A stretch of DNA of 64,000 bases, taken from contig NZ_OZ035006.1 in NCBI RefSeq assembly GCF_964031115.1, forward strand, positions 744,001 through 808,000, written 5' to 3'. The notes under the pieces are model-generated. The model saw nothing but the letters and a program-made list of their open reading frames with translations, did no database searches and was not told where the DNA came from. Positions 1-64,000 of the stretch are shown here, piece by piece. Positions within the stretch are counted from its first letter, which is position 1; each line of letters opens with the position of its first letter. Both the position numbers and the translations under genes were made by a program. Source of the stretch: Spiroplasma endosymbiont of Clivina fossor. Its GTDB lineage: Bacteria; Bacillota_I; Bacilli_A; Mycoplasmatales; Nriv7.

Positions 1-760
1 TTTCGATATTTTTCACTAATAATTTTAAATTTTTTAAGTATAGCAAAAACATTTTCAATAACAATTCTCATTTTTGAAATTCGCTCATTATTTTGCTTTT
101 CTTCTTTATTTAAAGGGTTTTTCTTTGATTTTCTTTTAGGAATTAAAACATTATGATTAATTTTTTGTATGCCTTGATAACCTAAATCCACTAAAACAGT
201 TGTTTCTGGTAAAAATTTAATTTTTGAATCTTTTAAAATTTTAAAGTCATGGTTTTTACCATAAGAAAAATCAGAACTAATAATTTTTTTACTATCTTTT
301 TCAATTATAACTTGTGTTTTTATTGTGTGTTTTTTCTTTTTTCCTGAGTAGTGCTGTTTTTGTCTTTTTTTGGGCGTTGGATTTGGCTTTCAGTTACATC
401 AATTATAACAGTCTTATCTTTGAAATAATCTTTTAATAGTGATTTTTGACCAGTAAGTTGTTGAAAATTAGGGTGTTTTATTAAAGTGTCTTCAATTCAT
501 TTGATATTTCTATAACAACTACTTTCACTAATATCATAACTTTTTGCAATATGAAAATAAGTTCTATATTCTCTTCAATATTCTAAAGTCATTAAAATAC
601 GATTTTCTAATGATAATTTATTGGTTCTTCCGCGACGAAATCTCTTTTTTAATTCTTCTATTTTTAAAATTTCTAGCATTTTATTAAAAGTAGTATGTTT
701 AATACCAGTTAATCTTAAAAAATTTTTATCACTTATTTGATTATTTTTTTTAAATTTCAT
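1..760 (-). CDS. IS5-family transposase (IS5-A), partial at window edge
   Basis: Starts at 760 (MKFKKNNQ) after a GGTGGAA ribosome site. The first frame runs to the slippery run of A residues near 360, and the second frame carries on to the window edge. The last part of the catalytic domain is outside the window. See the copy at 1614-2443 for the full description. Confidence 0.8.
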
Positions 761-827
761 TTAAATTCCACCTTTTTATTAAAAACAACAATTCAATTAT
801 ATTTTAAATTAATTTTGCAAGAAGTCT
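1..827 (-). mobile_element. IS5-A copy 1, left part outside the window
   Basis: Right-hand part of an IS5-family element whose other end lies before base 1. The terminal inverted repeat ends at 827 and is followed by AAT, the expected 3-bp target duplication. The flank at 828 continues as the 3' end of an IS1595-like element, so this copy sits inside IS1595 copy 1. Sequence matches the complete copies almost base for base. Confidence 0.9.
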
Positions 828-937
828 AATGTATAAAAAAAGTTAAAGTAAAAATAGTAATTTTACATAAAAGCCTTTTAAAATTATCAAGTTGATGATT
901 TTTTTTATTTTATCAAGAGTTTTCGACAAAATTAAAA
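828..937 (+). mobile_element. IS1595-like copy 1, 3' end fragment
   Basis: The last 110 bp of an IS1595-like element on the plus strand, ending in the inverted repeat that finishes CGACAAAATTAAAA at 937. The rest of it is interrupted by IS5-A copy 1 and lies left of the window. It abuts IS1595 copy 2 in the opposite orientation, which suggests that copy 1 was inserted into copy 2. Confidence 0.75.
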
Positions 938-1240
938 AATATTTTTGTTTTCCTTCTGAATTATGTCCATTTTTAACGCAATGGTAAGATTCACATTTAG
1001 GGCATTTAATACCTTGCGCTCTAAATTTTTGATCAATTTCATTTAACCGTTTTTGTTTTTTTATTAATTCTGCTTGTTGTTTGACTTTTTCATAAAATTC
1101 TAAAAATTGATCATCTGTTAAAGTATTTACTAGTTTTTGAATTATTTTTTCCATAATTATTATCCACCTCTATCATATTAAAAATATACCTAAAATTAAG
1201 TATATTCAATAAATATCAAGAGTTTTCGACAAAATTAAAA
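938..1240 (-). mobile_element. IS1595-like copy 2, 5' end fragment
   Basis: Holds the left terminal repeat, ribosome site and first ~73 codons of the transposase (start at 1154) up to the zinc-ribbon region, then stops where copy 1 begins. The open frame 843-1154 is a chimera of the two elements, not a real gene. Confidence 0.75.
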
Positions 1241-1546
1241 TAATTTTTTATTTTAATTTTGTCGAAAACTCTTGATAAAATAAAAAAAATCATCAACTTG
1301 ATAATTTTAAAAGGCTTTTATGTAAAATTACTATTTTTACTTTAACTTTTTTATACATTAAAATATAATATCGCTGTTTGTTGGTTTGGAGTTAAACCCT
1401 TATGTTGGTATTTTCATTTTCAGAGATTTAAATAATTTTGAATATTAGTAAAACCTAAACCATGATAATGAATTAAGGCTTCTTTAAGACTAGATTGTAA
1501 TTTACTGATTTTATTTAAGTTACGATAACTAGCTTCAGGATTAATT

Positions 1547-2614
1547 AGACTTCTTGCAAAATTAATTTAAAATATAATTGAATTGTTGTTTTTAATAAAA
1601 AGGTGGAATTTAAATGAAATTTAAAAAAAATAATCAAATAAGTGATAAAAATTTTTTAAGATTAACTGGTATTAAACATACTACTTTTAATAAAATGCTA
1701 GAAATTTTAAAAATAGAAGAATTAAAAAAGAGATTTCGTCGCGGAAGAACCAATAAATTATCATTAGAAAATCGTATTTTAATGACTTTAGAATATTGAA
1801 GAGAATATAGAACTTATTTTCATATTGCAAAAAGTTATGATATTAGTGAAAGTAGTTGTTATAGAAATATCAAATGAATTGAAGACACTTTAATAAAACA
1901 CCCTAATTTTCAACAACTTACTGGTCAAAAATCACTATTAAAAGATTATTTCAAAGATAAGACTGTTATAATTGATGTAACTGAAAGCCAAATCCAACGC
2001 CCAAAAAAAGACAAAAACAGCACTACTCAGGAAAAAAGAAAAAACACACAATAAAAACACAAGTTATAATTGAAAAAGATAGTAAAAAAATTATTAGTTC
2101 TGATTTTTCTTATGGTAAAAACCATGACTTTAAAATTTTAAAAGATTCAAAAATTAAATTTTTACCAGAAACAACTGTTTTAGTGGATTTAGGTTATCAA
2201 GGCATACAAAAAATTAATCATAATGTTTTAATTCCTAAAAGAAAATCAAAGAAAAACCCTTTAAATAAAGAAGAAAAGCAAAATAATGAGCGAATTTCAA
2301 AAATGAGAATTGTTATTGAAAATGTTTTTGCTATACTTAAAAAATTTAAAATTATTAGTGAAAAATATCGAAATCGTAGAAAAAGATTTGCTTTAAGATT
2401 TAATTTAATAGCTTCAATTTATAATTTACAACTATTAGTTTAAATATATTTGATAATTTAAAATTTCAGTCTTTTTTTATTGTAAATAATAATTTTTATT
2501 ATGTTTTAATGACAAAATATTTGTAAAAATAATCTAAAAATTATTTTAATAACACTTTTATATTTATTTTAAATTTAAAAATTATAATTATCATATTAAT
2601 TTTGCAAGAAGTCT
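1547..2614 (+). mobile_element. IS5-A copy 2, complete
   Basis: Reference copy, 1068 bp. It has perfect 20-bp terminal inverted repeats (AGACTTCTTGCAAAATTAAT and its inverse). The target duplication is ATT at 1544-1546 and 2615-2617, confirmed by comparison with uninterrupted IS1595 copies. A 3-bp A-N-T duplication fits the ISL2 subgroup of the IS5 family. Confidence 0.92.
1614..2443 (+). CDS. IS5-family transposase (IS5-A), made by -1 frameshift
   Basis: Cut-and-paste DDE transposase. The zero frame starts MKFKKNNQ after AAAGGTGGAATTTAA. It contains an N-terminal helix-turn-helix-like region (TFNKML, NRILMTLEYW, with UGA read as Trp) and the first catalytic Asp in VIIDVTES, then stops at 2053. 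The rest lies in the -1 frame: the second Asp in VDLGYQG, the Glu in RIVIENVF, and a basic KRKSKKNP stretch. The frames join at C-CAA-AAA-AAG near 2005-2012, a run of seven A residues in slippery position, giving a protein of about 276 aa. This arrangement is known for several IS5 subgroups. The joined frames are my inference; both halves are seen directly. Confidence 0.85.
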
Positions 2615-3467
2615 ATTGTTGTTTTAGTTACACATAAAGTAGAATTTGTTTGTTTTGCTACTAAAAAATATAATTTTTGCATATCAGAAGTAATAATTGA
2701 ATTTTCGTTAATTAATTCTTTGTTCATATTTTCAATAACTCATTGTTTTTGTAAACGTTTGGTGTTTGTGGATTTAACATAAATATTGTTATTATTATCA
2801 ATTGCCATTTGAATACAGCATTTAGTATTAGTTGCGAATGGGTCAAGGTGAATTCTTCGTGGATCAGTTTTATATTTGAAATTTCCTTTATGAATTTCTT
2901 TAATAAATGTTTCATCGATTTGGATTTTACCAGATAATTTTTTAAATTTTAATTGGGTATTTTCTAATTGTTTTGATTTCATTAATTTTTGACGATTATA
3001 TCAAGCAGTTTTTAATGTAGTTTTAATAAAACGAGAAATTGTTTTACTAGATTGCCCCAGCAATGAAATTTGAATCAATAAATTTCATTGTTCATAATTT
3101 AAATGACTTCAATAAATAAAATGATTACGAAAAGCGTCAAAACTTGCACGGCAATTTTTACATAAATATTTTTGTTTTCCTTCTGAATTATGTCCATTTT
3201 TAACGCAATGGTAAGATTCACATTTAGGGCATTTAATACCTTGCGCTCTAAATTTTTGATCAATTTCATTTAAACGTTTTTGTTTTTTTATTAATTCTGC
3301 TTGTTGTTTGACTTTTTCATAAAATTCTAAAAATTGATCATCTGTTAAAGTATTTACTAGTTCTTGAATTATTTTTTCCATAATTATTATCCACCTCTAT
3401 CATATTAAAAATATACCTAAAATTAAGTATATTCAATAAATATCAAGAGTTTTCGACAAAATTAAAA

Positions 3468-3623
3468 ATTTTTTATTGTGTAAAAATTCAATAATATGAT
3501 AAAATAAAAAAGAATAAAAATGACAATAACAAGAAAGGCAGGGTTAGTTTAGTAATTAAATAATATAATTAGCTGATTGTTTTTACTTCTTCAAAGCAAT
3601 ACCTAAAAAAACTAAACGCGACC
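3468..3623 (-). repeat. ~155-bp repeat unit 1 with type-1 end motif
   Basis: First of two tandem near-identical units ahead of secA. Read on the minus strand it begins GGTCGCGTTTAG and ends in a run ending CACAATAAAAAA. The same unit occurs at 3627-3786, 14188-14342, 30478-30635 and in part at 55715-55752. It has no credible gene. At 14188 it continues into an ISLre2-type transposase, so it looks like the 3' end of that element. Confidence 0.8.
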
Positions 3624-3626
3624 TGT

Positions 3627-3786
3627 TTTTTTTATTGTGTAAAAATTCAATAATATGATAAAATGGTAACGAATAAAAATGACAATAACAAGAAAGGCAG
3701 GGTTAGTTTAGTAATTAAATAATATAATTAGCTGATTGTTTTTACTTCTTCAAAGCAATACCTAAAAAAACTAAACGCGTGCGACC
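3627..3786 (-). repeat. ~160-bp repeat unit 2 with type-1 end motif
   Basis: Second tandem unit, differing by a few bases around 3662-3672 and by four extra bases in the end motif near 3779-3782. It ends 75 bp before the secA start, so any secA promoter lies within or just after it. A TATGATAAAAT stretch near 3807-3817 is a possible -10 region. Confidence 0.8.
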
Positions 3787-3861
3787 ATTTATTAGTATTT
3801 TAAAGTATGATAAAATTAATAATGTTATAGGCGAGAAATTAGAGAAACTGGAGCGACATAT

Positions 3862-6264
3862 ATGAAGTTTTTTAATAAATATAAAAGTGTTTTAAAAAGC
3901 ATTAGAGCTGATGTTCAAGAAATTTTAAATCTAGATTTAGAAATGCAAGAATTATCTGCTGATAGTTTAAAAAATAAAACTAATGAATTTAAAAAGCGTT
4001 TGGAAGCTGGTGCTACTATAGATGATATTTTAATTGAAGCTTTTGCTGTGGCGCGTGAAGCAACGAGAAGAGTTTCGGGATTACATGCTTTTACTGTTCA
4101 GTTAGAAGGCGGTATTGTTTTACATAATGGTGATGTTGCGGAAATGCGAACTGGGGAAGGAAAAACTTTAACAGCGATTATGCCAATGTATTTGAATGCT
4201 TTACTTGGTAAGGGTGTTCATATTGTTACTGTTAATGAATATTTAGCACAGCGTGATGCTGAAATTAATGGAGCGGTATTAGGATTTTTGGGGTTAACAG
4301 TTGGTGTTAATTTAAGGGATTTAAGTAATGATCAAAAGCGAAAAGCTTATTTGTGTGATGTTACATATACTACTAACTCGGAATTAGGATTTGATTATTT
4401 AAGAGATAATATGGTGCATACTTATGGTGAAAAAGTTCAACGCGGGTTGAATTTTGCAATTGTTGATGAAGCTGATTCAGTTTTAATTGATGAATCAAGA
4501 ACACCGTTAATTATTTCTGGTGGTTCTAAAAGTCGTGAACCCTTATATGAAAATGCTGACCGGTTTGCTAAAAGTTTGGATAAAAAGGCAGATATTAAAA
4601 TTGATTTAGAAACTAAGCAGGTGGCTTTAACAATATCTGGTGTTAAAAAGGCAGAAAAACATTTTGGTGTTAAAAACTTGTTTAGTTTAGAGCAATCAGA
4701 ATTATTTCATCATATTTTAAATGCTTTAAAAGCTGTTCATGTTTTTACGAATGGGATTGAATATGTTGCTCAAAATGATGAAATAATTTTAGTTGATCAA
4801 TTTACGGGGCGGTTAATGCCAGGAAGAGCTTATAGTGATGGTTTACAACAAGCATTACAAGCTAAAGAAGCAGTTACTATTGAACATGAAACAACAACGC
4901 TGGCGACAATTACTTATCAAAATTTCTTTCGCTTATATAATAAATTGAGTGGGATGACAGGAACTGCAAAAACGGAAGAAGAAGAGTTTATTAAGATTTA
5001 TAATATGCGAGTAATGGAAATTCCTACTAATCTTCCGATTGTGAGAAAAGATGATACGGATTTAGTTTTTGCATCACAAAGTTCTAAATATAAGGCTTTA
5101 CTTAAAGAAGTTAAAGAACGACATACCAAAGGGCAACCAATATTAATTGGAACAGCATCAATTACAACATCTGAGGAAGTATCAAATATTTTAAAAGAAG
5201 CTAAAATCGCTCATAATGTTTTAAATGCGCGAAATCATGTTCAAGAAGCAGAAATTATTGCTAGTGCGGGACAAATTGGGGCCGTTACAATTGCTACGAA
5301 TATGGCAGGAAGAGGTACTGATATTAAATTAGGTGATGGTGTTATTGCCTTAGGTGGTTTGGCTGTTTTAGGTACGGAACGAAATGAAGCGAGAAGAATT
5401 GATAATCAGTTACGAGGTAGATCGGGGCGTCAAGGAGATCCGGGTTATTCCCGATTTTATCTTTCAGTAGAAGATGAATTAATGCTTCGTTTTGGTAGTA
5501 AAAAATTACAAGGATTATTTAGTCGTTTAGGTGATGACCATATTCAATCAAAATTGTTATCACGAAGTATTACTAATGCTCAGAAAAAAGTTGAAGGATT
5601 AAACTTTGATACTAGAAAGAATTTGTTGGATTATGATAATATTTTAGCCCAGCAAAGAGAAGTAATGTATGAACAACGCGATGCAATTTTACAAACTAAG
5701 GTGGTTTATGCTCCATTAGTTGAAAGAATGATTTTTACTGTTAGTGCTGATTTATTGGATATTTTTACAAAAGAGATTAATAAAGAAATTATGATTGATT
5801 TTGTTAGTTTAGTAAAAAGTTTAGAAACAAAGTTAATTAATAGTAATCATGAATTAGATGCTAAAGAATTACGATCAATGACACGGCATGATGCTGTTTT
5901 AGCAATTGGTCGGGTAATTTTTAATCACTATCAGAAAACTATTGAAAATATTTCTGAAGCGATGTTATGAAAAATTGAAAATCAAATTATTTTACAAGCT
6001 TTTGATCATCATTGAACAGAACATATTGATGGTTCTAGTAAATTAAGAACAGGAATTTATTTACGAAGTTATGGACAGTCAAATCCATTACATGCATATA
6101 TTGATGAATCAGCCCAATTATTTAATCGAATGCGAATTAATATTGCTCATCAAGTAGTTATTAGTTTATGTAGTTTAGAAATTGGTTCTGATATTGATGA
6201 TGGTATTATATCCGATCAGGTAATGGAGGCTATTGAGAGGACAAAGGCAAAGCAAGGTGGTTAG
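3862..6264 (+). CDS. secA: Preprotein translocase ATPase SecA
   Basis: Motor ATPase that drives unfolded preproteins through the SecYEG channel at the membrane. 800 aa with UGA read as Trp (one is at 5968-5970). Walker A MRTGEGKT is at residues 95-102 and the DEAD box (VDEADSV) at 201-207. The preprotein cross-linking domain and the second helicase half follow, with [10 protein letters not shown] and [11 protein letters not shown]. The helical scaffold/wing region is present. The C-terminal zinc-binding, SecB-binding tail is absent, as is usual in Mollicutes. ATG is chosen because it follows CTGGAG and begins the conserved N-terminal helix. uvrB follows 11 bp downstream, so the two are probably co-transcribed. 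The upstream region is rebuilt by repeats and insertion sequences. Confidence 0.97.
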
Positions 6265-6275
6265 GAAAAATTTTT

Positions 6276-8240
6276 ATGTTTAAATTAGTTGCTGATTTTA
6301 AGCCAGCAGGTGATCAACCAAAAGCAATTGCGAGTTTAATTCAAGGAATAAAAGAAAATCAACAATTTCAAGTATTATTAGGAGCAACGGGTACGGGAAA
6401 AACTTATACGATTGCTAATGTTATTGCTAAAATTAATAAACCAACTTTAATTTTGTCACATAATAAAACTTTGGCAATGCAATTATATGGTGAATTAAAA
6501 GGAATGTTTCCTGAAAATCGGGTAGAATATTTTGTTTCTAACTTTGATTTTTATCAACCAGAAGCATATATGCCAAAAACGGATACATATATTGAGAAGA
6601 CAGCAAAATCTAATAGTGATATTGAAATGATGCGGTTAAGTGCGATGAATGCTTTAGTTACTAGAAAGGATGTTATTGTTGTAGCATCAGTTGCTGCGAT
6701 TTATGGTACACAAGATCCTAATGAATATAAAAAATCTTTTTTTGAAATTCGTAATGGTCAAAAAGTTGAAAGAAAAGCATTATTATATTTTCTTGTTAAT
6801 TCTGGTTATACGCGTAATGATTTAGAAATTCGCCCGGGAATGTTTACGGCAAAAGGTGATGTTATTAAGTTAGCACCGGGTTGAACGGATGAATTTTATT
6901 TACGCATTGATTTATTTGATGATGATATTAATGAAATTGCTAAGATTGATGTTTTAACTGGTAAAGTAATTGAAAGATATCAATTTTTTACAATTTTTCC
7001 GGCTCAGGACTATATTACTTCTAAAGAAAGATTAGCAAAGGCAATTACTAGAATTGAAGCAGAATTAATAAAATATTTAGAAGTTTTAAAGGCTAATAAT
7101 CAATTATTAGAGTATCAAAGGATTGAACAAAGAACTAATCATGATTTAGAAGCATTGCAAGAGTTTGGTATTTGTAGTGGTATTGAAAACTATTCCCGAC
7201 ATTTAGATTTAAGAGATAAAGATGTGCCACCATATACTTTAATTGATTATTTTGGTGATGATTTTGTAACTATTATTGATGAATCACATATTTCTTTACC
7301 ACAAGTTAGAGGAATGTTTAATACTGATCGGAGTAGAAAACAAACATTAGTTAACTATGGGTTTTGCTTACCGAGTGCCTTAGATAATCGGCCATTAAAT
7401 TTTACAGAATTTATGAATAAATTAAAAACGGTGATATATACATCAGCAACTCCGGGTGATTTTGAATTAAATCAAGTTAATTATCAAGTGACGGAACAAA
7501 TTATTCGCCCGACAGGTTTAGTGGATCCAACGATTGTTGTTAAACCAACGATGAATCAGATTGATGATATTATTGAAAATATTTTAATGCGAAAAGAAAA
7601 TTGTGAAAGAGTATTAATTACGACTTTAACAATTCGACAAGCAGAAGATTTAACTAGTTATTTGCAGGAACGAAATATTAAAGTAGCATATTTACATAGT
7701 GAATTAAAAACTCTGAATCGTTCAAAGATTTTATTAGAACTAAGAAAAGGGGTTTATGATGCTGTAGTGGGAATTAATTTATTACGCGAAGGATTAGATA
7801 TTCCTGAGGTGTCGTTAATTTGTATTTTAGAGGCTAATAAGCAAGGATTTTTACGCGATGCGCGGTCATTAATTCAAACTATTGGTCGGGCAGCAAGAAA
7901 TGTTAATGGTAATGTTATTATGTATGCTGATACAATTTCAGATGCGATGCAAAAGGCGATGGCTGAAACGTTGCGCCGAAGAAATGTGCAAATTGCTTAT
8001 AATAAAGAACATAATATTATTCCACAAACAATAAAGAAAAAGATTGATGATTCGTTATTTGCTAATAAATTATTGCAAGAATTTAATATTTTTAATAAAA
8101 GAAAGTCTAAAGATTATGTCGCAACAAAAACGCAAATCATTAATGATTTGCGAAAGGAAATGTTAGTGGTAGCAAAAGATTTACAGTTTGAACGAGCAGC
8201 ACAGTTACGAGATTTAATTTTGGAATTGGAAACCGAATAA
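6276..8240 (+). CDS. uvrB: Excinuclease ABC subunit B (UvrB)
   Basis: Damage-verifying helicase-like subunit of nucleotide excision repair, working with UvrA and UvrC. 654 aa with UGA as Trp. Walker A GATGTGKT is at residues 36-43. The aromatic beta-hairpin that clamps DNA is visible ([14 protein letters not shown]). Later come helicase motifs including [22 protein letters not shown] and [11 protein letters not shown]-terminal UVR domain ([20 protein letters not shown]) contacts UvrC. It starts 11 bp after secA with an AGGA site, and its stop is 2 bp from the stop of convergent coaE. Length and motif order match the family. Confidence 0.97.
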
Positions 8241-8242
8241 AA

Positions 8243-8830
8243 TTAAATATTTCATTGTTCTTTTTCAAAGATTTCATCAATTTGACGATAAAGTTCTTTT
8301 GTGGAGTCATTATTGATGATTTGATAATCAATAACATCTTTATAAGTTTCGTAATCATCTTGTTGTTGACTAATCTTCATAATTTCTTCAACAGTGAGGT
8401 TATCGCGTTCAATAATTCGTTTAACACGGGTTTCTCAATCGCTATTAACAAAAATAATTTTATTAACGAGTTTGTTTCATTTGGCTTGTAAGATGACTGC
8501 GGCTTCAACAATAATTAGGGTTTTATCATTATGATTTTTAATTTGTTGTTGAAGACTTTTTTTTAGTAATGGTCACATAATGTTATTAAGTTTTAGGCGT
8601 TCTTTGGGGTCATTAAAAATGATTGTTCGGAGTTTTTTAGTGTCTAATTCATTATCAGTAAACGCAACACTTCCAAAGCGTTTTTTGATGGTTTTTATTA
8701 CTTTGGGAAGGGTTCTTATTTCTTGACTTAGAATGTCCATATCAATACAATAAGCACCTTTTTTTTGTAAGTAGTTACTAACAATACTTTTTCCACTACC
8801 GATTTTTCCTGTGATGGCAATAATTAGCAT
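8243..8830 (-). CDS. coaE: Dephospho-CoA kinase (CoaE)
   Basis: Phosphorylates dephospho-CoA on the 3' hydroxyl, the last step of coenzyme A synthesis. 195 aa with UGA read as Trp at several places. P-loop GKIGSGKS is at residues 8-15, followed by CIDMDILSQEI, the usual start of the CoA-binding side. The lid region WETRVKRIIERD is also present. ATG at 8830 lies behind AAGGAG. The gene is convergent with uvrB, with 2 bp between the stops. In many Firmicutes coaE sits after polA-mutM; here polA-mutM are 25 kb away and coaE stands alone. Confidence 0.92.
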
Positions 8831-8950
8831 TTTGTTCTCCTTAGTTTAATTTTTAACTTTACAATTTACATTATAATTGATTTTATGGAAATATAATAGT
8901 ACTTTATTTTAATTTTGTTTTAATTTTGTCGAAAACTCTTGATATTTATT

Positions 8951-10018
8951 AGACTTCTTGCAAAATTAATATGATAATTATAATTTTTAAATTTAAAATA
9001 AATATAAAAGTGTTATTAAAATAATTTTTAGATTATTTTTACAAATATTTTGTCATTAAAACATAATAAAAATTATTATTTACAATAAAAAAAGACTGAA
9101 ATTTTAAATTATCAAATATATTTAAACTAATAGTTGTAAATTATAAATTGAAGCTATTAAATTAAATCTTAAAGCAAATCTTTTTCTACGATTTCGATAT
9201 TTTTCACTAATAATTTTAAATTTTTTAAGTATAGCAAAAACATTTTCAATAACAATTCTCATTTTTGAAATTCGCTCATTATTTTGCTTTTCTTCTTTAT
9301 TTAAAGGGTTTTTCTTTGATTTTCTTTTAGGAATTAAAACATTATGATTAATTTTTTGTATGCCTTGATAACCTAAATCCACTAAAACAGTTGTTTCTGG
9401 TAAAAATTTAATTTTTGAATCTTTTAAAATTTTAAAGTCATGGTTTTTACCATAAGAAAAATCAGAACTAATAATTTTTTTACTATCTTTTTCAATTATA
9501 ACTTGTGTTTTTATTGTGTGTTTTTTCTTTTTTCCTGAGTAGTGCTGTTTTTGTCTTTTTTTGGGCGTTGGATTTGGCTTTCAGTTACATCAATTATAAC
9601 AGTCTTATCTTTGAAATAATCTTTTAATAGTGATTTTTGACCAGTAAGTTGTTGAAAATTAGGGTGTTTTATTAAAGTGTCTTCAATTCATTTGATATTT
9701 CTATAACAACTACTTTCACTAATATCATAACTTTTTGCAATATGAAAATAAGTTCTATATTCTCTTCAATATTCTAAAGTCATTAAAATACGATTTTCTA
9801 ATGATAATTTATTGGTTCTTCCGCGACGAAATCTCTTTTTTAATTCTTCTATTTTTAAAATTTCTAGCATTTTATTAAAAGTAGTATGTTTAATACCAGT
9901 TAATCTTAAAAAATTTTTATCACTTATTTGATTATTTTTTTTAAATTTCATTTAAATTCCACCTTTTTATTAAAAACAACAATTCAATTATATTTTAAAT
10001 TAATTTTGCAAGAAGTCT
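8951..10018 (-). mobile_element. IS5-A copy 3, complete
   Basis: 1068 bp, intact ends, ATT duplicated on both sides (8948-8950 and 10019-10021). It interrupts the 5' untranslated part of IS1595 copy 4, about 55 bp before its start codon. Confidence 0.92.
9122..9951 (-). CDS. IS5-family transposase (IS5-A), -1 frameshift
   Basis: Both frames are uninterrupted, with the same slippery site and catalytic residues as the copy at 1614-2443. It is likely active as far as the sequence shows. Confidence 0.83.
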
Positions 10019-10074
10019 ATTGAATATACTTAATTTTAGGTATATTTTTAATATGATAGAGGTGGATAATAATT

Positions 10075-11037
10075 ATGGAAAAAATAATTCAAGAACTAGT
10101 AAATACTTTAACAGATGATCAATTTTTAGAATTTTATGAAAAAGTCAAACAACAAGCAGAATTAATAAAAAAACAAAAACAGTTAAATGAAATTGATCAA
10201 AAATTTAGAGCGCAAGGTATTAAATGTCCTAAATGTGAATCTTACCATTGCGTTAAAAATGGACATAATTCAGAAGGAAAACAAAAATATTTATGTAAAA
10301 ATTGCCGTGCAAGTTTTGACGCTTTTCGTAATCATTTTATTTATTGAAGTCATTTAAATTATGAACAATGAAATTTATTGATTCAAATTTCATTGCTGGG
10401 GCAATCTAGTAAAACAATTTCTCGTTTTATTAAAACTACATTAAAAACTGCTTGATATAATCGTCAAAAATTAATGAAATCAAAACAATTAGAAAATACC
10501 CAATTAAAATTTAAAAAATTATCTGGTAAAATCCAAATCGATGAAACATTTATTAAAGAAATCCATAAAGGAAATTTCAAATATAAAACTGATCCACGAA
10601 GAATTCACCTTGACCCATTCGCAACTAATACTAAATGCTGTATTCAAATGGCAATTAATAATAATAACAATATTTATGTTAAATCCACAAACACCAAACG
10701 TTTACAAAAACAATGAGTTATTGAAAATATGAACAAAGAATTAATTAACGAAAATTCAATTATTACTTCTGATATGCAAAAATTATATTTTTTAGTAGCA
10801 AAACAAACAAATTCTACTTTATGTGTAACTAAAACAACAATTAATCCTGAAGCTAGTTATCGTAACTTAAATAATAAAATCAGTAAATTACAATCTAGTC
10901 TTAAAGAAGCCTTAATTCATTATCATGGTTTAGGTTTTACTAATATTCAAAATTATTTAAATCTCTGAAAATGAAAATACCAACATAAGGGCTTAACTCC
11001 AAACCAACAAACAGCGGTATTATATTTTAATGTATAA
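10075..11037 (+). CDS. IS1595/ISXO2-like transposase, intact
   Basis: 320-aa transposase with UGA as Trp. A charged N-terminal helix is followed by a zinc ribbon: CPKC at residues 51-54, then a CKNC pair after KYL. A helical linker (SHLNYEQWNLL to TAWYNRQKLM) leads to the catalytic domain: Asp in KIQIDETF, Asp in ITSDMQKL, then a C-terminal segment IHYHGLGF and NYLNLWKW. The zinc ribbon plus IDETF pattern and the 8-bp target duplication of sister copies point to the IS1595 family, ISXO2 type. IS1 also has a similar zinc ribbon, so the exact group is less certain than the family type. It has one extra Asn codon near residue 272 compared with 319-aa sisters. Confidence 0.82.
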
Positions 11038-11144
11038 AAAAGTTAAAGTAAAAATAGTAATTTTACATAAAAGCCTTTTAAAATTATCAAGTTGATGATT
11101 TTTTTTATTTTATCAAGAGTTTTCGACAAAATTAAAATAAAATT

Positions 11145-11446
11145 GGGACTGTACAATTAACTGTGTCTCTAAGTAATTAACTTAAATTCACTCTGTCCTC
11201 AGATTTTATCATTAAATGTGAAATTGCACTACCCCAATTTTGAATTGGCATCGTTCATTTCTTAACCATATTTTGAAATGCTAAATAAAATATTTTAAAA
11301 ACTGATGCGTCATTAGGAAAAATCTTTTTATTCTTAATAACTTTTCTTAGTTGACTATTAACAGATTCAATCGCATTAGTTGTGTAAATAATCCTTCTAA
11401 ATTCTTGAGGATATTCAAGAAAAATTATTAAATTATTTCAGTTATT
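11145..11446 (-). pseudogene. IS256-family transposase C-terminal fragment with element end
   Basis: Encodes the last ~85 residues of an IS256 (mutator)-type transposase, including the conserved [19 protein letters not shown] region, and the element's terminal repeat GGGACTGTACAATT. It is cut by IS1595 copy 5. The mirror-image fragment lies at 12593-12886. Confidence 0.85.
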
Positions 11447-12592
11447 TTTTAATTTTGTCGAAAACTCTTGATAAAATAAAAAAAATCATCAACTTGATAA
11501 TTTTAAAAGGCTTTTATGTAAAATTACTATTTTTACTTTAACTTTTTTATACATTAAAATATAATACCGCTGTTTGTTGGTTTGGAGTTAAACCCTTATG
11601 TTGGTATTTTCATTTTCAGAGATTTAAATAATTTTGAATATTAGTAAAACCTAAACCATGATAATGAATTAAGGCTTCTTTAAGACTAGATTGTAATTTA
11701 CTGATTTTATTTAAGTTACGATAACTAGCTTCAGGATTAATTGTTGTTTTAGTTACACATAAAGTAGAATTTGTTTGTTTTGCTACTAAAAAATATAATT
11801 TTTGCATATCAGAAGTAATAATTGAATTTTCGTTAATTAATTCTTTGTTCATATTTTCAATAACTCATTGTTTTTGTAAACGTTTGGTGTTTGTGGATTT
11901 AACATAAATATTGTTATTATTATCAATTGCCATTTGAATACAGCATTTAGTATTAGTTGCGAATGGGTCAAGGTGAATTCTTCGTGGATCAGTTTTATAT
12001 TTGAAATTTCCTTTATGGATTTCTTTAATAAATGTTTCATCGATTTGGATTTTACCAGATAATTTTTTAAATTTTAATTGGGTATTTTCTAATTGTTTTG
12101 ATTTCATTAATTTTTGACGATTATATCAAGCAGTTTTTAATGTAGTTTTAATAAAACGAGAAATTGTTTTACTAGATTGCCCCAGCAATGAAATTTGAAT
12201 CAATAAATTTCATTGTTCATAATTTAAATGACTTCAATAAATAAAATGATTACGAAAAGCGTCAAAACTTGCACGGCAATTTTTACATAAATATTTTTGT
12301 TTTCCTTCTGAATTATGTCCATTTTTAACGCAATGGTAAGATTCACATTTAGGGCATTTAATACCTTGCGCTCTAAATTTTTGATCAATTTCATTTAACC
12401 GTTTTTGTTTTTTTATTAATTCTGCTTGTTGTTTGACTTTTTCATAAAATTCTAAAAATTGATCATCTGTTAAAGTATTTACTAGTTCTTGAATTATTTT
12501 TTCCATAATTATTATCCCCCTCTATCATATTAAAAATATACCTAAAATTAAGTATATTCAATAAATATCAAGAGTTTTCGACAAAATTAAAA
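11447..12592 (-). mobile_element. IS1595-like copy 5, complete
   Basis: 1146 bp with both terminal repeats. Its flanks are the same IS256 segment in opposite orientations, so it has no direct target duplication. It marks the centre of an inverted duplication or rearrangement. Confidence 0.9.
11547..12506 (-). CDS. IS1595/ISXO2-like transposase, intact
   Basis: 319 aa, uninterrupted. The zinc ribbon and IDETF catalytic segment are as in the copy at 10075. The ribosome site reads GGGGG instead of GTGGA because of one substitution near 12519. Confidence 0.85.
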
Positions 12593-12886
12593 AAATAATT
12601 TAATAATTTTTCTTGAATATCCTCAAGAATTTAGAAGGATTATTTACACAACTAATGCGATTGAATCTGTTAATAGTCAACTAAGAAAAGTCATTAAGAA
12701 TAAAAAGATTTTTCCTAATGACGCATCAGTTTTTAAAATATTTTATTTAGCATTTCAAAATATGGTTAAGAAATGAACGATGCCAATTCAAAATTGGGGT
12801 AGTGCAATTTCACATTTAATGATAAAATTTGAGGACAGAGTGAATTTAAGTTAATTACTTAAAGACACAGTTAATTGTACAGTCCC
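12593..12886 (+). pseudogene. IS256-family transposase C-terminal fragment, inverted
   Basis: Plus-strand counterpart of 11145-11446, about 10 bp shorter at its inner edge, with the terminal repeat ending GTACAGTCCC at 12886. It ends 31 bp from the rplA stop codon, so the usual terminator of the ribosomal operon has been displaced. Confidence 0.85.
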
Positions 12887-12917
12887 CTTTCCCTTTAAAA
12901 AATTATATTATATCTTT

Positions 12918-13619
12918 TTAATGCTCAATAGCAACTTTAATCGCTGGCCCCATAGTAGTGCTAAGACTAATATTTTTTACATAAGCACCTTTAACTGCTG
13001 CGGGACGAACTTTTCTAAGCGTTTCATAAATCGCTTGATAATTTTCCTTTAACTGCTCTTCACTAAAAGAAACCTTACCAATAATTACATGAACATTACC
13101 TTGTTTATCAACACGATATTCAATCTTACCCTTACGAATTTCTGCAATTGCTTTTTGCACATCAGTAGTTACCGTTCCTGTTTTTGGATTTGGCATTAAA
13201 CCCTTAGGTCCTAATATTTTACCAATCTTTCCTAATTCAGCCATAATATCTGGTGTTGCAATAATAACCTCAAAATCAAATCAATTTTCTTTTTGAATTT
13301 TTTCAATTAAATCCTTACCACCAACAAAATCAGCTTTATTATCAATCGCCACTTGATTCATAGTATTAGTTAATACTAAAATTCTTTGTTTTTTACCAGT
13401 TCCTGCCGGTAACACTAGCGCTCCACGAAGTTGTTGATCAGCATGTCTTGGATCAACATTTAAAAGAAAAACTAATTCAACCGTAGCATCAAATTTTGTT
13501 ATGGAAGTTTTTTTAACTAAGGAAACAGCTTCATCAATTGAATATATTTTAGTTTTATCAAATATTTGGGATACCTTTTGATAATTTTTAGAATAACGAC
13601 TCTTTTTAACAATTACCAT
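12918..13619 (-). CDS. rplA: 50S ribosomal protein L1
   Basis: Large-subunit protein at the mobile L1 stalk near the E site. 233 aa with one UGA Trp near the middle. The signature [21 protein letters not shown] is present, seen in two pieces around residues 128-148. The start ATG at 13619 lies 2 bp past the rplK stop, so the genes are translationally coupled. The family length (about 230 aa) is matched. L1 often represses its own operon by binding the leader; I could not identify such a site with confidence. Confidence 0.96.
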
Positions 13620-13621
13620 AA

Positions 13622-14056
13622 CTATTTTTGTTCCTCTTTTGATAGCTTTTCAACAACAATTCCCATATTTCTTGCTGTTCCTTCAATAATTTTCATTGCC
13701 TTTTCAATATCATTAGCATTTAAATCAACCATTTTATATTCAGCAATTTCTCTAATTTTATCTTCAGTAATCGTTGCTGCTTTTTCTTTTTTACTACTAC
13801 TTGAACCTTTTTCAATATTAGCTGCTCTTTTTAATAAAATAGCTGCTGGCGTGGTTTTTAAAACAAAATCAAATGACTTATCATCATAAGCAGTAATAAC
13901 AACAGGGACAACATCACCCATTCTTGTTTTTGTTGCATCATTAAAAGCAATACAAAATTGGGGCATATTAATCCCTAATGAAGCCAATTCCGGACCTGGC
14001 TTAGCTTGTGCCGCATTAAACTGTAATTTAGCAATTCTTTTAATTTTTTTAGCCAC
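13622..14056 (-). CDS. rplK: 50S ribosomal protein L11
   Basis: Large-subunit protein of the GTPase-associated centre. 144 aa. The conserved N-terminus AKKIKRIAKLQ, QAKPGPELASLGINM and the C-terminal EIAEYKMVDLNANDIEKAMK region are all present. GTG at 14056 is chosen over an in-frame upstream codon because GGAGGT lies 7 bp before it and it gives the family N-terminus (M)AKKI. It is the first gene of an rplK-rplA pair; the secE-nusG genes that often precede it are not here. Confidence 0.95.
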   Translation of the reverse strand: MAKKIKRIAKLQFNAAQAKPGPELASLGINMPQFCIAFNDATKTRMGDVVPVVITAYDDKSFDFVLKTTPAAILLKRAANIEKGSSSSKKEKAATITEDKIREIAEYKMVDLNANDIEKAMKIIEGTARNMGIVVEKLSKEEQK

Positions 14057-14136
14057 GAGCAACACCTCCCCTTATACATAATTGTTCTCGCTGTGGTCAA
14101 CGATATCTCTCCCACATTAACCTATTTTTTCAGGCT

Positions 14137-14165
14137 TATATATAATAACATTATTACTGTCACAA
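14137..14165 (-). promoter_or_regulatory. Probable promoter of rplK-rplA
   Basis: On the minus strand TTGTGA (14160-14165), a 17-bp spacer and TATATA (14137-14142) give a good vegetative promoter, about 80 bp ahead of the rplK start. The remaining leader is long enough to carry regulatory structure. The repeat unit at 14188 begins just 22 bp upstream of the -35. Confidence 0.6.
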
Positions 14166-14187
14166 TTCAACATAACTACTATTAGAG

Positions 14188-14342
14188 GGTCGCGTTTAGT
14201 TTTCTTAGGTATTGCTTTGAAGAAGTACAACAATCAGCTAATTATATTATTTAATTACTAAACTAACCCTACCTTTCTTGTTATTGTCATTTTTATTCAT
14301 TACCATTTTATCATATTATTGAATTTTTACACAATAAAAAAT
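14188..14342 (+). repeat. ~155-bp repeat with type-1 end motif; 3' end of ISLre2-type element
   Basis: Starts GGTCGCGTTTAG at 14188. If IS1595 copy 6 and one copy of its target duplication are removed, it runs without a break into 15497-15531 and the stop codon of the ISLre2-type transposase. The same joined sequence is found uninterrupted at 55715-55790, which supports the join. Confidence 0.75.
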
Positions 14343-15488
14343 TTTTAATTTTGTCGAAAACTCTTGATAAAATAAAAAAAATCATCAACTTGATAATTTT
14401 AAAAGGCTTTTATGTAAAATTACTATTTTTACTTTAACTTTTTTTATACATTAAAATATAATACCGCTGTTTGTTGGTTTGGAGTTAAACCCTTATGTTG
14501 GTATTTTCATTTTCAGAGATTTAAATAATTTTGAATATTAGTAAAACCTAAACCATGATAATGAATTAAGGCTTCTTTAAGACTAGATTGTAATTTACTG
14601 ATTTTATTTAAGTTACGATAACTAGCTTCAGGATTAATTGTTGTTTTAGTTACACATAAAGTAGAATTTGTTTGTTTTGCTACTAAAAAATATAATTTTT
14701 GCATATCGGAAGTAATAATTGAATTTTCGTTAATTAATTCTTTGTTCATATTTTCAATAACTCATTGTTTTTGTAAACGTTTGGTGTTTGTGGATTTAAC
14801 ATAAATATTGTTATTATTATCAATTGCCATTTGAATACAGCATTTAGTATTAGTTGCGAATGGGTCAAGGTGAATTCTTCGTGGATCAGTTTTATATTTG
14901 AAATTTCCTTTATGGATTTCTTTAATAAATGTTTCATCGATTTGGATTTTACCAGATAATTTTTTAAATTTTAATTGGGTATTTTCTAATTGTTTTGATT
15001 TCATTAATTTTTGACGATTATATCAAGCAGTTTTTAATGTAGTTTTAATAAAACGAGAAATTGTTTTACTAGATTGCCCCAGCAATGAAATTTGAATCAA
15101 TAAATTTCATTGTTCATAATTTAAATGACTTCAATAAATAAAATGATTACGAAAAGCGTCAAAACTTGCACGGCAATTTTTACATAAATATTTTTGTTTT
15201 CCTTCTGAATTATGTCCATTTTTAACGCAATGGTAAGATTCACATTTAGGGCATTTAATACCTTGCGCTCTAAATTTTTGATCAATTTCATTTAAACGTT
15301 TTTGTTTTTTTATTAATTCTGCTTGTTGTTTGACTTTTTCATAAAATTCTAAAAATTGATCATCTGTTAAAGTATTTACTAGTTCTTGAATTATTTTTTC
15401 CATAATTATTATCCACCTCTATCATATTAAAATATACCTAAAATTAAGTATATTCAATAAATATCAAGAGTTTTCGACAAAATTAAAA
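14343..15488 (-). mobile_element. IS1595-like copy 6, complete
   Basis: 1146 bp. Perfect 8-bp target duplication TAAAAAAT at 14335-14342 and 15489-15496. This is the cleanest reference copy for the element's ends and duplication length. Confidence 0.93.
14444..15403 (-). CDS. IS1595/ISXO2-like transposase, intact
   Basis: 319 aa, uninterrupted, good ribosome site GAGGTGGATAATAATT before ATG at 15403. Residues are as in the sister copy at 11547. Confidence 0.86.
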
Positions 15489-15531
15489 TAAAAAATTATT
15501 AATTTTATTAAATTTTAACTAATATTTTTAC

Positions 15532-16172
15532 TTACTTAAATGTAATATATTTATTTGTATATACAATGTTGCCTTTGCTGATTCAACTATCATCATTTTT
15601 GTTATTATATTTATTTCATAATGAATTTTTATATATTTCTTTTCTGATTTCTATTTCTGAATTAATATTTTCATTAATGTAATGTAATACATTTAATTTG
15701 TTTAAATTTGCCATTCTTAAATGTAATAAGTTATTTAAATTCTTATGATTATATATTTTTGCCCCATATCCTAATTGTTGTTTTACTAAATGAGATACAT
15801 CACTTTCAATGCTACAACCGATATTTCATTCTAAATTTTGATGATGAATACCATGCTTATTATTACTGAAATAATTACTCGCTTTTCTTAAATTTGTTTT
15901 AATATCTTTATTTAATTCATTTTTAGCAACATTACGAATGTTTTTAATTAGTTCTTGATGTTGTTTTCCATCCTTATATAATTTAATTCAACTATTTAGT
16001 GTTACTTTACGATTTTCAAAAATAATATTAAATGCCGTTTGTTTTAATTTTTTAATAGCATGATAACCATCCAAAATATATCTAACATTACCAAAACTAT
16101 TGGCAATTTCTCTAATTCAAGTATCACCATCACCGCAAACAATTATTTTGTCATAATTAATATTTACATAAT
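15532..16172 (-). pseudogene. ISLre2 (UPF0236)-type transposase, C-terminal half
   Basis: An open frame of about 213 codons (UGA as Trp) without a start, cut by IS5-A copy 4 at its upstream side. It contains VCGDGDTWIREIANSFG and ILDGYHAIKKL, the pattern of the second catalytic Asp and following helix of ISLre2-family transposases. A C-terminal region follows with SIESDVSHLVKQQLGYGAK. The N-terminal half of a typical ~450-aa protein is missing. Its 3' side continues into the type-1 end motif at 14188. Confidence 0.75.
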
Positions 16173-17241
16173 AGACTTCTTGCAAAATTAATTTAAAATA
16201 TAATTGAATTGTTGTTTTTAATAAAAAGGTGGAATTTAAATGAAATTTAAAAAAAATAATCAAATAAGTGATAAAAATTTTTTAAGATTAACTGGTATTA
16301 AACATACTACTTTTAATAAAATGCTAGAAATTTTAAAAATAGAAGAATTAAAAAAGAGATTTCGTCGCGGAAGAACCAATAAATTATCATTAGAAAATCG
16401 TATTTTAATGACTTTAGAATATTGAAGAGAATATAGAACTTATTTTCATATTGCAAAAAGTTATGATATTAGTGAAAGTAGTTGTTATAGAAATATCAAA
16501 TGAATTGAAGACACTTTAATTAAAACACCCTAATTTTCAACAACTTACTGGTCAAAAATCACTATTAAAAGATTATTTCAAAGATAAGACTGTTATAATT
16601 GATGTAACTGAAAGCCAAATCCAACGCCCAAAAAAAGACAAAAACAGCACTACTCAGGAAAAAAGAAAAAACACACAATAAAAACACAAGTTATAATTGA
16701 AAAAGATAGTAAAAAAATTATTAGTTCTGATTTTTCTTATGGTAAAAACCATGACTTTAAAATTTTAAAAGATTCAAAAATTAAATTTTTACCAGAAACA
16801 ACTGTTTTAGTGGATTTAGGTTATCAAGGCATACAAAAAATTAATCATAATGTTTTAATTCCTAAAAGAAAATCAAAGAAAAACCCTTTAAATAAAGAAG
16901 AAAAGCAAAATAATGAGCGAATTTCAAAAATGAGAATTGTTATTGAAAATGTTTTTGCTATACTTAAAAAATTTAAAATTATTAGTGAAAAATATCGAAA
17001 TCGTAGAAAAAGATTTGCTTTAAGATTTAATTTAATAGCTTCAATTTATAATTTACAACTATTAGTTTAAATATATTTGATAATTTAAAATTTCAGTCTT
17101 TTTTTATTGTAAATAATAATTTTTATTATGTTTTAATGACAAAATATTTGTAAAAATAATCTAAAAATTATTTTAATAACACTTTTATATTTATTTTAAA
17201 TTTAAAAATTATAATTATCATATTAATTTTGCAAGAAGTCT
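16173..17241 (+). mobile_element. IS5-A copy 4, one base longer
   Basis: Ends are intact, AAT on both sides. The left flank is the ISLre2 remnant and the right flank a plectrovirus gene. The shared AAT would fit either a simple insertion or recombination between two IS5-A copies. Confidence 0.9.
16240..17070 (+). pseudogene. IS5-A transposase with frameshift
   Basis: An extra T near 16520 (TTAATTAAAACACCC versus TTAATAAAACACCC in all other copies) causes an early stop in the first frame. The second frame is intact. Probably inactive in cis. Confidence 0.8.
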
Positions 17242-17366
17242 AATAATTTCAAATCATTAATTTCCAATTTTAAAAATGGAATGAAAAAGATAATAACCAT
17301 AAAAATGTAAGGTAAAATTCTTCATCAATATTTTTTTAAAGAATTAATGAGTTTGTTTGATTTCAT
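17242..17366 (-). pseudogene. Plectrovirus large gene, 5' stub
   Basis: Starts at 17366 (MKSNKLIN), overlapping the 3' end of the preceding gene by 23 bp. It encodes about 40 residues with a membrane segment (YIFMVIIFFIPFLKL) before being cut by IS5-A copy 4. Its position fits the large viral structural/adsorption protein gene of SpV1-type phages, but so little remains that this is inference. Confidence 0.5.
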
Positions 17367-17733
17367 TTTTCAAGACTCTTTTTGCTCTAATTTTCTGAAC
17401 AATAAAGCGGATTAATTTTTCAAATTTAATTGCAAAATATATTGCTCCGCCTCATCAAAAAACAAATATTCCTGCCAGCATAATACCACTATTAAACTTG
17501 CCAAAGAAATCAACCATCTGTTTATTCATAAAATCATTAAATTCGTTACTTGTTCCGGTTATTCATTTAGCATCGATTACTGTTAATGCGCAAATTAATA
17601 AGCTTATAAAGATGAAAATGATACTCAATACTATTTTTAACCACTGCTTTTTAAAAGAATTTTTAATTCTTAATTTTAATGGCATTTTTTTTGAATTATC
17701 TTTTTTAAATAATTTTACTAAAAATTTTTTCAT
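17344..17733 (-). CDS. Plectrovirus membrane protein, 129 aa
   Basis: Basic N-terminus (MKKFLVKLFKKDN), then two hydrophobic segments around residues 36-55 and 85-103, then a basic tail (KIRAKRVLKNEIKQTH). GAAAGGAG precedes the ATG. The homologue in block 3 starts at 63772 and may be extended at its N-terminus. Function unknown; the topology suggests a minor virion or assembly membrane protein. Confidence 0.7.
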
Positions 17734-17755
17734 TTTAATTCTCCTTTCATATTTT

Positions 17756-18004
17756 TTATCGTCCTTTAATCACAATAAATAAGGCAATAAGTACACAAGT
17801 GACGCCAAGAATGGTAAAAATTGGGTGTTGTGAAAATGTTCGTGCCATTGGTTTAAATAGTTCTAAAATTGTTAAATTGCTAGTAATAAACTTTTGGAAA
17901 TTGGCAAGGCCTTCGCTAATATAGTTCGTTAAAGTTTCAAAATGACTACCGGCTAATAACCCAAGAACAGTTATTAAGATAAAAATAATAATTAGTTTAA
18001 ACAT
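17756..18004 (-). CDS. Plectrovirus small membrane protein, 82 aa
   Basis: Two hydrophobic segments flank a polar middle (ETLTNYISEGLANFQKF): an N-terminal one (LIIIFILITVLGLLAG) and a C-terminal one (IFTILGVTCVLIALFIVI) ending KGR. The layout resembles filamentous-phage minor coat proteins. The homologue at 63289-63539 is frameshifted, so this copy shows the true frame. Start ATG is 3 bp after the upstream gene's stop. Confidence 0.7.
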   Translation of the reverse strand: MFKLIIIFILITVLGLLAGSHFETLTNYISEGLANFQKFITSNLTILELFKPMARTFSQHPIFTILGVTCVLIALFIVIKGR

Positions 18005-18006
18005 TT

Positions 18007-18291
18007 TTAGTTACCTTGTTTTGCTTTTATTGGTTTTATTTGTTTTTTAGCTTTTCCTCACGCACTTAACCGCCCTTTATTTTTAACAGCATATTGGCGT
18101 TGTTTTTCTAAATTAACTTGTTGACTACCAAATCCAAGAATAATTGCCATAAGAAATTCTACAGCAAGCGTTAAGAACAAAGGAAATATTAGTTGAATTT
18201 TTGTTCCCGGTACTTCAAGACTTCAAATTAAATCAAAAACTTTATAAAGCATTCGGGCGAGAAAGTCAGCCATTTTTGCGAGATTTTCCAT
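18007..18291 (-). CDS. Plectrovirus membrane protein, 94 aa
   Basis: One strong hydrophobic segment (IFPLFLTLAVEFLMAIILGFG) is seen around residues 36-56, followed by a basic, glutamine-rich tail. Immediately downstream of the Zot-like gene and intact here and at 63002-63286. Function unknown. Confidence 0.7.
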
Positions 18292-18300
18292 TTTTTTATA

Positions 18301-19284
18301 TTATTCCTTTTCTTTCATTTTTCTTAAAAATTTGCTAAATTTATCCATTTTCAAGTATTCTAAGTCTTCTAAATCAATTGCTGTGTCAGTATAGTATTTG
18401 TCTTCATAGTCAGGATTTACTTTTGAATTTAAGTAATCTCTTAAAAATGCTAGGTAAAAAGAATTGTAAGTGTTAAGTATTGGTAGAGGAATTTTTAGTT
18501 TAAAAAAATAAATATCAAGTTCAGGAATATCACGATATTTAATACGGCGACCTTTTTTGCTATTTTTCGCATCAATTAAGGTGTTTCGTCAGCGTTCATA
18601 TTCTTCAATGCTAGTAAAGGTGCCATAGATGACTTTTAAGTAGGGGCGAAAAATATTAACGGGTTTTTTGCGAATTCCCACAATCACATTATTGGCAATA
18701 TCACGAACTTTAACTCAAATATGTTTATCTCTTTGACCGCTAGCCAGCACAATATGACCGAAATGGCGTGCCAGAGCGAAATATTCTTGGATACCCGTTT
18801 CTTCGTTTTTGGTATTATTTTTTTCTCAATCAGTTCCTTCTAAAAATAAGTTGGTTTCATCTCACAACAGTAAGGTTTTGTCTGGCAATACCGGATAATC
18901 AAAGTCTAATAATCCCATATGACCTAAACTTAATTTTTGGGTTTCTAGTAATGGAAAGGTTGATGCAATGTGATATTTCTTCTTTTTTAGTAATTTTGAT
19001 GCGTATACTAGAAAAGCAGTTTTTCCAGTTCCCAATGAACCAATCACAATATTTAATGGTGAATTTTTTAAGAAATTAATAACTTTGTTAATTTGTGTTA
19101 AATTACCGATTTTAAAAAGGAAAATTAAAATACAACCCGCTAAAAATAAATAGCTTACAATGTTTTTAAAATAACCGTTGTAAATATATCAAATTGCTCC
19201 CCAATGTCATAAAATTAAAAATGAGGTGCGATTTAATTCAATAAAATGGTTATTTTTTTCTATTATTCATTTGCAAAATTTCAT
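18301..19284 (-). CDS. Plectrovirus Zot-like assembly ATPase, 327 aa
   Basis: Related to the pI/Zot proteins that drive extrusion of filamentous phages through the membrane. Two hydrophobic stretches near residues 21-60 are followed by Walker A GSLGTGKT around residue 87. Walker B-like LLLWDETN follows at about 135 and SGQRDKHIW at about 177. ATG at 19284 follows GAGGTGCAAG. UGA is Trp at many positions. This is the only uninterrupted copy of the three; those at 45329 and 62010 are truncated and frameshifted. Confidence 0.82.
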
Positions 19285-19308
19285 CTTGCACCTCACTTTA
19301 TTTTTTTA

Positions 19309-19554
19309 TTAGCGTACTGCTCCAAGTAGTTCTTCAAACATTTTAAAGCAAATAAAGAATATTGCCAAAATAAATGGAAAAATGAAGATTCAGTAGTCAG
19401 CAAAGAAGTTACCGACTTGTGGCATATTAACAGCAATAATTTCTCACATTTTAGTAAACGCCGTTATAATTGCATTTCATAATTTAGTCATCGCGTCACT
19501 AGCTGTTATTTTTTCTACTGTTGCAGGTGCATCGGCCAAGAAAGTTCCAATCAT
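19309..19554 (-). CDS. Plectrovirus major coat protein, 81 aa
   Basis: Small coat protein: an acidic N-terminal third (MIGTFLADAPATVEKIT), amphipathic middle with several UGA-encoded Trp, and a C-terminal membrane helix (FIFPFILAIFFICF) followed by a short basic end (EKLLGAVR). AAGAAAGGGGGTG precedes the ATG and is the strongest ribosome site in the block, as expected for a major virion protein. Intact in all three blocks. Confidence 0.82.
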
Positions 19555-19573
19555 ATAATCACCCCCTTTCTTT

Positions 19574-19708
19574 TTAAAACATTCATCATTTATATTCAAA
19601 GTTTTTCTTAAATTTGTTAAAACCACGATTAACCTTAACGCGATTATATTTTTTTCTAATTAATTTTGAATTTCTTTGGGAATGCATCACAATGTAACTT
19701 CTTGACAT
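19574..19708 (-). CDS. Plectrovirus basic peptide, 44 aa
   Basis: Very basic (MSRSYIVMHSQRNSKLIRKK to EYKWWMF), with no hydrophobic helix. It resembles small DNA-packaging or single-strand DNA-binding peptides of filamentous phages; this role is inferred from composition only. It is intact here and at 61586, and frameshifted at 44904. Confidence 0.65.
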
Positions 19709-19719
19709 TAATTTTTTCC

Positions 19720-19952
19720 CTATCTAAATACTGATATGGTTTTTCAAAGTAGCATTAGAATAAATCACACCATAATCGCTGTTAAGAATCAAAAAGCAAT
19801 GTTTGCTATTAAAAGTCAAAGTGTTTCTTGTGAGTTAAATCAATTTCTTTGCCACCACTAATATGAGCCGGAATAGTTGTAATTTGAATAAATAAATCTC
19901 AGAAAGTTTGTTTGATTTGTTCTCAATTAAATTCTTTTAAATTTATCGTCAT
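19720..19952 (-). pseudogene. Plectrovirus ~76-aa membrane protein, frameshifted
   Basis: Homologue of the intact gene at 44662-44892. A small deletion after ...KEIDLT shifts the frame and stops it before the hydrophobic C-terminus (IANIFAWFLTAI-like) is complete. Start ATG at 19952. Confidence 0.65.
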
Positions 19953-19955
19953 TTT

Positions 19956-20117
19956 TTATCTCCCAAAAATCATTTTTATTGGTAAATACATAATTGAAAT
20001 TAATGCGAAAAGAAAAGTAATGATAATAATTAATCCGGCAATAAATGCAACTTGTGCAGGCATTTTTTCTATCGGAATAAACAGTTCTAAGAATTCCATG
20101 ATAATTTTTCAAAACAT
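19956..20117 (-). CDS. Plectrovirus 53-aa membrane protein
   Basis: One long hydrophobic segment (VAFIAGLIIIITFLFALI) following MEFLELFIPIEKMPAQ-like residues. It starts in the TAATG overlap with the upstream gene's stop, so translation is coupled. Conserved in all three blocks. Confidence 0.7.
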
Positions 20118-20338
20118 TATTTTTTATCCGCGTTATTTTCTTTTGAATTAGGAGCTTTAACTCATTCCTCAAAGCGAGCAATAAATACTTTTTCGTCTTT
20201 CGTGAAATTACCAGTATTATTTTTAATGGCATTTTTATATTTAATTCTAATTTTTATTTTGGCATAAATTTTATAAGCAAAATATGCCAATAGCATGATG
20301 CTGATAATAATAAATATTAGTCCAATCGCAATATTCAT
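20117..20338 (-). CDS. Plectrovirus 73-aa membrane protein
   Basis: An N-terminal hydrophobic helix (LIFIIISIMLLAYFAYKI-like) is followed by a charged tail (FTKDEKVFIARFEEWVKAP). Conserved and open in all three blocks. Function unknown. Confidence 0.7.
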
Positions 20339-20340
20339 TT

Positions 20341-20667
20341 TTAAACTCCTTTAAAATAGTTATAATTTATATCTTTTTTGTTGTTTTCTTTTTCGGCAAT
20401 GAAAAAACCTAATAATTCTTGTCCTTTAATTAATTTGGTTTCATTTTCTTTTTGGTTAATTGAAATTACTTGATATTTACTATCCTTGATTATTCCGACA
20501 CAAATCGAATTTTCATATTTTCCTTTATAAACAAATCGCTTTGGAAACCAAATACCGATTTGTTTATTAAATCACGGAATTTTTGGTGCTTTAATAAGCA
20601 TTGCGTTTTGTGTTTCTTTTAAAAGATATTTCTTAGTATTTAAGAAAATGTTTTCAATGTTTTTCAT
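20341..20667 (-). CDS. Plectrovirus 108-aa soluble protein, first gene after the intergenic region
   Basis: Starts MKNIENIFLNTKKYLLKE with AAGAAAGG upstream. Mixed beta-rich composition without membrane segments (QIGIWFPKRFVYKGKYENS, KLIKGQELLGFFIAEKE). Position and size would suit a single-strand DNA-binding protein, but I see no diagnostic motif. Open only here; the copies at 43945 and 60631 are frameshifted. Confidence 0.65.
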
Positions 20668-21107
20668 AATAAATTACCTTTCTTATAGATAAACTAAGTT
20701 ATATTAACTAAGTTAATTAACTTAGTTTTTTAAACACTTATATATCGCAGATTTAAGTGTTTAACAAGCTTTGTTATTAAATTTTGTTTTTTTATTATTA
20801 GATAAAGATTTTAATAATTTTAAACTTAGCATACCCCTATATAGAAATTTCTACACTTTAATGTCCGCATCCTACCCTTGGAACTAATTTAATAGCGTGT
20901 ATATTTTTAGGAAATCCACCCATTCATTTTTTTATTGCAAAATGAAACAAATTGCTATAGCTAATAGGGTGTTATCTATTAACTGGTAAACTTCTTTTGG
21001 TTATGGCGACCACCCACAATTTATTGTGCTTTAATACATACCAACATTATTAACTCACTTGTATTTAATTTTCAAAGAACAAATTTTTAACACCTTATAA
21101 AATAAAA

Positions 21108-21131
21108 AGACAATCATTGCTGACTGCCTTA
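21108..21131 (-). terminator. Viral hairpin terminator
   Basis: On the minus strand AAGGCAGTCA-GCAA-TGATTGTCTT followed by TTTATTTTAT. A ten-pair stem with two mismatch or G-T positions. The same structure recurs at 43480-43503 and 60162-60185. Confidence 0.65.
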
Positions 21132-21170
21132 ATACTTATTCAAATCTTTATCTACATAACAAAACTTTAT

Positions 21171-21233
21171 GCGTCCCTGACTGTCTTAATACTTATTCAA
21201 ATATTTTCCCACCTAACAAAACTTTATGCGTCC
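21171..21233 (-). repeat. Tandem type-2 end motif (about 58-bp unit)
   Basis: Two direct copies of GGACGCATAAAGTTTTG plus the following ~40 bp, one ending at 21233 and one at 21176. The outer one starts directly at the aspS stop codon. Confidence 0.75.
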
Positions 21234-22922
21234 CTAACTATTTACCACATTTAAGCCCAAAATATCCAATTGTTCTTGTTTAACAACACTAGGAGCATGC
21301 GTTAACATATCACTACCCTTAGTATTCTTAGGAAAAGCAATCACATCACGAATACTATGACTATTACTTAATAACATTATTAAGCGGTCTAATCCCAAAG
21401 CAATACCACCATGAATTGGTGCTCCATAGGATAAAGCATTCAAAAGAAAACCAAATTTTTCCTTTTGTTCTTCAACAGAAACTTGTAAAAACTCTAACAT
21501 TTTTTGTTGCATTTCAAGATTATGAATTCGCATTGAACCACCACCAACTTCATAACCATTCAATACTAAATCATAAGCCTGAGACTTGACTAACATCGGA
21601 TTACTAGTAAAATCAATTTCATCTTTAATATTAGGACGCGTAAAGGGATGATGGGCAGCAACAAATTTTTTGCTTTCATTATCATAAGCAAATAATGGTC
21701 AATTTACAACTCATAAAAATTGATAATCTTCATTAGTAAAAAGATTTAATTGTTTAGCAATAGCCTGTCTTATGGCTCCCATTGTATTGCAAGTTAATTC
21801 ATAATCATTTGTAATCATTAAAACGGTTGCTTGATTATTAATCGCTAAATGATTAATGATAGCTTCAGCATTATTAGATAATAACTCTGCCCCAATAACT
21901 TTATTGTCATAAGTAATATATTCTAACTGCCCCGCCTGATATTGACTAACAATAACTTTTAGGTCTGCTAATTGTAAATCACTTAATAACTGAGAAACAA
22001 CAATTGCTTTAGTAGTTTTCTTTTTACTAATACTAGTATTCATTGAACTAAGGTCAATAAGTTTTAAATCATATCGTAAATCTGGTTTATCACTACCATA
22101 TAAATCAATTGCTACTTCATAATCTAATTGTAAAAAAGGTATTTTTAGATTAATGTTTTTAGTTTTTAACATTATTTCCTGCATCATTTGCTCTAAAAGA
22201 CTAATAATATCCTTTTGTTCAATAAAACTCATTTCTAAATCTAATTGACTAAATTCTGGTTGGCGATCACTTCTTAAATCTTCATCACGAAAACAACGAG
22301 CAATTTGATAATAGCGATCATAACCACCAACCATTAATAATTGCTTAAATATTTGTGGTGACTGTGGTAACGCATAAAAATGTCCTTTTTGATTTCTTGC
22401 CGGAACTAAATAGTCTCTTGCCCCTTCGGGAGTTGTGCTTGCTAAAATTGGCGTTTCAATTTCTAAAAAATTATTATTATTTAAAAAATTACGCATTATT
22501 TGCATAACTTGATGACGCAAAATTATTTTATCTTGCATTACTTGTCTTCGTAAATCTAAAAACCGATATTCTAAACGCTTTTCCTCTAAACTTTCATTAT
22601 CTAATGGTGATACCTGTGATTTATTTATTAACTCTAAATTAGTACAAATAATTTCAATATTTCCTGTTGATAAATTATTATTTTTAGATTTACGAAGGAC
22701 TACAGTACCATCAACTTTAATAACATCATCAGTGCTTAAACTTTTAGCAAGAACATAGTTAGGATTTTCACTATTAATTATAATTTGCGTCGTTCCATAA
22801 CGATCGCGTAAATCTAAAAATATTAAATTATTAAGTTTACGAATTGTATGAACTCAACCACAAAGATTAACTTCTAAATTAACATTTTCTTCTCTTAATT
22901 CACCACAATTATGACTTCTCAT
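21234..22922 (-). CDS. aspS: Aspartyl-tRNA synthetase
   Basis: Class II synthetase charging tRNA-Asp. 562 aa with UGA as Trp. An N-terminal OB anticodon-binding fold comes first ([16 protein letters not shown]). Motif 2 is the [19 protein letters not shown] region, a GAD insert follows, and motif 3 is [14 protein letters not shown]. The start overlaps the hisS stop (TAATG), so the pair forms one operon. Bacterial-type size is about 580 aa. The stop codon abuts the type-2 end of plectrovirus block 1, so the original 3' region and terminator are lost, although the viral repeats do not touch the coding frame. Confidence 0.96.
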
Positions 22923-24199
22923 TATTTATCTCTCTTATTTGCATTCAAATAATTAATTAATTCATTAATGCTAATCTTTTCTTCTACCTTAGTTTCCTGA
23001 TTTTTAATAGTTAAATTACTCTCTTTAACTTCGCTATCACCAATAATAACAACAAAACGACAATCTAATTTAGAAACAACATTAAACTGAATCTTAATAT
23101 TCCTTTGTTCATAATCCATATCACTAATAAAATTATTACTTCTTAAAGTTAATAATACATTAGTTGCTAATTCATAACCGGTAGCAGTTAAAGCAATAAT
23201 GTATACATCAACCAATGGAACCATTTTTTTAATAAAGTCTGAATGATTTTCAGTAGCATTAAGTAATCTTTCAATTCCAATTGCAAAACCAATTGCTGGA
23301 ACTGATTTTTGATTTTTTGATAATTCCTCAACTAAATTATCATAACGACCACCACCAATTAATGTATTCTGTCCTTCAACACCCTTCTCTAAACTAATAA
23401 TTTCAAAAACAGTATCATTATAATAGTCTAAACCGCGAACTAATTTGCTATCAATCTCATATTTAACTTTTAAATTATCTAATAACTTTATTAACCTTGT
23501 AAAATATTCTTTTTCTTCAAGAGAATAAGTTTCACTAATTATTGGTAAATTTTTAATATTTTGATCAATTTTACAATCTAATACTCGCAAGGTATTTTTA
23601 GTAATTCTTCTTTGACAATCCGCACATAATGTTGTGCTTATATCTTGTAAAAATGTTTTTAAAATTTGTTGATATTTATTTTGGGTTGCTTTTGCTCCTA
23701 AAAAATTTATTTTAAGAATAATATTATTAATCTTTAAAGATTTAATAATATCCATTGCTAAACAAATAATTTCAGCATCTAAATAAATAGTTTTTTTGCC
23801 AAAAACTTCCACACCAAATTGCGTAAATTGTCTTTGACGCCCTCGTTGTGGTCGCTCATAGCGAAACATATCCCCATAGTAAAATAATTTTAAAGGTAAT
23901 CCTAAAACATCAACTAACTTATTTTCAATTACTGCTCTAACAATTGGCGCTGTATTTTCAGGACGAAGTGCTAATTCACGACCTTTTTTATCTTGAAAGT
24001 TAAACATTTCTTTACTAACAATATCGCTATTAACACCAACCGTTCTTTGAAATAATTCATACTGTTCAAATATTGGCGTACTAATTTCTTCATAATTATA
24101 TTTTTTAACAATATCTCGTAAAATTTGTTGTAATTGATATCGCTGTTTACTTTGGATTGGTAAAATATCATTAGTACCTCTGGGGGCTTTATATTCCAT
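22922..24199 (-). CDS. hisS: Histidyl-tRNA synthetase
   Basis: Class II synthetase charging tRNA-His. 425 aa. The N-terminus is APRGTNDILP. Motif 2 is FRYERPQRGRQRQFTQFGVE, and the histidine A/B loops are LVRGLDYYNDTVFEI and IGGGRYDNLVEELS. Motif 3 is AIGFAIGIERLL, and a C-terminal anticodon-binding domain follows. The ATG at 24199 has AAGGAGAG upstream. First gene of hisS-aspS. Confidence 0.96.
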   Translation of the reverse strand: MEYKAPRGTNDILPIQSKQRYQLQQILRDIVKKYNYEEISTPIFEQYELFQRTVGVNSDIVSKEMFNFQDKKGRELALRPENTAPIVRAVIENKLVDVLGLPLKLFYYGDMFRYERPQRGRQRQFTQFGVEVFGKKTIYLDAEIICLAMDIIKSLKINNIILKINFLGAKATQNKYQQILKTFLQDISTTLCADCQRRITKNTLRVLDCKIDQNIKNLPIISETYSLEEKEYFTRLIKLLDNLKVKYEIDSKLVRGLDYYNDTVFEIISLEKGVEGQNTLIGGGRYDNLVEELSKNQKSVPAIGFAIGIERLLNATENHSDFIKKMVPLVDVYIIALTATGYELATNVLLTLRSNNFISDMDYEQRNIKIQFNVVSKLDCRFVVIIGDSEVKESNLTIKNQETKVEEKISINELINYLNANKRDK

Positions 24200-24269
24200 A
24201 CATTTCTCTCCTTAGACTTACTTTCACTACTAATTTTACTAGTTATTTACAAAAATTAAAAATTTTTCA

Positions 24270-24312
24270 ATAAAGACTTCTTGTTGTTGTCTTAACTACA
24301 AGAAGTCTTTTA
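24270..24312. terminator. Bidirectional hairpin terminator
   Basis: AAAGACTTCTTG and CAAGAAGTCTTT form a 12-bp stem around a 15-base loop, with A/T runs on both sides. It lies between hisS and the gene at 24316, where it could end the latter's transcript. Its arms resemble the IS5-A end (AGACTTCTTG), which may be chance or a remnant. Confidence 0.6.
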
Positions 24313-24315
24313 AAA

Positions 24316-25836
24316 TTACAATAATTTTTTTAAAGAATCCTCAATTTTAGCAATTAATATTTCTTCTAATTTCTCTTTAACGCTTTTTAATTTATCATTA
24401 GAATTTTGAATTTGTTGAATATGCTTTTCAAACTTAATAAACTCTTGCAGCGCTTTACCAATTAAAGAACTAAATTCATCTTGTAATCAATTATTAAAGC
24501 GTTCTTTAAAATCCTGATCATTTTTATTAGTTGAAGATTGTAATGATAAAGCAAATTCTTTTTTAATTAAAAATTTTAAAATATTAACAATTAATGCAAT
24601 AACTTCAAGGTCAGTATTAATAATAAAAATATCACGATATTTTGAAGAACGACTAAATGGTGCTTTAGCATAAGTTCAAACAATAATGCCAAACTTAGCA
24701 TTTCATTCTTTTAATTCAATTGCTAATTTTTCCTCTCATTTACTATCTAATTTTTCTTGATTTTTTAACTCAAATAAGATATTACCAACTACTTTATTAT
24801 CCTCTTCATCATTCAAAACTCCTAACCTAAAATCAGGTTTTTTACCATTAATGGTTTTAGTTGTTTTTTCAAAATGGTCATTTGGGAAAAACGATGGCAT
24901 TTTACCTGCAAAATCATTTTCTAAATTAGCTCCTAAAATTCCTGTTCTAATATTTCGTCCTTGTTCTAATTTAAGTTTTAATTCAGTTGTTTCATCAATT
25001 AACTTATTAATTTCTTCTTGTTTAAAATTAATAATTTCAGTTTCTTTTTTTGCTACTAATTCTTGGACCTTAGCATCATTAGTTTTAACTAACATATCTA
25101 ATTGATGATTTTTCTCTTGTAAATCATTAATATTTTTTTGATACTCTTTATTTAAAGTATCCAACTTATTTTGTTGTAAATTACTTCACTCTTTTTCTTT
25201 TTCAGCCAAAATAACTTTAATATCTGCTTCCTTTGTTTTCTTTTCGGTTTCTAAACTATTAATTTTATCCTTTAATAAATCAATTTCTTGTTGTTTATTT
25301 TTAGTAATTTCAAGTTCTTTTTCTGTAAACAATTTTTTCAATTGAAATTCATTAGTTTTTTCTTTAATATCTAAATCTTTTATTTTAGAATTTAACTCAT
25401 TAATTATCTTTTGATAATTATCTTTAATATTATCAATTTCTTGTTGTTTTTGTTTTTCAATATTGCTTTTTTCTTTTAAAATAGAAACTTCAATATCAGC
25501 CTTTTTTGTTTCTTCTTGGGATTTTAAATTGCTCTTAGCCTCATTTAATTGTTGATTTAAACCTTCTAAAATTTGTTGATGTGCTTCTTTTATTTTATGC
25601 AATTCATTATCGTGTTGCTTATTTCACTCATTTTCTTTTTTATTTACTACACTAGTAATTTCTATTGCTTTTCGTTTTTCAAAATCAACATCTAATTGCT
25701 TTTTTAACTTATCACAATATTCTTGCTCCTTACGATTAAAAAATTGTTGTAAATATGATACTGCTTGATGATTCTTTTCAAAATCTTTTTCGGTAATTTC
25801 TTGATGACAATGTGGGCATTCAATTATAAATGACAT
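24316..25836 (-). CDS. DUF2130-type coiled-coil protein with nuclease-like C-terminus
   Basis: 506 aa with UGA as Trp. The N-terminus has a zinc-knuckle start (IECPHCHQEI). A very long charged coiled coil covers roughly residues 50-290, rich in Glu, Lys and Gln. The C-terminal domain has RTGILGANLENDF, then KPDFRLG and ILFELKNQ, matching the PD...ExK spacing of restriction-endonuclease-like folds, then KFGIIVWTYAK. This order is that of DUF2130 proteins, whose function is not established. ATG lies behind AAAGGATTTAA. Monocistronic, with a hairpin downstream. Nuclease activity is inference from the motif only. Confidence 0.72.
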
Positions 25837-26156
25837 TAGTTAAATCCTTTCTTTTTTTAATTTTATAAATTAATATTATCATTAACAATCTAATATAAAT
25901 TTCTATTCTAGATTATTTTCTAAACATTTAATTTTAATTTTAAAACAATAAAATGTCTCCTTCTATAAATAAAAAAGACATTTTTCTTTACTACATTAAT
26001 TATCTTTATTTCTATATTTAAAATTAATATAATTAATGAAATTTTAATTAAATAACAATATTTTTAAACTACTTCATTTTAATTGCAAGTATTAATAAAT
26101 ACTACTAGATATTTTAAAATAAGAGTGCCTGAAAATACTAATGATCAATGTTGTAC
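25837..26156. other. AT-rich intergenic region without a gene
   Basis: 320 bp between the DUF2130-type gene and an inverted-repeat element. It holds an AAAATGTC...GACATTTT inverted repeat (25951-25983) followed by T-rich sequence. I see no conserved frame. Confidence 0.5.
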
Positions 26157-26278
26157 GGTCGCGTTTAGTTTTCTTAGGTATTTTTTAAAAAAGAAAAAAT
26201 AATCATTTACTATAAATTATTTCAATATTCAAATTAAGTATATATTTCTTATGTATGATTTTTGTTGTAAAAAATTTT
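26157..26278 (+). repeat. Inverted-repeat element, left half (type-1 end)
   Basis: Begins GGTCGCGTTTAGTTTTC and matches 45877-45998 closely. Its right half is at 30478-30635, ending in the exact inverse of the same motif over 26 bp. IS1595 copy 7 split the element. Without insertions it would be about 280 bp with no coding capacity, like a MITE. Confidence 0.78.
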
Positions 26279-26860
26279 TTTTAATTTTGTCGAAAACTCT
26301 TGATAAAATAAAAAAATCATCAACTTGATAATTTTAAAAGGCTTTTATGTAAAATTACTATTTTTACTTTAACTTTTTTATACATTAAAATATAATACCG
26401 CTGTTTGTTGGTTTGGAGTTAAACCCTTATGTTGGTATTTTCATTTTCAGAGATTTAAATAATTTTGAATATTAGTAAAACCTAAACCATGATAATGAAT
26501 TAAGGCTTCTTTAAGACTAGATTGTAATTTACTGATTTTATTTAAGTTACGATAACTAGCTTCAGGATTAATTGTTGTTTTAGTTACACATAAAGTAGAA
26601 TTTGTTTGTTTTGCTACTAAAAAATATAATTTTTGCATATCAGAAGTAATAATTGAATTTTCGTTAATTAATTCTTTGTTCATATTTTCAATAACTCATT
26701 GTTTTTGTAAACGTTTGGTGTTTGTGGATTTAACATAAATATTGTTATTATTATCAATTGCCATTTGAATACAGCATTTAGTATTAGTTGCGAATGGGTC
26801 AAGGTGAATTCTTCGTGGATCAGTTTTATATTTGAAATTTCCTTTATGGATTTCTTTAAT

Positions 26861-27766
26861 AGACTTGGTACATAACCTTTAATTTTATCTACTATTTTGA
26901 TAATATTATTTCCTAGGTGAAGTACAAATGTTAGATAAATACAAAGACGAAAACGAATTTTATAGTTTAATAGGCATAAAATATAAAACTTTCATGAAAA
27001 TGGTAGAAATTTTAAAAGAAGGTGAAGCTAAACAAAAACAAATTGGTGGTAGACCAAATAAATTATCAATAGAGCAAAGATTACTTATGACTTTAGAATA
27101 CTGAAAAGAATATAGTACATATCGTATTATTGCAAAAAAATATAATATTAGTCATGTTAGTTGTATTCGTAATATCTTTTGAGTTGAAAATACTCTAATA
27201 AAAAATAGTCACTTTCATATACCTGGCAAAAAGATATTATTAGAAAATAAGGGTACTACTAATAATTTATTAGCAATTGATGCTACAGAAATTCCAATTG
27301 AAAGAATTAAAAAAAACTAAAATTATTATTTTCTGGTAAGAAAAGGCAACATTCATTAAAATCGCAAATAATTATTGATTTATTTAACAATAAAATTATT
27401 TCAGTAGATTTTTGTTATGGCAGTACTCATGATTATAAGTTATTTTTAAAATCAAATACACTTATAAATCCAAAATTAGAATTAATTGCCGATTCAGGAT
27501 ATCAAGGTTTGCAAAATGTTCATAAAAATACATTATTGCCAATTAAAAAGAGTAAAAATAATCCTTTAAATCCAGATAAAAAGGAATATAATAGCTTTTT
27601 AAGTAAAGTTAGAATTGTCATTGAACATGTTTTTGCTAGATTAAAAAGATTTAAAATACTAGTTTATCGTTATCGCAATAAGATTAGAAGATTTGGATTA
27701 CGATTTAACTTAATTTCAGGAATATATAATTTTGAATTAAGCTAGTTATAGTTATGTACCAAGTCT
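26861..27766 (+). mobile_element. IS5-B copy 1, complete
   Basis: 906 bp with perfect 16-bp inverted repeats AGACTTGGTACATAAC. The left flank ends AAT and the right begins AAT; beyond that one base differs from the uninterrupted IS1595 sequence. A distinct element from IS5-A, sharing only the AGACTT tip and overall plan. Confidence 0.9.
26928..27745 (+). CDS. IS5-family transposase (IS5-B), made by -1 frameshift
   Basis: The zero frame MLDKYKDENEF has a helix-turn-helix-like region and the first Asp in LLAIDATEIP. It ends at a UAA directly after the canonical slippery heptamer A-AAA-AAC near 27313-27320. The -1 frame continues LKLLFSGKKRQHSLK, with the second Asp in IADSGYQG and the Glu in RIVIEHVF. 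The combined protein is about 272 aa. The heptamer touching the stop codon makes programmed frameshifting very likely. Confidence 0.85.
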
Positions 27767-28811
27767 AATGAATGTTTCATCGATTTGGATTTTACCAGAT
27801 AATTTTTTAAATTTTAATTGGGTATTTTCTAATTGTTTTGATTTCATTAATTTTTGACGATTATATCAAGCAGTTTTTAATGTAGTTTTAATAAAACGAG
27901 AAATTGTTTTACTAGATTGCCCCAGCAATGAAATTTGAATCAATAAATTTCATTGTTCATAATTTAAATGACTTCAATAAATAAAATGATTACGAAAAGC
28001 GTCAAAACTTGCACGGCAATTTTTACATAAATATTTTTGTTTTCCTTCTGAATTATGTCCATTTTTAACGCAATGGTAAGATTCACATTTAGGGCATTTA
28101 ATACCTTGCGCTCTAAATTTTTGATCAATTTCATTTAACCGTTGTTGTTTTTTTTTTATTAATTCTGCTTGTTGTTTGACTTTTTCATAAAATTCTAAAA
28201 ATTGATCATCTGTTAAAGTATTTACTAGTTCTTGAATTATTTTTTCCATAATTATTATCCACCTCTATCATATTAAAAATATACCTAAAATTAAGTATAT
28301 TCAATAGACTTCTTGCAAAATTAATTTAAAATATAATTGAATTGTTGTTTTTAATAAAAAGGTGGAATTTAAATGAAATTTAAAAAAAATAATCAAATAA
28401 GTGATAAAAATTTTTTAAGATTAACTGGTATTAAACATACTACTTTTAATAAAATGCTAGAAATTTTAAAAATAGAAGAATTAAAAAAGAGATTTCGTCG
28501 CGGAAGAACCAATAAATTATCATTAGAAAATCGTATTTTAATGACTTTAGAATATTGAAGAGAATATAGAACTTATTTTCATATTGCAAAAAGTTATGAT
28601 ATTAGTGAAAGTAGTTGTTATAGAAATATCAAATGAATTGAAGACACTTTAATAAAACACCCTAATTTTCAACAACTTACTGGTCAAAAATCACTATTAA
28701 AAGATTATTTCAAAGATAAGACTGTTATAATTGATGTAACTGAAAGCCAAATCCAACGCCCAAAAAAAGACAAAAACAGCACTACTCAGGAAAAAAGAAA
28801 AAACACACAAT

Positions 28812-29879
28812 AGACTTCTTGCAAAATTAATATGATAATTATAATTTTTAAATTTAAAATAAATATAAAAGTGTTATTAAAATAATTTTTAGATTATTTT
28901 TACAAATATTTTGTCATTAAAACATAATAAAAATTATTATTTACAATAAAAAAAGACTGAAATTTTAAATTATCAAATATATTTAAACTAATAGTTGTAA
29001 ATTATAAATTGAAGCTATTAAATTAAATCTTAAAGCAAATCTTTTTCTACGATTTCGATATTTTTCACTAATAATTTTAAATTTTTTAAGTATAGCAAAA
29101 ACATTTTCAATAACAATTCTCATTTTTGAAATTCGCTCATTATTTTGCTTTTCTTCTTTATTTAAAGGGTTTTTCTTTGATTTTCTTTTAGGAATTAAAA
29201 CATTATGATTAATTTTTTGTATGCCTTGATAACCTAAATCCACTAAAACAGTTGTTTCTGGTAAAAATTTAATTTTTGAATCTTTTAAAATTTTAAAGTC
29301 ATGGTTTTTACCATAAGAAAAATCAGAACTAATAATTTTTTTACTATCTTTTTCAATTATAACTTGTGTTTTTATTGTGTGTTTTTTCTTTTTTCCTGAG
29401 TAGTGCTGTTTTTGTCTTTTTTTGGGCGTTGGATTTGGCTTTCAGTTACATCAATTATAACAGTCTTATCTTTGAAATAATCTTTTAATAGTGATTTTTG
29501 ACCAGTAAGTTGTTGAAAATTAGGGTGTTTTATTAAAGTGTCTTCAATTCATTTGATATTTCTATAACAACTACTTTCACTAATATCATAACTTTTTGCA
29601 ATATGAAAATAAGTTCTATATTCTCTTCAATATTCTAAAGTCATTAAAATACGATTTTCTAATGATAATTTATTGGTTCTTCCGCGACGAAATCTCTTTT
29701 TTAATTCTTCTATTTTTAAAATTTCTAGCATTTTATTAAAAGTAGTATGTTTAATACCAGTTAATCTTAAAAAATTTTTATCACTTATTTGATTATTTTT
29801 TTTAAATTTCATTTAAATTCCACCTTTTTATTAAAAACAACAATTCAATTATATTTTAAATTAATTTTGCAAGAAGTCT
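28812..29879 (-). mobile_element. IS5-A copy 6, complete, inside IS5-A copy 5
   Basis: 1068 bp, AAT duplicated at 28809-28811 and 29880-29882. It shows that the element does not exclude itself as a target. Confidence 0.93.
28983..29812 (-). CDS. IS5-family transposase (IS5-A), -1 frameshift
   Basis: Both frames are intact, identical to the reference copy in every region I compared. Confidence 0.83.
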
Positions 29880-30477
29880 AATAAAAACACAAGTTATAAT
29901 TGAAAAAGATAGTAAAAAAATTATTAGTTCTGATTTTTCTTATGGTAAAAACCATGACTTTAAAATTTTAAAAGATTCAAAAATTAAATTTTTACCAGAA
30001 ACAACTGTTTTAGTAGATTTAGGTTATCAAGGCATACAAAAAATTAATCATAATGTTTTAATTCCTAAAAGAAAATCAAAGAAAAACCCTTTAAATAAAG
30101 AAGAAAAGCAAAATAATGAGCGAATTTCAAAAATGAGAATTGTTATTGAAAATGTTTTTGCTATACTTAAAAAATTTAAAATTATTAGTGAAAAATATCG
30201 AAATCGTAGAAAAAGATTTGCTTTAAGATTTAATTTAATAGCTTCAATTTATAATTTACAACTATTAGTTTAAATATATTTGATAATTTAAAATTTCAGT
30301 CTTTTTTTATTGTAAATAATAATTTTTATTATGTTTTAATGACAAAATATTTGTAAAAATAATCTAAAAATTATTTTAATAACACTTTTATATTTATTTT
30401 AAATTTAAAAATTATAATTATCATATTAATTTTGCAAGAAGTCTAATAAATATCAAGAGTTTTCGACAAAATTAAAA

Positions 30478-30635
30478 AAATTTTTTATTGTGTAAAAATT
30501 CAATAAATATGATAAAATGGTAGCGAATAAAAATGACAATAACAAGAAAGGTATGGTTGGTTTAGTAATTAAATAATATAATTAGCTGATTGTTTTACTT
30601 CTTCAAAGCAATACCTAAGAAAACTAAACGCGACC
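30478..30635 (-). repeat. Inverted-repeat element, right half (type-1 end)
   Basis: The ~155-bp unit seen before secA and at 14188, here closing the element opened at 26157. Ends at 30635 with the inverse of GGTCGCGTTTAG. Confidence 0.78.
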
Positions 30636-30717
30636 TTTTCATAATTTGAATTTGCTTTATTTTTCTAAAAAGTTTAAAATTCTCTTGCATTGTTTTATAA
30701 AAGTTGAGGTTTAATTT

Positions 30718-32700
30718 ATGAAAAGAAAAATAATGAAATATTGAGTAGTGTTATTATTATCAGTTTCTCAAATTTTAACGTTAGTTGCTTGTACTTTTCG
30801 TTATCAAACTAAGATTGATGAAGGCATCGCTGCTAAATTAAATGATTTTTCGGCAATTACTGGCGAAATTACTAAAGCAATAATATTAAGTAGAGAAAAA
30901 AAATGAGATGCTTCGCAAGTTATTAATGATATTTTAGAAAATAAAGTTGATAATTTAATTTTTAAAAATATTTCTTATTCGTATTTTGGACAAACCAATG
31001 ATAATAATTGATTCCCTCGTCATCAAGAGTTTTTTGCTTCGCAAGATTTAGCTAATAAAGTTATTAATTCTAATGATAAATATGTAAAACCCTATGCTGA
31101 TTTAATTAGTCAAAATAATATTTTAGGTAAAATTCGAACATATGGTTCAATTTTTAACACTTTAACTGTTGATACATTAAAAGAAATTTTTAATAGTGGG
31201 TCCGTTTTAGATCCCATTATGTTTTTTTTAACTAAAAGTAATATTGAAAGTTTTTGAAATGATTATAATGCTGGTGGTTATGCTGATATTATTACTGAAT
31301 TACGAAATAATCTTACTGAACATAATGATAATTTTGTTGGCAAAGTAACATATGCTGAAGCACTACAGTGGTCACAAAAAAGAATTAAAAAAATAATTGT
31401 TCAAATTGGTTGTAAGAAAGAAAATGATGAAGAGAAAGAAAATGATGAAGAGAAAGAAAAAGCTGAAAGTTCTTGTAAAGGATATGATAGTAAAGATGAT
31501 GCCGAAGTAGAAGCTGCTTATGATACAATGATGGCAACATTTGGTATTGAAATAAAGGATTCGGCGGATAAAAATGTTTTAATAGTAACTAATAAATATA
31601 TATTAGAAAATTTTCAAAATGGATTTAAAAATTCGAAAAATATTATTTCATTGTTAGTACCAATTTTACCAGTTATTTCTTATGTAATGAAAATGTATGC
31701 TAGTCTTCCTTTTGATGAACCCAATAAGATTTGGTACGAAGTTAGTACAATTCCCAAAAATATTCAGCAAGCTATTGATGAACAATTAAGGATGACATAT
31801 GTTGGTTTCGATCAATCAGTAATTAGTAATTTAAAAAATAAGTTAACAAAAGTATTTTCTTTAAATGATGGCGGATTAAGTTTACGAAAGATATTATTAA
31901 TTATGAGATTAACACCACAATTAAATGAATTAGTTAAGAAAATTGAGTTAATTTTATTTTATTCATTATCATTAATTGAAGTGGTTTCAATTGGCGGTGT
32001 TTGTGTGGGATTTCATCCTATGTTTTGTATCGATATTGCTTTTTTCCCAAAAGCATTTCCTAAAATTAAAGAAATATTAGATCCCATTTTTGGAAATATT
32101 AAAAAATATTTAAATTTTCTTCCTAATGATACAAATATTAATTTAAATGATGGTTTAACCGGAATTAATAAGTTAGTCGATGTAATTCAAGATCAGGTGT
32201 TAACAGAAGCAAAGATTAAAAAGATTCTTACTGCCATTGAAATTGACAACGAGCAAGCAAAAGTGGCATTATTGGAAATCCTTGGATATAATGGTCAGAA
32301 AGGTGAATTAATACCGGATGGAGTATTGGCCACTCTTATTAAGACTATTAGTTCTTGTAAAAAAGATGGTGATTCCAATTGTACAACCGAGGTTGCTAAA
32401 TTGTTAACAATGTTAACAAGTGAAAACGGAATTTTAGATCGCATTGTTAATGATAATAATGGCACTATTAATATGAAATATCGGAGATTTTATCAAGATA
32501 GTAATTATTGAGAGATTACTAATACGAAAATGCAGTATAATGATATTGATAATTCATTAGAAGTATCATATGATATTAGTTTTTCCCAAGGTAAGATGAA
32601 TAATGTTTATTCAATTAAATGAAAAACAAAAAATTATTACAATAGTCTTGCTAGCAATAATTTTAAAATTGTAGCATTTAGGAATAAGGAGATTAAATAA
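30718..32700 (+). CDS. Spiroplasma surface lipoprotein, 660 aa
   Basis: Signal peptide with a basic start (MKRKIMKYW) and hydrophobic core, ending in a lipobox LVAC with Cys25, so it is a membrane-anchored lipoprotein. UGA is Trp at several sites. A direct repeat of KENDEEKENDEEKEK-type residues lies near 225-240. Later there are four further Cys (GVCVG, FCID, SSCKK, NCTTE) and a hydrophobic stretch NIISLLVPILPVISYVMKM. It could belong to the mollicute MOLPALP-type lipoproteins, but I could not confirm that. TTGAGG precedes the ATG. The next gene starts 1 bp after its stop. Confidence 0.75.
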
Positions 32701-32701
32701 A

Positions 32702-33172
32702 ATGAAAAATACAAAATGGGCAGTAATTGGCCGAATAGTAATTTCGTTAGCATTTTTTTTAATGATTGTTTATGGTTTTGTGGAGTTAGTTAAGTCTAAA
32801 TTTGTTATTTATGATACTGTTGTTTTAAAACTAAATTTTTGAACTAGTAATTTTGCTCAAACATTATGAAATATATTAATTATTATTGCTTTTTTTACAT
32901 TTGTTATTACAAATATTTGAGGTTTAAAAAGAAGGATTTTCTTTTGAATAATTGGTAGTATTTATATAATTATTGGTTTTTTAACATTTATCTTTACAAT
33001 TATTGATAATACTGATAATGGCGAGAGAATGGCAATTGGATTAGTTATTTCTTTACTATTAATGATTGGGGCGGGATTTTTATTACTAGTTGCCTATCGA
33101 ATGAAAAATAAAGAGATTGTTGCTAATAATTGAAAATTTTGAGAGAAAAATAAGTCTGCCAACCCTGCATAG
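32702..33172 (+). CDS. Four-helix membrane protein, 156 aa
   Basis: Four hydrophobic segments (about residues 9-28, 53-71, 78-100, 110-130) with a charged C-terminus (WKFWEKNKSANPA). UGA is Trp. It is coupled to the lipoprotein gene one base upstream, suggesting a shared transcript and perhaps a shared complex. I do not recognise the family. The stop codon is the first part of a strong terminator hairpin. Confidence 0.7.
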
Positions 33173-33216
33173 TTGAAAATAAAAACAGCAAAATCTTTGC
33201 TGTTTTTATTTTCAAC
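33172..33216 (+). terminator. Perfect 21-bp hairpin terminator
   Basis: GTTGAAAATAAAAACAGCAAA and its exact inverse are separated by 3 bases, overlapping the last base of the preceding stop codon. The TTTTTATTTT run in the second arm supports termination. The polA -10 TATAAT (33229-33234) lies just downstream. Confidence 0.85.
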
Positions 33217-33273
33217 AACTTTATTTGTTATAATAATTTAAGAAATGAAATAGGATTAGGTGAAAATTTTTTA

Positions 33274-35889
33274 ATGAAGAAAATATTATTAGTTGATGGT
33301 AATGGTTTAGTTTTTCGCGCATATTACGCAACAGCATATAGTAATTCCATAACTTTATGAGCAAATGATGGAACACCAACTAATGCTTTGTTAGGTTTTA
33401 TTACAATGTTAGAAAAGATTTTAAAACAAAATTATGATTTAGTTTTGGTTGCTTTTGATGCGGGACCTAAAAATTTTCGTTATGGAATATTACCTAGTTA
33501 TAAAGAAAAACGCGTTAAAACCCCACAAGAATTATTACAGCAATTACCGTTAGTTCGTGAGTTTTTAGATGCCTATGGAATTCAATGATATGAACATCCT
33601 GATTTTGAAGCTGATGATATTATTGCTACGATTAATAAAAAGGCAATTGATTTAAATTGAGAAATTGAAATTTTGTCATCGGATGGTGATTTAGAACAGT
33701 TATTATCTGCTAATACGGTAATTGTTAAACCAAAACAGGGATTATCACAAGTAGAAATTATTAATGTTGATTCATTAAAAGCAAGATGAGATATAACCCC
33801 AAAACAAATACCTGATTTAAAAGGATTAAAAGGTGATGCCAGTGATAATCTTCCAGGTATTAAAGGGATTGGTGAGAAAACTGCTTTATCATTGTTACAT
33901 CAATTTGGAACATTAGAAAATATTATTACCCATCAAGAAGAATTGAAAACAGCGGTTAAAGAAAAAATTGTGAATAATGCTAATATCGGTTTATTATGTA
34001 AAGAAATGGCATCTTTAAGATATGATGTTCCTTTTCCTAAGGATTTATCTTTGTTAACAATTAATAGAGATTTAGTTCGCTTAAAGGAATTTTATTTAAA
34101 ATATAATTTAAAGTCATTAGTTAATCGCTTAGACACAAATAATCTTTCACAAGCTAATAATAAAGATCAAGGTAAAATTTTGCGTAAGTGAGATGCTAAT
34201 TATAATTGTGTTGAAAATGCGTTATTTGTTGAAATGAGTGGTGATAATTATTATACTTCAGACATTATTGGGTTTGGTGTTGTTAACGATAAAGGAGCAT
34301 TTTATTTAGATTATCTTATTGCTAGTACTGATGAATTATTTTTAGCATTTTTAAAAGATGAAAAGTGTCTAAAAGATGTTTTTGATTTGAAGAAAGTTAT
34401 TAATGGTTGTAAATGACATCATATTGAAGTTAAAGGTATTGCTTTTGATTTACAATTAGCAGGTTATATTTTAAATGCGAATATGAAAGTAACGATTGAT
34501 AATGTTATTAATTATTTTGCTGAACAAACTTTTATGAATGATGAAATGTTTTATGGTAAAAATCAAAAAAAGGTTGTACGAGAATTACAAGAAGTTGCTG
34601 GCTTTATTACTAGAAAAGCTTGATGAATTTTACATTTAAAACCGCTTCTTAGTAAGAAATTAGAACAACAACAACAATTAGAGTTGTATAAAAATATTGA
34701 GTTTCCTTGTGCTTTTGTATTGGCAAAAATGGAGTTTCACGGTATTCGTGTTGATATGAAACAATTAGAACAGTTAACAAAAGAAGTATTAAAAATTGTC
34801 ACCCAATTAAATGAAGAAATTAATAGTTTAGCGCAACAAGATGTTAATCCTAATTCTCCTAAACAATTAAAAGAATTATTATTTGATGTATTAAAATTAC
34901 CTGATTTACAAAAAGGTAGTACGGCACAAGAAGTATTAATGCAATTACAAATGCAACAATTGCATCCAATTATTGATAAAATTTTGGAATATCGTAAATA
35001 TCAAAAAACTTATTCAACTTATTTAAAAGGTTTAGAAAAATATATTTTGGCAGATGGTAAGGTGCATACGATTTATAATCAAACTAATACAACAACAGGA
35101 AGGTTATCTTCACAAGAACCTAATATGCAAAATATTAGTATTCATGATATTCATCAAAAATTAGTTCGTAAGGTGTTTGTTCCTAATGATTCTCGCACAC
35201 AAGTGGTATTATCTAGTGATTACTCGCAAATTGAATTAAAAGTTTTAGCACATATGGCTAGTGTTAAAGAATTAATTAAAGCATTTAACAATAATGAAGA
35301 TATTCATTCATTAACTGCTAGTAAAATATTTTCTATTAATCAAGCTGAAGTTAGTGAACAGCAACGAAGAGTTGCGAAAACTGTTAATTTTGGGATTGTG
35401 TATGGTATTTCTGATTTTGGTTTAAGTAAACAATTAATGATTTCTATTAGCGAAGCAAAAAAATTTATTGAACGATATTTTGCTGTTTTTCCTGAAATTC
35501 GTCATTATATGGATAATACAATTAAATTTTGTCAAGAACATAAATTTGTTAAAACTTTATTCAATCGGATCCGATATATTCCGACGATTAATGATCGGAA
35601 TTGAGTCGCTAAACAAGCAGCAGAACGCGTAGCAATTAATGCTCCGATTCAAGGAACAGCAGCTGATATAATTAAATTAGCTTTAATTAAAATTGATCAG
35701 CAATTAGAACAAAATAATTTAAAATCGTATCTTGTTGCTCAAGTCCATGATGAGTTGATTGTTGAAGTATATGAAAATGAATTAGAAATTGTTAAAAAAA
35801 TTGTTAATTCAGCAATGAATTTGGCAACAAAATTGCAGGTGCCCTTAACGGTTGATATTAATACAGGAAATAATTGATATGAAGTATAA
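33274..35889 (+). CDS. polA: DNA polymerase I
   Basis: Repair and Okazaki-fragment processing polymerase, 871 aa with many UGA Trp codons. The N-terminal 5'-nuclease domain has LLVDGNGLVFRAYY, FEADDIIATI and KGLKGDASDNLPGIKGIGEKTA. A degenerate middle domain follows. The C-terminal polymerase domain has TTTGRLSSQEPNMQNI, motif A SDYSQIELKVLAH, the O-helix RRVAKTVNFGIVYGIS and motif C VAQVHDEL. In the 3'-5' exonuclease region I do not see the usual acidic residues, so proofreading is doubtful. mutM starts 14 bp downstream. Confidence 0.96.
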
Positions 35890-35903
35890 AGGAGATTAAG
35901 TTA

Positions 35904-36734
35904 ATGCCAGAATTACCAGAAGTAGAAACTGTTCGTGCCAGTTTACAACCTTTTGTTTGCAATCAAGTTATTACAGGAATTAGAATTTATTGAAGTTCAG
36001 TAATTAAACAACCCGACTTAGTATCATTTCGAAAATTGATTGTTGGACAAAAAATTCTTGATTTAAAAAGAAAAGCAAAACATTTAATTTTTGAATTAGA
36101 AGATTTTGTGTTAATTAGTCATTTACGAATGGAAGGTAAATATTATTATCAAAATCTTAATGATGATATTGAATGAAAACATGTTTTATTAGTTTTAGAA
36201 TTAAGTAATGGTTGTGAATTAAGATATCATGATACAAGAAGATTTGGTACTTTTCATTTGCAAAAAAAGGATGAATATGAACAATTAGCACCATTAATCA
36301 AAGTGGGGCCAGAACCTTTTGAATCAAGGGCTACTGTTAGTTATTTACAAAAGAAATTTAAAAATAAGAACCGAGCTATTAAAACAATGCTGTTAGATCA
36401 AAGTATTATTAGTGGTTTAGGAAATATTTATGTTGATGAGGTATTATTTGCTAGTAAAATTCATCCGGTTACTAGATGTAATAAATTACAAACTGAGCAT
36501 TTAAAAGCAATTTTAAATAATGCGAAACAAATTTTGACACAAGCGATTAACTTAAAAGGAACAACAATTGCTAGTTATACTTCTAATGTTGGTGTTAAAG
36601 GGACATATCAGCAATTATTGAAAGTGCATACAAGAGAAGCATTAGCATGTTATGTTTGTTCTTCAATAATTAAAAAAATTAAGCTTAATGGTCGCGGTAC
36701 ATATTTTTGCTGTCAATGTCAGAATAAATTATAA
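35904..36734 (+). CDS. mutM: Formamidopyrimidine-DNA glycosylase (MutM/Fpg)
   Basis: Removes oxidised purines such as 8-oxoguanine. 276 aa beginning MPELPEVETVR with the catalytic Pro2-Glu3; the conserved Lys lies in the KAKHLIFEL region. A helix-two-turn-helix segment (LDQSIISGLGNIYVDEVLF) and a C-terminal zinc finger (CYVC...CCQC) bind DNA. GGAG lies 9 bp before ATG. It shares a transcript with polA. Confidence 0.96.
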
Positions 36735-36745
36735 GTTGTGAATTA

Positions 36746-36807
36746 TGTGGATAAGTAGATTAAAGCATCTTATTTATAAGATATTTTTAGCACTAAGTTG
36801 TGGATAA
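36746..36807. promoter_or_regulatory. Two perfect DnaA boxes
   Basis: TGTGGATAA occurs at 36746-36754 and 36799-36807, the exact inverse of the consensus TTATCCACA, 53 bp apart and both on the same strand. They lie in the gap between mutM and the replication-initiation pair dnaB/dnaD-like and dnaI. DnaA may bind here to regulate these genes. Confidence 0.7.
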
Positions 36808-36896
36808 CTTGGTGGGTAATGATTTTTTTATTGTTTATTATTTACATCGCTATTATTCTGTCATAGAATAAATAAGACAATAAGGTGGAGATAAAA

Positions 36897-37901
36897 ATGT
36901 TACAACCAGAAGAAAAATTTCAAATAATTATTAATTCTTATATTTGTAGTGAAACGCAAAAGCTAGTTCAACATTTATATCAACCAATTATTGGTGTTAA
37001 TGCTGTTTCGCTATATTTTGCTTTATTAAATGAACAATTATCAATGAAAGTTTTAAATTTAGATAATTCTCATTTACGCTTGCAAAATTTATTACAATTA
37101 TCATTACTGGAAATTGAAGTTGCGAGAAATCGGTTAGAAGCAATAAATCTACTTGATGTTTATCGTAATAATACCAATATTGGTGTTACTTATTACTATG
37201 AATTATTTGCTCCGATGGCACCACAAGACTTTTTTAATCATCAACAATTTAATCAATTGCTAATTAATAATCTTTCTCTTAATGATTATGAACGAACAAA
37301 GTTTTTATTTATTCAATATCAAGAAGATCTGTCAAGTTATAAAAAAATTACAAAATGCTTTAATGAAGTATTTCCTTTATCAATAGTAAAAGCAGATGCT
37401 TCTAGTGCTGATTTTATTTTCCAAACCAATCATTTGTCAGAAACTAATAAACAATCATTAGAAATTTCTAATGAAGATATGAAAAATCCTTTACAAAAAA
37501 AAATTTATGAAATGCAAACGATATCACCATATAAATATTTAACATTATTACAAAATTTTCCTTTACAAGCGAAAGATTTACAGTTATTGGCTAAGTTATT
37601 AGTTACTTATACTTTGTCACCAGAAGTTACTAATTGTTTAATTGAATATGTGTGATATAAAAATAATAAACTTTTGGTTGTGGCTTATTTAGAAAAAATT
37701 GCGAGCACATTACAACAAAAGCAGATTACTACTGTTGAACAAGCAATGATATATTTAAGAACTGCTTATGTTCAAAGTTTTAATAAGGAAAAAGTAAAAT
37801 CTAATAAAATTGTTAAAAAATCAAAATTTGATTATGAAATTAAATGAAATACGGGTATTATTCCAAAATGGTTACAAGAAGACCCCCTTTATCAAACATA
37901 A
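36897..37901 (+). CDS. DnaB/DnaD-type replication initiation protein
   Basis: 334 aa. In Firmicutes such proteins remodel origin DNA and help load the replicative helicase together with DnaI. The DnaB_N/DnaD-like N-terminal winged helix is inferred from IGVNAVSLYFALL and LLQLSLLEIEVARNRLEAINLL. The C-terminus has the family-like EIKWNTGIIPKWLQEDPLY. ATG at 36897 is chosen because AAGGTGGAG lies 6 bp ahead; a GTG 12 bp upstream is inside that site. dnaI follows after 21 bp, the same order as in other mollicutes. Confidence 0.8.
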
Positions 37902-37922
37902 TTATGGAAGGAAGTGATTGTT

Positions 37923-38807
37923 ATGGATATCTATCATCGAATTCAAAAAACTAAGATTGTTGCTTTGCAAAAATTTATTGCTGAACATCAATTACTAAAA
38001 AAAGATTTATTACGAAATAGTGATATTTTAGAAAAATATTTAAATAATTTTGTTGAATGTTTGGATGGTTTGAATTGAAATGAATGTCAACAATTAATTC
38101 CTGGATATCGGTTAGAATTAGTTTATGAAAATCAACGCATTTATTTAGAAATGCAAGATTGTTTACATCGTCAATATTTGCGAGCTAATGATAAAATTCG
38201 TAATAATTATTTAATTTGTCATTTTCCTTTATCAATGATTAATTTATCATTAGAAACTGATTTTCATTTACCAGAAAATGATTTTATTCGCATAAAATTA
38301 AAAGAATATTTTATTAATTTCCTTAAAAAAGAGCAAACAACAGGATTATATATTTATGGTGCTCCTGGTATTGGTAAAACTTATATTTCTATTTTATTAG
38401 CTAATAGTTTAGTTCGAAGTGATTATAAAGTATGTTTTGTTTTTGTTCCCCAATTAATGAGTCAATTAAAACAAGCGATTTCGAAAGCAACTAATTCATT
38501 AGCTAGTGATATTTATAAGCTCCAAACTTGTGATGTGTTATTTTTAGATGATTTAGCTGGTGAACCCGTATCGGAGTGAACTCGTGATGAGGTTTTATTT
38601 AGTATTTTAAATTATCGGATGCAGCATAATTTATCAACATTTTTTACTTCTAATTATGATATGGGTAACTTACAAGAATATTATAGTCGTAATGCTAAAT
38701 ATAAAAATATTGATATTGTGAAATCAATTCGGTTAGTAGAAAGAATTAGATACTTGGCAAAACCAGTATTATTAGGGGGGGATGTTCTTCGTAAATATGC
38801 TCAATAA
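37923..38807 (+). CDS. dnaI: Primosomal protein DnaI (helicase loader)
   Basis: AAA+ ATPase that loads the replicative helicase. 294 aa. The N-terminal helicase-interaction region contains DCLHRQYLRAND rather than a clear zinc ribbon. Walker A GAPGIGKT is at residues 146-153 and Walker B VLFLDDLAG around 205-213. Sensor-like TFFTSNYDM and VERIRYLAKPVLLGG follow. AAGGAAG precedes the ATG. Last gene of its operon; IS1595 copy 8 begins 71 bp downstream. Confidence 0.9.
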
Positions 38808-38963
38808 ATTGGCAACAATTCGCAATGTCTTTGGTAATTTCTAGATAGTGTTTTAGAAGAAAATTACTAATTTAATTTTTTAATTTTGTCGAAAACTCTT
38901 GATATTTATTGAATATACTTAATTTTAGGTATATTTTTAATATGATAGAGGTGGATAATAATT

Positions 38964-39947
38964 ATGGAAAAAATAATTCAAGAACTAGTAAATACTTTAA
39001 CAGATGATCAATTTTTAGAATTTTATGAAAAAGTCAAACAACAAGCAGAATTAATAAAAAAAAAACAACAACGGTTAAATGAAATTGATCAAAAATTTAG
39101 AGCGCAAGGTATTAAATGCCCTAAATGTGAATCTTACCATTGCGTTAAAAATGGACATAATTCAGAAGGAAAACAAAAATATTTATGTAAAAATTGCCGT
39201 GCAAGTTTTGACGCTTTTCGTAATCATTTTATTTATTGAAGTCATTTAAATTATGAACAATGAAATTTATTGATTCAAATTTCATTGCTGGGGCAATCTA
39301 GTAAAATAATTTCTCGTTTTATTAAAACTACATTAAAAACTGCTTGATATAATCGTCAAAAATTAATGAAATCAAAACAATTAGAAAATACCCAATTAAA
39401 ATTTAAAAAATTATCTGGTAAAATCCAAATCGATGAAACATTTATTAAAGAAATCCATAAAGGAAATTTCAAATATAAAACTGATCCACGAAGAATTCAC
39501 CTTGACCCATTCGCAACTAATACTAAATGCTGTATTCAAATGGCAATTGATAATAATAACAATATTTATGTTAAATCCACAAACACCAAACGTTTACAAA
39601 AACAATGAGTTATTGAAAATATGAACAAAGAATTAATTAACGAAAATTCAATTATTACTTCTGATATGCAAAAATTATATTTTTTAGTAGCAAAACAAAC
39701 AAATTCTACTTTATGTGTAACTAAAACAACAACTAATCCTGAAGCTAGTTATTGTAACTTAAATAAAATCAGTAAATTACAATCTAGTCTTAAAGAAACC
39801 TTAATTCATTATCATGGTTTAGGTTTTACTAATATTCAAAATTATTTAAATCTCTGAAAATGAAAATACCAACATAAGGGTTTAACTCCAAACCAACAAA
39901 CAGCGGTATTATATTTTAATAGACTTCTTGCAAAATTAATATGATAA
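38964..39947 (+). CDS. IS1595/ISXO2-like transposase with IS5-encoded tail, 327 aa
   Basis: Full-length frame with several substitutions (for example Thr to Ile in SSKIISR). The final Val of the normal protein is replaced by RLLAKLIW, read from the end of IS5-A copy 7. All catalytic segments remain, so it may still be active. Confidence 0.8.
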
Positions 39948-40987
39948 TTATAATTTTTAAATTTAAAATAAATATAAAAGTGTTATTAAAATAATTTTTA
40001 GATTATTTTTACAAATATTTTGTCATTAAAACATAATAAAAATTATTATTTACAATAAAAAAAGACTGAAATTTTAAATTATCAAATATATTTAAACTAA
40101 TAGTTGTAAATTATAAATTGAAGCTATTAAATTAAATCTTAAAGCAAATCTTTTTCTACGATTTCGATATTTTTCACTAATAATTTTAAATTTTTTAAGT
40201 ATAGCAAAAACATTTTCAATAACAATTCTCATTTTTGAAATTCGCTCATTATTTTGCTTTTCTTCTTTATTTAAAGGGTTTTTCTTTGATTTTTTTTAGG
40301 AATTAAAACATTATGATTAATTTTTTGTATGCCTTGATAACCTAAATCCACTAAAACAGTTGTTTCTGGTAAAAATTTAATTTTTGAATCTTTTAAAATT
40401 TTAAAGTCATGGTTTTTACCATAAGAAAAATCAGAACTAATAATTTTTTTACTATCTTTTTCAATTATAACTTGTGTTTTTATTGTGTGTTTTTTCTTTT
40501 TTCCTGAGTAGTGCTGTTTTTGTCTTTTTTTGGGCGTTGGATTTGGCTTTCAGTTACATCAATTATAACAGTCTTATCTTTGAAATAATCTTTTAATAGT
40601 GATTTTTGACCAGTAAGTTGTTGAAAATTAGGGTGTTTTATTAAAGTGTCTTCAATTCATTTGATATTTCTATAACAACTACTTTCACTAATATCATAAC
40701 TTTTTGCAATATGAAAATAAGTTCTATATTCTCTTCAATATTCTAAAGTCATTAAAATACGATTTTCTAATGATAATTTATTGGTTCTTCCGCGACGAAA
40801 TCTCTTTTTTAATTCTTCTATTTTTAAAATTTCTAGCATTTTATTAAAAGTAGTATGTTTAATACCAGTTAATCTTAAAAAATTTTTATCACTTATTTGA
40901 TTATTTTTTTTAAATTTCATTTAAATTCCACCTTTTTATTAAAAACAACAATTCAATTATATTTTAAATTAATTTTGCAAGAAGTCT
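39921..40987 (-). mobile_element. IS5-A copy 7, one base shorter
   Basis: AAT on both sides (39918-39920 and 40988-40990). A single base is missing in the run near 40290. Confidence 0.9.
40091..40920 (-). pseudogene. IS5-A transposase with frameshift in C-terminal half
   Basis: The first frame is intact (start 40920). One deleted base near 40291-40296 breaks the basic KRKSKK region of the second frame, before the catalytic Glu. Confidence 0.78.
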
Positions 40988-41102
40988 AATGTATAAAAAA
41001 GTTAAAGTAAAAATAATAATTTTACATAAAAGCCTTTTAAAATTATCAAGTTGATGATTTTTTTTATTTTATCAAGAGTTTTCGACAAAATTAAAAATTT
41101 AA

Positions 41103-41131
41103 TTGTAAAATAAATGAGTTATTTGTATAAT
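41103..41131 (+). promoter_or_regulatory. Promoter of gap
   Basis: TTGTAA (41103-41108), a 17-bp spacer and TATAAT (41126-41131), followed 13 bp later by the AGGAGG ribosome site. The -35 starts in the last two bases of the target duplication of IS1595 copy 8. Confidence 0.75.
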
Positions 41132-41160
41132 TATTGCAGTGCATATAGGAGGAAAACAGA

Positions 41161-42171
<1,011 letters not shown>

Positions 42172-42228
42172 ATAATGGCTAAGGCGGATACCTTAGTTTT
42201 TATTATTGGAAAGGAAAATTAAATTCAT

Positions 42229-43416
42229 ATGAAAAAAACATTAGCAGATATTAATTTTAAAGATAAAAAAGTATTAGTCCGCGTAGATTTTAATGTGCCA
42301 TTAGTTGCTGGTGTTATTAGTGATGATAATCGTATTATTAGTGCTATCCTAACAATTAAATATTTATTAGACCACGATGCTAAAGTTATTTTATTATCAC
42401 ATTTGGGAAGAATAAAGCGGTCAGAAGATTTAAAAAAATATTCATTAAAACCAGTAGCAAAGCGCTTAGCAGAGTTATTAGGTACCGAAGTAAACTTTGT
42501 TGGTGAAATTAGTGGGGCAACGTTGCAAACAGCAATTAATAGTTTAGAAAATAAACAAGTTTTATTAATGGAAAATACGCGTTTTGCTGATTTAGAAAAT
42601 AACAGGGAATCTAATAATGATGCTAGTTTAGGTAAGTATTGAGCAAGTTTAGGTGATGTGTTTGTTAATGATGCTTTTGGCACAGCCCATCGTGAACATG
42701 CCTCTAATGTTGGTATCGCAACTAATATTAATGAATCGTGTATTGGTTTATTAGTGCAAAAAGAGTTAGCGATGTTAAATAAAGCGATTATTAATCCTGA
42801 GCGACCTGTTGTTGTAATTTTAGGAGGAGCAAAAGTATCTGATAAGATTGGTGTTATTGATCATCTTTTAAAGGTAGCTGATAAAATAATTATTGGTGGG
42901 GCAATGAGTTTTACTTTTTTAAAAGCGCAAGAATTTAATATTGGCAAGTCTTTAATTGAAGAAGATAAAATAGAATTAGCTAAACAGTATTTACAAAAAG
43001 CAAAAGGTAAAATAATTTTACCGGTTGATCATTTGATGAGTAAAGAGTTTGTTGATCAGTCTGGAATTAATAGTGCTGATGCTAATATTACTGATGATTA
43101 TATGGGAATGGATATTGGTGAAAAAACAATAACATTATTTAATGACTATATTAAAGAAGCTAAAACTATTATTTGAAATGGTCCAGTTGGCGTTTTTGAG
43201 ATGAAAAATTTTAGTAAGGGAACACTAGCAATTTGTGAAACAATTGCTCATTTAAATAATGTTTTTAGTATTGTTGGTGGTGGTGATTCAGTAGCAGCAG
43301 CAATTCAGTTAGGTTTTAAAGATAAGTTTAGTTATATTTCAACTGGTGGTGGAGCTAGTTTGGAATTATTAGAGGGTAAACCGTTACCAGCTATTGAAGT
43401 TATTCAAGAGAAATAA
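42229..43416 (+). CDS. pgk: Phosphoglycerate kinase
   Basis: Transfers phosphate from 1,3-bisphosphoglycerate to ADP. 395 aa with UGA as Trp. RVDFNVP is at residues 18-24, LLSHLGR binds substrate, [16 protein letters not shown] spans the hinge, and the C-terminal nucleotide loop reads [18 protein letters not shown] lies upstream. The type-2 end motif of plectrovirus block 2 starts 18 bp after the stop, so no native terminator is visible; the viral hairpin at 43480 may end the transcript. Confidence 0.97.
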
Positions 43417-43433
43417 TTAATGTTATTAATGTA

Positions 43434-43944
43434 GGACGCATAAAGTTTTGTTAGGTAGTTAAAGATTTGAATAAGTATTAAGACAGTCAGCAATGATTGT
43501 CTTTTTATTTTATAAGATGTTAAAAATTTGTTCTTTGAAAATTAAATACAAGTGAATTAATAATGTTGGTATGTATTAAGACACGATAAATTGTGGGTGG
43601 TCGCCATAACCAAAAGAAGTTTACCAGTTAATAGATAACATCCTATTAGCTATAGCAATTTGTTTCGTTTTGCAATAAAAAAATGAATGGGTGGATTTCC
43701 TAAAAATATACACGCTATTAAATTAGTTCCAAGGGTAGGATGCGGATATTAAAGTGTAGAAATTTCTATATAGGGGTATGCTAAGTTTAAAATTATTAAA
43801 ATATTTTTTTTATCTAATTAAAAAACAAAATTCACTAACAAAGCCTGTTAAACACTTAAATCTGCGATATATAAGTGTTTAAAAAACTAAGTTAGTTAAC
43901 TTAGTTAATATAACTTAGTTTATTCATAAGAAAGGTAATTTACT
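43434..43944 (+). other. Plectrovirus intergenic region 2
   Basis: Same layout as at 20668-21233: end motif, terminator hairpin (43480-43503), conserved GGTGGTCGCCATAACC segment, TATAGAAATTTCTATA, then AACTAAGTTA-type repeats directly before the first viral gene. No gene seen. Confidence 0.6.
43480..43512 (+). terminator. Viral hairpin terminator
   Basis: AAGACAGTCA-GCAA-TGATTGTCTT followed by TTTATTTT. Lies 64 bp after pgk and could serve it. Confidence 0.7.
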
Positions 43945-44273
43945 ATGAAAAATATTGAAAACATTTTCTTAAATACTAAAAAATATCTCCTAAAAGAAAC
44001 ACAAAACGCAATGCTTATTAAAGCCCCAAAAAAATACCGTGATTTAATGAACAAATCGGCATTTGGTTTCCAAAACGATTTGTTTATAAAGGAAAATATG
44101 AAAATTCAATTTGCATTGGAATAATAAAAGACAGTAAATATCAAGTAATTTCGATTAATCAAAAAGAAAAAGAAACCAAATTAATTAAAGGACAAGAATT
44201 ATTAGGTTTTTTCATTGCCGAAAAAGAAAACAACAAAAAAGATATAAATTATAACTATTTTAAAGGAGTTAAA
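43945..44273 (+). pseudogene. Plectrovirus 108-aa protein, frameshifted
   Basis: MKNIENIFLNTKKYLLKE is intact, but extra bases after ...IKAPK shift the frame. Homologue of 20341-20667. Confidence 0.65.
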
Positions 44274-44275
44274 AA

Positions 44276-44497
44276 ATGAATATTGCGATTGGAATAATAT
44301 TTATTATCATTTGCATAATGCTATTGGCATATTTTGCTTATAAAATTTATGCCAAAATAAAAATGCGAATTAAATATAAAAATGCCATTAAAAATAATAC
44401 TGGTAATTTTACAAAAGACGAAAAAGTATTTATTGCTCGCTTTGAAGAATGAGTTAAAGCTCCCAATTCAAAAGAAAATAGCGCGGATAAAAAATAA
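44276..44497 (+). CDS. Plectrovirus 73-aa membrane protein
   Basis: MNIAIGIIFIIICIMLLAYF N-terminal helix and charged tail; AAAGGAG upstream. Its stop overlaps the next start (TAATG). Confidence 0.72.
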
Positions 44498-44658
44498 TGT
44501 TTTGAAAAATTATTATGGAATTCTTAGAACTGTTTGTTCCGATAGAAAAAATGCCTGCACAAGTTGCGTTTATTGCCGGATTAATTATTATCATTACTTT
44601 TCTTTTCGCATTAATTTCAATTATGTATTTACCAATAAAAATGATTTTTGGGAGATAA
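44497..44658 (+). CDS. Plectrovirus 53-aa membrane protein
   Basis: Single hydrophobic segment as in block 1; starts inside the previous stop codon. UGA is Trp at codon 3. Confidence 0.72.
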
Positions 44659-44661
44659 AAA

Positions 44662-44892
44662 ATGACAATAAACTTAAAAGAATTTAATTGAGAACAAATT
44701 AAACAAACTTTCTGAGATTTATTTATTCAAATTACAACTATTCCGGCTCACATTACTGGTGGTAAAGAAATTAAATTAACCGAAGCACCACTTTGACTTT
44801 TAATAGCAAACATTGCTTTTTGATTCTTAACAGCGATTATGGTGTGATTTATTCTAATGCTGCTTTGAAAAACCATATCAGTATTTAGATAG
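44662..44892 (+). CDS. Plectrovirus 76-aa membrane protein
   Basis: MTINLKEFNWEQIKQTFWDL, then a C-terminal hydrophobic region rich in Trp (LLIANIAFWFLTAIMVWFI). The only copy with the full frame; block 1 stops early and block 3 has a shifted end. GGGAGATAAAAA precedes it. Confidence 0.7.
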
Positions 44893-44903
44893 AAACAAAA
44901 TTA

Positions 44904-45038
44904 ATGTCAAGAAGTTACATTGTGATGCATTCCCAAAGAAATTCAAAATTAATTAGAAAAAAAATACAATCGTGTTAAGGTTAATCGTGGTTTTAGCAAA
45001 TTTAAGAAAAACTTTGAATATAAATGATGAATGTTTTA
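44904..45038 (+). pseudogene. Plectrovirus basic peptide, frameshifted
   Basis: One extra A in the AAAAAAAA run near 44956-44963 moves the frame, which then runs open into the coat gene. The normal product is 44 aa. Confidence 0.65.
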
Positions 45039-45058
45039 AAAAGAAAGGGGGTGATTAT

Positions 45059-45304
45059 ATGATTGGAACTTTCTTGGCCGATGCACCAGCAACAGTAGAA
45101 AAAATAACAGCTAGTGACGCGACGACTAAATTATGAAATGCAATTATAACGGCATTTACTAAAATGTGAGAAATTATTGCTGTTAATATGCCACAAGTCG
45201 GTAACTTCTTTGCTGACTACTGAATATTCATTTTTCCATTTATTTTGGCAATATTCTTTATTTGCTTTAAAATGTTTGAAAAACTACTTGGAGCAGTACG
45301 CTAA
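45059..45304 (+). CDS. Plectrovirus major coat protein, 81 aa
   Basis: Intact and nearly identical to 19309-19554, with the same strong AAAGGGGGTG ribosome site. Confidence 0.82.
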
Positions 45305-45328
45305 TAAAAAAATAAAGTGAGGTGCAAG

Positions 45329-45798
45329 ATGAAATTTTGCAAATGAATAATAGAAAAAAATAACCATTTTATTGAATTAAATCGCACCTCATTTTTAATT
45401 TTATGACATTGGGGAGCAATTTGATATATTTACAACGGTTATTTTAAAAACATTGTGAGCTATTTATTTTTAGCAGGTTGTATTTTAATTTTTCTTTTTA
45501 AAATCAGTAATTTAACACAAATTAACAAAGTTATTAATTTCTTAAAAAATTCACCATTAAATATTGTGATTGGTTCATTAGGAACTGGAAAAACAGCCTT
45601 TCTAGTATACGCATCAAAATTACTAAAAAAGAAAAAATATCACATCGCCTCAACATTTCCATTACTAGAAACTCAAAAATTAAGTTTAGGGCATATGGGA
45701 TTATTAAACTTTGATTATCCAGTATTGCCAGATAAGACCTTACTTCTATGAGATGAAACCAATTTATTTTTAGAAGGAACAGATTGAGAAAAAAATAA
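45329..45798 (+). pseudogene. Plectrovirus Zot-like ATPase, truncated
   Basis: N-terminal 157 codons including the two hydrophobic stretches and Walker A GSLGTGKT. Cut after FLEGTDWEKNN by an IS1595 end, which supplies a few extra codons and a stop. Confidence 0.8.
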
Positions 45799-45876
45799 TT
45801 TTAATTTTGTCGAAAACTCTTGATAAAATAAAAAAAATCATCAACTTGATAATTTTAAAAGGCTTTTATGTAAAAT
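45799..45876 (-). mobile_element. IS1595-like copy 9, 78-bp end fragment
   Basis: Only the 3' terminal repeat and adjoining non-coding bases remain. It stops exactly where the type-1 motif of the next element begins. Confidence 0.8.
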
Positions 45877-46181
45877 GGTCGCGTTTAGTTTTCTTAGGTA
45901 TTTTTTAAAAAAGAAAAAATAATCATTTACTATAAATTATTTCAATATGCAAATTAAGTATATATTTCTTATGTATGATTTTTGTTGTAAAAAATTATTT
46001 TAATGTTGTTTTTATAAGCATTTTACTTAGTTTTTATAACCTTTTATTGAGATTATGTTTTGTTAATATTAAATATTTTGTTTTATTACTTATTTTTCAA
46101 ATAAAATGATAATTAAATTGTAATTACTTTTCTTTCAAAATTATTCAAATCTTTACCCACCTAACAAAAATTTATGCGTCC
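45877..46181. repeat. 305-bp non-coding element with type-1 and type-2 ends
   Basis: Starts GGTCGCGTTTAGTTTTC and ends in the inverse of GGACGCATAAA. The first ~120 bp match 26157-26278. The last ~40 bp match the outer end of the plectrovirus blocks. Read in reverse it also matches 59015-59279. No open frame of note. Confidence 0.75.
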
Positions 46182-46635
46182 ATATTTATCAAAAAGACCC
46201 TTTTAATAACATTGCTTTATGATCTAATGGTCGTTATTCAAGCAATCACGAACTTATTGATATTACAACAAGATATTCAACATTTTCCACAATTGGTTTA
46301 TATAATAGTGCTGACGGATGAGCATATACAAATGCTGTTGACAACTATGATTTATTATCAACTAAACAAGAGTTAATTAAAAAAATCGCTACCGTTGCTG
46401 CTAGTATGATTGCGATATTTATTACTAATGCCATTATTATTGCAATTATTATCATTACCATGATTACTAGTTGATCATTAGATCAATTTTCAAAAATGAT
46501 GGCAATATTACAAATTCAAGGTTACAAATATTGAACAATTAATAACTTAATTCTGACAATGTTTCTTCCTTCCGTATTAATTGGTTTTATTGGTGGTGTA
46601 CTACTATCTTGAACAACAGCAACAATCTTTATATT
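46182..46635 (+). pseudogene. ABC-transporter permease fragment (FtsX/MacB-like)
   Basis: About 150 codons open in one frame with UGA as Trp, without start or stop. A hydrophilic part (RYSTFSTIGLYNSADGWAYT) leads to a membrane helix (MIAIFITNAIIIAIIIITMI). A loop follows with FSKMMAILQIQGYKYWTINN, then another helix. The helix-loop-helix with ...QIQGYKYW recalls the FtsX domain of ABC exporters. Both ends are lost to mobile elements. Confidence 0.6.
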
Positions 46636-47703
46636 AGACTTCTTGCAAAATTAATTTAAAATATAATTGAATTGTTGTTTTTAATAAAAAGGTGGAATTT
46701 AAATGAAATTTAAAAAAAATAATCAAATAAGTGATAAAAATTTTTTAAGATTAACTGGTATTAAACATACTACTTTTAATAAAATGCTAGAAATTTTAAA
46801 AATAGAAGAATTAAAAAAGAGATTTCGTCGCGGAAGAACCAATAAATTATCATTAGAAAATCGTATTTTAATGACTTTAGAATATTGAAAAGAATATAGA
46901 ACTTATTTTCATATTGCAAAAAGTTATGATATTAGTGAAAGTAGTTGTTATAGAAATATCAAATGAATTGAAGACACTTTAATAAAACACCCTAATTTTC
47001 AACAACTTACTGGTCAAAAATCACTATTAAAAGATTATTTCAAAGATAAGACTGTTATAATTGATGTAACTGAAAGCCAAATCCAACGCCCAAAAAAAGA
47101 CAAAAACAGCACTACTCAGGAAAAAAGAAAAAACACACAATAAAAACACAAGTTATAATTGAAAAAGATAGTAAAAAAATTATTAGTTCTGATTTTTCTT
47201 ATGGTAAAAACCATGACTTTAAAATTTTAAAAGATTCAAAAATTAAATTTTTACCAGAAACAACTGTTTTAGTGGATTTAGGTTATCAAGGCATACAAAA
47301 AATTAATCATAATGTTTTAATTCCTAAAAGAAAATCAAAGAAAAACCCTTTAAATAAAGAAGAAAAGCAAAATAATGAGCGAATTTCAAAAATGAGAATT
47401 GTTATTGAAAATGTTTTTGCTATACTTAAAAAATTTAAAATTATTAGTGAAAAATATCGAAATCGTAGAAAAAGATTTGCTTTAAGATTTAATTTAATAG
47501 CTTCAATTTATAATTTACAACTATTAGTTTAAATATATTTGATAATTTAAAATTTCAGTCTTTTTTTATTGTAAATAATAATTTTTATTATGTTTTAATG
47601 ACAAAATATTTGTAAAAATAATCTAAAAATTATTTTAATAACACTTTTATATTTATTTTAAATTTAAAAATTATAATTATCATATTAATTTTGCAAGAAG
47701 TCT
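46636..47703 (+). mobile_element. IS5-A copy 8, complete
   Basis: 1068 bp. Left flank ends ATT in the permease gene, right flank starts ATT in IS1595 copy 10. Because the two flanks belong to different sequences, recombination between two IS5-A copies is likely. Confidence 0.92.
46703..47532 (+). CDS. IS5-family transposase (IS5-A), -1 frameshift
   Basis: Both frames are intact. One difference from the reference: Lys for Arg after LEYW. Confidence 0.83.
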
Positions 47704-48384
47704 ATTGTTATTATTATCAATTGCCATTTGAATACAGCATTTAGTATTAGTTGCGAATGGGTCAAGGTGAATTCTTCGTGGATCAGTTTTATATTTGAAA
47801 TTTCCTTTATGGATTTCTTTAATAAATGTTTCATCGATTTGGATTTTACCAGATAATTTTTTAAATTTTAATTGGGTATTTTCTAATTGTTTTGATTTCA
47901 TTAATTTTTGACGATTATATCAAGCAGTTTTTAATGTAGTTTTAATAAAACGAGAAATTGTTTTACTAGATTGCCCCAGCAATGAAATTTGAATCAATAA
48001 ATTTCATTGTTCATAATTTAAATGACTTCAATAAATAAAATGATTACGAAAAGCGTCAAAACTTGCACGGCAATTTTTACATAAACATTTTTGTTTTCCT
48101 TCTGAATTATGTCCATTTTTAACGCAATGGTAGGATTCACATTTAGGGCATTTAATACCTTGCGCTCTAAATTTTTGATCAATTTCATTTAAACGTTTTT
48201 GTTTTTTTATTAATTCTGCTTGTTGTTTGACTTTTTCATAAAATTCTAAAAATTGATCATCTGTTAAAGTATTTACTAGTTCTTGAATTATTTTTTCCAT
48301 AATTATTATCCACCTCTATCATTAAAAATATACCTAAAATTAAGTATATTCAATAAATATCAAGAGTTTTCGACAAAATTAAAA
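47704..48384 (-). mobile_element. IS1595-like copy 10, 5' two thirds
   Basis: Left part removed at IS5-A copy 8. Keeps the terminal repeat, ribosome site and ~199 codons of the transposase (start 48300) to MAIDNNNN. Confidence 0.85.
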
Positions 48385-48418
48385 AAAATTTTGGATGTTA
48401 TTTTTTTTAAATTTTAGA

Positions 48419-48424
48419 TATAAT
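48419..48424 (+). promoter_or_regulatory. -10 box of tRNA-Ser
   Basis: TATAAT 23 bp ahead of the tRNA. No clear -35 at 17-bp spacing; TTGGAT at 48391 is 22 bp away. IS1595 copy 10 ends only 34 bp upstream of the -10. Confidence 0.5.
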
Positions 48425-48447
48425 TATTTATGTGTGTTAATCACTAT

Positions 48448-48537
48448 GGAGCAGTACTCAAGTGGTTAAGAGGGCTCCCTGCTAAGGAGTTAGGTCAAGC
48501 AATTGGCGCACGAGTTCGAATCTCGTCTGCTCCGCCA
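48448..48537 (+). tRNA. tRNA-Ser(GCU)
   Basis: Acceptor stem GGAGCAG/CTGCTCC, discriminator G and encoded CCA. The anticodon arm CTCCCTGCTAAGGAG gives anticodon GCU for AGC/AGU. It has a long variable arm, typical of class II tRNA-Ser, and the T arm CGAGTTCGAATCTCG. 90 bases including CCA. Confidence 0.95.
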
Positions 48538-48566
48538 TTAATTTTAAATAATTTGATATTTGTTGT

Positions 48567-48600
48567 TAACAACTTTACTTATTGTAAAGTTGTTTTTTTG
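48567..48600 (+). terminator. Hairpin terminator after tRNA-Ser
   Basis: AACAACTTTAC-TTATT-GTAAAGTTGTT followed by TTTTTGTG: an 11-bp stem and T run 30 bp after the tRNA. Confidence 0.85.
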
Positions 48601-48607
48601 TGATATT

Positions 48608-49675
48608 AGACTTCTTGCAAAATTAATATGATAATTATAATTTTTAAATTTAAAATAAATATAAAAGTGTTATTAAAATAATTTTTAGATTATTTTTACA
48701 AATATTTTGTCATTAAAACATAATAAAAATTATTATTTACAATAAAAAAAGACTGAAATTTTAAATTATCAAATATATTTAAACTAATAGTTGTAAATTA
48801 TAAATTGAAGCTATTAAATTAAATCTTAAAGCAAATCTTTTTCTACGATTTCGATATTTTTCACTAATAATTTTAAATTTTTTAAGTATAGCAAAAACAT
48901 TTTCAATAACAATTCTCATTTTTGAAATTCGCTCATTATTTTGCTTTTCTTCTTTATTTAAAGGGTTTTTCTTTGATTTTCTTTTAGGAATTAAAACATT
49001 ATGATTAATTTTTTGTATGCCTTGATAACCTAAATCCACTAAAACAGTTGTTTCTGGTAAAAATTTAATTTTTGAATCTTTTAAAATTTTAAAGTCATGG
49101 TTTTTACCATAAGAAAAATCAGAACTAATAATTTTTTTACTATCTTTTTCAATTATAACTTGTGTTTTTATTGTGTGTTTTTTCTTTTTTCCTGAGTAGT
49201 GCTGTTTTTGTCTTTTTTTGGGCGTTGGATTTGGCTTTCAGTTACATCAATTATAACAGTCTTATCTTTGAAATAATCTTTTAATAGTGATTTTTGACCA
49301 GTAAGTTGTTGAAAATTAGGGTGTTTTATTAAAGTGTCTTCAATTCATTTGATATTTCTATAACAACTACTTTCACTAATATCATAACTTTTTGCAATAT
49401 GAAAATAAGTTCTATATTCTCTTCAATATTCTAAAGTCATTAAAATACGATTTTCTAATGATAATTTATTGGTTCTTCCGCGACGAAATCTCTTTTTTAA
49501 TTCTTCTATTTTTAAAATTTCTAGCATTTTATTAAAAGTAGTATGTTTAATACCAGTTAATCTTAAAAAATTTTTATCACTTATTTGATTATTTTTTTTA
49601 AATTTCATTTAAATTCCACCTTTTTATTAAAAACAACAATTCAATTATATTTTAAATTAATTTTGCAAGAAGTCT
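48608..49675 (-). mobile_element. IS5-A copy 9, complete
   Basis: 1068 bp with ATT on both sides (48605-48607, 49676-49678). Lies between the tRNA terminator and cls. Confidence 0.92.
48779..49608 (-). CDS. IS5-family transposase (IS5-A), -1 frameshift
   Basis: Both frames are intact, as in the reference copy. Confidence 0.83.
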
Positions 49676-49739
49676 ATTAAGATAAAATTAATACATATTT
49701 AAAAAAACAATATTTTATTTATAAGGTGGACTTAAATTA

Positions 49740-51261
49740 ATGTTAAATAAAAAAATGCGTTTAGCAATTACTTTTGTTCTTTTAGTACTTTTATTGGTGA
49801 CTTGTATTTTTATTATTGCTAAATATATTGATTGATTATGAATTATTGGTGTAGTAACAATTTCATTTGGAACTTTAACAGCATTAATTATTTTTGTTTC
49901 CAACCGACCAGCACGAACAAAAATTTCTTGAATTATTGCTGTGTATGCGTTACCAATTGTTGGTATTATAATCTTTATTATTTTTGGTCGAACTTATCGT
50001 TATACGAAAGCACAAAAGTTTTATTTAAAAAAATATCAAGATTTTTATGCTAAAGAGGATTTTAATTATACGAATAACTTTTTAAAAAATCAAATTAAAG
50101 AAGAACGAAGTATTTTACATTTGACTACTAATATATCACAAAGACCACTATATAATCATACGAAAGTTGATTTAATAACTAATGGAATTGAAAAGTTTTC
50201 GTTGTTATTTAAAGACTTAGAAAGTGCTGAAAATTATATTCATATTAATTATTTCATTTTAGATGATGGTGAAGTTTTAAAATATTTGACACAGTTATTA
50301 ATTAAAAAAACTTATCAAGGCGTTAATATTCGCTTAATTTATGATCATGCTGGAAGTTTTTTTACAGTTTATCATGATACAATTCAGAAATTAAAACGCG
50401 CTGGCGTTCATTTAAAAAGATTTTCACCGATAAATTTACCTTTTATTAGTGGTCGTAATAATTATCGTAATCATCGTAAAGATGTTATTATTGATGGCAA
50501 GATTGGTTATACGGGAGGCATTAATGTTGGTGATGCTTATTGTCATTTAAGTTCTAAATATGGCTTTTGACGCGATAGTCAAGTTCGTTTGCAAGGTAGT
50601 GCTGTTTGTAGTTTAGAGTTAATATTTTTACAGGATTGATATTTTACAACTGGCGAGTCGTTAGTGGTTTGATAAGAAATTGTTAAAAAATGAACCATAT
50701 GATGGTAAAACTAGTAATATTGTTCAGGTTATTGATGATGGCCCCAATACTTATGAAACGATTCAAAAGGATATTTATGTTAAAGTTATTTCTAGTGCTA
50801 AAAGTCGTGTTTGGTTATCGACGCCGTATTTTATCCCGACTGATGATATTGTGACGGCATTAAAAAATGCTGCTAAGTCAGGTGTTGATGTGCGATTATT
50901 AATGCCAGGAAAAACTGATAAATTTTTTATTCTTGATATTAGTCGTTCATATTATGATGAATTATTTAATTCGGGGATAAAAATTTATGAAATGAGTAAG
51001 ATTTTTAATCATTCAAAAACAGCATTAATTGATGATAATTTAGTCATTATTGGATCAACTAATTTAGATTTTCGTAGTCTTTATCACGATCATCAAACTA
51101 TTGTTATTCTTTATGGGGATGCTAATAAGCAACTAGAAAAGAATTATTTATGAGATATTGAAAGAAGTATTCTTTTAACGACATCACCGTTAAAGAAAAA
51201 AAATTGATTTTATCGGATAATGATTTTACCAATTGTTAAAATTTTTGATCCCTTATTTTAG
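49740..51261 (+). pseudogene. cls: Cardiolipin synthase, frameshifted between the two HKD motifs
   Basis: Phospholipase-D-superfamily enzyme that joins phosphatidylglycerols into cardiolipin in the membrane. About 507 aa if restored. The N-terminus has membrane segments (LAITFVLLVLLLVT and following). The first HKD motif is HRKDVIIDGKIGYTGG (~residue 243) and the second HSKTALIDDNLVIIGSTNLD (~425). The frame is zero up to about 50670 (...ESLVVW, then a stop) and shifts by +1 from about 50672 (DKKLLKNEPYDG), so one base is gained in GTGGTTTGATAAG. This is either a recent inactivating mutation or a sequencing error. AAGGTGGAC precedes the ATG. Confidence 0.88.
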
Positions 51262-51276
51262 GAAAGGAAAGTAATA

Positions 51277-51993
51277 ATGCAAAAAACGAAAAAAATTAAT
51301 AAAAAAATTGCTAAGCAGTTAGAAAAACAAGATTCTCCTGTAAGTTTAGAAAAAAAACCGGAAGTTAAAGAAAGACGAGGTTTTTTTAAACATTTATTTT
51401 CAAAAAGTGTTCCAACAGTTAATAAAGTTGATATTCATTTTGGATGAACACGAAATGCTACTAAAAGAATTATTAAGCAATTATTATTACAAAAGGTTGA
51501 TCATTTTTATTTTTATAGTTCCATTGCTAATATTTTTTATATTTTAGAGCAAGGAATTAAACCGGTAAAATCTAAGAAACTTAAAGAAAATGAAAAGTAT
51601 ATTGTTTGAACATATTTAGAAAAAGATGATCATCTTGAATTAGAATTATCTACTAGTAGTCGTCATCAATTTTGAAGTTGATGCTTAGAAAATAAGATTG
51701 ATTTAACTACGGTGGCAATTTTTTATATTGATTTAGTCAAATTATATGAAAATACTAAAAAAGATTGAGAGTTTAATAATAATTTGCAACGAGTTATCGT
51801 TAATGAACCAATTAGTGTTAATGCTATTAGAGCAATTTTAATTAAAGATATGGAAATATATAAAAGATTACAACAATATGTTTCTTATCAACAAATTGAT
51901 ATTAAAATATTTTATGGTGATAAAGATATTATTGAAGGAATTAAAGGAAAGAAGTTAAAAGTTAATAGACTTCTTGCAAAATTAATATGATAA
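51277..51993 (+). CDS. Uncharacterised protein, possibly DarT-like, C-terminus altered by IS5-A
   Basis: 238 aa as it stands. Lys-rich N-terminal ~45 residues, then a folded region with FYFYSSIANIFYILEQGIKP and RVIVNEPISVNAIRAILI. The first stretch recalls the start of DarT-type DNA ADP-ribosyltransferases (a T/S-x-I-x-N-I...IL-x-x-G pattern), but the match is weak. Without IS5-A copy 10 the protein would end ...KVNE and its stop would overlap the proS start; with it the end reads [11 protein letters not shown]. At most one native residue is lost, so function may remain. GGAAAGGAAAG precedes the ATG. Confidence 0.55.
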
Positions 51994-53034
51994 TTATAAT
52001 TTTTAAATTTAAAATAAATATAAAAGTGTTATTAAAATAATTTTTAGATTATTTTTACAAATATTTTGTCATTAAAACATAATAAAAATTATTATTTACA
52101 ATAAAAAAAGACTGAAATTTTAAATTATCAAATATATTTAAACTAATAGTTGTAAATTATAAATTGAAGCTATTAAATTAAATCTTAAAGCAAATCTTTT
52201 TCTACGATTTCGATATTTTTCACTAATAATTTTAAATTTTTTAAGTATAGCAAAAACATTTTCAATAACAATTCTCATTTTTGAAATTCGCTCATTATTT
52301 TGCTTTTCTTCTTTATTTAAAGGGTTTTTCTTTGATTTTCTTTTAGGAATTAAAACATTATGATTAATTTTTTGTATGCCTTGATAACCTAAATCCACTA
52401 AAACAGTTGTTTCTGGTAAAAATTTAATTTTTGAATCTTTTAAAATTTTAAAGTCATGGTTTTTACCATAAGAAAAATCAGAACTAATAATTTTTTTACT
52501 ATCTTTTTCAATTATAACTTGTGTTTTTATTGTGTGTTTTTTCTTTTTTCCTGAGTAGTGCTGTTTTTGTCTTTTTTTGGGTGTTGGATTTGGCTTTCAG
52601 TTACATCAATTATAACAGTCTTATCTTTGAAATAATCTTTTAATAGTGATTTTTGACCAGTAAGTTGTTGAAAATTAGGGTGTTTTATTAAAGCGTCTTC
52701 AATTCATTTGATATTTCTATAACAACTACTTTCACTAATATCATAACTTTTTGCAATATGAAAATAAGTTCTATATTCTCTTCAATATTCTAAAGTCATT
52801 AAAATACGATTTTCTAATGATAATTTATTGGTTCTTCCGCGACGAAATCTCTTTTTTAATTCTTCTATTTTTAAAATTTCTAGCATTTTATTAAAAGTAG
52901 TATGTTTAATACCAGTTAATCTTAAAAAATTTTTATCACTTATTTGATTATTTTTTTTAAATTTCATTTAAATTCCACCTTTTTATTAAAAACAACAATT
53001 CAATTATATTTTAAATTAATTTTGCAAGAAGTCT
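51967..53034 (-). mobile_element. IS5-A copy 10, complete
   Basis: 1068 bp, AAT at 51964-51966 and 53035-53037. It separates the hypothetical gene from proS at their overlap. Confidence 0.92.
52138..52967 (-). CDS. IS5-family transposase (IS5-A), -1 frameshift
   Basis: Both frames are open. Two substitutions set it apart (near 52581 and 52693), so it is slightly older than most copies. Confidence 0.82.
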
Positions 53035-53290
53035 AATGAATAAAAATCTTAATAAAATTACATCGTTGGAGGAAAATTTTAGTCAATGATATACTGATTT
53101 GATTGTAAATGGTAATCTAATTGATTATGGAGTAGTTAAAGGAGCACCAATTTTAAAACCGCATGGTTATGCAATTTGAAAAAATATTGTGAAAAATTTA
53201 GAAACCAAATTTTTAGAAGTTGAAATTCAAGATGTTTATATGCCTTTATTAATTCCTGAGAGTTTATTGAATCAAGAAAAGGAACATATT

Positions 53291-54358
53291 AGACTTCTTG
53301 CAAAATTAATATGATAATTATAATTTTTAAATTTAAAATAAATATAAAAGTGTTATTAAAATAATTTTTAGATTATTTTTACAAATATTTTGTCATTAAA
53401 ACATAATAAAAATTATTATTTACAATAAAAAAAGACTGAAATTTTAAATTATCAAATATATTTAAACTAATAGTTGTAAATTATAAATTGAAGCTATTAA
53501 ATTAAATCTTAAAGCAAATCTTTTTCTACGATTTCGATATTTTTCACTAATAATTTTAAATTTTTTAAGTATAGCAAAAACATTTTCAATAACAATTCTC
53601 ATTTTTGAAATTCGCTCATTATTTTGCTTTTCTTCTTTATTTAAAGGGTTTTTCTTTGATTTTCTTTTAGGAATTAAAACATTATGATTAATTTTTTGTA
53701 TGCCTTGATAACCTAAATCCACTAAAACAGTTGTTTCTGGTAAAAATTTAATTTTTGAATCTTTTAAAATTTTAAAGTCATGGTTTTTACCATAAGAAAA
53801 ATCAGAACTAATAATTTTTTTACTATCTTTTTCAATTATAACTTGTGTTTTTATTGTGTGTTTTTTCTTTTTTCCTGAGTAGTGCTGTTTTTGTCTTTTT
53901 TTGGGCGTTGGATTTGGCTTTCAGTTACATCAATTATAACAGTCTTATCTTTGAAATAATCTTTTAATAGTGATTTTTGACCAGTAAGTTGTTGAAAATT
54001 AGGGTGTTTTATTAAAGTGTCTTCAATTCATTTGATATTTCTATAACAACTACTTTCACTAATATCATAACTTTTTGCAATATGAAAATAAGTTCTATAT
54101 TCTCTTCAATATTCTAAAGTCATTAAAATACGATTTTCTAATGATAATTTATTGGTTCTTCCGCGACGAAATCTCTTTTTTAATTCTTCTATTTTTAAAA
54201 TTTCTAGCATTTTATTAAAAGTAGTATGTTTAATACCAGTTAATCTTAAAAAATTTTTATCACTTATTTGATTATTTTTTTTAAATTTCATTTAAATTCC
54301 ACCTTTTTATTAAAAACAACAATTCAATTATATTTTAAATTAATTTTGCAAGAAGTCT
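53291..54358 (-). mobile_element. IS5-A copy 11, complete, in proS
   Basis: 1068 bp, ATT at 53288-53290 and 54359-54361. A simple insertion. Confidence 0.93.
53462..54291 (-). CDS. IS5-family transposase (IS5-A), -1 frameshift
   Basis: Both frames are intact. Confidence 0.83.
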
Positions 54359-54643
54359 ATTCAAGGCTTTGCCCCTGAATGTGCTATTGTTACCAAAGTG
54401 GGTGACAAAAATTTAGATGAACCGTTGGTTATTAGACCAACTTCTGAAGTTTTGTTTGGGACATATTTTTCAAAAAATATTTCTAGTTATAAGGATTTAC
54501 CATTAAAATATAATCAATGAGCGAATGTTATTCGTTGAGAAAAAACAACAAGACCTTTTTTAAGAACAACAGAATTTTGGACAGGCTCTGTTTTTTTGCA
54601 AGAAGAATTAATTTATCTTAATGTTTTTAAAGGCCGAGATATT

Positions 54644-55711
54644 AGACTTCTTGCAAAATTAATTTAAAATATAATTGAATTGTTGTTTTTAATAAAAAGG
54701 TGGAATTTAAATGAAATTTAAAAAAAATAATCAAATAAGTGATAAAAATTTTTTAAGATTAACTGGTATTAAACATACTACTTTTAATAAAATGCTAGAA
54801 ATTTTAAAAATAGAAGAATTAAAAAAGAGATTTCGTCGCGGAAGAACCAATAAATTATCATTAGAAAATCGTATTTTAATGACTTTAGAATATTGAAGAG
54901 AATATAGAACTTATTTTCATATTGCAAAAAGTTATGATATTAGTGAAAGTAGTTGTTATAGAAATATCAAATGAATTGAAGACACTTTAATAAAACACCC
55001 TAATTTTCAACAACTTACTGGTCAAAAATCACTATTAAAAGATTATTTCAAAGATAAGACTGTTATAATTGATGTAACTGAAAGCCAAATCCAACGCCCA
55101 AAAAAAGACAAAAACAGCACTACTCAGGAAAAAAGAAAAAACACACAATAAAAACACAAGTTATAATTGAAAAAGATAGTAAAAAAAATATTAGTTCTGA
55201 TTTTTCTTATGGTAAAAACCATGACTTTAAAATTTTAAAAGATTCAAAAATTAAATTTTTACCAGAAACAACTGTTTTAGTGGATTTAGGTTATCAAGGC
55301 ATACAAAAAATTAATCATAATGTTTTAATTCCTAAAAGAAAATCAAAGAAAAACCCTTTAAATAAAGAAGAAAAGCAAAATAATGAGCGAATTTCAAAAA
55401 TGAGAATTGTTATTGAAAATGTTTTTGCTATACTTAAAAAATTTAAAATTATTAGTGAAAAATATCGAAATCGTAGAAAAAGATTTGCTTTAAGATTTAA
55501 TTTAATAGCTTCAATTTATAATTTACAACTATTAGTTTAAATATATTTGATAATTTAAAATTTCAGTCTTTTTTTATTGTAAATAATAATTTTTATTATG
55601 TTTTAATGACAAAATATTTGTAAAAATAATCTAAAAATTATTTTAATAACACTTTTATATTTATTTTAAATTTAAAAATTATAATTATCATATTAATTTT
55701 GCAAGAAGTCT
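54644..55711 (+). mobile_element. IS5-A copy 12, complete
   Basis: 1068 bp, ATT on both sides. The left flank is the tail after the proS scar; the right flank is an ISLre2 3'-end fragment. Confidence 0.92.
54711..55540 (+). CDS. IS5-family transposase (IS5-A), -1 frameshift
   Basis: Both frames are open; one codon differs in the KDSKKIISS region (Ile replaced by Asn). Confidence 0.82.
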
Positions 55712-55814
55712 ATTACCATTCTATCATATTATTGAATTTTTACACAATAAAAATTATTAATATTATTAAATTTTCACTAATATATATTAATTTATATTTT
55801 TTTTTTTTTTACTT
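55712..55814. repeat. ISLre2-type 3'-end fragment
   Basis: About 75 bp that match 14299-14342 joined to 15497-15530, followed by a long T run. It shows the ~155-bp repeat and the ISLre2 3' flank as one continuous sequence. No gene. Confidence 0.65.
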
Positions 55815-56186
55815 GGGCCTGTCCAAAATTCTGTGTCTCGATAATTCATTCTGAATTATACTTAAAAGAAGGAGAACAGAAAATGACAAAAAAAATAAAA
55901 AAAGAACCTGACGCAATTGATAAAGTTGTTGATTATTTTTTAGAAAATATTGATAATCCACAAGATTTATTTAAAGGCAATACTATTTTTCAGGAATTTA
56001 CCAAAAAATTAACTGAACGAATGTTAAATACGGAAATTAAAGATTATCTTGAAACTGATGAGAATCATAATAAAAGAAATGGCAACACACAAAAAACCAT
56101 TATTACTAAAAATGGTTCAATCGCAATTGATGTACCAAGAGATCGAAATAGTACTTTTGAACCAGTAATTATTCCGAAAAGACAAA
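55815..56186 (+). mobile_element. IS256-family element, 5' part
   Basis: Terminal repeat (GGGCCTGTCCAAAATTCTG) and the first ~101 codons of the transposase (ATG at 55883 behind AGAAGGAG), cut at ...PKRQ by IS5-B copy 2. Confidence 0.85.
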
Positions 56187-57092
56187 AGACTTGGTACATA
56201 ACCTTTAATTTTATCTACTATTTTGATAATATTATTTCCTAGGTGAAGTACAAATGTTAGATAAATACAAAGACGAAAACGAATTTTATAGTTTAATAGG
56301 CATAAAATATAAAACTTTCATGAAAATGGTAGAAATTTTAAAAGAAGGTGAAGCTAAACAAAAACAAATTGGTGGTAGACCAAATAAATTATCAATAGAG
56401 CAAAGATTACTTATGACTTTAGAATACTGAAAAGAATATAGTACATATCGTATTATTGCAAAAAAATATAATATTAGTCATGTTAGTTGTATTCGTAATA
56501 TCTTTTGAGTTGAAAATACTCTAATAAAAAATAGTCACTTTCATATACCTGGCAAAAAGATATTATTAGAAAATAAGGGTACTACTAATAATTTATTAGC
56601 AATTGATGCTACAGAAATTCCAATTGAAAGAATTAAAAAAAACTAAAATTATTATTTTCTGGTAAGAAAAGGCAACATTCATTAAAATCGCAAATAATTA
56701 TTGATTTATTTAACAATAAAATTATTTCAGTAGATTTTTGTTATGGCAGTACTCATGATTATAAGTTATTTTTAAAATCAAATACACTTATAAATCCAAA
56801 ATTAGAATTAATTGCCGATTCAGGATATCAAGGTTTGCAAAATGTTCATAAAAATACATTATTGCCAATTAAAAAGAGTAAAAATAATCCTTTAAATCCA
56901 GATAAAAAGGAATATAATAGCTTTTTAAGTAAAGTTAGAATTGTCATTGAACATGTTTTTGCTAGATTAAAAAGATTTAAAATACTAGTTTATCGTTATC
57001 GCAATAAGATTAGAAGATTTGGATTACGATTTAACTTAATTTCAGGAATATATAATTTTGAATTAAGCTAGTTATAGTTATGTACCAAGTCT
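56187..57092 (+). mobile_element. IS5-B copy 2, complete
   Basis: 906 bp, identical ends to copy 1. The left flank is IS256, but the right flank is a P-type ATPase gene, so sequence has been lost or exchanged at this copy. Confidence 0.9.
56254..57071 (+). CDS. IS5-family transposase (IS5-B), made by -1 frameshift
   Basis: Same two frames and A-AAA-AAC slippery site as copy 1; the second frame is identical. Confidence 0.85.
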
Positions 57093-57137
57093 AAAGAGGA
57101 AAATAAAATGTTTTTTGCATATAATCGTTCAATGTTA

Positions 57138-58458
57138 GGGACTGTACAATTAACTGTGTCTCTAAGTAATTAACTTAAATTCACTCTGTCCTCAAATTTT
57201 ATCATTAAATGTGAAATTGCACTACCCCAATTTTGAATTGGCATCGTTCATTTCTTAACCATATTTTGAAATGCTAAATAAAATATTTTAAAAACTGATG
57301 CGTCATTAGGAAAAATCTTTTTATTCTTAATGACTTTTCTTAATTGACTATTAACAGATTCAATCGCATTAGTTGTGTAAATAATTCTTCTAAATTCCTG
57401 AGGATATTCAAGAAAAATTATTAAATTATTTCAGTTATTTTTTCATGATTTAGTAATTTGTGGATACTTTTTATTTCATTTTTCTGAAAAATGATCTAAA
57501 GCAATTAACGCTATTTCTTCATTAATTGCTGTATAAATTGATTTTAAATCATTAGCTACAAGTTTGCGATCTTTGTAAGGAACAAATTTTAAACTATTGC
57601 GAATTTGATGAACAATGCATAATTGATGCTGTGTTTTTGGGAAAACAGCTTCTATTGCATCAGACATCCCAGTTAAATTATCACTACAAGCAACAAGAAT
57701 ATCTTGTAACCCACGATTTTTCATTTCCGTAAGATTATTAAGTCAAAATTTGGCTCCCTCATTCTCACTAATTCACATTCCTAAAATATCTTTTAAACCA
57801 TCTAAATTAATTCCTAAGGCAAGATAAACTGCTTTATTTATTATTCGTTTATCTTGCTTTACTTTAACAACAATACAATCAAAATAAACAATCGGATAAA
57901 TCTTCTCTAAAGGTTTAGTTTGTCACATTTTAACTTCTTCAATAACATCATCAGTTATTTGACTAATTAAACTTTCTGAAATTTCTGCTCCGTGATAGAA
58001 TTCTTGCAATTGTGCTTTGATATCAGAAATTGTCATTCCTCTTGCATATAAAGAAATTACTTTTTGATCAAAGTTATCAAATCTTCTTTGTCTTTTTGGA
58101 ATAATTACTGGTTCAAAAGTACTATTTCGATCTCTTGGTACATCAATTGCGATTGAACCATTTTTAGTAATAATGGTTTTTTGTGTGTTGCCATTTCTTT
58201 TATTATGATTCTCATCAGTTTCAAGATAATCTTTAATTTCCGTATTTAACATTCGTTCAGTTAATTTTTTGGTAAATTCCTGAAAAATAGTATTGCCTTT
58301 AAATAAATCTTGTGGATTATCAATATTTTCTAAAAAATAATCAACAACTTTATCAATTGCGTCAGGTTCTTTTTTTATTTTTTTTGTCATTTTCTGTTCT
58401 CCTTCTTTTAAGTATAATTCAGAATGAATTATCGAGACACAGAATTTTGGACAGGCTC
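57138..58458 (-). mobile_element. IS256-family element, complete
   Basis: 1321 bp. Ends GGGACTGTACAATT and the inverse of GAGCCTGTCCAAAATTCTG are imperfect inverted repeats. 8-bp target duplication CAATGTTA / CAATGTTG (one mismatch) at 57130-57137 and 58459-58466. Confidence 0.9.
57170..58390 (-). CDS. IS256 (mutator)-family transposase, intact
   Basis: 406 aa with UGA as Trp. Features in order: N-terminal region with NGNTQKTI and [22 protein letters not shown] and the first Asp in [11 protein letters not shown]; second Asp in [29 protein letters not shown]; and the third acidic residue in [23 protein letters not shown] lies ahead of the ATG at 58390. Full length for the family. Confidence 0.92.
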
Positions 58459-58664
58459 CAATGTTGTTAATTTGATTTTTGACTAATATATTATTGTTTT
58501 TTAGTCACTTTTTAGTCATTTGAACACTTTATTATTTTACATATAATTATAAAGCAGCCCCATTGGAGTTTTCAGCGTTAATTTGAGCTATTGGTGTTAG
58601 CATTGTTGCTGTTCTTTATTTAAGTGAAGTATTATTTATTATGATTAAGTTTTATCCGCTGTAG

Positions 58665-58762
58665 AACCGGCCATTTTTAACTGCTAGTGACTATTATCAA
58701 TGATATCTTTTGAATCGTTTTCTTACTTATACTACTTTTATTTTGTTAATGATAACGACTTT
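58665..58762 (+). other. Short region after the ATPase remnant
   Basis: 98 bp with about 30 open codons in the same frame (FLTASDYYQWYLLNRF then a hydrophobic stretch), without a start codon, cut by IS1595 copy 11. It may be the start of another membrane-protein gene or decayed sequence. Confidence 0.3.
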
Positions 58763-59014
58763 TTTTAATTTTGTCGAAAACTCTTGATAAAATAAAAAAA
58801 ATCATCAACTTGATAATTTTAAAAGGCTTTTATGTAAAATTACTATTTTTACTTTAACTTTTTTATACATTAAAATATAATATCGCTGTTTGTTGGTTTG
58901 GAGTTAAACCCTTATGTTGGTATTTTCATTTTCAGAGATTTAAATAATTTTGAATATTAGTAAAACCTAAACCATGATAATGAATTAAGGCTTCTTTAAG
59001 ACTAAATTGTAATT
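58763..59014 (-). mobile_element. IS1595-like copy 11, 3' fragment
   Basis: Terminal repeat, stop codon (58863) and the last ~50 codons of a transposase, ending where a type-2-like motif begins at 59015. Confidence 0.82.
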
Positions 59015-59279
59015 GGGCGCGTAAAGTTTTGTTAGGTGGAAAAATATTTGATTAATTTTGAAAGAAAAGTAACTACAATTTAATTATCGTTTTATTTGAA
59101 AAATAAGTAATAAAACAAAATATTTAATATTAACAAACATAATCTTAATAAAAGGTTATAAAAACTAAGTAAAATGCTTATAAAAACAACATTAAAAATT
59201 TTTTACAACAAAAATCATACATAAGAAATATATACTTAATTTGAATATTGAAATAATTTATAGTAAATGATTATTTTTT
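59015..59279 (-). repeat. 305-bp-type element, truncated
   Basis: Reverse of 45877-46181: starts GGGCGCGTAAAGTTTTG and ends in the AAATGATTATTTTT region where IS1595 copy 12 begins, lacking the type-1 end. No gene. Confidence 0.72.
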
Positions 59280-60115
59280 TTTTAATTTTGTCGAAAACTC
59301 TTGATATTTATTGAATATACTTAATTTTAGGTATATTTTTAATATGATAGAGGTGGATAATAATTATGGAAAAAATAATTCAAGAACTAGTAAATACTTT
59401 AACAGATGATCAATTTTTAGAATTTTATGAAAAAGTCAAACAACAAGCAGAATTAATAAAAAAAAACAAAAACAAAAACGGTTAAATGAAATTGATCAAA
59501 AATTTAGAGCGCAAGGTATTAAATGCCCTAAATGTGAATCTTACCATTGCGTTAAAAATGGACATAATTCAGAAGGAAAACAAAAATATTTATGTAAAAA
59601 TTGCCGTGCAAGTTTTGACGCTTTTCGTAATCATTTTATTTATTGAAGTCATTTAAATTATGAACAATGAAATTTATTGATTCAAATTTCATTGCTGGGG
59701 CAATCTAGTAAAACAATTTCTCGTTTTATTAAAACTACATTAAAAACTGCTTGATATAATCGTCAAAAATTAATGAAATCAAAACAATTAGAAAATACCC
59801 AATTAAAATTTAAAAAATTATCTGGTAAAATTCAAATCAATGAAACATTTATTAAAGAAATCCATAAAGGAAATTTCAAATATAAAACTGATCCACGAAG
59901 AATTCACCTTGACCCATTCGCAACTAATACTAAATGCTGTATTCAAATGGCAATTGATAATAATAACAATATTTATGTTAAATCCACAAACACCAAACGT
60001 TTACAAAAACAATGAGTTATTGAAAATATGAACAAAGAATTAATTAACGAAAATTCAATTATTACTTCTGATATGCAAAAATTATATTTTTTAGTAGCAA
60101 AACAAACAAATTCTA
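59280..60115 (+). mobile_element. IS1595-like copy 12, 5' part, frameshifted
   Basis: Transposase start at 59367. Extra bases in the run of AAAAACAAAAAC near 59458-59476 shift the frame early, and Asp is replaced by Asn in IQINETF at the first catalytic site. Cut at TTCTA by plectrovirus block 3. Clearly dead. Confidence 0.85.
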
Positions 60116-60630
60116 GGACGCATAAAGTTTTGTTAGGTGGGAAAATATTTGAATAAGTATTAAGACAGTCAGCAATGATTGTCTTTTTATTTTATAAAGT
60201 GTTAAAAATTTGTTCTTTGAAAATTAAATACAAGTGAATTAATAATGTTGGTATGTATTAAGACACGATAAATTGTGGGTGGTCGCCATCGCCATAACCA
60301 AAAGAAGTTTACCAGTTGATAGATAACACCCTATTAGCTATAGCAATTTGTTTCGTTTTGCAATAAAAAAATGAATGGGTAGATTTCCTAAAAATATACA
60401 CGCTATTAAATTAGTTCCAAGGGTAGGATGCGGACATTAAAGTGTAGAAATTTCTATATAGGGGTATGCTAAGTTTAAAAATATTAAAATCTTTATCTAA
60501 TAAAAAAACAAAATTTATTAACAAAGCTTGTTAAACACTTAAATCTGCGATATATAAATGTTTAAAAAACTAAGTTAACTAACAACTTAGTTAATATAAC
60601 TTAGTTTATTTATAAGAAAGGTAATTTATT
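60116..60630 (+). other. Plectrovirus intergenic region 3
   Basis: As in blocks 1 and 2: end motif, hairpin terminator at 60162-60194, the GGTGGTCGCCATCGCC segment (with a 6-bp CGCCAT duplication not seen in the others), TATAGAAATTTCTATA and AACTAAGTTA-like repeats. No gene. Confidence 0.6.
60162..60194 (+). terminator. Viral hairpin terminator
   Basis: AAGACAGTCA-GCAA-TGATTGTCTT and TTTATTTT, the same as at 43480. Confidence 0.7.
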
Positions 60631-60956
60631 ATGAAAAATATTGAAAACATTTTCTTAAATACTAAAAAATATCTCTTAAAAGAAACGCAAAAAGCAATGT
60701 TTATTAAAGCCCCAAAAATTCCGTGATTTAATGAACAAATCGGTATTTGGTTTCCAAAACGATTTGTTTATAAAGGAAAATATGAAAATTCGATTTGCAT
60801 TGGAATAATTTAAAGATAGTAAATACCAAGTAATTTTAATTAATCAAAAAGAAAAAGAAAAAAATTAATTAAAGGACAAGAATTATTAGGTTTTTTCATT
60901 GCCGAAAAAGAAAACAACAAAAAAGATATAAATTATAACTATTTTAAAGGAGTTTA
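60631..60956 (+). pseudogene. Plectrovirus 108-aa protein, frameshifted
   Basis: Open for ~60 codons to CIGII, then a stop caused by extra bases; a second lesion follows in the KEKEKN region. Confidence 0.65.
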
Positions 60957-60959
60957 AAA

Positions 60960-61181
60960 ATGAATATTGCGATTGGACTAATATTTATTATCATTTGCAT
61001 AATGCTATTGGCATATTTTGCTTATAAAATTTATGCCAAAATAAAAATTAGAATTAAATATAAAAATGCCATTAAAAATAATACGGGTAATTTTACAAAA
61101 GACGAAAAAGTATTTATTGCCCGCTTTGAAGAATGAGTTAAAGCTCCTAATTCAAAAGACAATAACGCGGATAAAAAATAA
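60960..61181 (+). CDS. Plectrovirus 73-aa membrane protein
   Basis: Intact; AAAGGAG upstream; stop overlaps the next start. Confidence 0.72.
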
Positions 61182-61342
61182 TGTTTTGAGAAATTATTAT
61201 GGAGTTCTTAAAACTGTTTGTTCCCATAGAAAAAATGCCTGCACAAGTTGCGTTTATTGCCGGATTAATTATTATCATTACTTTTCTTTTCGCCTTAATT
61301 TCAATTATGTATTTACCAATAAAAATGATTTTTGGGAGATAG
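61181..61342 (+). CDS. Plectrovirus 53-aa membrane protein
   Basis: Intact; one hydrophobic segment, as in the other blocks. Confidence 0.72.
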
Positions 61343-61345
61343 AAA

Positions 61346-61570
61346 GTGACAATAAACTTAAAAGAATTTAATTGAGAACAAATTAAACAAACTTTCTGAG
61401 ATTTATTTATCCAAATTACAACTATTCCGGCGTGAGTTTCTGGCAAAGAAATTGATTTAACCAAAGAACCACTTTGACTTTTAATAGCAAACATTGCTTT
61501 TTGATTCTTAACAGCGATTCATGGTGTGATTTATTCTAATGCTACTTTGAAAAACCATATCAGTATTTAG
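61346..61570 (+). CDS. Plectrovirus ~74-aa membrane protein with altered end
   Basis: GTG start instead of ATG, GGGAG upstream. One extra base after LTAI changes the last ~16 residues from the hydrophobic WFILMLLW type to HGVIYSNATLKN. It may no longer function. Confidence 0.6.
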
Positions 61571-61585
61571 ATAGGGAAAAAATTA

Positions 61586-61720
61586 ATGTCAAGAAGTTAC
61601 ATTGTGATGCATTCCCAAAGAAATTCAAAATTAATTAGGAAAAAATATAATCGTGTTAAGGTTAATCGTGGTTTTAACAAATTTAAGAAAAACTTTGAAT
61701 ATAAATGATGAATGTTTTAA
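61586..61720 (+). CDS. Plectrovirus basic peptide, 44 aa
   Basis: Intact, almost identical to 19574-19708. Confidence 0.65.
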
Positions 61721-61739
61721 AAAGAAAGGGGGTGATTAT

Positions 61740-61985
61740 ATGATTGGAACTTTCTTGGCCGATGCACCTGCAACAGTAGAAAAAATAACAGCTAGTGATG
61801 CGATGACTAAATTATGAAATGCAATTATAACGGCGTTTATTAAAATGTGAGAAATTATTGCTGTTAATATGCCACAAGTTGGTAACTTCTTTGCTGATTA
61901 CTGAATATTCATTTTTCCATTTATTTTGGCAATATTCTTTATTTGTTTTAAAATGTTTGAAAAACTACTTGGGGCGGTACGCTAA
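61740..61985 (+). CDS. Plectrovirus major coat protein, 81 aa
   Basis: Intact with few substitutions (for example DAMTK for DATTK). Confidence 0.82.
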
Positions 61986-62009
61986 CAAAAAAATAAAGTG
62001 AGGTGCAAT

Positions 62010-62995
62010 ATGAAATTTTGCAAATGAATAATAGAAAAAAATAACCATTTTATTGAATTGAATCGCACCTCATTTCTAATTTTATGACATTGCGGAGCAA
62101 CTTGATATATTTACAACGGTTATTTTAAAAACATTGTAAGCTATTTATTTTTAGCAGGTTGTATTTTAATTTTTCTTTTTAAAATCGGTAATTTAACACA
62201 AATTAACAAAGTTATTAATTTCTTAAAAAATTCACCATTAAATATTGTGATTGGTTCATTAGGAACTGGAAAAACTGCTTTTCTAGTATATGCATCAAAA
62301 TTACTAAAAAAGAAGAAATATCACATCGCATCAACCTTTCCATTACTAGAAAAACCCAAAAATTAAGTTTAGGTCATATGGGATTATTAGATTTTGATTA
62401 TCCGGTATTGCCAGACAAAACCTTACTTTTATGAGATGAAACCAATTTATTTCTTGAAGGTACTGATTGAGAAAAAAATAATACCAAAAACGAGGAAACC
62501 GGTATCCAAGAATATTTCGCTCTGGCACGCCATTTTGGTCATATTGTGTTAGCTAGCGGTCAAAGAGATAAACATATTTGAGTTAAAGTTCGTGATATTG
62601 CCAATAATGTGATTGTGGGAATTCGCAAAAAACCCGTTAATATTTTTCGTCCCTACTTAAAAGTCATCTATGGTACCTTTACGAGCATTGAAGAATATGA
62701 ACGCTGACGAAACACCTTAATTGATGCTAAAAATAGCAAAAAAGGCCGTCGCATTAAATATCGTGATATTCCTGAACTTGATATTTATTTTTTTAAACTA
62801 AAAATTCCTCTACCAATACTTAACACTTACAATTCTTTTTACCTAGCGTTTTTAAGAGATTACTTAAATTCAAAAGTAAATCCTGATTATGAAGATAAAT
62901 ACTATACTGATATGGCAATTGATTTAGAAGACTTAGAATACTTAAAAATGGATAAATTTAGCAAATTTTTAAGAAAAATGAAAGAAAAGGAATAG
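62010..62995 (+). pseudogene. Plectrovirus Zot-like ATPase, frameshifted
   Basis: Two extra bases in CTAGAAAAACCC (62345-62356) after PLLE break the frame just after Walker A. The rest, to KEKE and stop, is otherwise intact. Confidence 0.8.
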
Positions 62996-63001
62996 TAAAA
63001 A

Positions 63002-63286
63002 ATGGAAAATCTTGCAAAAATTGCCGACTTTCTCGCCCAAATGCTTTATAAAGTTTTTGATTTAATTTGAAGTCTTGAAGTACCGGAGACGAATATTCAA
63101 CTAATATTTCCTTTATTCTTAACGCTGGCTGTAGAATTTCTTATGGCAATTATTCTTGGATTTGGTAGTCAACAAGTTAATTTAGAAAAACAACGCCAAT
63201 ATGCGGTTAAAAATAAAGGTCGATTAAGTGCGTGAGGAAAAACTAAAAAACAAATAAAACCAATGAAATCAAAACAAGGTAACTAA
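63002..63286 (+). CDS. Plectrovirus membrane protein, 94 aa
   Basis: Intact; homologue of 18007-18291. Confidence 0.7.
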
Positions 63287-63288
63287 CA

Positions 63289-63539
63289 ATGTTTAAACTA
63301 ATTATTATTTTTATCTTAATAACTGTGTTCTTGGACTATTGGCTGGTAGTAATTTTGAAACTTTAACGAACTATATTAGCGAAGGTCTTACTAATTTCCA
63401 AAAATTTATTACTAGCAATTTAACAATTTTAGAACTATTTAAACCAATGGCTCGGACATTTTCGCAACACCCAATTTTTACCATTCTTGGTGTTACTTGT
63501 GTACTTATTGCCTTATTTATTGTAATTAAAGGTAGGTAA
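63289..63539 (+). pseudogene. Plectrovirus 82-aa membrane protein, frameshifted
   Basis: Two extra bases near 63325-63336 (ACTGTGTTCTTGG) break the N-terminal helix. The remaining part is open from about 63339. Confidence 0.68.
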
Positions 63540-63543
63540 AAAA

Positions 63544-64000
63544 ATGGAAAAATGAACTAAAAAACAAGAATTAGAAACAGAGAATGACAAATTAAAAATT
63601 GTTAATGTCATATTAGAAAATAGTGTTAATACTCTTAAATACATAATAATGGAAAAAAATAAAGAAATTTTAGAACTAGAAAAGTGAAATACTATTCATA
63701 TTAATCAAAAATCAGACTTGATAATTGAAAACCAAAAATTAAAAATTTTTAAACACGAAAGGAGAATAAAAATGAAAAAACTTTTAGCAAAATTATTTAA
63801 AAAAGATAATTCAAAAGAAAAAATGCCATTAAAATTAAGAATTAAAAATTCTTTTAAAAAGCAGTGGTTAAAAATAGCATTAAGTATCATTTTCATCTTT
63901 ATAAGTTTATTAATTTGTGCATTAACAGCAATGGATACTAAATGAATAACTAGAACAAGTAACGAATTTAATGATTTTATGAATAAACAGATGGTTGAAT
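63544..64000 (+). CDS. Plectrovirus membrane protein with extra N-terminal coiled coil, partial
   Basis: Open to the window edge from ATG 63544. The first ~76 residues (MEKWTKKQELETENDKL to KIFKHERRIK) form a charged coiled coil with no counterpart in block 1. It continues in frame into MKKLLAKLFKKDN, the start of the 129-aa membrane protein seen at 17344-17733. That inner ATG at 63772 has its own GAAAGGAG site, so two products or one fused product are both possible. Confidence 0.6.

Follow-up and report, generated by a model that had tools for sequence, protein, structure and literature searches.

Conserved putative DnaA boxes precede the helicase-loading genes dnaB-dnaI in Spiroplasma and other Mycoplasmatales

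The window, meaning the whole 64-kb stretch of DNA that was analysed, covers bases 744001-808000 of the genome of a Spiroplasma endosymbiont of Clivina fossor, a single contig of 2,045,693 bases read with genetic code 4 (TGA = Trp). Within it, a gap of 163 bp between the stop codon of mutM (36734) and the ATG of dnaB (36898) holds both copies of the 9-mer TGTGGATAA, a putative DnaA box. The features of the locus, numbered from the first base of the window, are the following:

35904..36734, + strand: mutM, the upstream neighbour, outside the module; MutM family match
36737..36745, + strand: imperfect third box TGTGAATTA (TGTGGATTA in genome G002), abutting box A
36746..36754, + strand: DnaA box A, exact TGTGGATAA (reverse complement TTATCCACA); kept in 5/5 genomes of the genus, own included
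36799..36807, + strand: DnaA box B, a second exact TGTGGATAA, 53 bp start to start from the first; spacing identical in 5/5 genomes of the genus
36841..36869, + strand: predicted sigma-A promoter of dnaB-dnaI, TTTACA (36841-36846), 17 bp, TAGAAT (36864-36869)
36882..36890, + strand: likely ribosome-binding site AAGGTGGAG, by sequence inspection
36898..37901, + strand: dnaB (B. subtilis type, helicase-loading initiation protein), with a DnaB_2 domain; alternative start GTG at 36885
37923..38807, + strand: dnaI (helicase loader ATPase), with DnaI_N and AAA ATPase domains; alternative start GTG at 37914

The product of dnaB matches PF07261 (DnaB_2; 8.9e-12) and that of dnaI matches both DnaI_N (4.8e-05) and IstB/AAA (6e-13). 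The coordinates and these Pfam matches confirm the original prediction in its description of the site, namely two exact copies of TGTGGATAA in a 163-bp gap before a DnaB/DnaD-type gene and dnaI. The -35 and -10 elements reported here are all predictions from a single fixed matrix with frequencies set by hand; TTTACA-17-TAGAAT is the best predicted promoter (10 of 12 consensus matches), and the region as a whole is no richer in promoter-like sites than its shuffles (12 versus 11.1). A scan of 36600-38000 found no terminator-like site. Box B also lies at the centre of an inverted repeat (36792-36813; ACTAAGTT-GTGGAT-AACTTAGT), which is perfect in G001-G004 and carries one change in the window. 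Downstream of dnaI, transposase-like ORFs occupy 38964-39947 and 40480-40920, and very similar ORFs are found beside the copies of dnaA.

The 9-mer itself is not rare. Its two copies in the 64-kb window, both on the + strand, compare with a shuffle mean of 0.67, and at least two copies were reached in 12 of 100 shuffles of the window; the claim that such a pair is improbable by chance in AT-rich DNA was therefore overstated, and window-wide rarity was dropped as proof. Across the whole genome there are 24 exact sites, against roughly 21 extrapolated from the shuffle rate of the window: six at three dnaA/oriC copies, the two before dnaB, 11 within ORFs of at least 90 codons, three in copies that accompany a single repeated ORF, one next to a phage-type rep gene, and one that is intergenic and unassigned (L001). 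What is unusual in the pair is its 53-bp closeness, its intergenic place and its conservation, not the count of the 9-mer.

Conservation was followed through Mycoplasmatales, where a search with DnaI gave matches in 210 of 248 genomes. The sample of 125 of these 210 comprised the five genomes of the genus (g1), 80 hand-picked genomes that were mostly best matches, and 40 more that widened families f3, f8, f11 and others; it is non-random, the remaining 85 having weaker matches or lying at contig edges. The ORF directly before dnaI was taken as dnaB in the relatives, and a Pfam check of this ORF returned DnaB_2 in seven of seven cases from other genera, while the f3 and f8 ORFs were taken without that check. 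Both boxes and their exact 53-bp spacing are kept in all five genomes of the genus, own included. The DnaI proteins of the other four are 95-98% identical to the window copy, so conservation in the genus alone is weak evidence. Over the full sample, the degenerate motif TGTGGAWAA occurs on the coding strand within 250 nt before dnaB in 79 of 125 genomes; these sites number 107, where dinucleotide shuffles predict 1.0. The opposite strand of the same 125 upstream regions has five sites against 0.25 expected, and a control stretch inside dnaB has none in any of the 125 genomes. Exact TGTGGATAA precedes dnaB in 49 of the 125. By family, the motif is present in 5/5 genomes of f1, 9/9 of f5, 45/57 of f6, 15/36 of f3 and 5/11 of f8, and was not found before dnaB in f11 (0/5), f7 (0/1) or f10 (0/1). 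The check that had been proposed, whether other Spiroplasma keep the boxes ahead of dnaI, accordingly gives a positive answer that extends beyond Spiroplasma, with 46 of the 125 genomes, including 12 of the 17 of g29, lacking TGTGGAWAA before dnaB.

When the 200 nt before dnaB were compared among ten representatives of different lineages, the alignable stretches measured only 13-39 bp and several of them were the boxes. Most box-bearing genomes of g13 keep only the box beside the upstream stop codon. A further arrangement was observed in four of seven g6 genomes (L103, L104, L108, L121) and in g31 (L083, L088), where overlapping box-like sites 8 bp apart (for example TGTGGAAATGTGGAAAAC) stand near the upstream stop codon in place of the long-spaced pair.

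The boxes follow dnaB, not the gene upstream. Genus g25 keeps the pair before dnaB in 14/14 genomes and has mutM relocated; a box within 250 nt of the mutM stop was found in none of the 13 located genes (the search by mutM start motif left uncounted L234, the 14th g25 genome, and L245-L250, six genomes of other genera). Because mutM lies elsewhere without a box and the pair stays at dnaB, the boxes belong to dnaB, and their interpretation as a 3' element of mutM was rejected. Outside the order, 40 Bacilli were sampled from 75 genomes matching DnaI_N at class level, eight of the 75 being in-order; TGTGGAWAA was found in none of the 40 within 900 nt before the ORF preceding dnaI, which was identified as dnaB by position and not by family. 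A wider Bacilli feature was rejected on this result. The ORF taken as dnaB in these 40 genomes mostly sits tight behind other ORFs, presumably nrdR and coaE, judging by size. In the simplest history, the boxes would have been gained as dnaB-dnaI came to have an upstream region of its own in Mycoplasmatales.

Spacing between same-strand boxes recurs in two classes. The pair is 53 bp apart in g1 (5/5 genomes), 52-53 bp in g25 (14/14) and 54 bp in g29 (5/17 by the pair criterion) and g12 (2/5), and it is 61-63 bp apart in g5 (6/6), 63 bp in g27 (3/3) and 62 bp in g3 (1/4), with g15 showing both 51 and 62 bp (3/3). Within g25, the downstream box is TGTGGATAA in 14/14 genomes and box A is TGTGGAAAA in eight, TGTGTAAAA in five and TGTGCAAAA in one. 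Altogether, 8 of 14 pair-bearing genera fall at 51-54 or 61-63 bp, which corresponds to roughly five or six turns of the helix, and the other six have spacings between 21 and 96 bp (pairs more than 15 bp apart), such as 80 bp in g13, where one member lies within the upstream gene. In G190 the spacing is 56 bp. The spacings of the 14 genera are phased at 10.5 bp (R 0.60 versus 0.24 for uniform spacings, P 0.004). A narrower test of the spacing classes, which were picked post hoc, gave P 0.0004 (a mean of 7.3 genera out of 15 versus 1.2). According to passages of a review (PMC4285127), the distance between selected boxes of oriC can be changed by full turns but not by part turns.

Within several genera, box B also keeps a set distance from the predicted promoter. 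From its end to the predicted -35 element there are 33 bp in g1 (5/5), 32 bp in g25 (14/14), 22 bp in g5 (6/6), 42-43 bp in the paired genomes of g29 (5/5), and 43 and 22 bp in the two paired genomes of g12. The exceptions are g15, which agrees in one of three genomes, g3 (71 bp) and g27 (30 bp); in seven other g29 genomes, whose boxes are inexact, the distance ranges from 11 to 94 bp. In g25, box B lies 82 to 156 bp from the dnaB start, depending on the genome, and stays 32 bp from the predicted -35, which implies that the box is placed relative to the predicted promoter and not to the gene. Among eight paired genera, the phasing of box B to the predicted promoter gave an R of 0.66 for a 10.5-bp turn, compared with 0.31 for shuffles (P 0.02), and a higher R, 0.81, for a turn of 10.0 bp; single-box genera showed no phasing to the promoter (P 0.23). 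A single helical phase across lineages would be expected of a class I type activator position, on the promoter's side of the helix; the phasing seen here is only suggestive.

A search of 248 whole genomes with the exact pair pattern TGTGGAWAA-N42-54-TGTGGAWAA returned 43 matches, all in 28 genomes, leaving 220 without one. Shuffles preserving strand composition, together with the reversed-pattern control, led to the rejection of a general leading-strand motif. Placements were assigned by hand; in G003 they rely on resemblance of sequence, and at contig ends they assume a circular contig. On this basis, 36 of the 43 matches lie at dnaB or dnaA/oriC: 23 before dnaB (in 23 genomes) and 13 at dnaA/oriC, including one in the dnaA-dnaN gap of G114 and one at the second dnaA copy of G004. 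The remaining matches comprise five at a copy resembling the dnaA promoter, one near pth and one left unassigned. The window's own genome encodes a DnaA with a Bac_DnaA_C domain (6.6e-24), its dnaA/oriC region carries the same 9-mer, and its dnaA promoter region has TGTGGAAAA and TGTGGATAA 55 bp apart, followed by TTATCCACA.

Two side observations concern dnaA-like regions. Three dnaA/oriC copies with repeated transposase-like ORFs between them lie at G000:C1 2038402-2045693 and 1-506 (L064, L065); two of the G000 copies of dnaA are full-length ORFs of 452 and 451 codons, and the third, at the contig start, is cut off after some 165 codons. A second copy of the dnaA region also occurs in G004 (L428). 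These extra copies may be a real duplication or a matter of assembly. In addition, a stretch resembling the dnaA promoter and holding the exact pair lies between clpB and a rolling-circle rep gene (L391, G000:C1 around 294213), with counterparts L151 and L157 in G002; it matches the dnaA/oriC region of G002 at 88% identity across 78 bp. The rep gene of this element has a REP_ORF2-G2P match and shares 45% identity with Rep from Spiroplasma phage SVTS2, and the locus may be a phage-like element that has picked up host DnaA boxes.

These observations point to the putative DnaA sites as probable control elements that place the dnaB-dnaI promoter under DnaA. Activation is the most likely sign of such control, because both boxes lie outside the predicted core promoter. 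DnaA would bind at about 73 bp (the centre of box B) and about 126 bp (box A) before the transcription start predicted near 36876. The two bound molecules would face the same side of the helix, five turns apart, and could contact each other, which at distances of 51-54 or 61-63 bp would need the intervening DNA to bend or loop. Bound DnaA would then help RNA polymerase at the downstream predicted promoter, and the supply of the helicase loader from dnaB-dnaI would track DnaA activity. The interpretation first suggested is partly supported: coupling of loader expression to DnaA is the best reading, and the reservoir role offered beside it finds no support in a site of two strong boxes that are tied to dnaB and recur at similar spacing.

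Control by DnaA of the opposite sign, with the same sites serving to repress dnaB-dnaI, for example through a filament growing from the boxes towards the promoter at high DnaA-ATP, shares DnaA control with the favoured explanation and appears rather unlikely. It draws on the similar pair at the organism's own dnaA promoter, on passages of PMC11317965 that describe E. coli dnaA as a negatively regulated DnaA target, and on several operons apparently repressed by B. subtilis DnaA in passages of PMC4447404; however, the boxes stand clear of the predicted core promoter, box B ending 22-43 bp before the -35 element in g1, g5, g25, g12 and the paired g29 genomes. Alternatively, DnaA bound at the boxes could act as a roadblock to transcription arriving from upstream, insulating dnaB-dnaI and leaving its promoter unregulated. 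The location of the boxes after the stop codon of the upstream gene and ahead of the predicted dnaB promoter, the bias towards one orientation (107 versus 5 sites) and the lack of a terminator-like site in the scan of 36600-38000 would all suit this role, and passages of PMC11317965 describe E. coli DnaA within a transcribed region as a roadblock to RNA polymerase. Nevertheless, a roadblock has no need of the recurring spacing of 51-54 or 61-63 bp, several g13 genomes already have a terminator-like inverted repeat after the box, and a similar pair is present at the dnaA promoter; insulation in place of promoter control is improbable.

A non-regulatory role as a DnaA reservoir, or as a DnaA-reactivating locus of the datA or DARS kind, is highly improbable. 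In its favour, the site is a conserved group of two or three boxes away from oriC, but two strong boxes would titrate little, and in g25 the pair remains at dnaB though the upstream gene is not mutM; a large box cluster free of any neighbouring gene, which would characterize a reservoir, contrasts with the two strong boxes tied to dnaB that were found. Chance matching in an AT-rich, strand-skewed genome accounts readily for the numbers within one genome, where the window count is reached by shuffles and the genome total of 24 is near expectation, but it is exceedingly improbable as an explanation of a site that recurs at one place in 79 of 125 genomes, when shuffles keeping strand composition predict about one site in all, and of a pair pattern with 43 matches against three for its reversed control.

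Control of replication genes by DnaA is of an already known kind. The passages of PMC9879097 describe DnaA of Borrelia burgdorferi binding upstream of essential replication genes and acting in vitro as an activator of dnaX-ebfC. The likeness lies in DnaA sites, putative here, upstream of replication genes; the Borrelia case differs in that other genes and another phylum are concerned, and those passages present no phased pair conserved between families. The Caulobacter regulon, as given in passages of PMC8203912, includes predicted boxes upstream of the replicative helicase gene dnaB, which encodes the helicase itself, whereas dnaB and dnaI here encode loader proteins of the Firmicute type. 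In B. subtilis, a low-GC Gram-positive relative, passages of PMC4447404 report DnaA acting from box-containing upstream regions of sda, ywlC, yyzF-yydD and others, which resembles the present arrangement; its strongest sites, however, are box arrays, and dnaB-dnaI is not named as a target in those passages. Finally, E. coli DnaA is described in passages of PMC11317965 as preferring pairs of fixed spacing, its double boxes being 2-3 bp apart, in contrast to the start-to-start distances of 51-54 or 61-63 bp in Mycoplasmatales. The passages of the open-licence literature matches listed describe neither DnaA boxes before dnaB-dnaI in mollicutes nor a DnaA regulon of Spiroplasma and its relatives.

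With a similar 55-bp pair at the organism's own dnaA promoter, the initiator and the loader would share one DnaA-responsive layout. We tentatively propose that Mycoplasmatales may possess a minimal DnaA module of two same-strand boxes, separated by five or six turns of the helix, set in helical register with the promoter and common to dnaA and dnaB-dnaI, which would have arisen after dnaB-dnaI left a dense Bacilli operon and would join initiator and loader in one self-timed circuit. The phased pair could help to map DnaA regulons across Spiroplasma and related bacteria. If DnaA control of dnaB-dnaI is real, DnaA would set the timing both of origin opening and of helicase-loader supply in organisms that have few transcription regulators, and, if the proposed module is correct, a self-timed circuit would operate in some of the smallest cellular genomes.
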